Part shown: in pieces, positions 1 to 49,954 of the stretch
How the letters are laid out: each line of letters begins with the position of its first letter
How positions within the stretch are numbered: position 1 is the stretch's first letter
DNA from: Oscillospiraceae bacterium
Lineage (GTDB): Bacteria > Bacillota > Clostridia > Oscillospirales > Oscillospiraceae
Length of the DNA: 49,954 bases
Reading direction: 5' to 3'
NCBI GenBank assembly: GCA_022800665.1
Contig: JAAWQS010000178.1
Span: forward strand, 1 to 49,954
The notes under the pieces: model-generated
Database searches by the model: none
Told to the model about the DNA's origin: nothing
What the model saw: only the letters and a program-made list of their open reading frames with translations
Translations under genes and position numbers: made by a program

Positions 1-1379
1 TTTTCCTCCAGAGAGGCATCCTGAGACTGGAGCGTAGCCAGTGCCTGGGCGATAGCGGTCTGGAGCTGGTTCTCCACGATGTCCGTGTCGGACCTGGCCT
101 GGAGCTCATCCAGTTCAGCCTCTGCCTTGGAGATGGAGCCTTCGATGTCGGTCTTCGCAACGGAGAAGTCTTCCAGGTTCAGGACGCCGGCCAAGTATGC
201 CTCCTGGAGCCGCCCGCGCTTCGCGCGGAGCTGCTTCACAGTTGCCTCCAGGCGGGCCAGCTCATGCCCGCCGCTGGCGTTGGTGTAGGTGATGTTGTAG
301 GCGAGGGGAGAGGTGCTGGTTGCGTCCTTCGTCAGACGGGCGATGATGGCTTCCTCCAGGGCCTCGGCCCGAACGTGCTGGGAGTGCCTGCATCTGCCAC
401 GGGCGTAGTTGTTGCACTTGTAGTAGTGAGGCTGGGCGAAGATCAGCGTGGCTCCGCATGAAGCGCAGCGCACGATGCCGGAGGTCCAGCCCTTGAGCTC
501 GGAGGTCGGGCGGGCCTTGTAGCCCCACTGGGCCTTGATTTCGTCGAGCCGGCGCTGGGCCGCCTCCCAGGTCTCAGTGCTGACCAGCGGCTCGTGCTCG
601 CTGTCGGCTACGATGATGTTCTCGTTGAAGAAATCGCGCCGGGTCCGCCCCGCTGGGTTCCAGCGGAGCTTCCCGATGTAGACGGGATTGCGAAGGATGT
701 ACTCCACGGTCCGGTTCTCGAAGGGATTGCCCCGGTGAGTGCGGACGCCCATGGCGTTGAGCTCCCTGGCGATGACATAGATGCCCTTGCCTGCCAAGAA
801 GCTGTCAAAGATGCGGCGGATGTAAATGGCCTCGTCCTCGTTCGGGATCAGGATACCGTCCTTGGCGCTGTAGCCGAAAGACGGGGTAGCCTGGAGCCGC
901 CCACGCTCTGCGTTGATTTTCATGCTGCGCTTGACCTCTTGGCTGAGGCGGATGGAGTAAAATTCGTCCATCCACTCGATGATGCGCTCGATGAGGGAGC
1001 CAAAGGGACCGGCGATCAGCGGTTCGGTAACGCTCACCACGTCAATGTTGCACTTGGAGCGCAGGATTGATTTGTAGAAGATGCTCTCCTCCTGGTTCCG
1101 GGCGAAGCGGGAGTATTTCCAGAGCAGGATGACGGAGAATGGGCAGTCCTGCGACTTGGCTGTGGCAATCATCCGCATGAACTCAGGCCGCTTGTCGGCC
1201 TTCTTGCCTGAGATGCCGGCGTCAATGTATATCTGGTCTTCGAGTAGTAAGATGCCCTCGCGCTGTGCGTACTTCCTGATCTCCTCCAACTGACTCTCCG
1301 GGGAAAGTTCGACCTGATCGTCAGTGGACACACGGATGTAGGCAGCGCCGAATTGTGGCGTTTTCGTTTGAGTAGACAC
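1..1379 (-). CDS. Large serine recombinase (phage integrase), C-terminus cut by window edge
   Basis: This site-specific recombinase would integrate and excise the phage between attP and attB. 459 residues are visible. The resolvase domain starts with YIRVSTDDQ, with the nucleophile at Ser18 and the conserved LLWKYSRFARN helix near residue 90. A recombinase domain follows (about 165-280), then a zinc ribbon with Cys305, Cys308, Cys322 and Cys330, and a coiled-coil-rich C-terminal part from about 370. The order matches phiC31/TP901-type large serine integrases. The frame is open to the window edge, so the C-terminus is missing. The start is a GTG at 1379 preceded by AAGGAGG about 14 bases away, which is long spacing but the only in-frame candidate. 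It is transcribed away from the rest of the genome, so the attachment site probably lies left of the window. Confidence 0.95.
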   Translation of the reverse strand, partial: MSTQTKTPQFGAAYIRVSTDDQVELSPESQLEEIRKYAQREGILLLEDQIYIDAGISGKKADKRPEFMRMIATAKSQDCPFSVILLWKYSRFARNQEESIFYKSILRSKCNIDVVSVTEPLIAGPFGSLIERIIEWMDEFYSIRLSQEVKRSMKINAERGRLQATPSFGYSAKDGILIPNEDEAIYIRRIFDSFLAGKGIYVIARELNAMGVRTHRGNPFENRTVEYILRNPVYIGKLRWNPAGRTRRDFFNENIIVADSEHEPLVSTETWEAAQRRLDEIKAQWGYKARPTSELKGWTSGIVRCASCGATLIFAQPHYYKCNNYARGRCRHSQHVRAEALEEAIIARLTKDATSTSPLAYNITYTNASGGHELARLEATVKQLRAKRGRLQEAYLAGVLNLEDFSVAKTDIEGSISKAEAELDELQARSDTDIVENQLQTAIAQALATLQSQDASLEE

Positions 1380-1413
1380 GTTGATTGCTTCAACCTCCTT
1401 GCCAGAAAAACCG

Positions 1414-1471
1414 CCGGATGTCAGGTGGAAAAACCCTGGGACACGCGGTCGATTAACCCGCTGACATCCGG
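1414..1471. repeat. 11-bp perfect inverted repeat upstream of the integrase
   Basis: CCGGATGTCAG at 1414-1424 and its exact complement CTGACATCCGG at 1461-1471 flank 36 bases. The element lies in the leader of the integrase gene. It could bind the recombinase or another regulator, or be an mRNA stem. The role is unknown. A recombination site here is less likely because the phage genome continues on both sides. Confidence 0.5.
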
Positions 1472-1475
1472 TGGC

Positions 1476-1511
1476 TACCAATACCAATACCAGTACCTAT
1501 ACCAGTACCGT
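1476..1511. repeat. Six tandem TACCNN hexamers
   Basis: Six consecutive hexamers read TACCAA, TACCAA, TACCAG, TACCTA, TACCAG, TACCGT. They sit next to the inverted repeat in the space between the integrase and repressor genes. The remainder of 1380-1564 contains no convincing gene. Confidence 0.6.
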
Positions 1512-1534
1512 AAAAAGAACCAAAGAACGTAAGA

Positions 1535-1558
1535 GGACCCTGCACTCCGGCAGGGCCC
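1535..1558 (-). terminator. Hairpin just past the repressor gene
   Basis: A 9-bp stem with one mismatch (GGACCCTGC / GCAGGGCCC) and a 6-base loop lies directly after the repressor stop on the minus strand. The following sequence is only moderately T-rich, so it may be a weak terminator separating repressor from integrase transcription. Confidence 0.4.
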
Positions 1559-1564
1559 TACTCG

Positions 1565-1993
1565 TCATGCAGGATCATCGCTTGACCCCTGCTCGTTATC
1601 AAAATCCGGTTCATCGCTTACAGGCGGAGCATCGACGAACTCTGGCATGGCAGACCGCTCCTCCTCCGTCATGACAGGCTCAAGCTGCATCCAGACCATC
1701 TTCTTGGTGAAGGCGCTTGCCCGGCTGTATGACGAGATGATTGCCCGCATCTCCGGCGTCGGAGGCTCATTCGGGATGGAAGACTCAGAAAGCCCCAACA
1801 GATAGTCTACGGATACGTTGAGCGCCATCGCCATTCTTGCGATCAGTTCGATTCTCGGGCTGTGTATGCCAGTCAGGTATCTGGAGACAGTGGCCGTTGT
1901 CGTGTCCGTTTTTTCAGCGAGCCACGCTTGAGTGACGCCACGCTGCCTGATAATAGTGCGTAGATTCTCCTTGATGGTTTTATCGAAGTCCAT
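1565..1993 (-). CDS. CI-like lysogeny repressor (HTH_3/XRE)
   Basis: A 142-residue DNA-binding protein. The N-terminal helix-turn-helix of the XRE family spans about residues 8-62: LRTIIRQRGVTQAWLAEKTD, then TTATVSRYLTG, then the LSVDYLLG-like ending (VSVDYLLGLS). The C-terminal half is acidic and has no recognizable S24 peptidase, so this is a short repressor without autocleavage. ATG at 1993 is chosen because GGAGG sits 6 bases upstream; an in-frame GTG at 2005 lacks that spacing. It diverges from the Cro-like gene, giving the standard lysis/lysogeny switch. Without a self-cleavage domain, induction probably goes through an antirepressor, for example the gene at 24407. Confidence 0.88.
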   Translation of the reverse strand: MDFDKTIKENLRTIIRQRGVTQAWLAEKTDTTTATVSRYLTGIHSPRIELIARMAMALNVSVDYLLGLSESSIPNEPPTPEMRAIISSYSRASAFTKKMVWMQLEPVMTEEERSAMPEFVDAPPVSDEPDFDNEQGSSDDPA

Positions 1994-2022
1994 GTCATCC
2001 TCCACCTTTCGATATTATTATA

Positions 2023-2051
2023 ATTATAGCATATTATTGTCCATATTGCAA
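2023..2051 (-). promoter_or_regulatory. Repressor promoter
   Basis: On the minus strand, TTGCAA (2051-2046), 17 bases, then TATAAT (2028-2023), about 30 bases ahead of the repressor start. It faces away from the Cro-like gene's promoter. Confidence 0.75.
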
Positions 2052-2078
2052 CAAAATTACGAAAACTCAATTTATTCC

Positions 2079-2106
2079 TTGACAATTACAATTCTTGTGA
2101 TATGAT
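2079..2106 (+). promoter_or_regulatory. Early (Cro-side) promoter with possible operator
   Basis: TTGACA at 2079-2084, a 16-base spacer and TATGAT at 2101-2106, followed about 45 bases later by the Cro-like start. TGACAA (2080-2085) and TTGTGA (2095-2100) form an imperfect dyad inside the promoter and are a plausible repressor operator. The operator is inferred from symmetry only. Confidence 0.7.
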
Positions 2107-2159
2107 ATAACCATCCCCCCATAACAACCAACACTACGAAGCAGAAAGAGGTGTATGAA

Positions 2160-2438
2160 GTGAATCCGATTGAGCTGAAATGTGCGCGTATCCGCCACGG
2201 GAAGACCACGAGGGAGATGGCTGAAGCTATCGGCAATTCCATGGCTGCCTACAATCTCCGGGAGCGCGGCGTTTGCCCCGTAACGCTGGAAGACGCCCGG
2301 CGGCTGGGGCCCGCTCTCGGCCTCAGTAAGGAGGAGTTCTTCACGATTTTCTTCGATGGCGACGTGCCGTACCGGGAAGAAACCGAAGACGACTCCTCCG
2401 ATGCTGATGGCATCGCATCGCAGAACGGCTCAGAGTAA
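2160..2438 (+). CDS. Cro-like HTH regulator
   Basis: A 92-residue protein with an N-terminal XRE-type helix-turn-helix: LKCARIRHGKTTREMAEAIG, then an unusual recognition region (NSMAAYNLRERG), then LEDARRLGPALGLSKEEF. The tail is acidic. The GTG at 2160 is preferred to the upstream GTG at 2151 because AGAGGTG lies 6 bases before it. As the first gene rightward from the switch, it most likely acts as Cro, turning down repressor synthesis in lytic growth. Confidence 0.8.
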   Translation: MNPIELKCARIRHGKTTREMAEAIGNSMAAYNLRERGVCPVTLEDARRLGPALGLSKEEFFTIFFDGDVPYREETEDDSSDADGIASQNGSE

Positions 2439-2447
2439 CGGGAAAGA

Positions 2448-2477
2448 AAACGGAACCGGCAGGGGCCGTTTCTTTTT
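2448..2477 (+). terminator. Hairpin with T-tract after the Cro-like gene
   Basis: AAACGG pairs with CCGTTT around a G-rich loop, followed by CTTTTT. It could end or attenuate the early transcript before the replication genes. Confidence 0.6.
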
Positions 2478-2557
2478 ACCCGATAGTTACGAAATCGCAT
2501 ATTAGCAGATACTGATTACCGAAAATGCAACAAAGCGTCAAAAGGCAGGTGAAGCAA

Positions 2558-3331
2558 ATGTGGATCAGCGTCCATGATTCTGTTGACGGCTCGAAGCTCC
2601 GCAAATTGGCAAGGCTGGCCGGGTGCTCAAAGGGCGAGGCCCTTGGCGTTCTCAGCGCGGTTTGGTTGTGGGGGGCAAAGAACGCCGACCAGAGTGGCCG
2701 CATCCGCGACAGCACAGAGGAGGACATCGCCCTTGTCGCCCTCCCGTTCCTCTCGAAGGGCATCGACAGCGACCAGTTTGTGGAGAACATGATCGAGGCC
2801 GGATGGATAGACAGGATGGACGGTGAGCTGTATTTCCATGACTGGGAGGACTGGCAGGCCCAGTGGTACAAGTACCAGCGCGAAAAGGCCAGGGATACGA
2901 AGCGCCGGCGGGAAGCGAGGCAGGCCAAGAGGGAAGCTGATGGAGGAAGTCCACCAGCTCCCACGGACGAAGAACCTGAGTCTGTACCCGTTGCCCCTCC
3001 GAAAGAGCCGAAGCCCAAGAAGGAACCGAAGCCAAAGGTGGAAAAGAAGAAGTACGCCGAATTTGTTACGCTGACCGAAGAGGAGTACGGAAAACTGGTC
3101 GAAAAGTTTGGCGAAGAAGCCGTCAAGCGGATGATTGACGTTTTGGACAACTACAAGGGCTCAAGCGGAAAGAAGTATGCCAGCGACTACCGGACCATCC
3201 TGAATTGGGTATGGGAGCGGGTCCGGGACGAAAACCCCGGCATGATTAAACCACAGGCGCCGCAGCCGAGACCGGTTGATGGGCTGTCTGACATTGTTCC
3301 TGAAGAATGGAGGAATGGACGAGGTGGATAG
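2558..3331 (+). CDS. Phage replisome organizer / DnaD-like N-terminal protein
   Basis: A 257-residue protein that likely binds the phage origin and recruits the helicase loader encoded next. The N-terminal part (WISVHDSVDG...KLARLAGCSKGEALGVLSAVWLWG) has the winged-helix look of phage replisome organizers. A Lys/Pro/Glu linker (about 105-165) leads to a C-terminal domain with YGKLVEKFGEEAVKRMIDVLDNYKGS and YRTILNWVWERV, typical of Firmicutes phage replication proteins. ATG at 2558 is chosen over 2525 because AGGTGA precedes it at 6 bases. It overlaps the loader gene, indicating translational coupling. Confidence 0.8.
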   Translation: MWISVHDSVDGSKLRKLARLAGCSKGEALGVLSAVWLWGAKNADQSGRIRDSTEEDIALVALPFLSKGIDSDQFVENMIEAGWIDRMDGELYFHDWEDWQAQWYKYQREKARDTKRRREARQAKREADGGSPPAPTDEEPESVPVAPPKEPKPKKEPKPKVEKKKYAEFVTLTEEEYGKLVEKFGEEAVKRMIDVLDNYKGSSGKKYASDYRTILNWVWERVRDENPGMIKPQAPQPRPVDGLSDIVPEEWRNGRGG

Positions 3332-4205
3332 CATCAGGGACATCAACATTTTGGCTCCGATCATTGCGATGGCAGAGAAAGACAATCCGAAGAGAGCCGA
3401 GGACTACCTGGACGAGGAAGGTTTCCTCGTCTGCGGAAGGTGCCATACCCGCAAACAGTGTGAAGCGCGGATGCCGGCCGGAATCTTCGGACCGGAGGAG
3501 CACATGAGGAAGCTCCCGACCCCCTGTGCTTGCCGGCGGGCAGAGATTGAGCGAGAGGAGCGGGAGCTCCGGGAGCAGAAGGAGATGGAGCTTGTCCAAG
3601 AGCTCAAGCGTAACAGCCTGATGGATACCGCGTTCCGTGAGGCTAAGTTTGAGAACTACCGGGTAGATAAGGATAACGCCAGGAATTTGAAGCTGTGCCG
3701 CCGGTATGCGGAGCACTTCGACGAAATGCTGGAGAAGAACATGGGCCTCCTGTTTTGGGGAGATGTCGGAACCGGGAAGAGTTACTCGGCCGCTTGTATC
3801 GCCAACTACCTGCTCGAAAGAAGGGTATCGGTGGTGATGACCTCGTTCATCAAGCTGCTGGATGCCATGCAGAACTTCAGCAACGACAATGAGGCATTGA
3901 TCCGAAAGCTGAACAGGGCGAAGCTGCTCATCATCGACGACCTTGGGGCCGAGCGTGGGACAGACTTCGCCCTTGAGAATGTTTACAACGTCGTTGATAG
4001 CAGGGTGCGCGAGGAGAAGCCACTCATCATCACGACGAACCTGACGCTGACAGAGATCAGGTCGCCAAGCAACATGAGGCTGTCCCGCATCTATGACCGG
4101 CTCAACGGGCTGTACCCGATGCAGTTCACCGGGTTGTCCTACCGCAAGCATGATGCCGCTGCGCGACTGAAAGAGATGGAGTCGATTTTGGAAGGAGACG
4201 ATTGA
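3315..4205 (+). CDS. DnaC-like helicase loader ATPase
   Basis: An AAA+ ATPase of the DnaC/IstB type, about 296 residues, expected to load the host replicative helicase at the phage origin. Seen directly: Walker A GDVGTGKS (about 149-156), Walker B LLIIDDLG (about 205-212), sensor-like IITTN and an arginine-rich RLSRIYDRL segment. The N-terminal 75 residues carry a cysteine cluster (CGRCHTRKQC and CACR) that may bind zinc, followed by a charged helix. The start is uncertain: ATG at 3315 is almost on top of GGAGG, whereas an in-frame GTG at 3324 is 10 bases from it. Confidence 0.92.
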   Translation: MDEVDSIRDINILAPIIAMAEKDNPKRAEDYLDEEGFLVCGRCHTRKQCEARMPAGIFGPEEHMRKLPTPCACRRAEIEREERELREQKEMELVQELKRNSLMDTAFREAKFENYRVDKDNARNLKLCRRYAEHFDEMLEKNMGLLFWGDVGTGKSYSAACIANYLLERRVSVVMTSFIKLLDAMQNFSNDNEALIRKLNRAKLLIIDDLGAERGTDFALENVYNVVDSRVREEKPLIITTNLTLTEIRSPSNMRLSRIYDRLNGLYPMQFTGLSYRKHDAAARLKEMESILEGDD

Positions 4206-4532
4206 ATGGGGAAGATTGAGAGAGTCCCGTTCCTGGTATCCGGGACGAACGACACCGTAGAGATGATGACCGACTGCGGGGTTGCCAAGCTCAAGACCGC
4301 TCTTGGCAGAAAGCTCGATGCGAGGAAGACGACCGAGAAGAGCTGGTGCAGGCTCATCGCCAGCAAGGATCGCGGCCTGTTCAGCATCGTGGTTGGCGAG
4401 AAGAAGGTTCTTGTGAGCATCCGCCTGGACGAAGCCAAGGAGCTGATAAATGCGGCCGAGGAAGCCTACAGCAAGGTGGAGGCCAGTGAGGAGGGCGCCG
4501 ATGTACAGGAAGGCACCAGTCCGCAGGGGTGA
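4206..4532 (+). CDS. Hypothetical early protein (108 aa)
   Basis: Not recognized. It begins right after the helicase loader stop and overlaps the next gene (MazF-like) by 32 bases. The N-terminal half is basic with beta-strand character (FLVSGTNDTVEMMTD, LFSIVVGEKKVLVSIRL); the C-terminal half is a helix (DEAKELINAAEEAYSKV) with an acidic tail. A small acidic-tailed protein immediately before a MazF homologue could be its antitoxin, but no DNA-binding motif typical of MazE is visible. Confidence 0.65.
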   Translation: MGKIERVPFLVSGTNDTVEMMTDCGVAKLKTALGRKLDARKTTEKSWCRLIASKDRGLFSIVVGEKKVLVSIRLDEAKELINAAEEAYSKVEASEEGADVQEGTSPQG

Positions 4533-4854
4533 CATCTACATGGCTGACCTCGCCAGGGACCCGCTCAGTAAGAAGAGCGGCATCCGTCCGGTAGTTGTCG
4601 TCCAGAACGATGCTGGGAACGCCAGCAGCACCGAGGTCATCGTCGTGATCGTCACGAGCCGACACAAGAAGGAGCTGCCGACCCACGTTAAGCTGGGTGC
4701 CAGCCACGGTGTCAACCGCCCAAGCACCGCCCTGTGTGAGCGTATCTTGACCATCGAGAAGCGGTGCCTGATTAACTACATGGGGAGTGTGGCCGGTACG
4801 ACGGAGGAGGAGCTCCTGAATGAAGCACTAAAGGTCAGCCTTGACCTGAAATGA
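4501..4854 (+). CDS. MazF/PemK-like protein 1
   Basis: A 117-residue protein with the MazF/PemK endoribonuclease fold: RRGDIYMADL at the N-terminus, then GIRPVVVVQND, a central strand TEVIVVIVTS, and STALCERILTIEKRCL followed by the C-terminal helix. ATG at 4501 has GAGGAGG at 6 bases. Family members cleave mRNA, but phage copies without a cognate MazE may act on host transcripts or have another regulatory role. A second, more divergent copy lies at 6356. Confidence 0.85.
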   Translation: MYRKAPVRRGDIYMADLARDPLSKKSGIRPVVVVQNDAGNASSTEVIVVIVTSRHKKELPTHVKLGASHGVNRPSTALCERILTIEKRCLINYMGSVAGTTEEELLNEALKVSLDLK

Positions 4855-4872
4855 TAGAAAGGAGAAGCAAAT

Positions 4873-5196
4873 ATGATTTACAAATTTACGCCGAAATGCC
4901 CCAAGTGCGGAAGGGAATTGAAGGGCGTCACCCTTGACTACGACCGACAGTGGGAGTGCTCCGACTGCGTAGAGGACAAAGAAGACCCGATCCACTGTGA
5001 GAGCGGATGCAATGTTGTCTTTGCCTTCCCGGAAAACGGCATGGAGTATGAGCGTAAGGAAGCAAATGAGCTGCTGGCTGAAGGAGTGCCGTATGAGGTT
5101 GAGGAAATCTGTGTCGGTGGCTGGTCCAGCAAAATCAAGCTGAAGGAGTTTCCTGGCACCCGCTTCAACTCGGTGTTCTTCAAGCGGATCGTATAG
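4873..5196 (+). CDS. Small zinc-ribbon-type protein
   Basis: A 107-residue hypothetical protein. CPKCG near residue 9 and CSDC near residue 34 give one CxxC...CxxC zinc ribbon, and two more Cys (HCESGC) follow. The C-terminal half is short beta strands and helices without a recognized family. A good ribosome site (AAAGGAGA) precedes the ATG. The role is unknown. Confidence 0.7.
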   Translation: MIYKFTPKCPKCGRELKGVTLDYDRQWECSDCVEDKEDPIHCESGCNVVFAFPENGMEYERKEANELLAEGVPYEVEEICVGGWSSKIKLKEFPGTRFNSVFFKRIV

Positions 5197-5207
5197 GAGG
5201 CAACCAT

Positions 5208-5582
5208 ATGACGATCAAGGATTTCAAGGTCGGGCAGACCGCCTACATCCTCGGAGACGGCCGACGCAGGAACGACGGAAAAGCGACGGCTGTGGAGGTC
5301 ATTAAGGTCGGCAGGAAGTATGTCACCGTAACAGAAGCCGGAAGGCAGGAAACGCGGTTTTGCGAGCCGGCTGGCCTTACCGATTGTCTCACGGAGGACA
5401 AGGACTGGGGCTCTCCCAGGCTCCTGTTCCTGACGACCGAGGCTGTGGACGAGTATAACGAGCTGAACGACCTGCGAAGCTGGGTGCAGGAGGCCACAAA
5501 CTGGCTGAAAGTCAAAGAGTACACCCTCGCCCAGCTCCGGGCGGTCAAGAAGATTTTGGAGGGAGGAGAACAGCAAACATGA
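5208..5582 (+). CDS. Hypothetical early protein (124 aa)
   Basis: Not recognized. The N-terminal 65 residues look like a small beta barrel (FKVGQTAYILG, ATAVEVIKVGRKYVTVTEAG), as in many phage early proteins that bind nucleic acid or act as inhibitors. The C-terminus is helical (ATNWLKVKEYTLAQLRAVKKIL). It has TAGGAGG before its ATG and overlaps the next gene by 4 bases (ATGA). Confidence 0.65.
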   Translation: MTIKDFKVGQTAYILGDGRRRNDGKATAVEVIKVGRKYVTVTEAGRQETRFCEPAGLTDCLTEDKDWGSPRLLFLTTEAVDEYNELNDLRSWVQEATNWLKVKEYTLAQLRAVKKILEGGEQQT

Positions 5583-6355
5583 ACGACACAAAGATTGAGT
5601 GGTGTGACATGACCTGGAACCCCGTCACCGGCTGTAAGCATGGGTGCGAATACTGCTATGCCAGACGGGTGGCGAACCGCTTTGGGTGCGGGGCAGGAGA
5701 TGGTGGCGAGCATTTCCTGGGAGAGCCGATGATGAAGCCGAAAAAGCTGGGCAGCGGCGACGCGATAGACCCATACCCCTATGGATTTGACCCCACGTTC
5801 CATCGCTACCGCCTGGAAGAGCCGGCCAGGAAGACCAAAGGAAGAACCATCTTCGTTTGTTCCATGGCAGACCTGTTTGGGCCCTGGGTCCCGACGAGAT
5901 GGATTGTCGATGTGCTGGACGCTTGCATGGCCGCCCCGCAGCACCGCTATATGTTCCTCACCAAGTACCCGGAGAGATATGCCCAGCTCGATGCGCTGGC
6001 GCTGCTTCCCCGCGAGGAAAACTTCTGGTATGGCAGCACCGTTACAGGGATGTACAGCAAGCGATTCAAGGGCTCGATATTCCTGAACACGTTCTTGAGC
6101 ATTGAACCGCTGCATGAATACCTTGATGCAGGGCTCGGGAGCTTTGGCAGCGACCGCCTCATTATCGTTGGGGCGGAGACCGGGAACCGGGCAGGGAAGA
6201 TCACCCCGGAGAAAGCGTGGGTGGACAACATCTGCGAGGCGGCAGACATCACACACGCTGCGGTCTTTATGAAAGACAGCCTCAAGCCCATCGTCGGCGA
6301 GGAGAATATGCGGCGGGAACTCCCGTGGACGAAATGCGCGGGGGGGGGGTACTGA
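5579..6355 (+). CDS. Phage Gp37/Gp68 family protein (DUF5131, radical SAM-like)
   Basis: A 258-residue protein of the Gp37/Gp68 family. The N-terminus TKIEWCDMTWNPVTGCKHGCEYCYAR contains CKHGCEYC, a CxxxCxxC motif that in radical SAM enzymes holds a 4Fe-4S cluster. Other family signatures are the FVCSMADLFG segment, W-I-x-x-V-L-D, the TKYPERY region and LIIVGAETG. Its substrate is not established. The C-terminal end is encoded by a run of ten G (6340-6349) and terminates one codon before the next gene, which is in the same frame. Confidence 0.85.
   Translation: MNDTKIEWCDMTWNPVTGCKHGCEYCYARRVANRFGCGAGDGGEHFLGEPMMKPKKLGSGDAIDPYPYGFDPTFHRYRLEEPARKTKGRTIFVCSMADLFGPWVPTRWIVDVLDACMAAPQHRYMFLTKYPERYAQLDALALLPREENFWYGSTVTGMYSKRFKGSIFLNTFLSIEPLHEYLDAGLGSFGSDRLIIVGAETGNRAGKITPEKAWVDNICEAADITHAAVFMKDSLKPIVGEENMRRELPWTKCAGGGY
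6340..6349 (+). repeat. Ten-base poly-G tract at a gene junction
   Basis: Ten consecutive G residues encode the last glycines of the Gp37/Gp68 protein and lie 6 bases before the TTG start of the next gene, where they might serve as a degenerate ribosome site. Tracts of this length are prone to slippage and sequencing error. Confidence 0.9.
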
Positions 6356-7291
6356 TTGCAACCGACTGTGAAACGGGGAGACATCTTCTATGTCGGGGGC
6401 GGAGCAGCGACGGGCAGCGAGCAGCGGGCAAACCGCCCGGCGGTTGTCGTCAGCAATAACGCCGGAAACAAGTATGCCTCCATCGTGGAGATGGTTTACC
6501 TCACGACGCGAGAAAAGGCAAGCCTTCCGACCCACGTTCGCATTAACTCTGCGGAGAGACCGTCGCTGGCCCTGTGCGAGCAGATTGTGACGGTATGCAA
6601 GAGCAGGCTTGAGCGCCGGATCGGGAGCGTGACCGCAGAGGAGATGCAGAATATCGACAAGGCCCTCAAGAGGAGCCTTGGAATACACATCATAGGAGGA
6701 GATTCCGTGCAAGTAACGATGATAACGCCGTTCGGGGAGATGAAGTTCGCCATGCCCCAGGACAAAGTGACAGCCCTCATGCAGCAGGCCATCCAGTATG
6801 CTTCCGGGCAGGAGCCGGAGACAAAGGAACCGCCGCAGCCCGTCGCGCCAGAGGTGATCCCGCCCAAGCCGGAGCCCGAGAAAGCCCCGTTGGTTATTGG
6901 AAGCCCGCACAGCCGGGTGGAGCGGATGTTCGGAAAGTTTAAGGCAGGGGCGCAGCCGGAGCACAAGGCGGACGATCAGCAGGACGAGACCCCGCAGGCA
7001 GGCCCCTCGACCTATAAGGGCTTCCTGCTCATCAAGTGTGAGCATTGCGGAGAAATCAAGGGCTTCTGCGCCAAAATCCCAGCCAGCCGGAACTATTGTA
7101 ATAAGTGTGGCAAAACCACTGAGATGCGCGGCCTCAAGCCGTTGCACCTCAAATGTAAGTGCGGCAGCGACTTCACCTACCACACCAACATCACCGACGA
7201 GTCTTTCGACTGGCCCTGCCTCAACTGCGGAAGCCCCGTTGACTTGGAGCTGAACAAGCGTGGCGATACCTACGTCACCGTCATGGACTGA
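6356..7291 (+). CDS. MazF/PemK-like protein 2 fused to a zinc-ribbon protein
   Basis: A 311-residue fusion starting at TTG. Residues 1-112 are a second MazF/PemK domain (VKRGDIFYVGG, NRPAVVVSNN, EMVYLTTREKASLPTHV, PSLALCEQIVTV). Residues 118-150 (VQVTMITPFGEMKF...) resemble the start of a separate small phage protein. A proline-rich linker follows, then a C-terminal part with repeated CxxC pairs (CEHCG, CNKCG, CKCG, CLNCG) that should bind two zincs. A strong internal ribosome site and GTG at 6707 imply that the zinc-ribbon part may also be made alone. The fusion probably arose by loss of the stop between two adjacent genes. Confidence 0.75.
   Translation: MQPTVKRGDIFYVGGGAATGSEQRANRPAVVVSNNAGNKYASIVEMVYLTTREKASLPTHVRINSAERPSLALCEQIVTVCKSRLERRIGSVTAEEMQNIDKALKRSLGIHIIGGDSVQVTMITPFGEMKFAMPQDKVTALMQQAIQYASGQEPETKEPPQPVAPEVIPPKPEPEKAPLVIGSPHSRVERMFGKFKAGAQPEHKADDQQDETPQAGPSTYKGFLLIKCEHCGEIKGFCAKIPASRNYCNKCGKTTEMRGLKPLHLKCKCGSDFTYHTNITDESFDWPCLNCGSPVDLELNKRGDTYVTVMD
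6694..6709 (+). promoter_or_regulatory. Internal ribosome binding site and GTG start
   Basis: AGGAGGA at 6694-6700 followed after 6 bases by GTG at 6707, in frame within the MazF fusion gene. It would give a 194-residue product (6707-7291) starting MQVTMITPFGEM and lacking the MazF domain. It is as strong as the sites of neighbouring genes. Confidence 0.6.
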
Positions 7292-7303
7292 GGAGGAGCG
7301 GTC

Positions 7304-7510
7304 GTGGGCGTATTTATCGCAGACGCAACGCTCCCAAAGAATTGTTTCCGGTGCTTCGCCTCTTACTGGCAAGACTTCGGCGGAGAGAATCGCGGGTTCC
7401 GTTGCAGAGCAATCCCAAACGACTGCACGATGGTATCTAACTGCGAGGGGAGAGAAAAGCGGAGAGATGACTGTCCGCTCATTGACGTTCATTTGCAGAG
7501 AGGAGGATAG
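7304..7510 (+). CDS. Small Cys-rich phage protein (68 aa)
   Basis: A 68-residue protein starting at GTG, with AGGAGG in front. The pattern CFRC near residue 14, then four more Cys and a closing CPLIDV, matches a common but uncharacterized small early protein of Clostridia phages (CxxC ... CPLxxV) that probably binds zinc. A longer overlapping frame at 7260-7526 is less convincing. Confidence 0.65.
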   Translation: MGVFIADATLPKNCFRCFASYWQDFGGENRGFRCRAIPNDCTMVSNCEGREKRRDDCPLIDVHLQRGG

Positions 7511-7512
7511 CA

Positions 7513-7890
7513 ATGAGAAGATGTAAAGCCGTCATTGTGGAAGACAGAAAGAGGGTTCCTGTAGAGGGCCTGTTCCACCAGTGGGCCAATGACTTCGAGG
7601 ACTGCGGGGAGGCTGGCATTGGCAACTACACCGTTGCCATCATCGAGCTTGATGACGGCCGCATCGTGGAGGGTATTCCGAATACTGTGGTGTTCACAGA
7701 GCCTGCTTGCTTGCAACCGACATGGTGGATGAGAGTACCTGCGATGCCCGCCGTAAAGTGTTGCGAAAACTGTGGGAAGCCGTGCAAGAAGACCTATCCG
7801 TTCAGCTCCTATGCGTGTGGCAACTGGGTCAGCCGGTGGGTTGTCGGAGTGGATACGTCAACGGAGCCTGATAAGGGGGGTACGACATGA
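7513..7890 (+). CDS. Hypothetical early protein (125 aa)
   Basis: Not identified by family. The N-terminal 60 residues look like a beta-rich domain often found alone in phage early genes (RCKAVIVEDRKRVPVEGLFHQW, NYTVAIIELDDGRIVEGIPNTVVF). The C-terminal part is Cys-rich (CCENCGKPC). GAGGAGG precedes its ATG and it overlaps the MazG-like gene by 4 bases. Confidence 0.7.
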   Translation: MRRCKAVIVEDRKRVPVEGLFHQWANDFEDCGEAGIGNYTVAIIELDDGRIVEGIPNTVVFTEPACLQPTWWMRVPAMPAVKCCENCGKPCKKTYPFSSYACGNWVSRWVVGVDTSTEPDKGGTT

Positions 7891-8168
7891 CAGAAATCGA
7901 AATCTATAAGGCTGCGCTCAAACAGTGGGGACCGGAGGCGCAGACGCTCATGGTATTCGAGGAAATGAGCGAGCTGCAAAAGGAGCTATGCAAGAGCGCC
8001 AGGGGCAAGCAGAACAAGGAGGCCATAGCTGAGGAGATTGCCGATGTCTATATCATGCTTGGTCAGATGATTCTCCTGCATAAGTGCGCGGAGGAAGTTG
8101 AAGAGCAGAAAGCCCGGAAGCTGGAGCGCCTCGCCGACCGAATCGCGGCTGCACAGGATGGTAAGTAG
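7887..8168 (+). CDS. MazG-like nucleotide pyrophosphohydrolase
   Basis: A 93-residue all-alpha NTP pyrophosphohydrolase. Seen: EEMSELQKEL (metal-binding ExxE) and EEIADVYIMLGQ (ExxD), separated by about 20 residues as in the MazG/dUTPase-like superfamily. Such phage enzymes hydrolyse noncanonical or alarmone nucleotides and affect host nucleotide pools. The start ATG is preceded by AAGGGGGG. Confidence 0.85.
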   Translation: MTEIEIYKAALKQWGPEAQTLMVFEEMSELQKELCKSARGKQNKEAIAEEIADVYIMLGQMILLHKCAEEVEEQKARKLERLADRIAAAQDGK

Positions 8169-8171
8169 CAA

Positions 8172-8501
8172 GTGGCCGACAGAAAAAGGGGCTGCGGTGC
8201 CACGCATTGTTATGGATGCCTTTGCGATACCTGCGCCAACAGCGTCGAACTTCTCTCGTGGTATTTCACACCCGGAGAAACGACAGAGCCGTGTTTTAGC
8301 TGCGACGAGTGCCGCCACTACGACGGCGATCTCCACAAGCCAGACCAATGGCACGGCACCTGCCCTCAGCACATCGAGGCGAAAAAGGCTATAGAGGCCA
8401 GAGAACGAGAGCTGAAGCGACGAGCAGATGCCGAGGACAAGAGAGCGCAGGCCATCCGCGCCACGTTCCAGATCATCAAGGGAGGGAAAGACTGTGTATA
8501 A
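8172..8501 (+). CDS. Cys-rich hypothetical protein (109 aa)
   Basis: Starts at GTG three bases after the MazG-like gene, with only a weak ribosome site, so it is probably translationally coupled. The N-terminal 65 residues carry two Cys clusters (CYGCLCDTC and CFSCDEC) plus CPQH, a likely two-zinc arrangement. The C-terminal half is a long charged helix (EAKKAIEARERELKRRADAEDKR). The function is unknown. Confidence 0.6.
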   Translation: MADRKRGCGATHCYGCLCDTCANSVELLSWYFTPGETTEPCFSCDECRHYDGDLHKPDQWHGTCPQHIEAKKAIEARERELKRRADAEDKRAQAIRATFQIIKGGKDCV

Positions 8502-8703
8502 AAACGCAGAGGGCTACAGCGACCCAACGCCCGGAACAGCCTTGGGCAACATCCTTCGAGATGAACGGCAGAAAGAGACGGACCGTCTTGCTGTGATCGG
8601 AAGGCTGATCCAGGTCATGAAGGGCGCGGCGGAGCTGGCAGGCTTCGAGGTGGTCGGAAGAATCACCCTCAAGGACAAGGCCACCGGAAAGGAGTACAGG
8701 TAG
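8494..8703 (+). CDS. Small conserved early protein (69 aa)
   Basis: GTG at 8494 with GGAGGGA at 7 bases; it overlaps the previous gene by 8 bases. The beginning MYKNAEGYSDPTPGTALGNI is a recurrent opening in small Clostridia phage proteins of unknown role. The rest is one or two helices followed by a strand. Confidence 0.7.
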   Translation: MYKNAEGYSDPTPGTALGNILRDERQKETDRLAVIGRLIQVMKGAAELAGFEVVGRITLKDKATGKEYR

Positions 8704-8705
8704 GC

Positions 8706-8921
8706 ATGATCGACCTGATTAGAGAATGGTTCGAGCTCTGGGCAAAGCAAAACTGGCTGAAGCACATCGACCGGGCAACTGACAAGTATAACAAGCTGAA
8801 ACGGAAAACTGAAGTGCAAGCCTATGTCGTACACAAGCTGGTGGAGCGGTACAACGAACTCTACCCCGGAGATAAGCTCGCCGTTGGGCGAAAGAAGGAG
8901 GCACAGCATGAAAATTGTTGA
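8706..8921 (+). CDS. Small hypothetical protein (71 aa)
   Basis: A short helical, basic protein (IREWFELWAKQNWLKHIDRATDKYNKLKRKTE). ATG at 8706 lies just after the previous stop, and the gene overlaps the next start by 14 bases. No family is recognized. Confidence 0.5.
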   Translation: MIDLIREWFELWAKQNWLKHIDRATDKYNKLKRKTEVQAYVVHKLVERYNELYPGDKLAVGRKKEAQHENC

Positions 8922-9417
8922 TTTGGTTAAGGCGAACTCTCGGCTCTGGATCGTCTTTGACGAACCGGTCGGGCAGCTCACCTACGAAAGGCACAGGGAC
9001 CTGCTTATCGGCTCCGACGATCAAGGCGTCTTCTACGATTGCCTGTACTATGACCGGCCGACACCTCACATGAAAGCGTTTGGTGGACGTGAGTTTGATC
9101 TCCCTATGAAGGATGGGTCGGTTACGCACTGTTATGGGCAGTATTGGGACGGTCGCGTTGCAGAAGCTGAAAAGGTAGTGGGAGAAGAGATCGCGGAGAT
9201 CGGTGCCAGCACAAAAGAAGAACTGAACCGGTGCTATGTCTTCACCGGCCGGAAAATCAGCAAAAGGAAGCTCGAAGAAATGATTGAGGAGTTCGAGGCA
9301 TCTCACCCAGGCTACGAGCCGTTGGGATACTGGGAATATGAAGATATGCTCAAGAGGGAAGGCAGGAAGGATGCAGCTCCTGGGGATGCGCAAGATGTAA
9401 TGCAGCCCACGACGTAA
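8908..9417 (+). CDS. Hypothetical early protein (169 aa)
   Basis: ATG at 8908 has GGAGG upstream at 6 bases. The N-terminus is beta-rich with several aromatic residues (RLWIVFDEP, GVFYDCLYYDRPTP, HCYGQYWDG); the C-terminus is helical and charged (RKISKRKLEEMIEEFEASHPG). No family is recognized. It is the last gene of the early block before a short non-coding stretch (9418-9512) that contains an imperfect GC-rich hairpin. Confidence 0.6.
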   Translation: MKIVDLVKANSRLWIVFDEPVGQLTYERHRDLLIGSDDQGVFYDCLYYDRPTPHMKAFGGREFDLPMKDGSVTHCYGQYWDGRVAEAEKVVGEEIAEIGASTKEELNRCYVFTGRKISKRKLEEMIEEFEASHPGYEPLGYWEYEDMLKREGRKDAAPGDAQDVMQPTT

Positions 9418-9512
9418 AAAGCGGCCCTGCCCCCGGACCGGAAAGCAAAGCCGCTGTATGAATAGCGTCATCATTGTAGCAGTTATTGCTTGAGAAGTCA
9501 AGGAGGCAGGGC

Positions 9513-10073
9513 ATGAAAAAGTCCAGTACCACACCGAAAATCAGCGAAGCCCAGCGCAAGGAGATCATCGAAACGGCTTCTCGGATTGCCATTGAGCAGT
9601 ACCACAAGGAAGCCGAAAGAGTCAAGAAGGCCGCCAAGAACAAGCGGCTGCACAACACGGAGCTGTTGATGAAGAACTACCGAAAGTTCGTGATTCACAG
9701 CGAGAGCGCCATCTACGACGCCTCCCAGGTGGACGACGACCTTGACCTCGACACCCTGCTCGACATCATGGACTGCGGGGGGAAGGGCAAGGCGCCGTCC
9801 GTCAGGAGCGTCCAGGAGAGCGTGGCAAAGACCCGGCTGCTCATTCGCCATGTCGATACCATGCTCAGTTGCTTTGAGGCCGTCTGCCAGAAGTCCCGGA
9901 AGCCGGAAGACGCCCGTAAGCTCCGTGTCATCCGGGGGCTGTACCTCGTCGATGAACCCAAGACCCCGCAGGAGATCGCGGAAGAGGAGAAAGTTGACCC
10001 CAGCACCGTCTATCGGGACAAGCGCGACGCCCTCCGGCAGTTGAGCGCCCTGATTTTCGGATATTTTGAGTAA
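9513..10073 (+). CDS. ArpU/RinA-type phage transcriptional regulator
   Basis: A 186-residue protein. The C-terminal third (RVIRGLYLVDEPKTPQEIAEEEKVDPSTVYRDKRDALRQLSALIFG) is a sigma-region-4-like helix-turn-helix, as in ArpU/RinA regulators of Gram-positive phages. In those families the protein switches on late operons. The N-terminal half is basic and helical. ATG at 9513 has AAGGAGG in front. Its position at the end of the early genes fits an activator of the promoters at 12.86 kb, 18.39 kb or the terminase region. Confidence 0.82.
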   Translation: MKKSSTTPKISEAQRKEIIETASRIAIEQYHKEAERVKKAAKNKRLHNTELLMKNYRKFVIHSESAIYDASQVDDDLDLDTLLDIMDCGGKGKAPSVRSVQESVAKTRLLIRHVDTMLSCFEAVCQKSRKPEDARKLRVIRGLYLVDEPKTPQEIAEEEKVDPSTVYRDKRDALRQLSALIFGYFE

Positions 10074-10090
10074 CGAAAGGAAGAAAGAAC

Positions 10091-11548
10091 ATGATTGTAG
10101 GACAGATTAGCGCATTGGATTTGGCAATCGTGGCCGTCTACCTGATCGTCATGGTCGTAGTCGGCGTTTGCCTTGCACAGAGGATCAGGAACACGGACGA
10201 CTTCTATGTGGCTGGGCGGTCGCTCGGGCCGTTTGTCCTCATGGCGACCGTCTGCGCCACGACCCTCGGCGGCAGTGCCATGTTGGGACGGGCCGGTATC
10301 GCCTACACGGAGGGCTTCAAGTGTGTGGCGACCGCCATCCCGTACATGATTGGGATGTTCGCCTTCTCAGCCTACGCCGGACGCATACAGCAGGTAGGCG
10401 AGCGGTACGGCGTAAGGTCCATCCCAGAGTTGTTTGGCAGGCGCTTTGGCAACGCCGCCAAGTGCCTCCTGTCTGCTATGGTCGCCTTCGCCATGATGGG
10501 CACCGTGGCCGCGCAGGTCACAGCCACCGCCACGATCATCAAGCTGCTCGGGGGACAGGCCGGTATCTCGTATGAGGCTGGAGCCCTGATTGCCACGGTG
10601 ATTTTCCTGGTGTACACCGCCGCCTCCGGCATGATAGGCGTGGTCTACACGGATGTGATCCAGTTCGTGGTCCTGATTACCTTCGTGTATATCCTCGTCC
10701 CGACGGCAGGCTTGAACTCCCTCGGCGGCTTCGGGAGCTTCTGGAGCGCCCTGGACAAGTCCTACCTCATCCCACATATCGACGGGAGTATCCTCGGAGA
10801 CATAGTGACATATCTGGTGTTCACGATGGCCGGGGCCGAGATGTGGCAGCGAGCCTTCGCCGCCAAGGATGGGAAGACCGCCCGCCAGGGGATGTTCCTC
10901 GGAACGACCGTCTACGCTGTGACCATCGTTCTGGTCCTGCTGATGGGACTCATGGCCCAGCAGATTCTCCCGGACGTAGTGAACGAGTACGGCAGCCCGG
11001 ACGCCGTGATTCCGGCCTTGGCAATCACGATACTCCCGCCCGGCCTGACTGGTTTGGCACTCGCCGGTATCCTATCGGTGATGATGTCCACGGCAGACAG
11101 CTACCTCCTGGTGTCTGTTCAGACGCTGGTGCATGACATAGGCACGATCTTCCAGCCAAAGATGACTGAGCGGCAGGAGATACGATGGTCCCGGCGTCTG
11201 TCCGTGATCCTGGCCCTCGGGGCTCTTGCCATCGCCCTGTACATCAAGAGTGCCTATGATGTCCTGATGTTCGCCTGGGCCTTCTACGCGGCGGCGGTCG
11301 GCCTCCCAGCTATGGCGGCATTGTTCTGGCGTAAGGCCACGGCTTTTGGAATCCTGGCCGGTATGATTGGCGGCTTCGCCGTCACCGTAGGATGGAAGCT
11401 GGCCGGTCAGCCTTTTGGCCTGGGCGCCACCGTCCCCGGCACAATCGCCTGCGCCGTTGCTCTTGTGACCGTCAGTCTGGCAACGTACATGAGGTATCCT
11501 GCCCCGTATCTGAACAGCGGTTCGCCCCATGCCAAAAAGCTGCCTTGA
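10091..11548 (+). CDS. Sodium:solute symporter (SSS family)
   Basis: A 485-residue integral membrane transporter of the SSS/PutP-like fold, intact in length. About 13 hydrophobic segments run from LDLAIVAVYLIVMVVVGV to the C-terminal VPGTIACAVALVTVSLATYM. Conserved features are DDFYVAGRSLGPF after the first helix, the TLGGSAMLGRAG helix, YTAASGMIGVVYTDVIQ, MAGAEMWQRAFAAKD and GILSVMMSTADSYLLV. The substrate cannot be named. It lies 17 bases after the phage regulator with its own ribosome site (AAAGGAAG) and ends at a strong terminator. Phages rarely carry transporters of this type, so it is probably an acquired metabolic cargo gene. Confidence 0.93.
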   Translation: MIVGQISALDLAIVAVYLIVMVVVGVCLAQRIRNTDDFYVAGRSLGPFVLMATVCATTLGGSAMLGRAGIAYTEGFKCVATAIPYMIGMFAFSAYAGRIQQVGERYGVRSIPELFGRRFGNAAKCLLSAMVAFAMMGTVAAQVTATATIIKLLGGQAGISYEAGALIATVIFLVYTAASGMIGVVYTDVIQFVVLITFVYILVPTAGLNSLGGFGSFWSALDKSYLIPHIDGSILGDIVTYLVFTMAGAEMWQRAFAAKDGKTARQGMFLGTTVYAVTIVLVLLMGLMAQQILPDVVNEYGSPDAVIPALAITILPPGLTGLALAGILSVMMSTADSYLLVSVQTLVHDIGTIFQPKMTERQEIRWSRRLSVILALGALAIALYIKSAYDVLMFAWAFYAAAVGLPAMAALFWRKATAFGILAGMIGGFAVTVGWKLAGQPFGLGATVPGTIACAVALVTVSLATYMRYPAPYLNSGSPHAKKLP

Positions 11549-11584
11549 CAATGCCTGTGGAAAAATGTTAAGGTGTAGGGCGTA

Positions 11585-11619
11585 AAAGAACGCAAGGGAC
11601 GAGTGCCCTTGCGTTCTTT
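11585..11619. terminator. Bidirectional terminator
   Basis: A perfect 14-bp stem (AAAGAACGCAAGGG / CCCTTGCGTTCTTT) with a 7-base loop, T-rich on its 3' side in both directions. It separates the rightward symporter from the leftward nuclease-like gene ending at 11652. Confidence 0.9.
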
Positions 11620-11651
11620 CTGCCTCTGATTTGTGCAATTCGACAAAAGCG

Positions 11652-12815
11652 CTAAATTAGCGGGGCGTGTGGTAAAATTAATTGTTTATATTGACTGTTC
11701 AGCGCATCAGCACTGATGTCACGCAGCTTGACAAGCATCCGCTTGAACGCTGTGGAAAAGTCAGAGTCCCCCATCAGATGCAGGTCGAAGTACACGCACT
11801 TTGGCGTTTCCCAGAGCAGCCCCTTGTTTCTGGCAGCGTCCGCACCTGGGATGTCCGTGAACAGTGCCCGTAGCTTTGCCTCGTCCCACTCGGTCCCGTC
11901 AAGATGCCGAACATGGTCCGGCAGGAAGAGGTCGAGCGTACAGACGTAGACCTGCTTCCGCCACCATGCTGTGACCTCGAAGAGCGCCCAATCGCCAAGG
12001 TAGCCTCTGAAGGACGGTCGTTTGCCGTTGCGGAACTTGCAGACCAGCACCAAGTCGTTGGCCGCAAAGTTCCAGATGTCCTCGACCGCCTGCGTCACAG
12101 CTTCCAGGCCATGCTTCTTGAGACTGTCCAGGCACTCGCCCAGCGTCCACGAGCGGGAGACCCGATTCCCCGCAGAAACGGCCTTTCGCTGTTCGGCCAG
12201 GGTGTTGCCTATGACGCTTGAGGAAAGCAGCAGCGCATTGTCCGTTTTGTACTGGCGGAGCTCCACGCCGTAGACCTCAATGCTGTTCATGCTCCGGTCG
12301 AGGAACTCGATCATCCTTTTGAGGGTGCCAGGGATACGGTCGGCCGCAAAGACCAGCCTGCACCGTTCGGCCTTGAGGCAGGTCGCCACCTGCTCCCAGA
12401 ACTCGTCGGTATCGTACTCGTCCAGCAAATCGCTCTCTGCGTTGTTCTCGCGGAAGCGCTCCCGCAGCTCCCCCGCATCCCAGGTTGAGACCCTGGAGGC
12501 GTAGTCGATCATCTGCGCTACGACCTCGCGCTTTGTCCTGGTGTCGGTGCTCCGCTTGACTTCCACCAGGACTGGCACCCCGGCATGATCCACCATCAGG
12601 TGGTCGAGGTAGTAGCACACGGCGCTGTCCTCGCTCACCGGCATCTCATACTCCCTCGCAACGAGTATGAGCCTGGCGCCATCTGGCTCGCTGCCACGCA
12701 ACAGCAGCTCTGGATTGTCGGCGATGAGCTTTTGCAGCTCATCTTCCGTGTCGTACCGGTACTCGGCCATCGCTGAGGCCGTACCGTCCGACACGAAATA
12801 TAGGTTTGCCCCCAT
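11652..12815 (-). CDS. PD-(D/E)XK nuclease-like protein on the opposite strand
   Basis: A 387-residue protein. The N-terminal 130 residues have the NucS/PD-(D/E)XK look: TEDELQKLIADNPELLL, then LDHLMVDHAGVPVLVEVKRS (D...ExK) and VVAQMIDYAS. The remainder is not assigned (aromatic-rich segment FEVTAWWRKQVYVCTLDLFLPD). It is the only clear minus-strand gene outside the switch and has a good ribosome site (AAAGGAG) before the ATG at 12815. Isolated reverse-strand genes within phage operons are often lysogenically expressed cargo such as superinfection exclusion or defence factors, which would suit a nuclease fold. That role is inferred. Confidence 0.72.
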   Translation of the reverse strand: MGANLYFVSDGTASAMAEYRYDTEDELQKLIADNPELLLRGSEPDGARLILVAREYEMPVSEDSAVCYYLDHLMVDHAGVPVLVEVKRSTDTRTKREVVAQMIDYASRVSTWDAGELRERFRENNAESDLLDEYDTDEFWEQVATCLKAERCRLVFAADRIPGTLKRMIEFLDRSMNSIEVYGVELRQYKTDNALLLSSSVIGNTLAEQRKAVSAGNRVSRSWTLGECLDSLKKHGLEAVTQAVEDIWNFAANDLVLVCKFRNGKRPSFRGYLGDWALFEVTAWWRKQVYVCTLDLFLPDHVRHLDGTEWDEAKLRALFTDIPGADAARNKGLLWETPKCVYFDLHLMGDSDFSTAFKRMLVKLRDISADALNSQYKQLILPHAPLI

Positions 12816-12863
12816 GTATTCGCTCCTTTCGTCAATAATTTCTGAAAAAATCTCCTTTTTGAC

Positions 12864-12900
12864 TGCCCATGTTCGACCTCATGTGAGAAAATATAATCAG
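12864..12900 (+). promoter_or_regulatory. Promoter-like block ahead of the modification operon
   Basis: CCTCATGT at 12877-12884 followed by a stretch ending AAATATAA (12889-12896). A matching block (16 of 20 positions) lies at 18401-18420 ahead of the next operon. A standard -35 at the right spacing is poor here (TTGACT at 12859 is too far), suggesting an activator-dependent phage promoter. Confidence 0.45.
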
Positions 12901-12905
12901 GAGGT

Positions 12906-12972
12906 CAAAAAAGCAACCACCGCTACTGCCAATAACGGTGGCTGCTTGAGCCCGACAGTCGAGCTGGAGACA
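12906..12972 (-). ncRNA. Probable small antisense RNA (about 66 nt)
   Basis: On the minus strand a consensus promoter (see 12979-13006) is followed within 70 bases by a rho-independent terminator: stem AGCAGCCACCG / CGGTGGTTGCT (12946-12936 and 12922-12912), then six T (12912-12907). No open reading frame fits between. The RNA would be antisense to the untranslated leader of the rightward operon starting at 13036. This type of promoter-hairpin unit is also seen in type I toxin-antitoxin loci, but no toxin peptide is evident. Confidence 0.6.
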
Positions 12973-12978
12973 CCCAGA

Positions 12979-13006
12979 ATTATAGCACGAACGGGCCCTG
13001 TGTCAA
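12979..13006 (-). promoter_or_regulatory. Consensus promoter for the small RNA
   Basis: Minus strand TTGACA (13006-13001), 16-base spacer, TATAAT (12984-12979). Both boxes are perfect, making it one of the strongest promoters in the window. Confidence 0.75.
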
Positions 13007-13035
13007 CCTCCAATCAAAACGAAGGGAGCGAGAAC

Positions 13036-13203
13036 ATGAGCATCAAACAGGTACGGCAAGTCATCGTCATCGTCACGAACGCCATCGCTGATGCGACTGT
13101 TGGGGCGGTTGACATTGAGAAGATCGCGGGAGCCATCGACATCCTCGGAATGTTAGATGAGAGTCTGGCCCGCTGTACGGAAGGGGGCGAAGAGAGTACT
13201 TGA
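13036..13203 (+). CDS. Small hypothetical protein (55 aa)
   Basis: ATG at 13036 with AAGGGAG in front. The sequence is mostly two helices (VRQVIVIVTNAIADATVG, EKIAGAIDILGMLDESLARC). It is the first gene of the operon that leads into the ATP-grasp genes and overlaps the next gene by 47 bases. No family is recognized. Confidence 0.6.
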   Translation: MSIKQVRQVIVIVTNAIADATVGAVDIEKIAGAIDILGMLDESLARCTEGGEEST

Positions 13204-13723
13204 TAACACCGTCTTCACCCGCACAGACGACCAGCGCTTCATCATCAGCGCCGAAACGATGGCCCAGTATTACATCCGCGCCGCTGTCCATATGGGCAGA
13301 CCGATGGTCAGCATCAACGATACGGCCCGGTGCTGCGGCCTGAAGGAAACGTCCAAGATGGCCGAGCGGTGTAGCTGCGACAAGGTAAAGCTCCAGAGCC
13401 GGGGCAAGGGAGCGCGGCGTGTGACCATGTGGTACTTCGGCCTTGAGGATGCCGTGGAGTTCGTCCAAGCGCGGCTCCTGCCCGATGACTTCTTCTACGG
13501 CTGGTTTATCAACCGGCTTGTCCCGGAGCTGAAAACAAAAGACCTGAGCTTCACCAGCGTGAAGCCTGCTGGTGCGGGGGATGTTCCTCCCGTCCAGCCG
13601 CCACCGAAAGCCCCTGCCGCCACACGGCAGGGCGATGGCTTGGATAGCTTCGTCGCCCAGATCGACCAGATGATTGTCGAGTTGGTGACGATGAAGCACG
13701 AAATCTCCTGTATGCGAACGTAG
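13157..13723 (+). CDS. Hypothetical protein (188 aa), possible regulator
   Basis: Begins at ATG 13157 inside the previous gene; no other start lies early in the frame and the ribosome site is weak, so translation is probably coupled. The middle (MAQYYIRAAVHMGRPMVSINDTARCCGLKETSKMAERC) could form a small helix-turn-helix-like domain, and a Pro/Ala linker precedes a terminal helix (FVAQIDQMIVELVTMKHEI) that may oligomerize. No family is recognized. Confidence 0.6.
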   Translation: MRVWPAVRKGAKRVLDNTVFTRTDDQRFIISAETMAQYYIRAAVHMGRPMVSINDTARCCGLKETSKMAERCSCDKVKLQSRGKGARRVTMWYFGLEDAVEFVQARLLPDDFFYGWFINRLVPELKTKDLSFTSVKPAGAGDVPPVQPPPKAPAATRQGDGLDSFVAQIDQMIVELVTMKHEISCMRT

Positions 13724-13733
13724 GAGGACGGAT

Positions 13734-14720
13734 ATGAAGATTCTGATAACCGGCTGCAACAGGCTTAGGAAGTCTGTTGTGGAAGCACTGAAGAACAACC
13801 GGGACGGTCGAGAGGTCTATGTCGTCGGCATCGACAGTTCTGAGCAGAAGATTCTCCGGGACGGCGTGGATCAGTTCCGCATCGCCCCGAGGATTGACTC
13901 CGACGGCTACGTCGATTGGCTCACGGAGCTCTGCAAGAGCGAGAGCATCGACATCGTTATCCCGTTCCTGCAAGCCGAGCTCCCGCTGGCTGCGGAGTAC
14001 AGGGATAAGCTGGCTGCGGTCGGTACGAAAGTATCCATCGCCTCCAGGGAGACCCTGGCCGCCGTGAACAGCAAGGTCGCTCTGCATGACCGCTACCCGG
14101 AGTATATGCCCAGGCAGGCGGTTTGTTGGAACAAGGCCGATCTGGACCGGTTCCGCGAGGAAATAGGGGCGGGCACGCCCATCTGCTGCAAGCATGACGG
14201 CTGGTGGGGCGGCTCTGGCTTCTGCGTGGTCGATGAACAGATTTGCAGCGGGCACATATCGCTGGCCCAGCTCGAAGCCATGCTTGAGCGCGGAGCTGGC
14301 TGGCTCATCGTACAGGAGTTTGTCCGGGGGACCGACTACAACACCGTTGCCCTCGCTGACCACGGAAAGCTGGTCGGCGTCTGTGGATTCTCCGGCGGAG
14401 ACTTTGAGCTTGGCGCATACTCCTACGGGCAGATGCTGGAGGTGCGGGCGGCCTACGACATCACGGAGAGGATCGTGCGGGAGACCTGCCTCGATGGGAA
14501 CGCCTGCTTCGACTTCATCCTGAAGTCTGACGGAACCCCCGTCCTGCTGGAGTGCAACCCGAGGATCAGCTCCGGTTTGGCGTTCCCAAGTGCCGCCGGT
14601 GCGGACTTCATCTACCAGCGGTGCAAGATGCTCCTTGGAGAGGAGTATGTCACAGACTACAGCATCGACTATGACTTGAAGATGGTACTCTGCCATGAGT
14701 ACAGCTTCTACAAGTCCTGA
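13734..14720 (+). CDS. ATP-grasp ligase 1 (carbamoyl-phosphate-synthase-like)
   Basis: A 328-residue ATP-grasp enzyme, a class that activates a carboxylate as acyl phosphate and joins it to an amine. It has an N-terminal Rossmann-like pre-ATP-grasp domain (MKILITGCNRLRKSVVEALK, VVGIDSSEQ, IDIVIPFLQAELPLAAEY), the phosphate-binding loop CKHDGWWGGSG (about 152-162), LIVQEFVRGTDYN and the metal site LLECNPRIS (about 273). It differs from biosynthetic carbamoyl-phosphate synthase by its short length and lack of a partner. It lies in a tight operon with a ParB-like protein, a second ATP-grasp, a glycosyltransferase and a PLP enzyme. The substrate is unknown. Confidence 0.9.
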   Translation: MKILITGCNRLRKSVVEALKNNRDGREVYVVGIDSSEQKILRDGVDQFRIAPRIDSDGYVDWLTELCKSESIDIVIPFLQAELPLAAEYRDKLAAVGTKVSIASRETLAAVNSKVALHDRYPEYMPRQAVCWNKADLDRFREEIGAGTPICCKHDGWWGGSGFCVVDEQICSGHISLAQLEAMLERGAGWLIVQEFVRGTDYNTVALADHGKLVGVCGFSGGDFELGAYSYGQMLEVRAAYDITERIVRETCLDGNACFDFILKSDGTPVLLECNPRISSGLAFPSAAGADFIYQRCKMLLGEEYVTDYSIDYDLKMVLCHEYSFYKS

Positions 14721-14736
14721 GCTTGGAGGGACCGGT

Positions 14737-15366
14737 ATGGAAAAAAGAATCGAGAGCTGCCGGATGAAGGCCGGAGACCTGAAGACTGAGTTCGGGAACC
14801 CCCGGAAGATAGCGAAGAACAAGCTCATTGAGCTTGAGGAAAGCATCGCCGCATACGGCGATTTTGGTATTTTCCTGATTGACGAGGACAACAACGTGAT
14901 TGCCGGAAACCAGCGTCTGAAGGCTGTCCTGAATTTGTACGGGCCCGACTTCGAGATTGACTGCAAACGGCTGATTGGTTACTCCAGGCAGGAGCTCCGC
15001 GAAATCAACGTGAAGGACAACACCCATGCAGGAACCTGGGACCTGGATATGCTGGCCGATTGGTCAACCGGCGCCCCATCGTTCGGTGGGATCGTGGATG
15101 CGAAGACAAAGCCCGTCGAGAACCGGCGGGTGAGGGAGATGGAGCTGCTCCCGTTTGAGAAGTACGACTATGTGATGATTGTCTGCAAGTCCTCGCTCGA
15201 CTACGACGAGCTGATTGAAAAGCTCGGCATCCGTGGGAAGGTCTGCAAGGTAACGAACAAGAGGACCATCAAAGCCAGGGCGATCTGGTATCACGAGTTC
15301 CGCAACAAGCTCTGGGGCAAAAAGGAAGAAAAGAAAGAGGAAACCGAAGGAGGGAGCGAAGAATGA
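14737..15366 (+). CDS. ParB-like N-terminal domain protein
   Basis: A 209-residue protein. The N-terminal domain has the ParB/Srx fold signature: MKAGDLKTEFGNPRKIAKNKL, LEESIAAYGDFGIFLIDEDNNVIAGNQRLKAV. The motif NVIAGNQR corresponds to the GxxR nucleotide-binding box. The C-terminal half (FEKYDYVMIVCKSSLDYDELIEKLGI) is typical of phage ParB-like proteins often found beside DNA-modification genes. It has no classical ParB helix-turn-helix and no ParA partner, so plasmid-type partition is unlikely. It may bind or process nucleotides or DNA in the neighbouring pathway. The ATG has GGAGGG upstream; the gene overlaps the next start by 4 bases. Confidence 0.85.
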   Translation: MEKRIESCRMKAGDLKTEFGNPRKIAKNKLIELEESIAAYGDFGIFLIDEDNNVIAGNQRLKAVLNLYGPDFEIDCKRLIGYSRQELREINVKDNTHAGTWDLDMLADWSTGAPSFGGIVDAKTKPVENRRVREMELLPFEKYDYVMIVCKSSLDYDELIEKLGIRGKVCKVTNKRTIKARAIWYHEFRNKLWGKKEEKKEETEGGSEE

Positions 15367-16430
15367 GACATATCACTGTTATGTTCACGGCAGTATGCGG
15401 GTGGCCGACCCACGCCACCTGCAATTCGCTTCGCGGCAGCAAGAACGCTGAGTACACCATCATCGGCGTAGACTGCAACCCGTATGACACGGCGAAGAAC
15501 TACGTTGACCACCTGTACAAGGTGCCTCGGTACTATGAGGCCGGGTACTGCGATGAAATCCTCGCCATCTGCCTGAAGCACGGCGTTGAAATCGTCATCC
15601 CTCTCATCAGCGAGGAAATCAACGTCTTGAGAGAGCACGGTACGATGTTCGGAGCCCACGGTATCCGGTTCCCCTGGACCGACTCCGATGGCTTGTTTGG
15701 GATTGCCAACGATAAGAAACGCTGCCAGGACTTTCTTGAGCAACGCGGGATGTTCGTTTTCCCGAAGAACGTCATGTTCAACCCCGACACCGCCACGAAG
15801 GACCTGGAGAGCCTTGGCTACCCGCATAAGTCCGTGGTTCTGAAGCTACGGGACGGCTGCGGGGGCGTCGGATTCAAGGTGCTGAACAACGAAAAGGCCA
15901 TCGCCGTGGCAAAGGCTGGCGGGCGTGAGGCAAGGGCCAATCCCTACATTACCATTGACCAGTTCCGTGACATTGCATCGACCAACCCGGAGCGGTACAT
16001 GATCCAGGAGTATATGACCGGAACCGAGATGAGCACCCTCTGCCTCGTTGACCACGGAAGGACGGTCTATTCCCCGTCCCACGAGAATTATGCCATGCAG
16101 TACGCCACGACCACCTACTGCGAGCTGGTTGACTGCCCGGAGGCCACCGAGATCGTTACGGAGGCCAACCGCCTGCTCAAGCTGAACGGCAACATCGGCT
16201 ACGACTTCAAGCGGGATGAGGACGGGAAGCTGAAGCTGCTCGAAATCAACCCGAGGATCAGCGCCACCGTCTCGCTGGCTGTAAAGGCCGGCCTCAACAT
16301 CGTTGAGTACGGTGTGTTCCAGGGCCTGGGGCTCCCGTTCCCGGAGGACATCGTTCCGCTCTACGGGATGAGGTTGCAGCGAGTATATGGCACCCTGTAT
16401 TCCTACAAGGGGGAAGCGTATGGGACCTGA
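15363..16430 (+). CDS. ATP-grasp ligase 2
   Basis: A 355-residue second ATP-grasp enzyme, clearly related to the first but not a recent copy. Seen: N-terminal Rossmann part (RHITVMFTAVCGWPTH, TIIGVDCNPYDTAKNYVDHLYKVPRY), the A-loop VVLKLRDGCGGVGF (about 158-171), YMIQEYMTGTEMSTLCL and LLEINPRIS (about 293). It also has DKKRCQDFLEQRG, as in carboxylate-amine ligases that join amino acids. The first strand is unusual in lacking a glycine-rich loop. Two ATP-grasp enzymes in one operon suggest two successive ligations or an A/B pair. Confidence 0.9.
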   Translation: MRHITVMFTAVCGWPTHATCNSLRGSKNAEYTIIGVDCNPYDTAKNYVDHLYKVPRYYEAGYCDEILAICLKHGVEIVIPLISEEINVLREHGTMFGAHGIRFPWTDSDGLFGIANDKKRCQDFLEQRGMFVFPKNVMFNPDTATKDLESLGYPHKSVVLKLRDGCGGVGFKVLNNEKAIAVAKAGGREARANPYITIDQFRDIASTNPERYMIQEYMTGTEMSTLCLVDHGRTVYSPSHENYAMQYATTTYCELVDCPEATEIVTEANRLLKLNGNIGYDFKRDEDGKLKLLEINPRISATVSLAVKAGLNIVEYGVFQGLGLPFPEDIVPLYGMRLQRVYGTLYSYKGEAYGT

Positions 16431-17139
16431 TGGTGAGTTCACGTTTGGCGTCTACATCATCAGCGTCGGCAGAGCGAAGCGCGGACCCATCACAGCCAAG
16501 CACTTCCTGGAGTACACGCATGTTGTCAGGAAGTCGCAGGAGCAGGAGTACATCGACAACGGCTTCCAGAACGTATGGGGCATAGAGGATGAGCTGATAA
16601 ACGGCTACGACAAGGTGTTCAACTATCTCGTTGACTATGCCAAGGACGATGTAATCGCCATCGTAGACGATGACATCGCCCAGTTCCTGTACCGGGAGAA
16701 GGACACGGTGCCCATCGAGTCCCCGGAGACCGTCCAGGCCGAGTTTGAACGCATTGCCCAGATGCTCGTGGACCTGCGGCTCGGGCTGGCCTTCGGGCCC
16801 CCGACCGCTGTGCCGTACAACTACACGAGCGAGTGGTCGTGGACTGGGATGCCTGGGGCGTTCAAACTCATCAACCGCGCCTGCATCAAAGCCAGGATGG
16901 ACCCGAAGATTTGGCGGAACATCGACGTTGACTACGTTCTGCAAGAGACCCTGCACAACCGGATATGCCTGGACGCCAAGTGGCTGTGCTGCAAGGACTA
17001 CGTTGACAAGGAGACGCACACCAGCGGCTCCCTCTACACCTACGACGACGTTCAGGCGTCGTTAGAGGTGATGAAGCTCCGGTGGGGCCGGTACTTCGAC
17101 TACTCCAGAAACATTGTCAAAATAATGGTTACGAGGTGA
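16420..17139 (+). CDS. TET-associated-type glycosyltransferase (TAGT-like)
   Basis: A 239-residue protein that I assign to the TET-associated glycosyltransferase group described in phages, where it is linked to modified DNA bases. Features: an N-terminal strand GVYIISVGRAKRGPITAKHFLEY, a hydrophobic strand and metal motif VIAIVDDDIAQFL (DDD about 83-85), a middle NIDVDYVLQETLHNRIC, and the C-terminal THTSGSLYTYDDVQASLEVMKLRWGRYF. A GT-A-like fold is expected. No TET/JBP dioxygenase is visible in the window, so the acceptor is open: a DNA base, a small molecule or a protein. Confidence 0.72.
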   Translation: MGPDGEFTFGVYIISVGRAKRGPITAKHFLEYTHVVRKSQEQEYIDNGFQNVWGIEDELINGYDKVFNYLVDYAKDDVIAIVDDDIAQFLYREKDTVPIESPETVQAEFERIAQMLVDLRLGLAFGPPTAVPYNYTSEWSWTGMPGAFKLINRACIKARMDPKIWRNIDVDYVLQETLHNRICLDAKWLCCKDYVDKETHTSGSLYTYDDVQASLEVMKLRWGRYFDYSRNIVKIMVTR

Positions 17140-17144
17140 ACGAC

Positions 17145-18308
17145 ATGACACTAAACGAAGTCGCCGGGGCGGTAGCCCCGGCGTACATCTTTCTGAACGG
17201 CAGGTTCGACAAGAACGTGGAGGATATGCTCCAGGCGTTCAGAAGCAGCTACGCAAACATGAATCTTGGCTATTCGTATAAGACGAACTACACGCCGTAT
17301 GCCTGTAAGTCTGTTGACCGGCATGGCGGCTACGCCGAGGTCGTATCCCCGATGGAGTATGACTACGCCTTGTCCCTGGGCGTGGACCCGTCCCGTATCA
17401 TCTTCAACGGAGTCTGCAAGACGGTCGAGGCCATCAGGAAGGCGATCCTGGGCGGCAGCATCATCAACGCAGACAGCAGCGCCGACTTCCGCAATATCGT
17501 CCGGGAGAGCGGCAGGGTAGGGAAGATGCCCCGCGTCGGGATTCGCATGAACTTCGACATCGGGATCGGCTACGGCTCCCGGTTCGGGGTGGACCCCGAT
17601 GAGGATGAGTTCCGGGAGATCATGGCCGCCGCCAAAGCAAACGGCATCAGAATCTCCGGCCTGCATTGCCACCTTAGCTACACCCGGTCGGTCGAGTCCT
17701 TCCGCCGGCGGGCGAACGGGCTGATCGAGATTGCCGGGATGTTTGACAGCTTGGACTACCTGGACCTGGGCGGGAAGCTGTTTGGGCGGATGTCCCCGGA
17801 GTTTGCGAAGCAGTTTCCGGAGGTCACGCCCGCCTTCGAGGACTACGGCTCCGCAGTCGGCGCCATCTTCAAGAAAGCCTTCCCGGACGAGAGCGTGGAG
17901 CTGATCGTCGAGCCCGGTACGGCCCTGGTGTCTGACTGCATGAACATGGCAACCCGCGTCATGTATCTGAAGGAGATCGGCGGAGACATCTACGCGGGCG
18001 TTGACGCCTCCCAGTATGACCTCGGCTTCGCTGGAGAGTTCAAGTCCCCTCCGTATCGGGTGCTGAACACCTCCGACAATGGAAAGGAAATCTGCTGCTC
18101 GATTGTCGGATGCACCTGCGTCGAGACCGACGTGCTGACCAATGAGCACTGGGGGAGAATCCAGGAGGGAGATGTCGTCCTGTATGAGAACGTGGGGGCG
18201 TACACCTGTAACCTTTCCCGGCTGTTCATTAAGCCCTGCCTCCCCGTGGTGGAGTACGATGGGGAGTCGTACACGGAGGTAAAACCAGCGTTGTCGCTTG
18301 CTTATTAA
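17145..18308 (+). CDS. PLP-dependent decarboxylase (fold type III, DAP/Orn decarboxylase-like)
   Basis: A 387-residue enzyme of the alanine racemase-fold decarboxylases. Lys46 in YSYKTNYTPY should carry PLP. Other signatures: SPMEYDYALSLGVDPSRIIFNG, IGIGYGSRFGV, ISGLHCHLSY, LDLGGKLFG (glycine loop for the phosphate), VELIVEPGTALVSD and, near the C-terminus, ENVGAYTCNLS (substrate-side aromatic). The length fits meso-DAP, ornithine or carboxynorspermidine decarboxylases. In this operon it would provide an amine for the ATP-grasp ligases. A phage precedent is the ornithine decarboxylase of phiW-14, which makes putrescinyl-thymine. The actual substrate cannot be read from sequence. Confidence 0.9.
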   Translation: MTLNEVAGAVAPAYIFLNGRFDKNVEDMLQAFRSSYANMNLGYSYKTNYTPYACKSVDRHGGYAEVVSPMEYDYALSLGVDPSRIIFNGVCKTVEAIRKAILGGSIINADSSADFRNIVRESGRVGKMPRVGIRMNFDIGIGYGSRFGVDPDEDEFREIMAAAKANGIRISGLHCHLSYTRSVESFRRRANGLIEIAGMFDSLDYLDLGGKLFGRMSPEFAKQFPEVTPAFEDYGSAVGAIFKKAFPDESVELIVEPGTALVSDCMNMATRVMYLKEIGGDIYAGVDASQYDLGFAGEFKSPPYRVLNTSDNGKEICCSIVGCTCVETDVLTNEHWGRIQEGDVVLYENVGAYTCNLSRLFIKPCLPVVEYDGESYTEVKPALSLAY

Positions 18309-18387
18309 AAGTTCTGTATTTTTCAGATAATCAGCGAAAATAAAGTAAAAGCTGTTAAATAAATTTGAAAAAATACGAAAATCCAGC

Positions 18388-18416
18388 TTGCCACATCACG
18401 CCTCATGTAGTAGAAT
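18388..18416 (+). promoter_or_regulatory. Promoter before the MgsA-like gene
   Basis: TTGCCA at 18388-18393, a 17-base spacer and TAGAAT at 18411-18416. The spacer holds CCTCATGT, shared with the block at 12.88 kb. The non-coding gap 18309-18454 contains nothing else I recognize apart from an AT-rich stretch at 18310-18380. Confidence 0.65.
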
Positions 18417-18454
18417 ATAAATGGGCCCAAAAATATCACATTGGAGGAATTTGT

Positions 18455-19162
18455 ATGGCTGGATTTAGTCCGAGAACCGTGAGCGGACATAGCCTGTACA
18501 CGATGCGAAGTTTGCTCCAGAAAGCGATCAGGCGCGGCGATCTTGACCACGCCGGCTACGCTGCAAACGAGATGTACAGCAACTACTACGAGTACCTGTG
18601 GAAGACCCTGCTGGTGGTATCCGCTGAGGATTGCTACGGCATCATGACCAAGGAAATCTGGGCGCTGAAGCAGGCTGACGACTACAAGAACAAGGGCAAG
18701 AAGGGCGGCCAGCGCGACTACATCTTCATTGCCAAGGCGCTGACACTGCTGTGCATGGCCCGGAAGAACCGGGATGCTTGCTACGTCGCCTGTAACTTCA
18801 TCCAGGAGGACCGGGAGCTCGACATCGGCGAAATCCCAGGCCCGGAGGACCTGGAGTGGCTCAAGGCCGACTACGAGAAGTTCCTGAAGGTCCCCGACTA
18901 CACGTTCGATTGCCACACACCGGAAGGCCGGCGGCGCGGCAAGACCAGCGTGGACATGATCCAAGAGGAGCAGGCGGCATTGACCCCGCACCAGTGCAGC
19001 TTGTTCGATGAGGGGAGCTGGCAGATTCAGTATGACATTGACCGGAAGCGCGGGCTCCTGTCCGATAAGGTCGAGAGGCAGCTCAAACAGTTCCAGAAGG
19101 GCAAGAAGTCCGACCCGACCCACCAGGGCGAGTATTGGCCCCCCGACCACATGGAGGGGTAA
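18455..19162 (+). CDS. Stand-alone RarA/MgsA C-terminal-like protein
   Basis: A 235-residue protein. Its N-terminal 130 residues (HSLYTMRSLLQKAIRRGDLDHAGYAANEMY, LLVVSAEDCYGI, FIAKALTLLCMARKNRDACYVA) resemble the helical C-terminal domain of the RarA/MgsA/WRNIP1 family, which recruits these ATPases to stalled replication forks. The AAA+ ATPase domain is absent. The rest is charged (VERQLKQFQKGKK). It might interfere with or replace host RarA tetramerization or act with the phage replisome; both are inferences. ATG at 18455 is selected because of TTGGAGG. Confidence 0.68.
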   Translation: MAGFSPRTVSGHSLYTMRSLLQKAIRRGDLDHAGYAANEMYSNYYEYLWKTLLVVSAEDCYGIMTKEIWALKQADDYKNKGKKGGQRDYIFIAKALTLLCMARKNRDACYVACNFIQEDRELDIGEIPGPEDLEWLKADYEKFLKVPDYTFDCHTPEGRRRGKTSVDMIQEEQAALTPHQCSLFDEGSWQIQYDIDRKRGLLSDKVERQLKQFQKGKKSDPTHQGEYWPPDHMEG

Positions 19163-19165
19163 GAC

Positions 19166-19393
19166 ATGGTTAAGAAGACGGATGTGGTTCGTAGTGCTGT
19201 TGCCGCCGGCGACATGAAAAAGGCACTATCCATCGCCAAAGGCTTCAGGCTTGGGATCACGAAGGAGCAGCACGATGACATGACCAGGGCGCACGAGTGC
19301 ATGACCGCACCCCGATTCTACCAGTCCATCGGCGCGGATACGGATGAACTGATCCGCAAGGGCATAGATACGGTGGTCGCCCTGTACGGGTGA
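19166..19393 (+). CDS. Small partner protein (75 aa)
   Basis: A 75-residue helical protein (VVRSAVAAGDMKKALSIAKGFRLGITKEQHDDMTRAHECM...DELIRKGIDTVVALYG). It starts three bases after the MgsA-like gene, so it is probably coexpressed. The phrase 'AAGDxxKALxIAKxFRLGI' recurs in small phage proteins at this position; no function is known. It is followed by a terminator. Confidence 0.7.
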   Translation: MVKKTDVVRSAVAAGDMKKALSIAKGFRLGITKEQHDDMTRAHECMTAPRFYQSIGADTDELIRKGIDTVVALYG

Positions 19394-19404
19394 CAGAATA
19401 GGAG

Positions 19405-19430
19405 GGCTGGGGCCGACACCCCGGCCTTTT
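19405..19430 (+). terminator. Terminator before the packaging genes
   Basis: An 8-bp stem (GGCTGGGG / CCCCGGCC with one G-U pair) and TTTT. It closes the 18.4 kb operon. Confidence 0.8.
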
Positions 19431-19549
19431 CCTATTGCACCAGTAATCAACTCAGTAAGTACCGCCCACAATCGACACACAGCCGCAAATACCGGTGCCT
19501 AAGCGCACGGGAATATAGTAACACCCCTGAAGAATAAAACGGCACACAC

Positions 19550-19577
19550 AGCCTCCTATGAGTTTTCATGGGAGGCT
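19550..19577 (+). repeat. Hairpin upstream of terminase small subunit
   Basis: An 11-bp stem (AGCCTCCTATG / CATGGGAGGCT) around a 6-base loop, about 30 bases before the terS start. The gap 19434-19607 has no gene. This is where packaging (cos or pac) sites and late promoters often lie, but I see no clear promoter boxes. Confidence 0.55.
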
Positions 19578-19607
19578 TGAATTTTGCCATCGGAGAGAGG
19601 TGGTGAT

Positions 19608-20081
19608 ATGGCGAATCCGAAGGGGAACCCGGAGAACCTGAAACCGGTCCGAACCACGGATGAAGCAAAAAAGAGGGGAGCTGCCGGAGGCAGGGCAAGC
19701 GGGGCCGCCAGACGCAAGAAAAGGGACGCCAGAAGTGCCATATCATTGCTCTTGAATATGGCCGTTCGGGAGAGCCTTGAGGAGAACATGGAGGAGATGG
19801 GATTCCAGGAAGAAGACTGGACGAACATGAACGCTATGTGGGCTCGAATCTTCACGGACGCCATGAGCGGAGACAAGGCAGCTCAGAAAATGATACTCGA
19901 CTACGGTGGCTTCAACCCGGAGTTCATGCTCCGTGAGAAGGAGTCGAAGGCCAAGATCAGGGCCATGAAGGAAGAGTCTGAGAGAAGAACCATGTACGGC
20001 GATAACGTTGATGGTCAGAGGGGCGATGCTGATGACATTCAAATCTACTTGCCAGATAACAGGAGGGATGATTTGAAATGA
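19608..20081 (+). CDS. Terminase small subunit
   Basis: A 157-residue protein placed directly before the large subunit, overlapping it by 4 bases. The N-terminus is basic and Gly/Ala-rich (RTTDEAKKRGAAGGRASGAARRKKRDARSAISLLLNM), a form common in small terminases of this type, followed by helices (WTNMNAMWARIFTDAMSGDKAAQKMILDYGG). It would recognize the packaging start on phage DNA. ATG at 19608 is chosen because of GAGAGGTGG upstream. Confidence 0.85.
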   Translation: MANPKGNPENLKPVRTTDEAKKRGAAGGRASGAARRKKRDARSAISLLLNMAVRESLEENMEEMGFQEEDWTNMNAMWARIFTDAMSGDKAAQKMILDYGGFNPEFMLREKESKAKIRAMKEESERRTMYGDNVDGQRGDADDIQIYLPDNRRDDLK

Positions 20082-21487
20082 GTAAAACCGTCATCCGGCC
20101 ACAGCCAGGGCCGCAGGAAGCATTTCTTGCCTGTCCTGCTGATATCTGCATATATGGCGGTGCCGCTGGTGGAGGCAAGACTTACGGACTGCTGATGACC
20201 GCTCTCCGGTACAAGAATGTCGGCGGATACAACTGCACGATATTCAGACGGACCTACAAGCAGGTGTTCTCTCCTGGCGGTCTGTGGGATGAAGCCCTCA
20301 AAATGTACCACGCCTTGCGAGGTGCGCAGCCGAGAATATCAGAGAGTCAATGGTTGTTCAAGGATAAGTATGACCGCATTGTCTCCAAGGTTCTGTTCCG
20401 GCATCTCGGCTCTGATGCTGGCGTGTACGACTATCAGGGCAGTCAGATGTGCGGTCTGTGCTTCGATGAGCTGACGCATTTTACTGAGTTTCAGTTCTTC
20501 TATATGCTGTCCCGCAACCGCTCCCTATGCGGCGTGAAGCCCTATGTCCGTGCCACCTGCAACCCGGACGCCGATAGCTGGGTAGCAAAGTTTATCGCAT
20601 GGTGGATAGACCAAGATACCGGTTATCCGATACCTGAGCGTAGCGGTATGATTCGCTGGATGATTCGGCGGAATGACACCATCCACTGGGCCGATACGAA
20701 GGAGGAACTATGGGAACTGTTCAACCTGCAAACGCCAGAAGAACAGGCGGAGCCGAAGTCAGTCACCTTTATCGCCAGCTCCGTCTACGACAATCAGATT
20801 CTGATAAATAACGACCCCGGTTACCTCGCCAACCTGAAAGCCATGTCCACCGTGGAGCGGGAGCGACTGCTTTACGGCAACTGGAAGATCAAGGCTGCCG
20901 CCGGTCTGTTTTTCAAGCGCACCCAGCTCGGAGATACGCTGGATGCCATTCCGACAGATATCGTCCAACTGGTACGTTGCTGGGACCTCGCCGCCACGGA
21001 GAAAACCGGGAAAGGCGATCCAGCCTACACTGCTGGCGTCCTCATGGGGAAAAGGAAGAATGGGCGCTATATTGTCCTGGATGTCATCAACAAGCAGATG
21101 TCGGCTGCTGATGTGCGCAAGACTGTCAAGCTCACAGCTCAGTTAGACAGGGCCAAGTATAAGAAAACGCCTGTCCGCATCCGACTCCCGCAGGACCCAG
21201 GGCAGGCAGGAAAAGAGCAGGCGCAGTCCTACATTAAGTTTCTGGCCGGCTTCAGCGTAGTGACAGCAGCAGAATCTGGCAGCAAGGAATCCAGGGCAGA
21301 GCCTATGGCCGCACAATGGCAGGCCGGCAACTTCGATCTCTTGGCAGGTCTGTGGAACGAAGAATATCTGACCCAGCTCGAAAATTTTCCTGACAGCAAG
21401 TTCAAAGACATGGTTGATGCTTCTGCTAATGGTTTCGCGGAACTCGAAATCAAGAACACCTTCAATCTGAATGCCCTGATAACGTAA
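20078..21487 (+). CDS. Terminase large subunit
   Basis: The 469-residue DNA packaging motor. Walker A is GGAAGGGKT (27-35) and Walker B is CGLCFDEL (about 126-133). The C-terminal RuvC-like nuclease shows acidic residues in [22 protein letters not shown] and [11 protein letters not shown]. The ATPase pumps DNA into the prohead through the portal and the nuclease cuts concatemers. The length is usual for the family. Confidence 0.96.
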
Positions 21488-21503
21488 TAGGAGTGAACAG
21501 AAA

Positions 21504-23930
21504 ATGGACAAAAAGAATCCCAATGTCGTCACTGGCTTCTCACGGCTGGACGGCTACCTGAATGTTCTGAACAGATTTGGAACATCGCGTGACAGCAGCG
21601 AAGCCTACGAGTTCGCTCCAGAAACTATGGTCTCCGATATGGACCTTGCTGCTCACTACGAAGGGAATGGGTTGTTTTCCAAAATCATCGACGCACCGGC
21701 AGAGAAAGCGACAACCCGCGACTTCGATTTAGGTATCAGCGACAAGAATACTGAGTCTCTGGTTACAGATGCCCTGGAAGACCTGGAGTGGACCACGACT
21801 ATCGCTCAGGCCGTCAAGTGGTCGCGGCTCTTTGGTGGCGCGATTGTCGTTATGCTCATTGACGATGGCGGTCGCCTGGAAGACCCAGTGAACTGGAACG
21901 CTGTCAAAGGCATTGACGAACTCGTCCTGTTTGAAAGGGCTGTGGTGGAGCCTGACTACTACTCGATGTACAACTACGGCAGCAGCCGCAGCCTTGACCG
22001 GATACGCGGCAAGTATGGGCGTCCTGAGCTTTTCTACGTTTACAGCCTGTACGGGTCGTTTACGGTCCACGAGAGCCGGTGCCTAGTCTTCCGCAACGGT
22101 ACGCTGCCCGAGACATCAACGCAGGCCGAATACCGATATTGGGGCCTTCCGGAGTATGTCCGTATCAGGCGGACACTCCGGGAGACTGTTACCAACCACT
22201 CCATCGGTACAAAGATGCTGGAGAAGTCTGTCCAGGGCGTTTACAAGATGAAGGACCTCACCGATAAGCTTACGGTTGAGGGCGGGGAAGATGCTGTCTA
22301 CAAAAGAATGGAAATCATTGACATGGTGCGTGGCTTTCTGAACAGCATCATCATCGACATGGACGGAGAAGACTATTCCTTCCAGACCTTCCAGGTGAGC
22401 GGGTACAAGGAGGTTATCGAAGCGTCCTGCAACATCCTGTCCGCTGTCAGCAACATCCCGCAGACGATCCTGTTTGGCCGGTCGCCCTCTGGGGAGAACT
22501 CCACTGGAGAAAGTGATATGGAGAACTGGTACAACTACCTGGGGCAGATAAGCGACCTCCAAGTCAAGCCGAACCTGCAACGGCTCCTAGATGTTCTGTT
22601 CCATGGATGGCTGAATACCGGAAAGCTCCAAGAGGAGCCGATGTACAGACTGAACTTCAAGCCATTCTGGAACCTCAGCGAGGATGAGCAGGCAGACCTC
22701 GACCTCAAGAAAATCCAGGTCCAGAAGGCCAAGGCTGAAGTTGCTCAGATGTATATTGATATGCAGGTTATTGACCCGCAGGAGGTCCGGGCTGGCCTTG
22801 CCGAGAGCGAGGAGTTCAACATAGAAGAGCTTCTTAACGATACCCCGAAAGATGAGCTTTTTGATGTTACGGAACCACCTATAGCGTACACCGAACCGCC
22901 TTCAGCGTACACAGAGCCACCTTCTGCGTACACCGAATCAGAACAACCAACTATACCATCAGAGGGGCAGCCTCCTGTTCCTCAGCCCCCAAACGACAAC
23001 CATGACGTTGATGACGCTCCGCCCAAAACCACTGGGAAGGGTGTGGGCGTTTTGGTCGTCCGCGATGGGAAAATCCTCATCGGCTTTCGGCGAGGAGAAG
23101 GAACGTTCTGTGGTCCAGGAGGTCACATAGAATATGGCGAGACGCCGGAGGAAGCTGCTATCCGGGAGACAGTGGAGGAGTTCAGCATCATGCCGACAGA
23201 GCTCATCCATATCGGCAGTACCAGCGGGGCTGTAAAGCCATACCTGCCATCGGAGATTTACCTCTGCACAGAGTATGATGGCACCCCGAAAGCTGACGGT
23301 GATGAGATGCAATTTGCTCAGTTTATGGAGCCCGCCCAGGTGTATGCGCTGATTGATGCCGGAGTCGCATTCCCTCCGTTTGCCGAGTCTATTAAACTTC
23401 TGTTACATTGCTTGACACATGAAAGTACATCCGGTAAAATAAAAGTATCCCCCTCCATCACCACTGATGGAGGACCAGGAAGCGGGAACTTCGGACACAA
23501 AGGTGTACCGGGGCAAGTGGGAGGATCGGCACCCAGTGATGACTCCGGTTCTGGCGGAAGTTCTTGCTCGTCTGCCGCAAGTTCTCCATCTGCTACCGGT
23601 GCAAATGTCTTTAAGCGAGGGTTCTCCAAACGAAATCTGGATGCACATTTCGGGGGTTCTCACGATCACAGTCATGAGTATCCTGATATGACAAAGGACC
23701 AATACGCTGAGAGAGCTATGACCCTCATACAAAGTCCTGTCGTGAAAGGTATTCTTGGATACAAAAATGCGAAAGGACAAGTTGCCAGATTTGATACAGA
23801 AACTGGCGACTTTGTAAAAGGGCATCCCGATAAAGGAATTGCGACTATGTTCAAACCGGCTCGCGGAAAGGAATACTTTGATGACTGGAAAGGAAAAGAG
23901 GGTGTTGATGATGGAAACAACGAAGGATAG
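21504..23930 (+). CDS. Portal protein fused to NUDIX and C-terminal toxin-like domain
   Basis: An 808-residue fusion in one continuous frame. Residues 1 to about 450 are a DUF1073-type portal ([69 protein letters not shown]). Residues 457-481 are a linker with three EPPxAYT repeats. Residues about 513-640 form a NUDIX hydrolase with the box [20 protein letters not shown] (540-559). [13 protein letters not shown] linker at about 655, known from phage head proteins carrying toxins, leads to a C-terminal domain (about 703-808) with [29 protein letters not shown] and IATMFKP, like the phage-borne PBECR/BECR nucleases. The tail domain overlaps the next gene. Confidence 0.88.
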
Positions 23931-24114
23931 GCTTGTATGTCCCGTATGTGGTCAGCATCATTTTGAAGAAGAAGACTTCTACGAAGTGTGTCCCGTATGT
24001 GGATGGGAAGATGATGGGCTTCAGCGAGATAATCCCGACTATGCCGGCGGCGCAAACCGCATGAGCCTGAATGAAGCGAAGGTTGCATACAGAGAGGATA
24101 GAGAAATCGAATAG
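23911..24114 (+). CDS. CPCC-family cysteine-rich protein
   Basis: A 67-residue protein with two CPVCG zinc-binding pairs (CPVCGQHHF and [10 protein letters not shown]) and the [17 protein letters not shown] motif of the CPCC family. It overlaps the toxin-like end of the portal fusion by 20 bases, and the ribosome site lies inside that gene. CPCC proteins are frequently neighbours of toxin genes, so an immunity role against the portal-linked nuclease is likely but inferred. Confidence 0.8.
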
Positions 24115-24132
24115 CCTTTTAGCGCATGGAAG

Positions 24133-24160
24133 GGGCGACGGAGCAATCCGCCGCCCTTTT
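24133..24160 (+). terminator. Terminator after the CPCC gene
   Basis: A stem of 9 pairs with one mismatch (GGGCGACGGA / TCCGCCGCCC) and a GCAA loop, followed by TTTT. It would isolate the head start from the antirepressor segment. Confidence 0.7.
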
Positions 24161-24343
24161 CCTATCCCCTGCTGTATAGTGCTCACACGGTCTACAATGG
24201 CCGTTTTCTTTTACCCATAAGTTACCCACCTGAATACCACAAGAAGAATCTACGAAGCCTCCACGCTCTAACAAAGGGCTTTCAGCAATCATCCCCACTT
24301 TTTATATGCCCAGCCGTAGTTGCACGAGACGGGCGGGCAGGCT

Positions 24344-24383
24344 GAGAGGAAACGCATGGCGGGATATGCCCCCGCCGCCTCTC
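24344..24383 (+). promoter_or_regulatory. Nested GC-rich hairpin in the antirepressor leader
   Basis: Within the 246-base gap 24161-24406, GAGAGG (24344-24349) pairs with CCTCTC (24378-24383) and inside it GGCGGG (24358-24363) with CCCGCC (24371-24376). It lies 24 bases before the antirepressor start and just before its ribosome site, so it could control translation. Upstream the gap contains an AT-rich part with no clear promoter. Confidence 0.45.
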
Positions 24384-24406
24384 CAACTATTAGGAGGACT
24401 CTCATA

Positions 24407-25174
24407 ATGAATGAACTGCAAATTTTTAACAATCCAGAGTTTGGAGACATCCGTATCGTTGAAATTGACGGTGAACCGTGGATGGTAGGGAAGGATGTAG
24501 CTGCGGCACTGGGGTATCAAAACCCAAGCAAGGCGCTCGCTGACCATGTGGACAATGAAGACAAACTCAATAACGAATCGTTATCGAGTTTAGGACAGCG
24601 CGGCGGCTGGCTTATCAACGAAAGCGGCCTGTATAGTCTGGTCCTGTCCAGCAAGCTCCCAGGCGCGAAGAAGTTCCGCCGGTGGGTGACAGCAGGAGTG
24701 CTGCCATCTATCCGCAAGACCGGTGGATACAATCTCCCGAAAGATTACCCGTCCGCTCTGCGAGCGCTGGCTGACTTGGAGGAAAAGCGAATGGCGCTGG
24801 AAGCAGAGAACGAAGCGCAGCGGCAGATGATCGCTGACCTCCAGCCCATCAAGCAGTATGTGGATAAAATTCTCTCCAGTACCGGGACGATGGCGACTAC
24901 GCAGATTGCCGCTGACTATGACATGAGCGCCCGCCGGCTGAACAAGATTCTGCATGAGGAGGGCGTCCAGTACAATGTCAACGGCCAGTGGATTCTGTAT
25001 AGGAAGCATATGGGGAGAGGCTACACTAGCTCCAAGACAGTAGACATCGTTCGCTCCAACGGTGAGCAGGATACCAAGCTGAACACGGTCTGGACGCAGA
25101 AGGGCCGGCTGATGATACATGAGATTTTGTCCAAACGGGGCATCGAAGCGGTGATGGACAGGGCATCCGCATAA
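24407..25174 (+). CDS. Phage antirepressor (BRO-N + KilAC)
   Basis: A 255-residue protein. The N-terminal BRO domain (about 5-105) shows FGDIRIVEIDGEPWMVGKDVAAALGY, LINESGLYSLVLSSKLPGAKKFRRWVTAGVLPSIRKTGGY. A coiled coil (ALADLEEKRMALEAENEAQRQMI) joins a C-terminal KilAC domain (TTQIAADYDMSARRLNKILHE, QWILYRKHMGRGY, WTQKGRLMIHEILSKRGI). Such proteins block phage repressors and trigger lytic growth. It is oddly located between portal and MuF genes and is preceded by a terminator and a structured leader, suggesting independent insertion and control. Confidence 0.92.
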   Translation: MNELQIFNNPEFGDIRIVEIDGEPWMVGKDVAAALGYQNPSKALADHVDNEDKLNNESLSSLGQRGGWLINESGLYSLVLSSKLPGAKKFRRWVTAGVLPSIRKTGGYNLPKDYPSALRALADLEEKRMALEAENEAQRQMIADLQPIKQYVDKILSSTGTMATTQIAADYDMSARRLNKILHEEGVQYNVNGQWILYRKHMGRGYTSSKTVDIVRSNGEQDTKLNTVWTQKGRLMIHEILSKRGIEAVMDRASA

Positions 25175-25192
25175 AATGCCGGAGGTGAGACG

Positions 25193-26134
25193 GTGAACGA
25201 CATCGCCTATAAGCAAGCGATCCAAGCGATAGTTAAGGCGAAATTCAAGGGCCATAAGAAACGCATCTGTAAGACCAAGCCTATATACCCCCAGGGCGTG
25301 GAGAGGGAGTTCCAGCGACTCACAGACGCCTACATGAAAGTCCTGAACGACGTTGTGAAGGAGTACCTCCCGGAGATCAAGTCTGCTGCTGCGGCGAACC
25401 TACCAGACGGCTACCGGCAGGACGGGCTGCCCGATCTGCTGAGAGCGATATCGGATATCTTCAGCCGCATGATGAACCGGCTGCTGGAGAAGCTGGACAG
25501 TTTTCCGATGATAGAGAAACTGGGGAAAGTAGCGTACCGGGCACAGAAGTTGTCCATCCGCGAATGGAAGCGTACAGTTCATGCCACGCTTGGTATCGAC
25601 ATCCTGGAGGACTACTACAAGGGCGAGTTCTACCGCGAGATGCTGGAGCGCTGGATAGAAACCAATGTCAGTCTCATCAAGACCATCCCGCAGGAGAGCT
25701 TAGAAGAAATGCGGCATATTGTCCTGGAAGGCTACAAGTCCGGCAAAAGCACAGCCGCCATTATCAAAGAGATTCAGAAGGAGTACGACACCAGCAAACA
25801 CCACGCCCGTCTACTGGCCCGCGACCAGCTTGCCAAGCTCAACGGGCAGCTTGCCAAACAGCAGCAGCAAGACGCGGGCGTGAAAGAGTACATCTGGTCG
25901 GATTCGGACGATCAGCGTGTTCGTGACTGCCACGCAGCTTTGAACGGAAAGCGGTTCCGCTGGGACAATCCGCCGGAAATGTGGTATTGGAAAGGAAGAA
26001 AAGGGCAAAAGATCAAGGTCTATACAGGGAGACGCTGCCACCCCGGCGAGGACTATCAGTGCCGGTGCGTAGCGCTCCCTGTCTTTGATATGGACACCAT
26101 AGACCTGCCGGTTACCGGGAAAGGGAGTGAATAG
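25193..26134 (+). CDS. MuF-like head morphogenesis protein
   Basis: A 313-residue minor head protein with the MuF C-terminal domain: ARLLARDQLAKLNGQLAKQQQQ, VKEYIWSDSDDQRVRDCHAALNGKRFRW, and HPGEDYQCRC. It is thought to sit near the portal inside the capsid and be ejected with DNA. It starts at GTG 25193 with GGAGGTGA in front. Its normal neighbour, the portal, is separated from it here by the antirepressor segment. Confidence 0.92.
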   Translation: MNDIAYKQAIQAIVKAKFKGHKKRICKTKPIYPQGVEREFQRLTDAYMKVLNDVVKEYLPEIKSAAAANLPDGYRQDGLPDLLRAISDIFSRMMNRLLEKLDSFPMIEKLGKVAYRAQKLSIREWKRTVHATLGIDILEDYYKGEFYREMLERWIETNVSLIKTIPQESLEEMRHIVLEGYKSGKSTAAIIKEIQKEYDTSKHHARLLARDQLAKLNGQLAKQQQQDAGVKEYIWSDSDDQRVRDCHAALNGKRFRWDNPPEMWYWKGRKGQKIKVYTGRRCHPGEDYQCRCVALPVFDMDTIDLPVTGKGSE

Positions 26135-26196
26135 CATGAGGAATTTTTAGCGACGGCATCACGGCACAGATCAATCCAAAAGGAGGAACCACAAAT

Positions 26197-27627
26197 ATGG
26201 ACCCACCTGTTCTCAGACGTGTCGAACGTCTGGACAGCATCCCGCTTAATGAAACATACCTGACCAAGGAGGGTTATCTTCGGGATAAGCCCATTGTGAC
26301 TACGGTTGGCATCTTCGAGTATGCCCTTGCCGATGGAGGCATCCGCCGGGAGCTCCGTTTGCCGGAGGAAGTATTTGACGCTGACAGTCTCGCCAGCTAT
26401 AAGGGCAAGCCCATCATCGTCACGCATGAAGCCGGTACCGTTGACAAAGACAATGTAAAGGACGAGATTATCGGCACAATTCTCTCCGAAGGCTACCAGG
26501 ACGAGGAGGACGTTCGAGCCGAAGTCGTCATCCACGACACGGACGCCATGAGGGACTGCGGGCTGCGGGAACTATCCCTCGGCTACTCACTGGACCTTGA
26601 TGAGATGCCTGGGACCTGGAAAGGTCAGAAGTATGACGCCATCCAGAAGAATATCCGTGTGAATCACCTTGCTCTTGTCGATAAGGCAAGGGCAGGAGAT
26701 CAGGCCCGGCTGAATATTGACAGCCGGGACACTTTGACAGGAGGAAAAATTTCTATGACAACGAACACGCAGACCACCAACAGCGACGGCATGGCTCTCG
26801 CCATCGCTCGTTTTAAGGCCCGCCGCACCCAGCGTATGGACGAGGCGGAGAACCCGGCGTCTGAAGGAAAGACCCCGGAAGAGCTGGTGCAGCTCGTAAA
26901 GGATCGCCGGGGACGCCGGGACGCCGAGGGCGATCCCGAGACCACCGAGGCTGCCATGGGCACCATCGCCCAGCAGGATGAGGACCTGGACACCCTGCTC
27001 AGTGTCATCGAATCCCTGATGGCCGCTAAGGACTTTGACAGCGGTTGCGGCACTGGCAAGACCGACGGCAAGAACTGCGTTGAAGAGTCTGACGGCGCTG
27101 CTGCCGATGGTGAGGAATCCAGCGGGGACGCAGGTGATCCCGAAGACCCTGATGCTGTTGCTGCCGACGGCGAGGAGTGTGACGGGGATGGGAGCGATCC
27201 CGAAGGCACTGACGCCGGCAAGGAGGACGGCGAGGGTGACGAGGACAAGAATCCTCCGGTTTCTCCCGCTTCTAATGCCGACTCCCGCTCCTCCATCTCC
27301 GAGCACCTGAGCGTATGCCGCATCGGTGACAAGCTCAATTTGGACGGCCTGGACAAGATGAGTCTTCTGGCTGCCAAGAAAGCTGTCATCAAGAAGGTCC
27401 GTCCCGGCATCCGTCTGGATGGCAAAGGCAAAGCGTACATCAACGCTGCCTACGACATTGCTGTGCAGGAGGTCAAAAGCCGCAAGAGTACAGACTTCCA
27501 GCGCCAGCAGATGATGGGTGGCGGCAAGCAGCGGTCCCGTGTGGATTCCGACGATAGCGGCGGGGCCATCTCTGCCCGTGAGCGCATGATGGCCCGGAAC
27601 ATCAACAGAAATGGAGGTAAAAAGTAA
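26197..27627 (+). CDS. Head maturation protease/scaffold (DUF2213)
   Basis: A 476-residue protein. Residues 1-175 match the DUF2213 prohead-protease type: YLRDKPIVTTVGIFEY, YKGKPIIVTHEAGTVD, and the ELSLGYSLDLDE and VNHLALVDKARAG motifs; His and Ser in these motifs are probable catalytic residues. The remainder is an acidic, low-complexity region (repeats of DGEE, GDPED) and a basic C-terminus, as expected of an internal scaffold that is removed on maturation. The stop shares bases with the next ATG. Confidence 0.85.
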   Translation: MDPPVLRRVERLDSIPLNETYLTKEGYLRDKPIVTTVGIFEYALADGGIRRELRLPEEVFDADSLASYKGKPIIVTHEAGTVDKDNVKDEIIGTILSEGYQDEEDVRAEVVIHDTDAMRDCGLRELSLGYSLDLDEMPGTWKGQKYDAIQKNIRVNHLALVDKARAGDQARLNIDSRDTLTGGKISMTTNTQTTNSDGMALAIARFKARRTQRMDEAENPASEGKTPEELVQLVKDRRGRRDAEGDPETTEAAMGTIAQQDEDLDTLLSVIESLMAAKDFDSGCGTGKTDGKNCVEESDGAAADGEESSGDAGDPEDPDAVAADGEECDGDGSDPEGTDAGKEDGEGDEDKNPPVSPASNADSRSSISEHLSVCRIGDKLNLDGLDKMSLLAAKKAVIKKVRPGIRLDGKGKAYINAAYDIAVQEVKSRKSTDFQRQQMMGGGKQRSRVDSDDSGGAISARERMMARNINRNGGKK

Positions 27628-28142
27628 TGGCAGTCCAGACTTCGTATAGCTATTCGACCAGTCGTGGCATCCCCGGCGGTATCTACGATCTGTCCCACCG
27701 TGCGGTGAACTCCCGCATGGCAGAGGAGAAAATGACTTTCGGCATCGGCGTTGTGCAGGGCAGCATCCCCGGTTCCAACATCGCCATTCCGACGAGTACC
27801 GCTGTACCTGCGGACTTTGACGGTATTTCCGTGAATGGCGGAACTCAGGAATTGGACCTGGAAGGCAAAGCGGTTGTACGGGCTGGCGCAACTGTCAGCG
27901 TCATGCGGCACGGTCGTGTTTGGGTCCGTATCGAGCCAGATGCCGAAATCGCCTACGGTGATGACCTGTATCTCATTACAGACGGCTACAACGCCGGTCG
28001 CTTCACGAACCAGTCCAGCGAGGAAACCAAGATTGCTGTTGCTGGCCGCTTTATTGGTGGCAGCAGCACTGATGGAATCGCACCTGTTGAGCTGTACAAC
28101 GCCCCCGCTCCCGCAGTTGCAAGCTCTTCGAGCAAGAACTAA
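27627..28142 (+). CDS. Capsid cement/decoration protein
   Basis: A 171-residue beta-rich protein resembling the Gp24-type structural cement proteins: RGIPGGIYDLSHRAVNSRM, GIGVVQGSIPG, GATVSVMRHGRVWVRIE, YGDDLYLITDG. It lies directly before the major capsid gene, as cement proteins usually do, and would stabilize the capsid lattice. Confidence 0.85.
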   Translation: MAVQTSYSYSTSRGIPGGIYDLSHRAVNSRMAEEKMTFGIGVVQGSIPGSNIAIPTSTAVPADFDGISVNGGTQELDLEGKAVVRAGATVSVMRHGRVWVRIEPDAEIAYGDDLYLITDGYNAGRFTNQSSEETKIAVAGRFIGGSSTDGIAPVELYNAPAPAVASSSSKN

Positions 28143-28170
28143 TTTGATTCCGAATAGGAGGTATCATGTA

Positions 28171-29178
28171 ATGGCAAACAGATTTGACCGTTTCGACTAC
28201 AACGCTCTCATGCGCAGTCAGATTCCTGCGCACCTGACCAATATCGACAATATGCGCTTTGACAGTGAGGAAGACGCCAGTGCGTTCTTTGCCCGCGAGC
28301 TGGACCACATCAAGGCGAAGACCTACGACAAAATCTATCCGAACTTCACCGTCCTGAATAATCTGCCCCGCACCAGCGAGGCAGGAGAGGGCGCGGAGAC
28401 CGTCACATACTACAGCTATGACAAGTCCGGTTTGGCTGCGATTATCGCCAACTATGCCGATGACCTTCCCAGAGCCGATGTAGCGGGTAAGCCTACGACC
28501 GTCCCCATCAAGAGCCTGGGCGCCAGCTACGGCTACTCCATCCAGGAGATGCGGGCCTCCCGTATGGCGAATAAGGGCCTGGATGCGCGGAAGGCTGACG
28601 CGGCCCGCTACCAGATCGAGCGGCTCACCAGCAAAATTGCTCTGGTTGGCGACAAGGCCAGCGGCATGATGGGCCTGTTGTCCGACTGGAACGATATTCC
28701 CCTCTATACGCTGCCTGACGGGGCCAGCAAGTCTGCCTCCTGGAAGGACAAGATTGCCGATGAGATTCTTCTGGATGTGGGAGGTATGCTCCAGTTTGTC
28801 TCCAAGATTACCCGCGATACGGAGCACCCCAACAAGATTCTCCTGGCGAGCAATGTGTATCAGGACATCGCCAACCGGCGCATCCCGGACACTGATACTA
28901 CTGTGCTGAAGTTCATCCAGAAAAACCTGGATGGTATCGAGGATATTGTTCCTGCTGCCGAGCTCCAGGCTGACGAGACCGAGATGAATCCCTACGGCAA
29001 GAACCTCATGGTTCTGTACACGGACGACGCTGACAAGATCGCCTTCGAGGAGCCCATGCCCTTCCTCCAGCACCCGATCCAGGCCAAGAATCTTGCCATC
29101 GAGGTCCCGTGCGAGTCCCGCGTGGCTGGACTGATGATCTACTACCCGCTGTCCGCCCTCATCGCTGTAGGCGTATAA
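28171..29178 (+). CDS. Major capsid protein (DUF2184)
   Basis: A 335-residue HK97-fold capsid subunit of the DUF2184 group. N-terminal arm with FFARELDHIKAKTYDKIYPN, then TVTYYSYDKSGLAAIIANYADDLPRADVAG, KSLGASYGYSIQEMRASRM, and the C-terminal domain from PNKILLASNVYQDIANRRIPD to VAGLMIYYPLSALIAVGV. The ATG at 28171 follows TAGGAGG; the open frame extends upstream to 27835 but lies within the cement gene. Confidence 0.92.
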   Translation: MANRFDRFDYNALMRSQIPAHLTNIDNMRFDSEEDASAFFARELDHIKAKTYDKIYPNFTVLNNLPRTSEAGEGAETVTYYSYDKSGLAAIIANYADDLPRADVAGKPTTVPIKSLGASYGYSIQEMRASRMANKGLDARKADAARYQIERLTSKIALVGDKASGMMGLLSDWNDIPLYTLPDGASKSASWKDKIADEILLDVGGMLQFVSKITRDTEHPNKILLASNVYQDIANRRIPDTDTTVLKFIQKNLDGIEDIVPAAELQADETEMNPYGKNLMVLYTDDADKIAFEEPMPFLQHPIQAKNLAIEVPCESRVAGLMIYYPLSALIAVGV

Positions 29179-29208
29179 GCGGAGCCAAAAGAAAGGACGG
29201 TATAGACC

Positions 29209-29472
29209 ATGAAGATTACCAACAAGACCACGAAAATTATTGGCATTGCCGGTGAATCCATTCTGCCCAACGAAAGTGCCGATATCCCCGACAGCGAGGC
29301 CAATTCCTCTGTTGTCCAGCACCTCGCTAAAATCGGCAAGGTCGTTATCGGCGACGAGGAGGCTCCGAAGGAGACTGCTGCTAAAGCACCGGCGCCGGCT
29401 CCCGGTACTCCGGCTGGAACTGGCAGCGGCAAGGATGACGGTAAGAAGAACGGGAAGCAGCCCACCGAGTAA
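29209..29472 (+). CDS. Small hypothetical head protein (87 aa)
   Basis: The N-terminal half is a short beta domain (ITNKTTKIIGIAGESILPNESADI) and the C-terminal half is a Pro/Ala/Gly/Lys-rich tail. Proteins of this form often follow major capsid genes, but no function is recognized. Confidence 0.7.
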   Translation: MKITNKTTKIIGIAGESILPNESADIPDSEANSSVVQHLAKIGKVVIGDEEAPKETAAKAPAPAPGTPAGTGSGKDDGKKNGKQPTE

Positions 29473-29484
29473 GGCGGTGGCGTT

Positions 29485-29892
29485 ATGACCGTTCTGGAAG
29501 TATTCCGGCTCATGGCGGTCGAGTATTCGTCTGTTGACGATGATACTGTCCAGCAGTGGGCCGAACTCACTGCACCGCTGGTCAGCCGGAAACAGTTCGG
29601 GAAGCTGTACGAGCAGGGCGTAGCCCTCCTAACGGCTCACAGAATGAAGGTAGCTGGAGTCAGCGGTGGTCAGACCGGACAGGTGGAAGAAAGCGGTGGA
29701 CTCCAGATGTCGATAGCCGATACCCTCCGAGTTTCCAGTTACTCTGAGGGCTCGACTTCGATCTCCTTCAGTAATGCAGTATCAACCGGATCAGCAGACT
29801 CCGAGCTGACGCTGACGGAGTACGGCGTCCAGTTTATGAAGCTGCGGAGCATGGTCATCATACCAATCCGCTGTTCAGGGGAGGTGCGGTAA
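29485..29892 (+). CDS. Head-tail adaptor (DUF4054-like)
   Basis: A 135-residue protein. Its helical N-terminal half (VLEVFRLMAVEYSSVDDDTVQQWAELTAPLVSRKQFGKLYEQGVALLTAHRMK) and the late TEYGVQFMKLRSMVIIPIRC ending fit DUF4054 connector proteins that form a ring under the portal. It overlaps the next start by 1 base. Confidence 0.82.
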   Translation: MTVLEVFRLMAVEYSSVDDDTVQQWAELTAPLVSRKQFGKLYEQGVALLTAHRMKVAGVSGGQTGQVEESGGLQMSIADTLRVSSYSEGSTSISFSNAVSTGSADSELTLTEYGVQFMKLRSMVIIPIRCSGEVR

Positions 29893-30347
29893 TGGCGCGG
29901 GACAGACTTACACCGGAGGGCAGGCGGTTTTATGCCCAGCTTCAGGAACTTGCCCGGATGGAAGTCCGGGTCGGCTATCAGGTCGGAGAGGCCACGGATG
30001 ATGACGGAGTTGATATGTGCGACATCGCCGCATGGAACGAGCTGGGGACTGAACACTCCCCGGCTCGTCCGTTTCTCCGCCAGACCGTCGAGAACAACGA
30101 GAACAAGATCAATACGTTTTGTTCCAAAGAGGCCAAGAAAATGCTGGAGGGTGGAACTGCCGAGCAATGCCTGGACAAAATCGGCGTATTCATGAAGGGC
30201 CTTGTGCAGAAGACCATCCGGGACGGTGACTTTGAACCGAACGCAGCATCCACCATCAGGAAGAAGGGCTCCGATAATCCCTTGATTGACACTGGCCGGA
30301 TGCGGCAGTCCGTGAACTACCACGTCAAGGAAAGAGGCGGTGGATGA
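29892..30347 (+). CDS. Neck/tail completion protein (HK97 gp10-like)
   Basis: A 151-residue protein with the pattern RMEVRVGYQ... AWNELGTEHSPARPFLRQTVENN and the C-terminal DNPLIDTGRMRQSVNYHV, as in gp10-type tail completion proteins. It would form the collar between connector and tail. Confidence 0.82.
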   Translation: MARDRLTPEGRRFYAQLQELARMEVRVGYQVGEATDDDGVDMCDIAAWNELGTEHSPARPFLRQTVENNENKINTFCSKEAKKMLEGGTAEQCLDKIGVFMKGLVQKTIRDGDFEPNAASTIRKKGSDNPLIDTGRMRQSVNYHVKERGGG

Positions 30348-30348
30348 T

Positions 30349-30816
30349 ATGGGTATCAGCATCTTCAGACGCAAGTTCGTCATCCGCCGCTTCCAGCCTC
30401 AGAAGATTATCCGTGGTCATGCGATATCGGAGTATACAGATATTTTCACCGCACTGAACGTTCAGCCGCTCACGCCTAACGAGCTGAAAGCGCTACCGGA
30501 AGGGGAACGGTCAGTCAAGCATCTGAAAGCCTTCGGAGACTTCCAGCTCACCGCAGCGGACCAGATGACCGGGACTCCTGGTGACTGGCTCTGGTACTAC
30601 GGAAGATGGTACAAGTGCATATCGGCAGCGCCGTGGGGCCACACGCTGTTAGCGCACTGTGAATCAAAGTTTGTTGCGGTAGCTGAGTCGGACCCGTCGC
30701 TGAATCTCGAACCGCCTAAAGGCAATAATGCCGGCATAGTTCCTGGTAACGCACCGGTCGTTCCCAATAATGTGCCTACCGTTCCGGCTAACGATGGGAA
30801 GGAGGCAAGTTCATGA
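30349..30816 (+). CDS. Head closure/neck protein (155 aa)
   Basis: A beta-barrel-like protein (IRRFQPQKIIRGHAISEYTDIFTALNVQPLT..., WLWYYGRWYKCIS, LLAHCESKFVAV) with a Pro/Asn/Val-rich tail. The position between tail completion and terminator proteins suggests head closure. ATG at 30349 has GGTGG at 6 bases; the GTG at 30340 is less likely. Confidence 0.7.
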   Translation: MGISIFRRKFVIRRFQPQKIIRGHAISEYTDIFTALNVQPLTPNELKALPEGERSVKHLKAFGDFQLTAADQMTGTPGDWLWYYGRWYKCISAAPWGHTLLAHCESKFVAVAESDPSLNLEPPKGNNAGIVPGNAPVVPNNVPTVPANDGKEASS

Positions 30817-31550
30817 ATACCAGGGAGGCCAGGGAGCTTGTCTATGAGCTCATGGCCCTCTTTTTTTCTGGAGCGGATGTCCTCAACTCCAAGCAATCCC
30901 ATGCGGTGAAATCAGAATCTCCACTGATTACACTCACCACCATCGCCATCAAGCGTCCACAGAATCCGCCAACGGTGATTATTGGTGGCGTACCTGTCAG
31001 CTACCATCCGACGACGCTGATGTTGCAGGCGGACCTGTACACAAAAGGCGCACCGGTTGAAATAGCGCCTGGATATACAGTTCCGATGGAGAACACTGCC
31101 CTGAACGATCTGGTGGAGTTCTGCAACTTTGTCAATTCAGAGTATGTCGCCAACTGGAGCCAGGGACACGACGTGGCCTTAGCGGTGAATGGGCAGGTAA
31201 TGGACACCACCAGCCTCATCAATGGGGCCGGTTATGAGTTCCGGGCCACGGTAGAGCTTACACTTGGCTTCACAGAGCAGGCCGTCGGCTACACCGGCAT
31301 CCTCGACCCCTACAGCATCAAATACAGGCCGCAGGAGGGCAAACCGAACCCGGACGACCCGGGAGACCGTCCGCCCGACGGAGACGTTTCTGGCGGCGAT
31401 ACGGGACAGACAGAGGCATATATCGAGCCTGAGTTCACACCGTCTGCCAGCGGCGGCGGAAGCGAGGAACTGGCGAAAGAATCAATCGGCTACTTCACGG
31501 AAGCCGAAATCACACATAAGGAGGAAAAACTGAATGGGAAACAATCTTGA
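30813..31550 (+). CDS. Phage neck terminator-like protein (gp12/LIC_12616 type)
   Basis: A 245-residue protein. Residues 1-165 form the core (LVYELMALFFSGADVLNSKQSH, PTVIIGGVPVSYHPTTLMLQADLYTKG, YEFRATVELTLGFTEQAVGYTG), comparable to neck proteins that precede sheath genes in DUF3383 phages. The C-terminus is an acidic, Gly-rich tail. It overlaps the sheath gene by 17 bases. Confidence 0.72.
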   Translation: MNTREARELVYELMALFFSGADVLNSKQSHAVKSESPLITLTTIAIKRPQNPPTVIIGGVPVSYHPTTLMLQADLYTKGAPVEIAPGYTVPMENTALNDLVEFCNFVNSEYVANWSQGHDVALAVNGQVMDTTSLINGAGYEFRATVELTLGFTEQAVGYTGILDPYSIKYRPQEGKPNPDDPGDRPPDGDVSGGDTGQTEAYIEPEFTPSASGGGSEELAKESIGYFTEAEITHKEEKLNGKQS

Positions 31551-33105
31551 CCGGATTGTCAACGTATCTATCGAAATCGCATCCCCGATTGTCGATAGCA
31601 CCAGCTTTGACAATCTGCTGATTATCGGGCCGCTGCCTATGGTTGCACCCGCAAAGGCGCCCCCGAAGTTCGGCGCATACCGGTCTGTCGATGAGGTGGC
31701 TGATGCTGGCTGGGTGACAAGCGGCAAGAACGCTGATCCGGTTGGTGTAGCGGCGCGGGTAGCGTTCTCGCAGAGTCCGCCGCCTTCCACGATCTACATT
31801 GCGCCGCAGCAGCTCACGCCCGCCGCTGTAACTGCTGGCAAGACCATTGAGGCCGTTGGAGCCAGCATCGGGGAGTATCTTGGCAAGAAGGAAAACCTGA
31901 CCGGATGTACCCTTGTCTACGATGAGGATTCCCGGACCCTGAATATGCGGCTCACCGGCTCGGTAGCAAAGGTGAAGAACACCGGCGTTTTTGAAACGAT
32001 GTCGGACATCATACGCAGCGGGTACAGCATTACCATAAATGACTCCCCTGTTGCGAATGCGGATGACTTCAGGCTCACAGCCGCTTTTGAGCAACTCGCC
32101 GCCCTCAAGAAGAAGGGTGATGCAGCGGAGTTCGTTGTCATGATCCGGGGCGGAAAGGACGATCCCGCTGTCCCCTATGGTATCTCTGTGCAGTACGTTG
32201 GCGCTACTGCCGCTGAGGAAGACGCAGAACCCGTTGGCCGCTCCGGAATGATTCTGGCCAATCCGCAGAATGAGATCGAGGAGGCTGTTGTCACCGCGCA
32301 GCGGGCGATGGATAACTCTGGCTGGTACATCCTCTGTACTGCTGGCGTCGATTCCAGCGAGTATGAGGACATCGCCGAGTACATCGAAGCGAACAAGAAG
32401 ATGTTCGCCTATACGGAGCTGGGCTTCTTTGGGGTTGGGAAGGAAGGAGAGAACAAGCCCGCCGTCGGCAACGTCTACTACCGCACCTTCGGCATCTATG
32501 GCCGCGAGACAACGGATCAGGCAGACGAGGATATCCCGGAGGCCAACCGGTATATCAACGTGGCCTGGGCGGCGCGGTGCCTGTACTACCACGCCGGTAA
32601 GGAAACCTGGGTACACAAGTCGCTGTCCGGCATCTACCCGTCCGCACTCAGCAGCACGGAGATTTCCCAACTGGAGGCGGGCCATATCAGCTTCTTCATC
32701 ACGACCGCCTCTAAGAATATCACCTATGGCGGCCAAGTGATGGCCGGGGAGTGGATCGACCTCATCCGGTTCCGGGACTGGCTGGAGAACGATATGCAGG
32801 TCCGTGTGGCGAACCTGTTCATCACGAACCCGAAGATCCCGTACACCGACAACGGTATAGCCCTGGTGCAGAACCAGATGATTGCCTCCCTGAAGTCCGG
32901 CGTCTACTGGGGCGGTATTGCCCCGGACGAGTACAACGAGGACGGCAATCTGATTCCGTCCTTCACCACGCATGTCCCGCTGTCCGTAAGCCTTACAGCC
33001 TCTCAGAAGGCATCCCGCAAGCTCACCGACTGTACGTTTACCGCCCGTATCGCCGGCGCGATCCACTTCGTTGAGATCAAGGGAACCTTGGCTTATGAAC
33101 TATAA
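31534..33105 (+). CDS. Contractile tail sheath protein (DUF3383)
   Basis: A 523-residue sheath subunit: LDRIVNVSIEIASPIVDSTSFDNLLIIGPLP at the N-terminus, a middle with GYSITINDSPVANADDFRLTAAFEQL, FAYTELGFFGVGKEGENKPAVGN, and the C-terminal MAGEWIDLIRFRDWLENDMQVRVANLFITNPKIPYTDNGIA with the conserved inner domain that slides on the tube. It shows that the phage is a myovirus. Confidence 0.93.
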   Translation: MGNNLDRIVNVSIEIASPIVDSTSFDNLLIIGPLPMVAPAKAPPKFGAYRSVDEVADAGWVTSGKNADPVGVAARVAFSQSPPPSTIYIAPQQLTPAAVTAGKTIEAVGASIGEYLGKKENLTGCTLVYDEDSRTLNMRLTGSVAKVKNTGVFETMSDIIRSGYSITINDSPVANADDFRLTAAFEQLAALKKKGDAAEFVVMIRGGKDDPAVPYGISVQYVGATAAEEDAEPVGRSGMILANPQNEIEEAVVTAQRAMDNSGWYILCTAGVDSSEYEDIAEYIEANKKMFAYTELGFFGVGKEGENKPAVGNVYYRTFGIYGRETTDQADEDIPEANRYINVAWAARCLYYHAGKETWVHKSLSGIYPSALSSTEISQLEAGHISFFITTASKNITYGGQVMAGEWIDLIRFRDWLENDMQVRVANLFITNPKIPYTDNGIALVQNQMIASLKSGVYWGGIAPDEYNEDGNLIPSFTTHVPLSVSLTASQKASRKLTDCTFTARIAGAIHFVEIKGTLAYEL

Positions 33106-33123
33106 TACGAGGAGGGCTGATTC

Positions 33124-33552
33124 ATGACCAATCAAACCAACAGAATCATGACGTATGACCCCAAGAAGGTCACGATGTCGTTCGGCAGCCACATTGTAAC
33201 CGGCTTTGCCGATGATTCCTTCATCACCATCGAGCCCCACGGCGACGGCATCACCATGCAGTACGGCTGTGACGGAGAGATTGCCCGTTCCGCCACACCG
33301 GACGATACCTACTCGGTGAAGCTGACGCTGCTCCAGACCTCTGAAAGCAATTCCTTCCTTCAGGAAGCCTACAACAGAGACCGGCATACCTGCGACGGTA
33401 TGCTGCCGCTACTGATTAAGGACTTGCGGGGCGGAGTGGTATTCAGTGCCGAGTACGCCTGGGTGCTGAACTCGACCAGCAGGACCTTTGGCAAGGAAGC
33501 CAACAACAAGGAATGGGAGTTCAACACCGGCAGCGTCACGCCTGCGGAATGA
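33124..33552 (+). CDS. Tail tube protein (DUF3277-like)
   Basis: A 142-residue protein: MTYDPKKVTMSFGSHIVTGFADDSFITIEPHGDG, TYSVKLTLLQTSESNSFLQEAYNRDR, EWEFNTGSVTPAE. These are usual features of tubes that pair with DUF3383 sheaths. GAGGAGG precedes the ATG. Confidence 0.9.
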   Translation: MTNQTNRIMTYDPKKVTMSFGSHIVTGFADDSFITIEPHGDGITMQYGCDGEIARSATPDDTYSVKLTLLQTSESNSFLQEAYNRDRHTCDGMLPLLIKDLRGGVVFSAEYAWVLNSTSRTFGKEANNKEWEFNTGSVTPAE

Positions 33553-33565
33553 TCGGAGGTAGAGC

Positions 33566-34087
33566 ATGAAACAGATGGAGACCAAAACCGTTACTGTAGG
33601 TGAGAACACCTTCTACATCACCCCGTTCCCCGCGATGACCGCGGCCAATGTGTTCGGCCAGCTTGTCAAATTTGTCACACCCATTGCCGGCGGCATCGCC
33701 TCCCTGGCCGGCGGCGACAAGAAGGACACATCCGTATTCGACATGAACATAGACGCTGTTGCCCCCGCCCTGACGATGGCGGCGGCGTCTTTGTCCGGCG
33801 ATAAGCTGGAGGAGCTGGTCCGCCAGCTTATGATTACCCATAAGAACATTGTTGTGGATGACCCGTCCACCGGAGAGGCTGTGCGCCTGACAAAGGATAT
33901 CGTCAATGAGATGTTCTGCGGGGATATCCAGGATATGTTCGCACTGGCAATCGAGGTAGTAAAGGTGAACTACAACGGTTTTTTCAAGAAAACAGCCGCC
34001 CGATTTGGTCCGGTCATCGCAGCTCTGACGAAAGCGGCCGATACGATAAATACGGCGACTTCGACTCCGGCCAGTTCGGAGAATTAG
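33566..34087 (+). CDS. Tail assembly chaperone, short form (G-like)
   Basis: A 173-residue protein (ENTFYITPFPAMTAANVFGQLVKFVTPIAGGIASL, KLEELVRQLMITHKNIVVDD, VKVNYNGFFKKTAARFGPV). It lies between the tube and tape measure genes, where tail chaperones coat the tape measure before tube assembly. A slippery site in codons 138-140 yields a longer form (see 33566-34251). Confidence 0.85.
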   Translation: MKQMETKTVTVGENTFYITPFPAMTAANVFGQLVKFVTPIAGGIASLAGGDKKDTSVFDMNIDAVAPALTMAAASLSGDKLEELVRQLMITHKNIVVDDPSTGEAVRLTKDIVNEMFCGDIQDMFALAIEVVKVNYNGFFKKTAARFGPVIAALTKAADTINTATSTPASSEN

Positions 34088-34251
34088 AGTTGCGGATGTA
34101 CTCGCTCATCAAGGCGCGTCTGGCCTCGATGGAAGAGCTGAAGACAGTATACACCCTGGATGAAGCCCTGAAGCTCTATGCCCTGCACTGTATGGAACAG
34201 GATATAGAGGCGGGCCGCGCCAGGGACGCGGCAAACGACAGGAGGAGGTGA
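33566..34251 (+). CDS. Tail assembly chaperone, -1 frameshift form (GT-like)
   Basis: If ribosomes slip back one base at 33979-33985, codon 140 (Phe) is followed by CAA in the -1 frame, which stays open for 88 codons to a TGA at 34249-34251, giving a 228-residue product. The added part ends MYSLIKARLASMEELKTV, then a helix and a basic tail. The overlapping frame is open from well upstream of the slip site and no ribosome binding site precedes a start in it. This is the gpG/gpGT arrangement known from lambda and many tailed phages. Confidence 0.8.
33979..33985 (+). promoter_or_regulatory. Slippery heptamer T TTT TTC
   Basis: In the zero frame the bases read ggT TTT TTC, a canonical X XXY YYZ site. 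After a -1 shift both codons still encode Phe. It lies about 100 bases before the end of the short chaperone form. Confidence 0.82.
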
Positions 34252-34261
34252 TGGCGTACCG

Positions 34262-37200
34262 ATGACGATTCGTGATATCCTGATTACGCTCGGTTTTAAT
34301 ATCGACGAGGCTTCTCAGCAGGAAGCGGAGCAGGGCATCAACAGCCTGAAGAATATGGCTGCGAAAGCTCTGGGGGCCATCGGTATTGGTCTGTCAATCG
34401 TCGGCATCTCCTCCGCCATCAATGATTGTGTTGAACTGTCCTCGGAAGTTGAGGAAATGCAGAACAAGTTTGACGTCGTTTTCCAGGGAATGACCGATGA
34501 GGTGGAGGATTGGGCGCAGTCCTACGCCGATGCCATCGGTCGAAACTCCAACGACATCAAAACGTATCTGGCCGATCAGCAGAATCTGCTGGTCGGCTTT
34601 GGTATGACCCGGCAGGAGGGCGCGGAGCTGTCCAAGCAGATGACAACGCTTGCGCTGGACCTTGCATCATTCGCCAATCTGGACGAGGATTCTGCTGTCA
34701 ATAACATGACGAAAGCGGTCATGGGCGAGTCTGAGGCGGCTAAGGCTCTTGGAGCGGTCATTAACGACGTTACCAGAGAGCAGGCTATGCAGACGTTAGG
34801 GCTGTCCGGCACCTATGATAAGCTGGACCAGCTCACCAAGATGCAGGTAAACTATCAGGCTATTCTGGCCCAAAGCCCGGACGCCATCGGCGACTGTGAG
34901 CGCAGCCTGGGGTCTTACCGAAGCACTGTCATCTCGTTTCAATCCAAGCTGAAAGAGATTAAGACCCTTATAGGCCAGTTCTTCATGCCCACGTTCCAAA
35001 AGGTCATCAGCTTTGGGTCAAAGGGTCTGACTGTGCTTGGGGACGGTGTTCAGAGAATCAGCGAGTTCGCAGAATCCGTTGGCGGAGCGGAACGGATTCT
35101 CGCCGTACTGGGGGCTACGGTTGGAGCCACCCTTGCCATTGTCAACTTCCAGAAGATAGTGGATGGGATAAAAATGGTCGGCAAAGGTCTGTCCAGCCTG
35201 AACGTGAAGACAGCAGCTATCGCGGCTGCTGTTCTCCTTGTAGTGCTGTTGATTCAGGACTTTATCGCCTTTATGAGCGGCGAAAACAGCTTAATAGGCG
35301 CACTGTTCGACAAGGCTGGCATCGGCGCAGACAACGCCCGCGAAGCCATCCTGAACGCCTGGACCACGGTGAAGGACTTCTTGCTGAATGCGTGGGACGT
35401 GATAAGCTCCACGGCACAGTCCGTTTTCGGGGCCCTGTCTGCTTGGTGGGAGGAAAACGGGGAACAGGTCAAATCAGCGCTGCTTGCCGTCTGGAACGCC
35501 ATCAGTACCGCAGCCAGGATGATTTTCGGCGCACTGTCCGACTGGTGGCAGGAAAACGGAGAAAAGGTCTTACAGTTGTTCTCCCAAGTCTGGGGAGCAA
35601 TCAAAACCCTATGTACAGTTCTCTGGAACGCTCTGTCTACAGCAGCCCGTGCCGTTTTCGGTGCGCTGCAAGCGTTCTGGGATACCTGGGGCAGCACCAT
35701 CATATCCGTGTTTAGCACAATCTGGAACACCCTGATTTCGTTGATTCAGCCGTTCTTCGATGCCATGACTGCCGTTGTTGACTTCCTCTCCAGCGTCTTC
35801 GCTGGCAACTGGTCTGGAGCCTGGAACGCCATCAAGGATTTTGCTGCCGCTGCATGGAATGGACTCATAGCCATCCTCAACGGGGCGTGGGAGATCATCA
35901 CAACCGTATGGAGCGGTATCGTATCCTTCTTCTCCGGCATCTTCCAGAACGTGTGGAGCGCCATCACAGAAAAGGTCTCCGCCATCAAAGAAACCATCGT
36001 GAACGGCTTCCAGTCCGCTATCGACTGGATCAAGTCTCTGCCCAGCCAGGCGATCCAGTGGGGTGCTGATATCATCGACGGCATTGTGAGCGGCATTACA
36101 GGCACTGTCGGACGCATAGGTGAAGCTGCTAAAGGCGTCGCCGACAAGATCACATCCTTCCTCCACTTCTCCCGACCGGACGAGGGGCCACTGGCTGAGT
36201 ATGAGAGCTGGATGCCAGATTTTGTCGGAGGTCTGGCACAGGGCATCCGGGACAGCATTCCAGTTGTCCAGAAAGCGGTTGAAGAGCTGTCCGGCAATAT
36301 GCGCGTCGATGCAGAGGCGGAGGCTCCCAGAATCTCCGGCGGCGTCGGCGTTGAGCAGGAGGGACGGTTGCTGGATCTCGTAAGCAGGCTGGCCGAGGCT
36401 ATCCTGAACAGCATTTCCACAGTCTATCGGACCATAGCGGAGCAGTTTAGCAACATACAAGTCAGCGGAGCGGTGCAGGCCCCTGATCTTATTGGCATGG
36501 ATGCCGGCACCCAGGAGCGGGAAGCACCCGGTGCAGAGCACATTGGCGAGCTGGCAGAGCTGATTCGCTCTGGCGTTACGGCCATTCGGCAGATTGCTGT
36601 GAATGTGACGGCACAGGAACCCACAGTTTCTGCAGAAAATAGGGACAGTATTTCCTCCGAATGGCATGGACAGGCAGCCCCCCAGGGTGGCACTGTAACC
36701 CGGAAGCCTATAGATGTTGCTGACAGCGGCATTAGTCAGGACGGTGGGTGGCAGGAGAGGCTGCTTCGGCTCGTTGAGGATGGAATTACTCAGGTACGCG
36801 GTGTTCTGGTTGATGCTGTCTCAGGCATCACATCCTATGTGATGGGCGGTAGGCCAGAACCGCCAGAAAATTTGAAAGCCAGCAACTGGCAGCAACCTAT
36901 TAAGACTGGCGACGATAACCAAGGCCGATATCAGAAACCCGGCAACGAGAAGTGGACAGTGCTCATCAATAGCTTTGGAGAACTGTCTGGTATCGCAGGT
37001 GCTGTTGGCACAGAGATCACAGGCGCAATCACAGCTCTCGCCAGTTCATCGGGCAATATTCTGGAGACCATTGTCCGGGCCAGCACAGCCAGTCCAAAGA
37101 CAGCGGCGGTGGCTGGCAACACGACCAACGTGTACAACATCACCCAGAACGTCAACATCAGCAACGAGTTCAACGGCGACCGCGCTGGGCAGGAGAAGAG

Positions 37201-37276
37201 TTCCGTTGCTATGGATAAAGCAACGGAGGATGCCACCAGTGAGATGGCCCGCGCACTGAAATTCGCAAGAGGGTAG
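34262..37276 (+). CDS. Tape measure protein
   Basis: A 1004-residue protein that sets tail length and enters the host with DNA. The N-terminus has a typical opening (ITLGFNIDEASQQEAEQGINSLKNMAAKALGAIGIGLSIVG). Long helices follow, a hydrophobic segment (IAAAVLLVVLLIQDFIAFM near 325) and a run of Trp-rich amphipathic repeats (AWWEENG..., DWWQENG..., FWDTWG..., SGAWNAIKDF) from about 380 to 600. By the usual 1.5 Angstrom per residue this suggests a tail near 150 nm. ATG at 34262 is the first usable start after the AGGAGG at 34240. Confidence 0.92.
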   Translation: MTIRDILITLGFNIDEASQQEAEQGINSLKNMAAKALGAIGIGLSIVGISSAINDCVELSSEVEEMQNKFDVVFQGMTDEVEDWAQSYADAIGRNSNDIKTYLADQQNLLVGFGMTRQEGAELSKQMTTLALDLASFANLDEDSAVNNMTKAVMGESEAAKALGAVINDVTREQAMQTLGLSGTYDKLDQLTKMQVNYQAILAQSPDAIGDCERSLGSYRSTVISFQSKLKEIKTLIGQFFMPTFQKVISFGSKGLTVLGDGVQRISEFAESVGGAERILAVLGATVGATLAIVNFQKIVDGIKMVGKGLSSLNVKTAAIAAAVLLVVLLIQDFIAFMSGENSLIGALFDKAGIGADNAREAILNAWTTVKDFLLNAWDVISSTAQSVFGALSAWWEENGEQVKSALLAVWNAISTAARMIFGALSDWWQENGEKVLQLFSQVWGAIKTLCTVLWNALSTAARAVFGALQAFWDTWGSTIISVFSTIWNTLISLIQPFFDAMTAVVDFLSSVFAGNWSGAWNAIKDFAAAAWNGLIAILNGAWEIITTVWSGIVSFFSGIFQNVWSAITEKVSAIKETIVNGFQSAIDWIKSLPSQAIQWGADIIDGIVSGITGTVGRIGEAAKGVADKITSFLHFSRPDEGPLAEYESWMPDFVGGLAQGIRDSIPVVQKAVEELSGNMRVDAEAEAPRISGGVGVEQEGRLLDLVSRLAEAILNSISTVYRTIAEQFSNIQVSGAVQAPDLIGMDAGTQEREAPGAEHIGELAELIRSGVTAIRQIAVNVTAQEPTVSAENRDSISSEWHGQAAPQGGTVTRKPIDVADSGISQDGGWQERLLRLVEDGITQVRGVLVDAVSGITSYVMGGRPEPPENLKASNWQQPIKTGDDNQGRYQKPGNEKWTVLINSFGELSGIAGAVGTEITGAITALASSSGNILETIVRASTASPKTAAVAGNTTNVYNITQNVNISNEFNGDRAGQEKSSVAMDKATEDATSEMARALKFARG

Positions 37277-37286
37277 GTGAACGCTC

Positions 37287-37925
37287 ATGGGGAAAGCTAC
37301 TCAGCCGGTCAGCATAGACGGGATAGAGTTTGACGCTCTGATCGAGTCCACGGAGGGCTTCGAGGCGGAGGTCCCGGAGTATTCGATTGAGACCGGATTT
37401 TCCGTCAGCGATACCATCATCCTAAAGCCAGAGACGCTGAACATGACCCTGTTCCTCTCCAACCGGCCCGTGACCTGGGTGCAGCGCCTAGGGGCCGAGG
37501 AAGGACGGGTGGAGGATGTTGTAAAGCGTCTGAAGGAGCTGTACTTCAAGAAGCAGCTCATCACCGTCACCACCAGTTCGCTGACCTGTACCGATATGGC
37601 AATCACCAGCATCAGTTTCCCGAAAAACAAGGAAATGCTGGACGCTATGGAGATTCCCATATCGCTCAAGAAGGTCCGAACCACTGAAACCAAGACCACC
37701 ACCATACCTGACAGCTACGGCAAGAGCGGCAAGACCGCAGCCGCAGCCGGAACAGCCAGCACGTCCAAGGGGACCGGAGGGGCATCCAGCTCCTCCGATT
37801 CCTCAGGCAGTTCCGGTAGTTCTGCCAGCAGCTCTGGCGGGAGCGGAGGCAGTTCGTCGTCCGGCAGCGGTAAGTCCGGTTCGATATTGTACTCGCTCGC
37901 CAACAAGGTAGGGCTCCTGAAATGA
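37287..37925 (+). CDS. Dit-like baseplate protein
   Basis: A 212-residue protein. Residues 1-135 (ATQPVSIDGIEFDALIESTEGFEAEVPEYSIETGFSVSDTIILKPETLNMTLFLSNRP) match the Dit-like phage tail N-terminal domain. The rest is a long Ser/Gly linker (about 150-200) and a short helical end (SILYSLANKVGLLK). It would form the first baseplate ring below the tube. Confidence 0.83.
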   Translation: MGKATQPVSIDGIEFDALIESTEGFEAEVPEYSIETGFSVSDTIILKPETLNMTLFLSNRPVTWVQRLGAEEGRVEDVVKRLKELYFKKQLITVTTSSLTCTDMAITSISFPKNKEMLDAMEIPISLKKVRTTETKTTTIPDSYGKSGKTAAAAGTASTSKGTGGASSSSDSSGSSGSSASSSGGSGGSSSSGSGKSGSILYSLANKVGLLK

Positions 37926-37935
37926 GGTGAACGCT

Positions 37936-38244
37936 TTGGAGTACACGATTATCGAAGTCCCGGATATGAATGACAGCGTATCCCGCGTCGTTTTGAATGG
38001 GAAGCAGTACCAGGTCCGATTCACCTGGAATGACACCGGAGGATACTGGAGCTTCAGCCTGCTGGATTCTCTCAGCAACCCGATTGTCGTGGGAATGAAA
38101 ATCGTCCCACGTTTTCCGATCAATGTGTTCCACGCTGTTGAGCTGCCTATTGGGATTTTTGGCGTCAAGACGGAACTGGACAAAGTGGGACGTACAGATT
38201 TCAGGGAAGGCAAGGCCAGCTTCATTTTTGTTCCCGCAGAATAG
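37936..38244 (+). CDS. Baseplate-associated protein (102 aa)
   Basis: A beta-rich protein (YTIIEVPDMNDSVSRVVLNGKQYQVRFTWNDTGGYWSFSLLDSLSNPIVVGMKI, FGVKTELDKVGRTDFREGKASFIFVPAE), characteristic of a small plug protein found between Dit-like and hub genes in myophages. TTG at 37936 is preferred since GAGGTGA lies 6 bases before it, in the same context as the preceding gene; a GTG at 37927 overlaps that ribosome site. Confidence 0.75.
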   Translation: MEYTIIEVPDMNDSVSRVVLNGKQYQVRFTWNDTGGYWSFSLLDSLSNPIVVGMKIVPRFPINVFHAVELPIGIFGVKTELDKVGRTDFREGKASFIFVPAE

Positions 38245-38269
38245 CTTGAAATGACTGGAGGCGTCAGTA

Positions 38270-39118
38270 TTGAAGAACTTTGACCGTCAATACCGGTTGT
38301 CAGCCGGGGCAGCAGGCGGAGCTGGCTTTGAGATTGGGGACGGGGATATGCCGCTGCATATCTCGTTTTCGTTTCAAAAGACAGACCTCAACGCTCAGAA
38401 TACCGGCAAAGTATCCATCTGGAACCTGAACGACCAGCACGTCGCGGAATTGAACAAGGACGACTGTGTGCTATCGCTGAAGGCCGGGTACGGTACTGTT
38501 ATGTCGCTCATCTTCACCGGCCTTGTTACCCATGCCACCACGGAGCTTGACGGAGCGGATCGCTGCACCGCGCTTGAGGTGGTGGATAACCGGATAGAGA
38601 TTCGAGATACCTACGTCTCGCTGTCTTACTCGGGAAACGTCAGCACCAAGACCATCATCCAGGATGCCGGAAACCAGATGGGCGTAGCGGTGTCGTTTTC
38701 GTACAATGCGGAGTTCTTCGACTTTCCGAACGGATTCAGCTTCGTTGGTCCGGCCATAGATGTCCTTACCAAGTCCTGTGATAGCAGCGGGCTGTCCTGG
38801 TCCATCCAGAACGGCATCCTCCAAATCAAGAAGACGGATGATGTGATGTCGAAGGAGGTCTATGTTTTGTCGCCTGATACCGGGCTGCTGGGTATCCCAA
38901 AGCAGGTGGTCGTTTCCGATGACAAGGGGAAGAAAGAGGCGCAGCACGGATGGGACGTGGCGTATCTGCTCAACGGGGCAATCAACATTGACGACTATGT
39001 GAAGCTGGAAAGTAAGTATGTCACAGGGTTCTTCCGGGTGTACTCCCTGGAGCTGGACGGGGACAACGTGGAGGGCTCCTGGCAATGCAAAGCGAGGCTG
39101 TTGGAGGTGAAGGGATAA
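38270..39118 (+). CDS. Baseplate hub protein
   Basis: A 282-residue protein starting at TTG with TGGAGG upstream. It shows hub-like beta barrels (LHISFSFQKTDLNAQNTGKVSIWNLNDQHVAEL, VLSLKAGYGTVMSLIFTGLVTHAT) and a later DVLTKSCDSSGLSWSIQNGILQIKK domain. It is similar in plan to gp27/gp44-type hubs on which the spike sits. Confidence 0.8.
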   Translation: MKNFDRQYRLSAGAAGGAGFEIGDGDMPLHISFSFQKTDLNAQNTGKVSIWNLNDQHVAELNKDDCVLSLKAGYGTVMSLIFTGLVTHATTELDGADRCTALEVVDNRIEIRDTYVSLSYSGNVSTKTIIQDAGNQMGVAVSFSYNAEFFDFPNGFSFVGPAIDVLTKSCDSSGLSWSIQNGILQIKKTDDVMSKEVYVLSPDTGLLGIPKQVVVSDDKGKKEAQHGWDVAYLLNGAINIDDYVKLESKYVTGFFRVYSLELDGDNVEGSWQCKARLLEVKG

Positions 39119-39119
39119 A

Positions 39120-39716
39120 ATGATGCAGGAATTTGTGCAGCGAGTAAAGGACCTGTCCACGGAGGTTGTGAACGGCATCCATACGGCGATCCCCGGCAAA
39201 ATCGTATCCTTCGATCCGGCCACCAGTCAGGCTGTGGTCACACCAACCATGCTGTACCGGAAGCCGGACGGCAGCACAATCCCATACCCCGATGTCGCTG
39301 GTGTGCCGGTCTACTTTCCCCAGGGGAATACGCAGCAGGTGTCCATCTCCTACGCTGTAAAGCCAGGAGACGGGTGCCTGTTGATTTCAGCGGAGCAGGC
39401 GTTGGACTACTGGATGTATGGAATGGAGACCGACTCCGACATCCGCTTCGATCTGACCAACAGCATTGCTATTGTTGGCCTGTTCGTCAGCCCCAGTCCC
39501 GGCATCCAGAAAGCGTGTGACGAGAACGCCGTGGTTGTCATGGCCGGCGGTGTTGCCCTGACAGTGAAGCCGGAACGTGTGGAGATTGACGGGGATCTGC
39601 AGGTGAACGGGAAGATCAACGCCACAGAGATCATCAAGTCAGACATAGACGTCCTCGCCTCGCCGAGAGAGGTCAGTCTCGCAAACCATACACACGGCGG
39701 ACCTAAACCGTTGTAG
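39120..39716 (+). CDS. Baseplate spike (Gp138 N-terminal domain)
   Basis: A 198-residue central spike. An OB-fold N-terminal domain (HTAIPGKIVSFDPATSQAVVTPTMLYRKPDGSTIPYPDVAGVPVYFPQG) matches Gp138_N, followed by a short beta helix (VALTVKPERVEIDGDLQVNGKINA). The C-terminal ANHTHGGPKPL has the HxH motif that in other phage spikes binds iron at the tip. It pierces the outer envelope layers during contraction. Confidence 0.88.
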   Translation: MMQEFVQRVKDLSTEVVNGIHTAIPGKIVSFDPATSQAVVTPTMLYRKPDGSTIPYPDVAGVPVYFPQGNTQQVSISYAVKPGDGCLLISAEQALDYWMYGMETDSDIRFDLTNSIAIVGLFVSPSPGIQKACDENAVVVMAGGVALTVKPERVEIDGDLQVNGKINATEIIKSDIDVLASPREVSLANHTHGGPKPL

Positions 39717-39727
39717 GGGGGCAGGTT

Positions 39728-40081
39728 ATGATTGATTTGAAGCTCAACCGGGACTGGGACCTGGATATCAATGCGCTGGGAGACGTTTCTTCTACCAGCA
39801 GTATCGCCCAGGCTGTAGTCATCCGGCTGAAGTGGTTTTTCCAGGAGTGGCGGCTTGGGCCCGACAAAGGCGTTCCCTACTATGAGGAGGTCCTCATCAA
39901 GAACCCAAGCCTTTTGAGGATTCGAAGCAGGCTGCGCGATACCATCACGGGCGTAGAGGGCGTCAAGGATGTGAAGAGGATTGACATAGCGGTGAACCCC
40001 GGCACCAGGGGAGCAACGATCCGTGTTGTTTTTACTGTCGGGGAAGATGACTACAGGGAGGAGGTGTCCGTCAATGTCTGA
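39728..40081 (+). CDS. gp25-like baseplate wedge protein
   Basis: A 117-residue protein of the GPW/gp25 type (DLKLNRDWDLDINALGDVSSTSSIAQAVVIRLKWFFQEWRLGPDKGVPYYEEVLIKNPS..., RIDIAVNPGTRGATIRVVFTV). It links the sheath to the baseplate and overlaps the J-like gene by 8 bases. Confidence 0.88.
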   Translation: MIDLKLNRDWDLDINALGDVSSTSSIAQAVVIRLKWFFQEWRLGPDKGVPYYEEVLIKNPSLLRIRSRLRDTITGVEGVKDVKRIDIAVNPGTRGATIRVVFTVGEDDYREEVSVNV

Positions 40082-41528
40082 GTATGGACTGACCCCGCGT
40101 GGGCCTAACATCAAGCGGCTGGATGTTATCCTGGATGAGATGCACGACTCTTTAACGGATAAGCTGGGCGTCAACACCCGGCAGAATCCGCAGTCGCTTC
40201 TCAACCACATACTGACCAATATAGCGGACCGGATTGCCGAGCTGTGGGAATACGGCGCGGATATCTACTATTCGCAGTACCCGTCCACGGCGGAAGGCAT
40301 CAATCTGGACAATGCGGCGCAATATGGCGGCTCCACCCGTGAGGCGCCTGCGCCGTCTTACTACCGAATCCTCTGCACTGGGCTTGACGGTACGGTGATC
40401 CCAGCAGGAACGCTAATCGCCTCCGATACGAATCCTGTTACGCAGCTCACTCTCAGCAGTGCGCAGACGATTACCCGCGCCTCTTTCAACACAGCAACCT
40501 TGAAAGTCGCTGCCTCAGCGATTTTAAGCCCGCTTACGGCGATTTTGAATGGCACTCCATATCATTCCACCCCAAAGGACAAGGATAGCTTTTTAGAGGC
40601 GCTCAGAGGCTTACAGGAGGCAATTACGGATGAGGACTTTGTTGTTTCTGTAGACGAGGAGGCAGAGTTGCTCTGTATCCAGGCGAAAGATGAAACATCC
40701 TCTAACACGATGGTCTTGTCCGAAAACCTGACTACAGATACTGTAGGGAGTATCATCACCTTTGCCACGGCGGAAAACGGCGATATCCTGCTGCCGAACG
40801 GCATTGTCACAAAAATAGTGAAGTCGGTGGCCGGGCTGCAAGCGGTCACGAATGTTGGGACCTATATTGCTGGCCGCCTGTCTGAAACAGACGCCGACTT
40901 CCGGCAGTCCTACGCCGACAAGATATTCTCCCGGTCTACCCGGATGTTGGAAAGCATCCGCAGCGCGATCCTGTCCAATGTTCAGGGTGTCACCTCGGTA
41001 GCTCCCTACGAGAACGACAGCAACGTGATAGACGAGATGGGCCGCTGGCCCCACAGTGTTGAGGTGGTAGTGGACGGCGGTGACAGTACGGAAATCGCCC
41101 GGCAGATACTTAACACGAAGGCCGGGGGTATTAACACCTTCGGTACGGTGGAGGTCGTCATTCCCGGCATATATGGGGAGGATATCACGGTGCGGTTCAA
41201 CCGCCCGACCTACGTCAAGGTCTGGTTCCGCATCGGCGTCACCATCAGCAGAAAAGCCGTGCTGCCCATCAACTATGCCAGTCTCATCAAAGAGGTTATC
41301 CTGGAGTCAATGGAAGAAATCGACACCGGGCAGGATGTCATGCCGCAGCGGCATATGGCTTCCCAAATCTACAGCCGGGTTCCCGGATTAGACTATGTGG
41401 ACATCGCTCTGGCTGTAACGGACGGCGATGACCCGCCTGGCAACTACCCACTGAGAAATGTCCATGTGATTGCCAGGGAGAGGGCCGTGGCATCTGAAGG
41501 GCGGATAGAGGTGGTCATTGATGGCTGA
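40074..41528 (+). CDS. Baseplate J-like wedge protein
   Basis: A 484-residue wedge protein: QSLLNHILTNIADRIAELWEYGADIYYSQYPSTAEGINLDNAAQYGGSTREAP, followed by domains with AGRLSETDADFRQSYADKIFSRSTRMLESIRSAIL (the J motif region) and a C-terminal YVKVWFRIGVTIS. ATG at 40074 has GGAGG upstream. It is likely to connect the hub to the tail fibres. Confidence 0.92.
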   Translation: MSEYGLTPRGPNIKRLDVILDEMHDSLTDKLGVNTRQNPQSLLNHILTNIADRIAELWEYGADIYYSQYPSTAEGINLDNAAQYGGSTREAPAPSYYRILCTGLDGTVIPAGTLIASDTNPVTQLTLSSAQTITRASFNTATLKVAASAILSPLTAILNGTPYHSTPKDKDSFLEALRGLQEAITDEDFVVSVDEEAELLCIQAKDETSSNTMVLSENLTTDTVGSIITFATAENGDILLPNGIVTKIVKSVAGLQAVTNVGTYIAGRLSETDADFRQSYADKIFSRSTRMLESIRSAILSNVQGVTSVAPYENDSNVIDEMGRWPHSVEVVVDGGDSTEIARQILNTKAGGINTFGTVEVVIPGIYGEDITVRFNRPTYVKVWFRIGVTISRKAVLPINYASLIKEVILESMEEIDTGQDVMPQRHMASQIYSRVPGLDYVDIALAVTDGDDPPGNYPLRNVHVIARERAVASEGRIEVVIDG

Positions 41529-42351
41529 CTACACGAAAAAGCTGAAGGCCGATCTGCTGGAGCAGTTCAAGGAATCGCCAAGGATCAATGCACTGATGGA
41601 GACCATTGGGGATCAGCTAAAGGATGTCTCCGAATTTTATGAGGCGCTGCGAACCCAGCGGCACATTGCAGCTGGTGTTGGGAAGCAGTTGGATGGCGTG
41701 GGAGACATGGTTGTTCTTAGCCGGTATGAGGCCCTGGAGATGGTCAATCGGGCTGGACTAGGCGACACGATCACGGATGAGCTGTACCGGCGCTATCTGT
41801 ACTATAAAATCCTGAAAAATACCAATACCTGCACTTACCCGGATCTGATCAAGGCGTTTCGGTTGTTCTGGGACAAGCCTCTGTACTACCACGAAGACCC
41901 GGAAACCCCGGCGGTAATGTATCTGGAAACTGGCACACTGACCATTTTTGACCATGTGGAGGACCTGCTGACCACACCGGTCATAAAGGCCGCAGGCGTA
42001 GGCATTCACATAAAGGCGTCCGTGCAGTTCCCGGAGATGGACAGCACCCTTCGATACGGAGGGTGCTTTTCTGTATGCGTTCGCCAGCCTATCCTGGAAC
42101 AGCCAGATACGTTCGATTTCCGCAGTACGCTGTACCTTGGCGGAGAGTTTGGCGTAGATGCCTGCAGCCCAGTACTGGAAGCCCCCGATAACCTCCGGTT
42201 CCGGCACAACATCCATGTCGGTGGCCCAATGGAAACGGCAGCCCAGTTCCTGATACCGGAGGACACCGCCCAGCCAGTATCGACGGGGATGAGCCGCACC
42301 GGCGGGCAGTTTATTACGCATACCGTCGTCCCTATACCGGAACAGGAATAA
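41521..42351 (+). CDS. Tail protein I-like baseplate protein
   Basis: A 276-residue protein placed between J-like and fibre genes. The N-terminal 150 residues (LLEQFKESPRINALMETIGDQLKDVSEFYEALRTQRHIAAGVGKQLDGVGDMVVLSR...) match the tail protein I/DUF2612 group, which connects fibres to the baseplate. The C-terminal part contains two small repeats around GGCFSVCVRQPILE and GGEFGVDACSPVLE, resembling a fibre-binding extension. Confidence 0.83.
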   Translation: MADYTKKLKADLLEQFKESPRINALMETIGDQLKDVSEFYEALRTQRHIAAGVGKQLDGVGDMVVLSRYEALEMVNRAGLGDTITDELYRRYLYYKILKNTNTCTYPDLIKAFRLFWDKPLYYHEDPETPAVMYLETGTLTIFDHVEDLLTTPVIKAAGVGIHIKASVQFPEMDSTLRYGGCFSVCVRQPILEQPDTFDFRSTLYLGGEFGVDACSPVLEAPDNLRFRHNIHVGGPMETAAQFLIPEDTAQPVSTGMSRTGGQFITHTVVPIPEQE

Positions 42352-42372
42352 TAACGAGGAGGAATTTGAGCT

Positions 42373-43641
42373 ATGGAACACAGATTTAAGCCAACCACCC
42401 ACGGCAGGGCTATCTTGGCCGCCTGTGCCGCCCTAGAGAAACCACTGAAGCTCACCCGTGTATCCGTCGGAAGCGGGATGGTGGACGAGGAAACCAATCT
42501 GGCTGATATGCACGAGCTGATTCACTATATAGCCGAAGGGACCATCGGGGACCGGCGTCACGAGGATGACCGGCTATATCTGAACGTCCAGTATTCCAAT
42601 GACGCCGACCATGCTGATATCAAGACCTTCCAGCTCTCAGAGTTCATCATCTATGCTGAGAACCCGGTTGACGGTAGCGAGCAGGACTTTATCTATGCGA
42701 CGATGGGCGATTACATGCAGAACATCCCCCAATATCGCCCCGGCTTCGCCTATGGCATTTGGGATTTCCCAATTACGGTCATCGTTTCTGATGAGATCAA
42801 TGTGGTCGTTTCCACGCCGTCCGGCCTCGTTCGGTATGATGACTTGATTCAGCTGCTGAACAGCCGTGCCAGCGGCGCGGCCAAGCGGTTGCTGACCATC
42901 CCCGCCGCAGGCTGGGCGGCAGACGCGGATACTGGCGGGACGTACCCTTTGCATCTGGACATCGCCAGCGCGGAGATCACGGAGGACATGATCCCCATGG
43001 CGGCCATCCTGCCCCAGAGCCTGCCCACCGCTATAGCCTGCGGCCTTTGCCCGGCCTGCCGGACACTGCCGGGACTGCTGCGGTTCTATACCAAGAGAGC
43101 GCCGGCGTCTGACATCCAGATCAGCCTTGCGCTGCTGGACACCGTGCCGCAGGGCAGCAATCTTGCCAGCTCGGCGGCGGCGGGACGGCTGGATATCGAA
43201 ATCCCGGCAGAGGGCTGGACGGACAGCGGAGAAGGGACGTATCCCTACAGCACTGAGATTCGCCATGGACGCATTGACGCCAGCATGATTCCGCTGCTTA
43301 CTATCCTGCCGGAATTCCTGGGGACCGCCGTATCCAGCGGTATGTCCCCCATTGCCGAGACCCTGCCCGGTGCGCTCCGGGTATACGCCAGAGAGATGCC
43401 GGAAGCTCCCATCCGGGCCAGCCTTGCGCTGCTGAACGTGGCATCGGGCATTACCGGTTCTATCAAACCGGACACAGGCTATGTCCTTCCCACAGCCACC
43501 GAGTACGTCCTGGGCGGCGTGAAGGTCCAGCGCGGTTCCGGCCTGACGGTGGACGAGGAGGGCAACCTGTCCGTGGACGCGGCGAATGCCGACGATGCAG
43601 CAAATCTTTTCGGTTCTAACGCTGGAAACAGTGTGGAATAA
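42373..43641 (+). CDS. Tail fibre protein with internal duplication
   Basis: A 422-residue protein. The N-terminal part (PTTHGRAILAACAALEKPLKLTRVSVGSGMVDEETNLADMHELI) is the DUF3751-type collar/fibre domain that anchors fibres to the baseplate. From about residue 174 two related copies of about 90 residues follow: LTIPAAGWAADADTGGTYPL..., and IEIPAEGWTDSGEGTYPY..., each ending SLALLD/N. The C-terminus (YVLPTATEYVLGGVKVQRGSGLTVDEEGNLSVDAA) is a common fibre motif. Confidence 0.87.
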   Translation: MEHRFKPTTHGRAILAACAALEKPLKLTRVSVGSGMVDEETNLADMHELIHYIAEGTIGDRRHEDDRLYLNVQYSNDADHADIKTFQLSEFIIYAENPVDGSEQDFIYATMGDYMQNIPQYRPGFAYGIWDFPITVIVSDEINVVVSTPSGLVRYDDLIQLLNSRASGAAKRLLTIPAAGWAADADTGGTYPLHLDIASAEITEDMIPMAAILPQSLPTAIACGLCPACRTLPGLLRFYTKRAPASDIQISLALLDTVPQGSNLASSAAAGRLDIEIPAEGWTDSGEGTYPYSTEIRHGRIDASMIPLLTILPEFLGTAVSSGMSPIAETLPGALRVYAREMPEAPIRASLALLNVASGITGSIKPDTGYVLPTATEYVLGGVKVQRGSGLTVDEEGNLSVDAANADDAANLFGSNAGNSVE

Positions 43642-43668
43642 AAATTTTATGAAATGAGGTACATCACA

Positions 43669-43863
43669 GTGGAAGAAAAGAAAGTCGTAACCCTGGAGGC
43701 ACTGAAAACGGCGGTGGACAAGATTAAGGAGGACTTCCCCACCAAGACCGCCGTCACCGAACAGATCAGCAATGCCGCCTTGGGCGAGAGCATTATCTAC
43801 GCCACCAGCGAGGATGTCCTGGAACTGTTCCAGGATACCGCTGCGCCTGAGCAGAGCGCGTAA
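43669..43863 (+). CDS. Small tail-region protein (64 aa)
   Basis: A helical protein (VVTLEALKTAVDKIKEDFPTKTAVTEQI). GTG at 43669 is preferred since GAGGT lies 8 bases upstream; an ATG at 43654 has no ribosome site. It lies between fibre genes; the function is unknown. Confidence 0.6.
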   Translation: MEEKKVVTLEALKTAVDKIKEDFPTKTAVTEQISNAALGESIIYATSEDVLELFQDTAAPEQSA

Positions 43864-43892
43864 CCGCCCAAACAAAATGGAGGAAAATCATC

Positions 43893-44315
43893 ATGCCTGA
43901 CAACAAAATCAAGAATGTATCCCTGGGGAATCTGTCCACCTTCGCCGCGCAGATGAAGGACAAGTATGCCAAGAAGACGGATATCCCCACCGCTGTGTCC
44001 GCTCTGACCAACGATGCCAAGTATCAGACCGAGGAGCAGGTTGCCGCCACCGTGGCCGCCGCTGATCACCTGGCCCGCAAGAAAGTTGCATCCCTGGAGG
44101 CCATTGATCCCGCCGCTGAGGGCGCGGAGAAGTACATCTACATGGTCCCCAAGACCGGCTCCGATGAGGATGACCAGTATGACGAGTACATGGTTCTGGA
44201 CGGCGCTGTGGAGCATGTGGGCAACACAAAGGTGGACCTGTCCGGCTATGTCAGGGCCGAGGACTTCGAGGAAATTGCCGAGGCGGAGATCATTGCGCTG
44301 TTCGCGGAGGAGTAA
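43893..44315 (+). CDS. Tail-associated structural protein (140 aa)
   Basis: Contains FAAQMKDKYAKKTDIPTAVSALTNDAKYQTEEQVAATVAAADHLARKK followed by YIYMVPKTGSDEDDQYDEYMVLDGAVEHVGNTKVDLSGYV, a frequent Firmicutes phage fibre-associated pattern. It is probably a minor structural or fibre accessory protein. Confidence 0.72.
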   Translation: MPDNKIKNVSLGNLSTFAAQMKDKYAKKTDIPTAVSALTNDAKYQTEEQVAATVAAADHLARKKVASLEAIDPAAEGAEKYIYMVPKTGSDEDDQYDEYMVLDGAVEHVGNTKVDLSGYVRAEDFEEIAEAEIIALFAEE

Positions 44316-44336
44316 GAGAAGGGAGGGCAAGGCCCT

Positions 44337-44693
44337 ATGACGCAATGGAAAATCTTTGGCGGACAGGCGTGGGCCGCCCTGAAATCTTCCCTGAAATCAC
44401 TGAAGGAGGCGGTGGACGGCAACACGTCCGCCGTCTCTGGTTTAGGGATGGAGCTGGCGGAGATGGCGGAAACGACCGCCGCCGCCTTGAACGGGAAGCA
44501 GGACAAGCTGACCCCTGGCCCCGGTATTGCCATAAACGGCAGCGTCATTTCTGTTTCCGGCAGCGGCAAGGCATTCTCTGTCGGAGACACCGCACCTGAA
44601 AACACCAATCTGCTGTGGATTGACACAGGTGCAGGCGTGACAAAATACTACACCGGCTCGGCTTGGGAGGCACTGCCGGTGGCATGGGGGTGA
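44337..44693 (+). CDS. Minor tail structural protein A (118 aa)
   Basis: The N-terminus is helical (WAALKSSLKSLKEAVDGNTSAVSGLGMEL); the C-terminal GDTAPENTNLLWIDTGAGVTKYYTGSAWEALPVAW is the short carbohydrate-module-like motif common in phage tail proteins. The same motif ends the next gene, indicating duplication. Confidence 0.72.
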   Translation: MTQWKIFGGQAWAALKSSLKSLKEAVDGNTSAVSGLGMELAEMAETTAAALNGKQDKLTPGPGIAINGSVISVSGSGKAFSVGDTAPENTNLLWIDTGAGVTKYYTGSAWEALPVAWG

Positions 44694-44729
44694 GTCTATG
44701 GAAATACAGCATGAAGGGAGCGGCAAATC

Positions 44730-45113
44730 ATGGCATATGGATCTGTAAATGTGGGCGGCGGTGGCGGCGGCTTTTCTCAGGACAGCCTGGAAGAAATCAG
44801 AAACGCTGTCACAGCTGTGGACGCATCGGCAAAGGAAGCCAAAGCCACGGCGGACACCGCGCTGGCAGCCGCCAACGGCGCGAAGAACGCCGCCGATACC
44901 GCACTGACCACCGCCAACGCCCTGAAAGAAATTTTCGAACAGTCGGGCGGCGGCGAAACAGGGGGCGAAGTCACCCTGGCGTATTACCACATTGGGACGG
45001 AGCCGCCTGAGAACACCAAGCTGCTGTGGATAGATACCACAGAGGACGGGACCGGCGGGCTGAAATATCACACTGGCTCGGCCTGGGCGGCTGTACCGGT
45101 GGCATGGGGGTAA
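44730..45113 (+). CDS. Minor tail structural protein B (127 aa)
   Basis: Gly-rich start (VNVGGGGGGFSQDSLEEI), an Ala-rich helix (AKEAKATADTALAAANGAKNAADTALTTANALKEIF, trimeric coiled-coil-like), and GTEPPENTKLLWIDT...KYHTGSAWAAVPVAWG, which matches the end of the preceding gene. Confidence 0.72.
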   Translation: MAYGSVNVGGGGGGFSQDSLEEIRNAVTAVDASAKEAKATADTALAAANGAKNAADTALTTANALKEIFEQSGGGETGGEVTLAYYHIGTEPPENTKLLWIDTTEDGTGGLKYHTGSAWAAVPVAWG

Positions 45114-45119
45114 TTGAGG

Positions 45120-46199
45120 ATGAAACAAATTATTGCACAAGATGCAAACGGCTGGTACACCCGGCTGAATGCGGTCCTGCTCAAACACGGGCTGACCGCT
45201 GTCCCTGTGCCGGACATTACTGGTCCGGCCAAGGCGGAGCAGGTTGCGCCGCTGACGGACAAGCTGGAGAGCATGAAGACAGACACCTACTACAAGCTGG
45301 CCTCCTATTCTGACTGGGGCAGCGTAGTCAAGGGTGCTCTGATGAAGGAGCTGACACCCACCGGCATAGAGGCCACGATTACCAGCGTGGAGGCGACAAT
45401 CGTCTGCCGGAATACGGCATCCAACGCCCACGGCGCGTGTACGTATGGAACTAACTCTAACAGCTCCAACAGCAACGGCACCCGGAGCTACGGCACCAAC
45501 AGCAACGGGAACAATTCCAATGGGACGTGCAGTCATGGCTCCAAGTCATACGGCGCTAACGATAACGGAACCTGTTCCAAAGGCTCCAAGTCTTACGGTA
45601 CTAACAGCGACGGGACGTGCTCCAAAGGCTCCAAGGCCAACGGTACCAACAGCGACGGAACACGTAGTTACGGTACCCATTCGCAAGGTAGTTTAAGCAA
45701 CAGCACCAAACTTAATGGCGTCAAGTCCGACGGCTACAACTCCGACGTTACCAACTCTAACGGCATCTGCACGAAAGGCAGTTACACTCACAGCAATAAC
45801 AGTCTTGGTACCATGACCAACGGAACCAAGTCCAACAACCCCAACGTTAACGGCACTAACTCCGACAGTACCAACAGTCTAGGCTACAAGGCCAACGGCA
45901 TCTGTTCCAATATCGCCAACAGCCAAGGCACAAAAACTAACGGAACCAACTCCGATGGTACCAACAGCCAAGGTACTAAGACTAACGGCGCTAACTCCGA
46001 CGGCAATAACAGCCAGGGGACTAAGACCAATGGCGCTAACTCCGATGGCGTCAACAGCCAAGGCACCAGGTCCTACGGTTCCGACAGCTACGGCAAGTAC
46101 AGCAATGGTATCAGATCCAATGGCGTCAAGAACAACGGCAATAATACCGACGGAAACGAAATTGACACGGGCAATTCCAACAGCACAAAGACGAATTAG
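45120..46199 (+). CDS. Pentapeptide-repeat (G-x-x-S-x) fibre-like protein
   Basis: A 359-residue protein. The N-terminal 105 residues start MKQIIAQDANGWYTRLNAVL and include TDTYYKLASYSDWGSVVKGALM, a probable attachment domain. From about 105 to the end there are about 50 five-residue repeats, mostly G-[T/S/A/N]-[N/K/R/C]-[S/T]-x, for example GTNSD, GTKTN, GANSD. Late in the protein three-unit blocks (GTNSD GTNSQ GTKTN) recur. The pattern is unlike the A-D/N-L-x-x pentapeptide of Qnr-type proteins, since no hydrophobic core position exists. Six Cys occur mainly at the third position. Two radical SAM genes follow 9 bases later, so the repeat may be their substrate. Confidence 0.75.
   Translation: MKQIIAQDANGWYTRLNAVLLKHGLTAVPVPDITGPAKAEQVAPLTDKLESMKTDTYYKLASYSDWGSVVKGALMKELTPTGIEATITSVEATIVCRNTASNAHGACTYGTNSNSSNSNGTRSYGTNSNGNNSNGTCSHGSKSYGANDNGTCSKGSKSYGTNSDGTCSKGSKANGTNSDGTRSYGTHSQGSLSNSTKLNGVKSDGYNSDVTNSNGICTKGSYTHSNNSLGTMTNGTKSNNPNVNGTNSDSTNSLGYKANGICSNIANSQGTKTNGTNSDGTNSQGTKTNGANSDGNNSQGTKTNGANSDGVNSQGTRSYGSDSYGKYSNGIRSNGVKNNGNNTDGNEIDTGNSNSTKTN
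45430..46195 (+). repeat. 15-bp coding repeats of the fibre-like gene
   Basis: About 50 degenerate 15-base units, e.g. GGNACCAACTCCGAC-like, encoding the pentapeptides. In the last third a 45-base superunit is repeated with few changes (around 45940-46080), indicating recent expansion. Confidence 0.85.
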
Positions 46200-46208
46200 G
46201 AGGGCCAG

Positions 46209-47552
46209 ATGGAACGTACAACTGCGGTTTTATACTCTACGGCAGTGTGCAACCTTAACTGCACCTACTGCTATATCAACAAGAATAAGGGCTTGAAGGC
46301 CATTGACGATGTGCTGGCGGAGAGCTTCGCGGACCCGGACTACTACTTCGATTTCATCCGGGACTACTTCCCCCGCCGGGGCGACCTTCAGGAACTGGAG
46401 GTGTGGGGTGCGGAGACCTTCCTGCACATGGAGCGGGTCTTCCCTACGCTCCACAAGCTCATCGGGTTCTATCCCTTTTTCCGGCATTTCTTCGCCTCCA
46501 CCAACTTCTCCTATCCCGACTGGACTGACAAGGTGTTCGACCTGCTGCGCCAGTTTTCTGGCTATGCCCCCCGCCGGTTTGACGTACACCTCCAGCTGTC
46601 CCTGGACGGGCCGGAGCATATCACCGACCAGACGCGGGGTCGGGGCGTGACACAGCTTTGTCTGCAAAATTATGACCGGCTGCTGGAGCGGGCTGACGAA
46701 ATTCCGGAGAACGTATCCCTGTTCCTGGCCTTCAAGCCCACGCTGTCCATCGACACCATGTACCAGTTGGACACCAAAGATAAAATCATCGAATACTATC
46801 GGTTTTTCGAGGATTTGATTCAAAAGGTGGTGGACCTGGACCGATGCAATCTGAGCGTGAACTATCCCGTACCCAATGTGGGTGTGCCGGTCCCTGCTGG
46901 GAAAGCGGATGGCGAGTATTTCGCCCGGCTGGTGCAGGACTGCCGGGCGATTGAGAGGGAAAATCCCTTCCGATTCTACCGGGAGATTACCCCGTTTTCT
47001 ACCAACGTGCGGCCAAAGGGTGAGGATACCTACAACTACCCCTGCTTCAACTGCGGGACTGGCAGCAAAAATGTCGGCTTCCTGCCCAACCGGCTCATTT
47101 CCTCCTGCCACAACGGCTTCGTGGACGTGCTGGAGGACTACGAGAAATACTTCCAGGCGAACCCGGATTCCAGTATCGACGCCAAACTGTTCCAGCCCAC
47201 CCACAATAAATTCACCCACACGGAGGCGGAATACGCCGCCTATGAGAAGCAGATCAGCCACTACAACACAGCTGGTTCCCTGTGCCGCATGGGCTGTCTG
47301 GCCGGATTCATCCGCACCCTGGCGCTCGCCGGGGAGATTGATGAGAAGTATGCCACAGAAGAGGGCGCGTTCCGGGGCGCGGAGCTGTACCAGTCCTGTA
47401 CCTGCAACTGTATGCGGGACAATTACATGGTCACCGGCTCCACCAGTTTGCAGCCGGAGGGCATGATAAAACTGCTGCTCAACGGCGCGGTAGATCACAT
47501 CATACCGGATTGCCGGAAGGACGGAGAGGAGGGAGAAAATGTCTGTTCTTGA
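46209..47552 (+). CDS. Radical SAM enzyme 1 with C-terminal Cys-rich (SPASM-type) region
   Basis: A 447-residue enzyme. CNLNCTYC (Cys14, Cys18, Cys21) is the CxxxCxxC site that ligates the SAM-binding 4Fe-4S cluster; WGAET corresponds to the GGE motif and HLQLSLDGPEHIT to the next strand. The C-terminal third has many Cys (YPCFNCGTGSKN, LISSCHNG, LCRMGCLAG, CTCNCMRDN) that could bind one or two auxiliary clusters as in SPASM/twitch peptide maturases. AGGAGGG precedes ATG; the gene overlaps radical SAM 2 by 14 bases. The substrate is unknown; the repeat protein just upstream is the best candidate. Confidence 0.87.
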   Translation: MERTTAVLYSTAVCNLNCTYCYINKNKGLKAIDDVLAESFADPDYYFDFIRDYFPRRGDLQELEVWGAETFLHMERVFPTLHKLIGFYPFFRHFFASTNFSYPDWTDKVFDLLRQFSGYAPRRFDVHLQLSLDGPEHITDQTRGRGVTQLCLQNYDRLLERADEIPENVSLFLAFKPTLSIDTMYQLDTKDKIIEYYRFFEDLIQKVVDLDRCNLSVNYPVPNVGVPVPAGKADGEYFARLVQDCRAIERENPFRFYREITPFSTNVRPKGEDTYNYPCFNCGTGSKNVGFLPNRLISSCHNGFVDVLEDYEKYFQANPDSSIDAKLFQPTHNKFTHTEAEYAAYEKQISHYNTAGSLCRMGCLAGFIRTLALAGEIDEKYATEEGAFRGAELYQSCTCNCMRDNYMVTGSTSLQPEGMIKLLLNGAVDHIIPDCRKDGEEGENVCS

Positions 47553-48900
47553 GACCATCCTGGAAAAACGGTTCTTTACCCCCTGGCGAGAGGGAGAGAC
47601 CGGCGAACCAGCCAGCCTGTGGCCTGATGCGAACCTGGAATTGTACGTCACCGCCGCCTGTAACCAGAACTGTGAATACTGCTACCTGGTGCGGCGCGAG
47701 GAACTGTACCCACGGGATGCCATGAAGCCGGAGAACATCAAAAGCAATCTGCGGGTGTTCCTGGACTGGTGTCTGGAGCAGGGCTTTTCCTTTAACCAGG
47801 TGGATTTTTTCAGCGGCGAAATCTGGCACGGGTCCTTTGGCTGGGACGTGCTGGACATTCTTCTGACGTACATCCGGCGGGGCCTTCGGGTCAAAACTGT
47901 CATGATTCCCACCAACGCCAGCTTTGTCCTGTCCGACCGGGCGGTGACGGAGATTGCCAACCGCATCCAGGATTACGACAACGCCGGGTGCCGCCTACAG
48001 TTTTCCGGCTCCATCGACGGCGCTCTTTCCGACGGGATCACACGCCGGGGCAACGACGATAATCTGACGGAGAAGAAGAACGGGGATGATTTCTACGACC
48101 GGTTCTTCTCCTTCTGGCGGCGGTTCGGTTTCCTGTTCCACCCGATGGTGTCGGCGGAAAACGTGAAGTATTGGAAGGAAAATTTCGACTGGTGGGACAA
48201 GCAGTGCCGGGAATACGGCTATGACGCATTCCGGGACGTGATGATGCTGGAGGTCCGCAACGACGGCTGGACGGAGGAGAATATCCGGGATTACACGGCC
48301 TTCTTGGATTATCTGATCGACAAGATGCTGGCCGAACGCTGCGGCGGAGACGTGGAAAAGCTGGCCAACTACCTGTTCCTGACAGACATCTTCAACCCCG
48401 GCGGCAGCGGGTACGTCAACTTCGGCATGACTGCGGCGGATGCGTTCCAGGGCTGCACGGTCAGCGATATGCTCACTGTCCGGCTGGGCGACTTGGCGAT
48501 CCCGCCCTGCCACCGCACGGCCTACGACGAGCTGTTGTACGGGCGGTTCCAGGTGGAGGACGGAAAGATTGTGGGCATTGAGGAGCACAACCCCCAGATG
48601 GCGTCCAGGATTCTCTTTCAGGACAGCATCCTCTGTTCCCCTGGATGTGATTGCTGTCCCTACAGTTATTTCTGTCTGCGGGGCTGCTATGGCTCCCAGA
48701 AGGAGACGGAAAACGACCCCTTCATGCCCATAGAGAGTGTGTGCAGGTTGTTCAGGGGAAAGATCGACTTCCTCATTGACAAGTACGAGGCCCTGGGCGT
48801 GTGGGATATCCTGAAAAAACTGCCCCCCGCCAACGCCCGGTATGAGAATGTTCAGGAAACGTTGCGGGCCGTGGAGAAGATCAAGGAGGCGCGGACATGA
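47539..48900 (+). CDS. Radical SAM/SPASM enzyme 2
   Basis: A 453-residue enzyme with the radical SAM motif CNQNCEYCYL (Cys41, Cys45, Cys48), FFSGEIWHG corresponding to the GGE region, and a TIM-barrel-like middle (VKTVMIPTNASFV, LQFSGSIDGAL). The C-terminal SPASM-type pattern CHRTAYDELLYGRF, CSPGCDCCPYSYFCLRGCYG matches auxiliary cluster binding in peptide-modifying enzymes. It is only distantly like enzyme 1, suggesting two different reactions or a heteromer. The stop overlaps the next start (ATGA). Confidence 0.9.
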   Translation: MSVLETILEKRFFTPWREGETGEPASLWPDANLELYVTAACNQNCEYCYLVRREELYPRDAMKPENIKSNLRVFLDWCLEQGFSFNQVDFFSGEIWHGSFGWDVLDILLTYIRRGLRVKTVMIPTNASFVLSDRAVTEIANRIQDYDNAGCRLQFSGSIDGALSDGITRRGNDDNLTEKKNGDDFYDRFFSFWRRFGFLFHPMVSAENVKYWKENFDWWDKQCREYGYDAFRDVMMLEVRNDGWTEENIRDYTAFLDYLIDKMLAERCGGDVEKLANYLFLTDIFNPGGSGYVNFGMTAADAFQGCTVSDMLTVRLGDLAIPPCHRTAYDELLYGRFQVEDGKIVGIEEHNPQMASRILFQDSILCSPGCDCCPYSYFCLRGCYGSQKETENDPFMPIESVCRLFRGKIDFLIDKYEALGVWDILKKLPPANARYENVQETLRAVEKIKEART

Positions 48901-49409
48901 ACGAACTGATTTTTGAGCTGTTCCAAACCGTATCCGACAAGCCGGAGCTGGACGAGGCAAGGCGGCAACGGGTCTTTAGCTGGCTGTCTGCCCTGCTGAG
49001 CATCCCGTATCTGGACCCGGCGGAAAAGAAGAACGCTCTGATCCTGCTGGACTTCCTGGAGGGGCTGCCCGGCGGCGCAGTGTTCGCGCCACTCTACCGG
49101 GCTGCCCGGACCAAGCTGAGCTTTGAGATGCCGGAGACCTGGACAATGGATTGGCCGGAGAATTATCAGGTCAGCGTGGACGGTGAGAACCTCACCCTGG
49201 AGGACCTGCGCCGCCGGGGAATCCACCATGTGGACTTCCGCCTGACCAAGCCCATCCGAGGTAGCATTGAGTACACTGTGACACGCCGCCTCCACGCAGA
49301 CGGCACGGTGGAGATCATCCCGGACTATCAAGTGTTCAGCGCCCCACCCATAGGCGAGCGGCACATGTTCCACGTCTACGGCGAAAAGGCCGTAGGCAGC
49401 AGAGGCTAA
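48897..49409 (+). CDS. Unknown third member of the radical SAM operon (170 aa)
   Basis: Not recognized. The N-terminal half is helical (LIFELFQTVSDKPELDEARRQRVFSWLSALLSIPYLDPAEKKNALILLDFLEGLPGGAVF); the C-terminal half is beta-rich (YQVSVDGENLTLEDLRRRGIHHVDFRLTKPIRGSIEYTVTRRLHADGTVEIIPDYQVF). The 4-base overlap with the radical SAM gene suggests a linked role, such as substrate recognition, a chaperone or a structural partner. Confidence 0.75.
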   Translation: MNELIFELFQTVSDKPELDEARRQRVFSWLSALLSIPYLDPAEKKNALILLDFLEGLPGGAVFAPLYRAARTKLSFEMPETWTMDWPENYQVSVDGENLTLEDLRRRGIHHVDFRLTKPIRGSIEYTVTRRLHADGTVEIIPDYQVFSAPPIGERHMFHVYGEKAVGSRG

Positions 49410-49455
49410 CGCCAAAAGCGTTTGCTATAAAATTTTTTTAGAAGGAGATACCGAC

Positions 49456-49752
49456 ATGAAAGTGACACTGAAAAACGGAACGACCCTGGAGGCAGTCAAC
49501 ATGGAGGAGAGCTACACCCCCCGGAACGCCCAGGGCGCTGTGCTGAGCATCCGCATGGTCAGCACGAAGAGCATTGAGGAGCTCAAGGGCATCTTTACCC
49601 CCGCCGCGCTGGAGAGCGTCACGGCTGGAGAGAGCGAGGACGCCAAGTCCATCGCCGGGTACACCCAGGTCGATTCCATCCGCAAACTCTACGATGGGCA
49701 GATGGAGTATGATACGGTAGTGGACCTGGTAAAGGAGACTGCAGGGGCGTAA
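49456..49752 (+). CDS. Small phage protein (98 aa)
   Basis: Unidentified small protein with a beta-strand beginning (KVTLKNGTTLEAVNMEESYTPRNAQGAVLSIRMVS) and helices after. A strong ribosome site (AGAAGGAGA) precedes the start. This kind of protein is often seen between fibre and lysis genes in Clostridia phages; its role is not known. Confidence 0.72.
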   Translation: MKVTLKNGTTLEAVNMEESYTPRNAQGAVLSIRMVSTKSIEELKGIFTPAALESVTAGESEDAKSIAGYTQVDSIRKLYDGQMEYDTVVDLVKETAGA

Positions 49753-49762
49753 CGTGTAAAAT

Positions 49763-49783
49763 GCCGCCTGACTTGCAGGCGGC
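49763..49783. terminator. Hairpin after the tail operon
   Basis: An 8-bp perfect stem (GCCGCCTG / CAGGCGGC) with an ACTTG loop. The following bases are only modestly T-rich (ACAATTT), so termination strength is uncertain. Confidence 0.6.
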
Positions 49784-49788
49784 ACAAT

Positions 49789-49817
49789 TTGACAAAACAT
49801 AGCGTGTGTCGTATAAT
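49789..49817 (+). promoter_or_regulatory. Perfect consensus sigma-A promoter
   Basis: TTGACA at 49789-49794, exactly 17 bases, TATAAT at 49812-49817. It reads into the right edge of the window, where a gene starts at 49942, leaving a leader of about 115 bases. Confidence 0.85.
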
Positions 49818-49818
49818 G

Positions 49819-49842
49819 AAAAAGCCGCCCAGCCAGGGCGGT
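49819..49842 (-). terminator. Minus-strand terminator at the +1 region of the right-edge promoter
   Basis: CCGCCC/GGGCGG stem (49825-49830 and 49836-49841) followed on the minus strand by TTTTT (49823-49819). It would end a leftward transcript coming from beyond the window. On the plus strand GCCGCCCA (49824-49831) can instead pair with TGGGCGGC at 49884-49891. Confidence 0.65.
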
Positions 49843-49941
49843 CAGAAGGCGGTTCCCGCAATCGGGGATATCCATGGACCCGGTGGGCGGCTGTTACATA
49901 TTGACGGTTAGCGATTCCCTCATAGAAAGGGGGGAATGCGA

Positions 49942-49954
49942 ATGTGGAAGAGAA
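49942..49954 (+). CDS. Start of a gene cut by the right edge
   Basis: ATG at 49942 preceded by AAGGGGGG at 7 bases. Only four codons (MWKR) are visible, so nothing can be said of the product. By position it could be a holin, a holin-like toxin or a lysis gene. Confidence 0.4.

Follow-up and report, generated by a model that had tools for sequence, protein, structure and literature searches.

A phage tail gene cluster pairing two radical SAM enzymes with a leader-tagged repeat protein: a probable maturation cassette

The window, by which we mean the whole 49,954-nt stretch of DNA analysed here, contains a phage region in which a leader-plus-repeat protein (REP), two radical SAM enzymes (rS1 and rS2) and a further protein (U170) are encoded in succession. 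This cassette probably serves, in the manner of RiPP systems, to mature a tail-associated repeat protein by means of two phage-encoded enzymes. The trio of REP, rS1 and rS2 is kept in very distant phages, and it is therefore probable that phages alter one of their tail proteins chemically once it has been made. We know of no earlier case in which a virion protein is matured by paired radical SAM enzymes, and our literature search found no description of such a pair with a leader-repeat protein of phage tails.

The features of the region are listed in Table 1. The repeat protein, the two radical SAM genes and the fourth gene of the initial annotation are all present where it had placed them, and its spacing is exact: a 9-base gap, then a 14-base overlap, then the 4-base overlap of rS2 and U170. 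PHROG matches identified a contractile tail module around the cassette (terminase, portal, head maturation protease, major head protein, sheath, tape measure, baseplate hub and wedge), and the cassette stands after the fibre genes. The 118-aa and 127-aa genes upstream of REP have a C-terminal segment in common (LLWIDT...TGSAW...PVAWG). Similar segments occur in the gene directly before REP in loci L015 and L054, and in L015 this gene matched the minor tail protein phrog_1446 (E 6.2e-10). U170 had no match in NCBIfam or PHROG, and its best Pfam match was no better than E 0.09. Judged by eye, a holin-like gene comes next after p98 in L003 and L011.

Table 1. Coordinates of the cassette and neighbouring tail genes in the window
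Feature	Position	Strand	Remarks
Tail-fibre gene, 422 aa	42373..43641	+	Upstream of REP, same cluster; phrog_27381 tail fiber protein, E 5.6e-25
Four small genes (69, 140, 118, 127 aa)	43654..45113	+	Weak tail-fibre PHROG matches
REP, leader and repeat protein, 359 aa	45120-46199	+	ATG start at 45120 used; mechanical ORF begins at TTG 45114
REP leader-like domain, residues 1-96	45120..45407	+	Last residue Cys96; kept in close relatives; aligned over nine clade A loci
REP repeat region, 52 pentads	45408..46196	+	Mostly G-[TS]-x-[ST]-[NDYQ]; all 6 Cys at position 3
rS1, radical SAM enzyme, 447 aa	46209-47552	+	CNLNCTYC; CxxxCxxC at residues 14-21; PF04055 and phrog_1802 matches
rS2, radical SAM/SPASM enzyme, 453 aa	47539-48900	+	CNQNCEYC; CxxxCxxC at residues 41-48; PF04055 and phrog_1802 matches
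SPASM region of rS2	48454..48744	+	Cys 306, 324, 370, 373, 379, 383, 402 (CX2CX5CX3C)
U170, 170 aa	48897-49409	+	Kept in L001, L003, L010, L011
p98, 98 aa, after U170	49456..49752	+	Same order in L001, L003, L010, L011

The pentads of REP run in a single register through residues 97-359, with glycine at position 1 in 42/52 and serine or threonine at position 4 in 44/52. The "about 50" units of the initial annotation thus hold for pentads, but not for the strict G-x-x-[ST]-x motif, of which we counted 37 (mean 13.3 and maximum 24 in 1000 residue shuffles). The autocorrelation of REP reached z 10.9 at lag 5 and z 17.0 at lag 15.

Both enzymes are intact in their motifs. The CxxxCxxC cluster motif is kept in 31/31 aligned rS1 and 34/34 aligned rS2 homologues; these cysteine counts, like the rS2 tree described below, leave aside shorter sequences and four near-duplicates (L031, L042, L056 and L036), judged as such from matching coordinates and scores. 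The seven-cysteine SPASM pattern (CX2CX5CX3C), which served as the criterion for SPASM enzymes, is kept in 34/34 aligned rS2 and absent from the 31 aligned rS1. Since only three cysteines outside the core motif of rS1 are invariant (282, 300 and 401; 31/31), this enzyme is twitch-like at most. Neither enzyme reached the PF04055 gathering score of 29.5 bits (rS1: 21.5 bits, E 3e-4; rS2: 16.6 bits, E 0.0092), and phrog_1802 was matched at E 1.5e-17 by rS1 and E 4.5e-12 by rS2. Against TIGR04085 (NCBIfam, cut-off 27 bits), the rS2 proteins of the window, L018 and L030 scored below the cut-off at 14.5, 22.5 and 19.8 bits. The leading NCBIfam matches, all below cut-off, were peptide or protein maturases (twitch rSAM, PapB, QhpD, SCIFF and anaerobic sulfatase maturase); viperin, MoaA and CofG models were also among the matches. 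Profile searches of solved-structure sequences with rS1 and rS2 gave no match up to E 0.1.

Homologues of rS2 were found in 35 viral loci, and identities among rS1 and among rS2 homologues fall to ~25%. In the 38 loci examined, which like those of the gene-order, low-hydrophobicity and period tests were selected via the enzymes, rS1 was called in 36 and a leader-plus-repeat partner in 35 (28 by composition, and seven that the composition filter overlooked and that were added afterwards by eye). Where both enzymes were called, rS1 lies directly 5' of rS2 in 34/36 loci, with gaps of -182 to +2 for first-start ORFs, the large negative values arising from use of the first start codon; in L033 and L038, repeat proteins stand between the two. 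Low-hydrophobicity ORFs (at least 80 aa, no more than 12% ILMFWRP over their second half; near-duplicate contigs kept in the count) made up 44/339 ORFs within 3.5 kb of the enzymes vs 0/290 farther away, and all 44 are on the enzymes' strand. A search by the leader alone pointed the same way: a leader-only DNA pattern matched seven contigs, five of which carry both enzymes (four known from the enzyme scans and one, L068, new). The other two are a contig that ends directly after the partners and one of 16,181 bases without an rS1 or rS2 match. Leader-repeat proteins and the enzyme pair thus co-occur across very divergent phages, which supports the reading of the initial annotation in part. It had named, as evidence against that reading, a pair often found without such a repeat protein, and this was not the outcome: of the three loci lacking a partner, one is cut, one begins inside rS1, and only L047 is clearly without.

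The repeat period differs between the two enzyme lineages. The rS2 tree separates a clade A of 11 rows (support 100/99) from a clade B of 24 rows. With the period picked among 3, 4, 5 and 7, a 5-residue period was obtained for 8/10 clade A partners and a 4-residue period for 37/39 clade B partners, an association that reflects mainly one deep split, includes two partners per locus and counts the near-identical window and L001. The near-duplicates named above and L011, in which REP is broken, were left out of this test, and the REP sequence of L001 was taken from alignment A4. Period scores were weak for L050_7308 (1.5), L037_6923 (1.8) and L048 (3.0), and the L052 partner has HSx repeats. The repeat period could track the fold instead of the enzymes. 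In the alignment, all nine clade A leaders have a cysteine at their end (shifted by a few residues in L051), and so do most leaders of clade B.

Several loci and searches bound this picture. In L047 the two enzymes are accompanied by a third protein; no partner was found in the reading frames of the stretch examined, and its 37,558-base record contains no match to the leader. Conversely, L105 encodes leader-repeat proteins without a recognised rS1 or rS2 in 16 kb. One of these runs on into a glycine-rich domain (Gly_rich_2, PF21722), and a search of phage records with this fusion protein yielded three matches to Lentibacter phages, all weak and spanning 38 residues. In L011 an insertion appears to cut REP, and both enzymes stay open. 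A kinship between U170 and the third protein found in clade B was considered but is not supported (hhalign probability 0.7%; no significant BLAST match to the post-rS2 gene of L016); as the two are not detectably related, a constant set of four genes is not seen. The NGTxS repeat was likewise rejected as a marker: a three-unit DNA pattern matched 12 viral stretches (1.3-14 kb each), none with rS1 or rS2. Two of the 12 are alike, the six whose frame was read (L080, L083, L085, L086, L087 and L088) hold tracts of 3-4 units, and the exact pattern matched no known REP locus. Among 50,697 phage records there was no match to the rS1, rS2 or REP leader of the window, nor to L018 rS1, L019 rS1, L030 rS2 or an L058 leader; plasmids gave no match to the window's rS2. 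The window's rS1 found its own genome and five weak partial matches (E 4e-4 to 8e-4) among 149 relatives, and the rS1 alignment found its own genome only among 291 genomes of the class. The rS2 profile found its own genome only among 199 relatives, and its own genome plus G775 among 398 genomes of the phylum. With the REP profile, 199 relatives yielded the own genome and six low-complexity matches, without rS1 or rS2 in the stretches examined.

In the usual RiPP layout, radical SAM maturases adjoin a leader-plus-core gene, and the cassette shows this layout, with the leader-plus-repeat gene beside the two enzyme genes. We infer that REP is the substrate, that its repeats are the sites and that REP belongs to the virion. 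The N-terminal leader-like domain would be a docking or assembly part, and the array of 52 pentads the low-complexity, hydrophilic target. On this array rS1, which has no more than one additional cluster, would act jointly with rS2, which has the full set of SPASM cysteines; they would probably do so at every repeat or every few repeats, before or during virion assembly. The product may be a fibre or adhesin near the baseplate that is altered chemically, made stiffer or rendered resistant to proteases. A beta-helix lacking a hydrophobic core, which the initial annotation put forward as something the modification might permit, is a conjecture, and the low-scoring AlphaFold2 model of REP described below was set aside. 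Thioethers to repeat cysteines are disfavoured as the general chemistry because clade B repeats have few or no cysteines. Calpha epimerisation or C-C or C-O cross-links would fit better. On a wider generalization our judgement is evenly balanced: many kinds of phage might devote paired radical SAM enzymes to modifying their own tails. The enzymes would convert leader-tagged, strictly periodic arrays with repeats of 3, 4 or 5 residues, and also Cys arrays such as the CTCDCNY ones that adjoin other radical SAM genes, to a non-canonical polymer used as a fibre or adhesin, in which, for example, D-residues or cross-links recur at regular intervals.

It is unlikely that the enzymes have a role in metabolism, in modifying nucleic acids or in host physiology, and adjoin REP only because cargo collects at the tail-lysis junction. 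Radical SAM genes are interpreted in this way in passages by the authors of the Campylobacter phage genomes (PMC2853527, PMC3322345), and further unexplained genes adjoin the pair in L046, L048 and L058. Against this stand the low-hydrophobicity ORFs confined to the neighbourhood of the enzymes, a gene order common to very divergent phages, a repeat period that tracks the enzyme clade, and the peptide or protein maturases that head the family matches. That REP is modified but released, as a RiPP-like peptide or bacteriocin-like phage product, agrees with the RiPP gene arrangement as outlined in a section of PMC8326336. We nevertheless regard this as quite improbable, given the 359 residues and conserved C-terminus (in close relatives) of REP, the position of its gene downstream of fibre and baseplate genes, and the extension of the L105 protein into Gly_rich_2.

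The frequent leader-end cysteine raises a narrower reading, namely that the enzymes target this residue, or another fibre protein, and that the repeats are an unmodified spacer; there is only a slim chance of this, as the enzyme clades differ in repeat period, beyond leader type. Slippage can lengthen low-complexity arrays, and the AlphaFold2 model of REP, from an alignment of five rows, is without a fold (pLDDT 30.5). Both points suit a neutral low-complexity sequence beside enzyme remnants, which we consider scarcely credible in view of the core and auxiliary cysteines kept in every aligned rS1 and rS2 and the 52 pentads without a register slip. We favour maturation of REP by the enzyme pair. 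If this is true, phage tail proteins can be chemically non-standard, a role emerges for the radical SAM genes found clustered close to the tail genes of phages, and receptor-binding proteins may escape sequence-based annotation. The cassette would also be a new source of enzymes that work repeatedly along long repeats. As the putative substrate, the enzymes and the expected sites are named, the modification is directly testable.

Cassettes with many radical SAM genes have been reported from the Campylobacter phages CP220, CPt10 and IBB_35, from pelagimyophages, where the genes lie in the variable HRC region close to tail fibres, and from a T4-like marine genome; in the passages concerned they are interpreted as metabolic or left without explanation (PMC2853527, PMC3322345, PMC7029224, PMC5332604). 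The window's rS1, rS2 and REP leader differ from these in being unmatched in the phage records searched. The isolated phages CP220 and IBB_35 encode a 534-aa Cys-array protein in which the CxCxCNY unit occurs six times; a radical SAM gene lies ~2.2 kb off. In IBB_35, for which 38 structural proteins have been reported (PMC3322345), this CTCDCNY-array protein is AEF56812.1. Pentapeptide-repeat proteins are built of A(D/N)LXX units with a central L/F. REP resembles them in its five-residue period and in N/D before the central position, but has G instead of the central L/F and no Pfam match up to E 0.1; its tblastn matches to phage pentapeptide-repeat proteins were weak (E 0.1-2). In the Hxs layout, a repeat protein (HxsA) is accompanied by the radical SAM proteins HxsB and HxsC and the small HxsD, so that both systems comprise one repeat protein, two radical SAM enzymes and one small protein. 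An excerpt of PMC9062424 names HxsB and HxsC as components of this His-Xaa-Ser system. Unlike Hxs, the cassette is found in phage and REP has no His-x-Ser array; HxsB was matched at 25.5 (rS2) and 11.8 (rS1) of 370 bits, and HxsA, HxsC and HxsD matched no cassette protein up to E 0.1 (NCBIfam). CefAB has a cysteine at every fifth residue, whereas REP has one in 6/52 pentads, and CefB scored 12.8 of 600 bits. A further parallel in design is with RiPP radical SAM/SPASM maturases (PapB of ranthipeptides, QhpD, SCIFF and anaerobic sulfatase maturase; proteusin and epipeptide epimerases are included in a section of PMC8326336), which likewise have C-terminal Fe-S cysteines and an adjoining leader-plus-core gene. 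Relative to these, the cassette scores below cut-off (rS2 against PapB, 28.7 of 340 bits; rS1 against twitch rSAM, 28.7 of 170 bits), its enzymes are two and paired, and its putative substrate, encoded among phage tail genes, is a repeat protein ~100-560 aa long.

By PHROG (phage protein family) matches, the contractile-tail phage in the window encodes terminase, portal, head maturation protease, major head protein, sheath, tape measure, baseplate hub and baseplate wedge proteins, and the baseplate genes are followed by a tail-fibre gene and small genes. Beyond these lie REP (359 aa, a leader with pentad repeats), the radical SAM enzymes rS1 and rS2, and U170 (170 aa), whose 9-base spacing and 14- and 4-base overlaps, as reported in the initial annotation, were confirmed on the sequence. 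A conserved leader-like domain occupies residues 1–96 of REP. The rest, residues 97–359, consists of 52 pentads in a single register: position 1 is G in 42 of them, position 4 is S or T in 44, and position 5 is N, D, Y or Q in 44. All six repeat Cys sit at position 3, as they do in the related contigs L002 (7/7), L003 (10/10) and L010 (9/9). REP returned no row up to E 0.1 in Pfam, NCBIfam or PHROGs. Among its relatives, repeat number and interior vary; conservation covers the leader and a large part of the C-terminus.

The order REP, rS1, rS2, U170, p98 (98 aa) is shared by L001, L003 and L010; L002/L013 stops within rS2. The window's fibre gene had no match in L003 at E 1e-3, which indicates that the cassette occurs in differing tail contexts. 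In L011, REP is reduced to its last 30 codons and rS1, rS2 and U170 are still open; up to about position 9890, DNA with relaxase-like genes (recognized by eye) stands in place of the rest of REP. In named bacterial genomes rS1 had two matches, both in one Oscillospiraceae bacterium, from which the host family is inferred. In G775, a bacterial genome of the same phylum, inspection by eye shows rS2 followed by the third protein (as in clade B, see below), then by a small gene for a coiled-coil protein and one resembling an amidase.

Scanning with an rS1 alignment picked up L016–L019 at 24–36% identity, where rS2 lies near rS1 and small hydrophilic proteins flank the pair; an rS2 alignment gave 35 loci. 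In a set of 38, consisting of these 35 (one contig taken as L015, not L053) plus L010, L011 and L016, rS1 was called in 36. L036 starts 600 bases 5′ of rS2, and in L014 rS1 was missed by ORF picking, yet is present according to the rS1-alignment scan. A partner, that is, a leader-plus-repeat protein near the enzyme pair, was found by a composition filter in 28 of the 38 loci and by eye in seven more (L027/L018, L048, L050, L051, L052, L001 and L059). None was called in L011 (REP cut), L028 (contig begins inside rS1) or L047, which had no partner in the reading frames examined and no leader match across its 37,558-base record.

Among ORFs of 80 aa or longer, those whose second half contained no more than 12% ILMFWRP numbered 44 of 339 up to 3.5 kb from the enzymes and 0 of 290 beyond; near-duplicate contigs are included in these counts, and all 44 share the enzymes' strand. 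Because these loci had been picked through the enzymes, we also searched with a leader-only pattern. Seven contigs matched. Both enzymes are present in five of them, of which L068 is new and four had been known before. L070/L106 runs out 19 bases past its second partner, and the 16,181 bases of L071/L105 gave no rS1 or rS2 match; immediately upstream in L071/L105 is a fragment whose Cys spacing resembles SPASM (by eye), with no Pfam or PHROG match.

The rS2 tree (35 rows) separates clade A (11, including the window) from clade B (24) with support of 100/99. When 49 partners were scored for periods 3, 4, 5 and 7, a few scores being weak, period 5 was found in 8/10 clade A partners (exceptions: L016, period 3; L051, no clear period) and period 4 in 37/39 clade B partners (exceptions: L052, period 3; one L041 partner, period 7). 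The clade B tetrad is roughly [DN]-[SAT]-[TSG]-[YVD], sharper than in a shuffled control. The period difference is mostly one deep split and thus constitutes consistent evidence, not many independent events. Profile comparison of clade A versus clade B leaders (E 2.4e-4, probability 43%) is no more than suggestive of their relatedness; the clade A profile also matches L021 (E 5e-5). Open-frame coverage pointed to putative stop-codon recoding (TAG or TGA) in L016, L028, L029, L031, L051, L055, L056 and L059.

In L105 one leader-repeat protein continues into a Gly_rich_2 domain, which scores 57.5 bits against a cut-off of 24.3; the protein also matches phrog_2295 (E 1.9e-56), a family of unknown function in PHROGs. 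Five genes preceding partners were sent to PHROGs: three matched tail or tail-fibre families (L030, L018 and L015), that of L054 a virion structural family and that of L035 only an unknown-function family.

Coordinates of the cassette and of related features
Feature	Locus	Positions	Remark
REP, rS1, rS2, U170, in this order	window	45120-49409	after tail-fibre gene and small genes
Leader-repeat protein with Gly_rich_2 domain	L105	1452-2858	
Region starting with a partner of period-3 HSx repeats	L052	4300-15036	more radical SAM genes past the pair
Gene downstream of pair, alike at N-terminus	L018	14686-15699	
Same	L043	10897-11883	
Same	L046	10269-11207	
Same	L048	7789-9189	
Same	L058	10269-11213	
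Cys-array protein next or close to other radical SAM genes	L020	9519-9920	
Same	L021	6526-7748	
Same	L023	8762-9907	
Same	L024	11113-11832	
Same	L025	11302-12126	
534-aa hypothetical protein	L107	3188-4792	Campylobacter phage CP220
Same	L108	2100-3704	IBB_35
69-aa protein and two radical SAM genes	L109	3960-7350	Cronobacter phage CR5

The core motif of rS1 and its Cys 282, 300 and 401 are kept in 31/31 (His 301 in 30/31), and the core motif of rS2 with seven more Cys in SPASM spacing in 34/34. Every NCBIfam match of the window enzymes falls under its cut-off (for example, twitch radical SAM 28.7/170 bits, PapB 28.7/340, SPASM domain 14.5/27), as do, among the matches listed, those of eight further enzymes of these types from other loci. 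Judged by sequence scores, rS1 and rS2 belong to no curated family. Both enzymes match the phage radical SAM family PHROG 1802 (category 'other'), with E 1.5e-17 for rS1 and E 4.5e-12 for rS2; a sequence search found no match to either among solved structures.

For the radical SAM enzymes of RiPP systems, the usual target is the product of a neighbouring precursor gene (review, PMC8326336). In the phage cassette, the enzyme pair would work along the repeat array, and the leader would act as a tether that keeps REP on the enzymes or on the baseplate. In clade B arrays Cys is scarce or absent, which argues against thioethers to repeat Cys as a general product; epimerisation or carbon-carbon or carbon-oxygen links would be the candidate reactions left. 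The N-terminally alike genes downstream of the pair look like putative glycosyltransferases.

Related but distinct cassettes occur in L020, L021, L023, L024 and L025, where Cys-array proteins, with units such as a repeated CTCDCNY, lie beside or close to radical SAM genes of other kinds. The C-terminal segment of the L024 protein is presumably an S74-type fibre chaperone. Relatives of the L024 enzyme were found in 77 phage records, with best scores in Campylobacter phages. The 534-aa protein of the isolated phages CP220 and IBB_35 contains 35 Cys and six C-x-C-x-C-N-Y units; its gene adjoins the tail-fibre attachment gene, and a radical SAM gene follows about 2.2 kb downstream. In CR5, the motif RCNGSCSW stands near the end of a 69-aa protein, possibly a small substrate, whose gene precedes two radical SAM genes by 1.0 and 1.8 kb.

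Passages of the CP220 paper describe a 21-bp repeat within one gene and, separately, mention radical SAM genes (PMC2853527); that gene is probably the one for the 534-aa protein, although the numbering differs. For the radical SAM genes of IBB_35, the authors suggest roles in metabolism or in methylation of DNA (PMC3322345). Among open-access papers other than bioRxiv preprints, judged by title or by passages of text, we found none on radical SAM modification of virion proteins. The HSx repeats and extra radical SAM genes of L052 are reminiscent of Hxs. We take HRC, as used for pelagimyophages, to mean host-recognition cluster. The nearest report among them is of two pelagimyophage genomes that differ in their HRC by radical SAM cassettes (PMC7029224).
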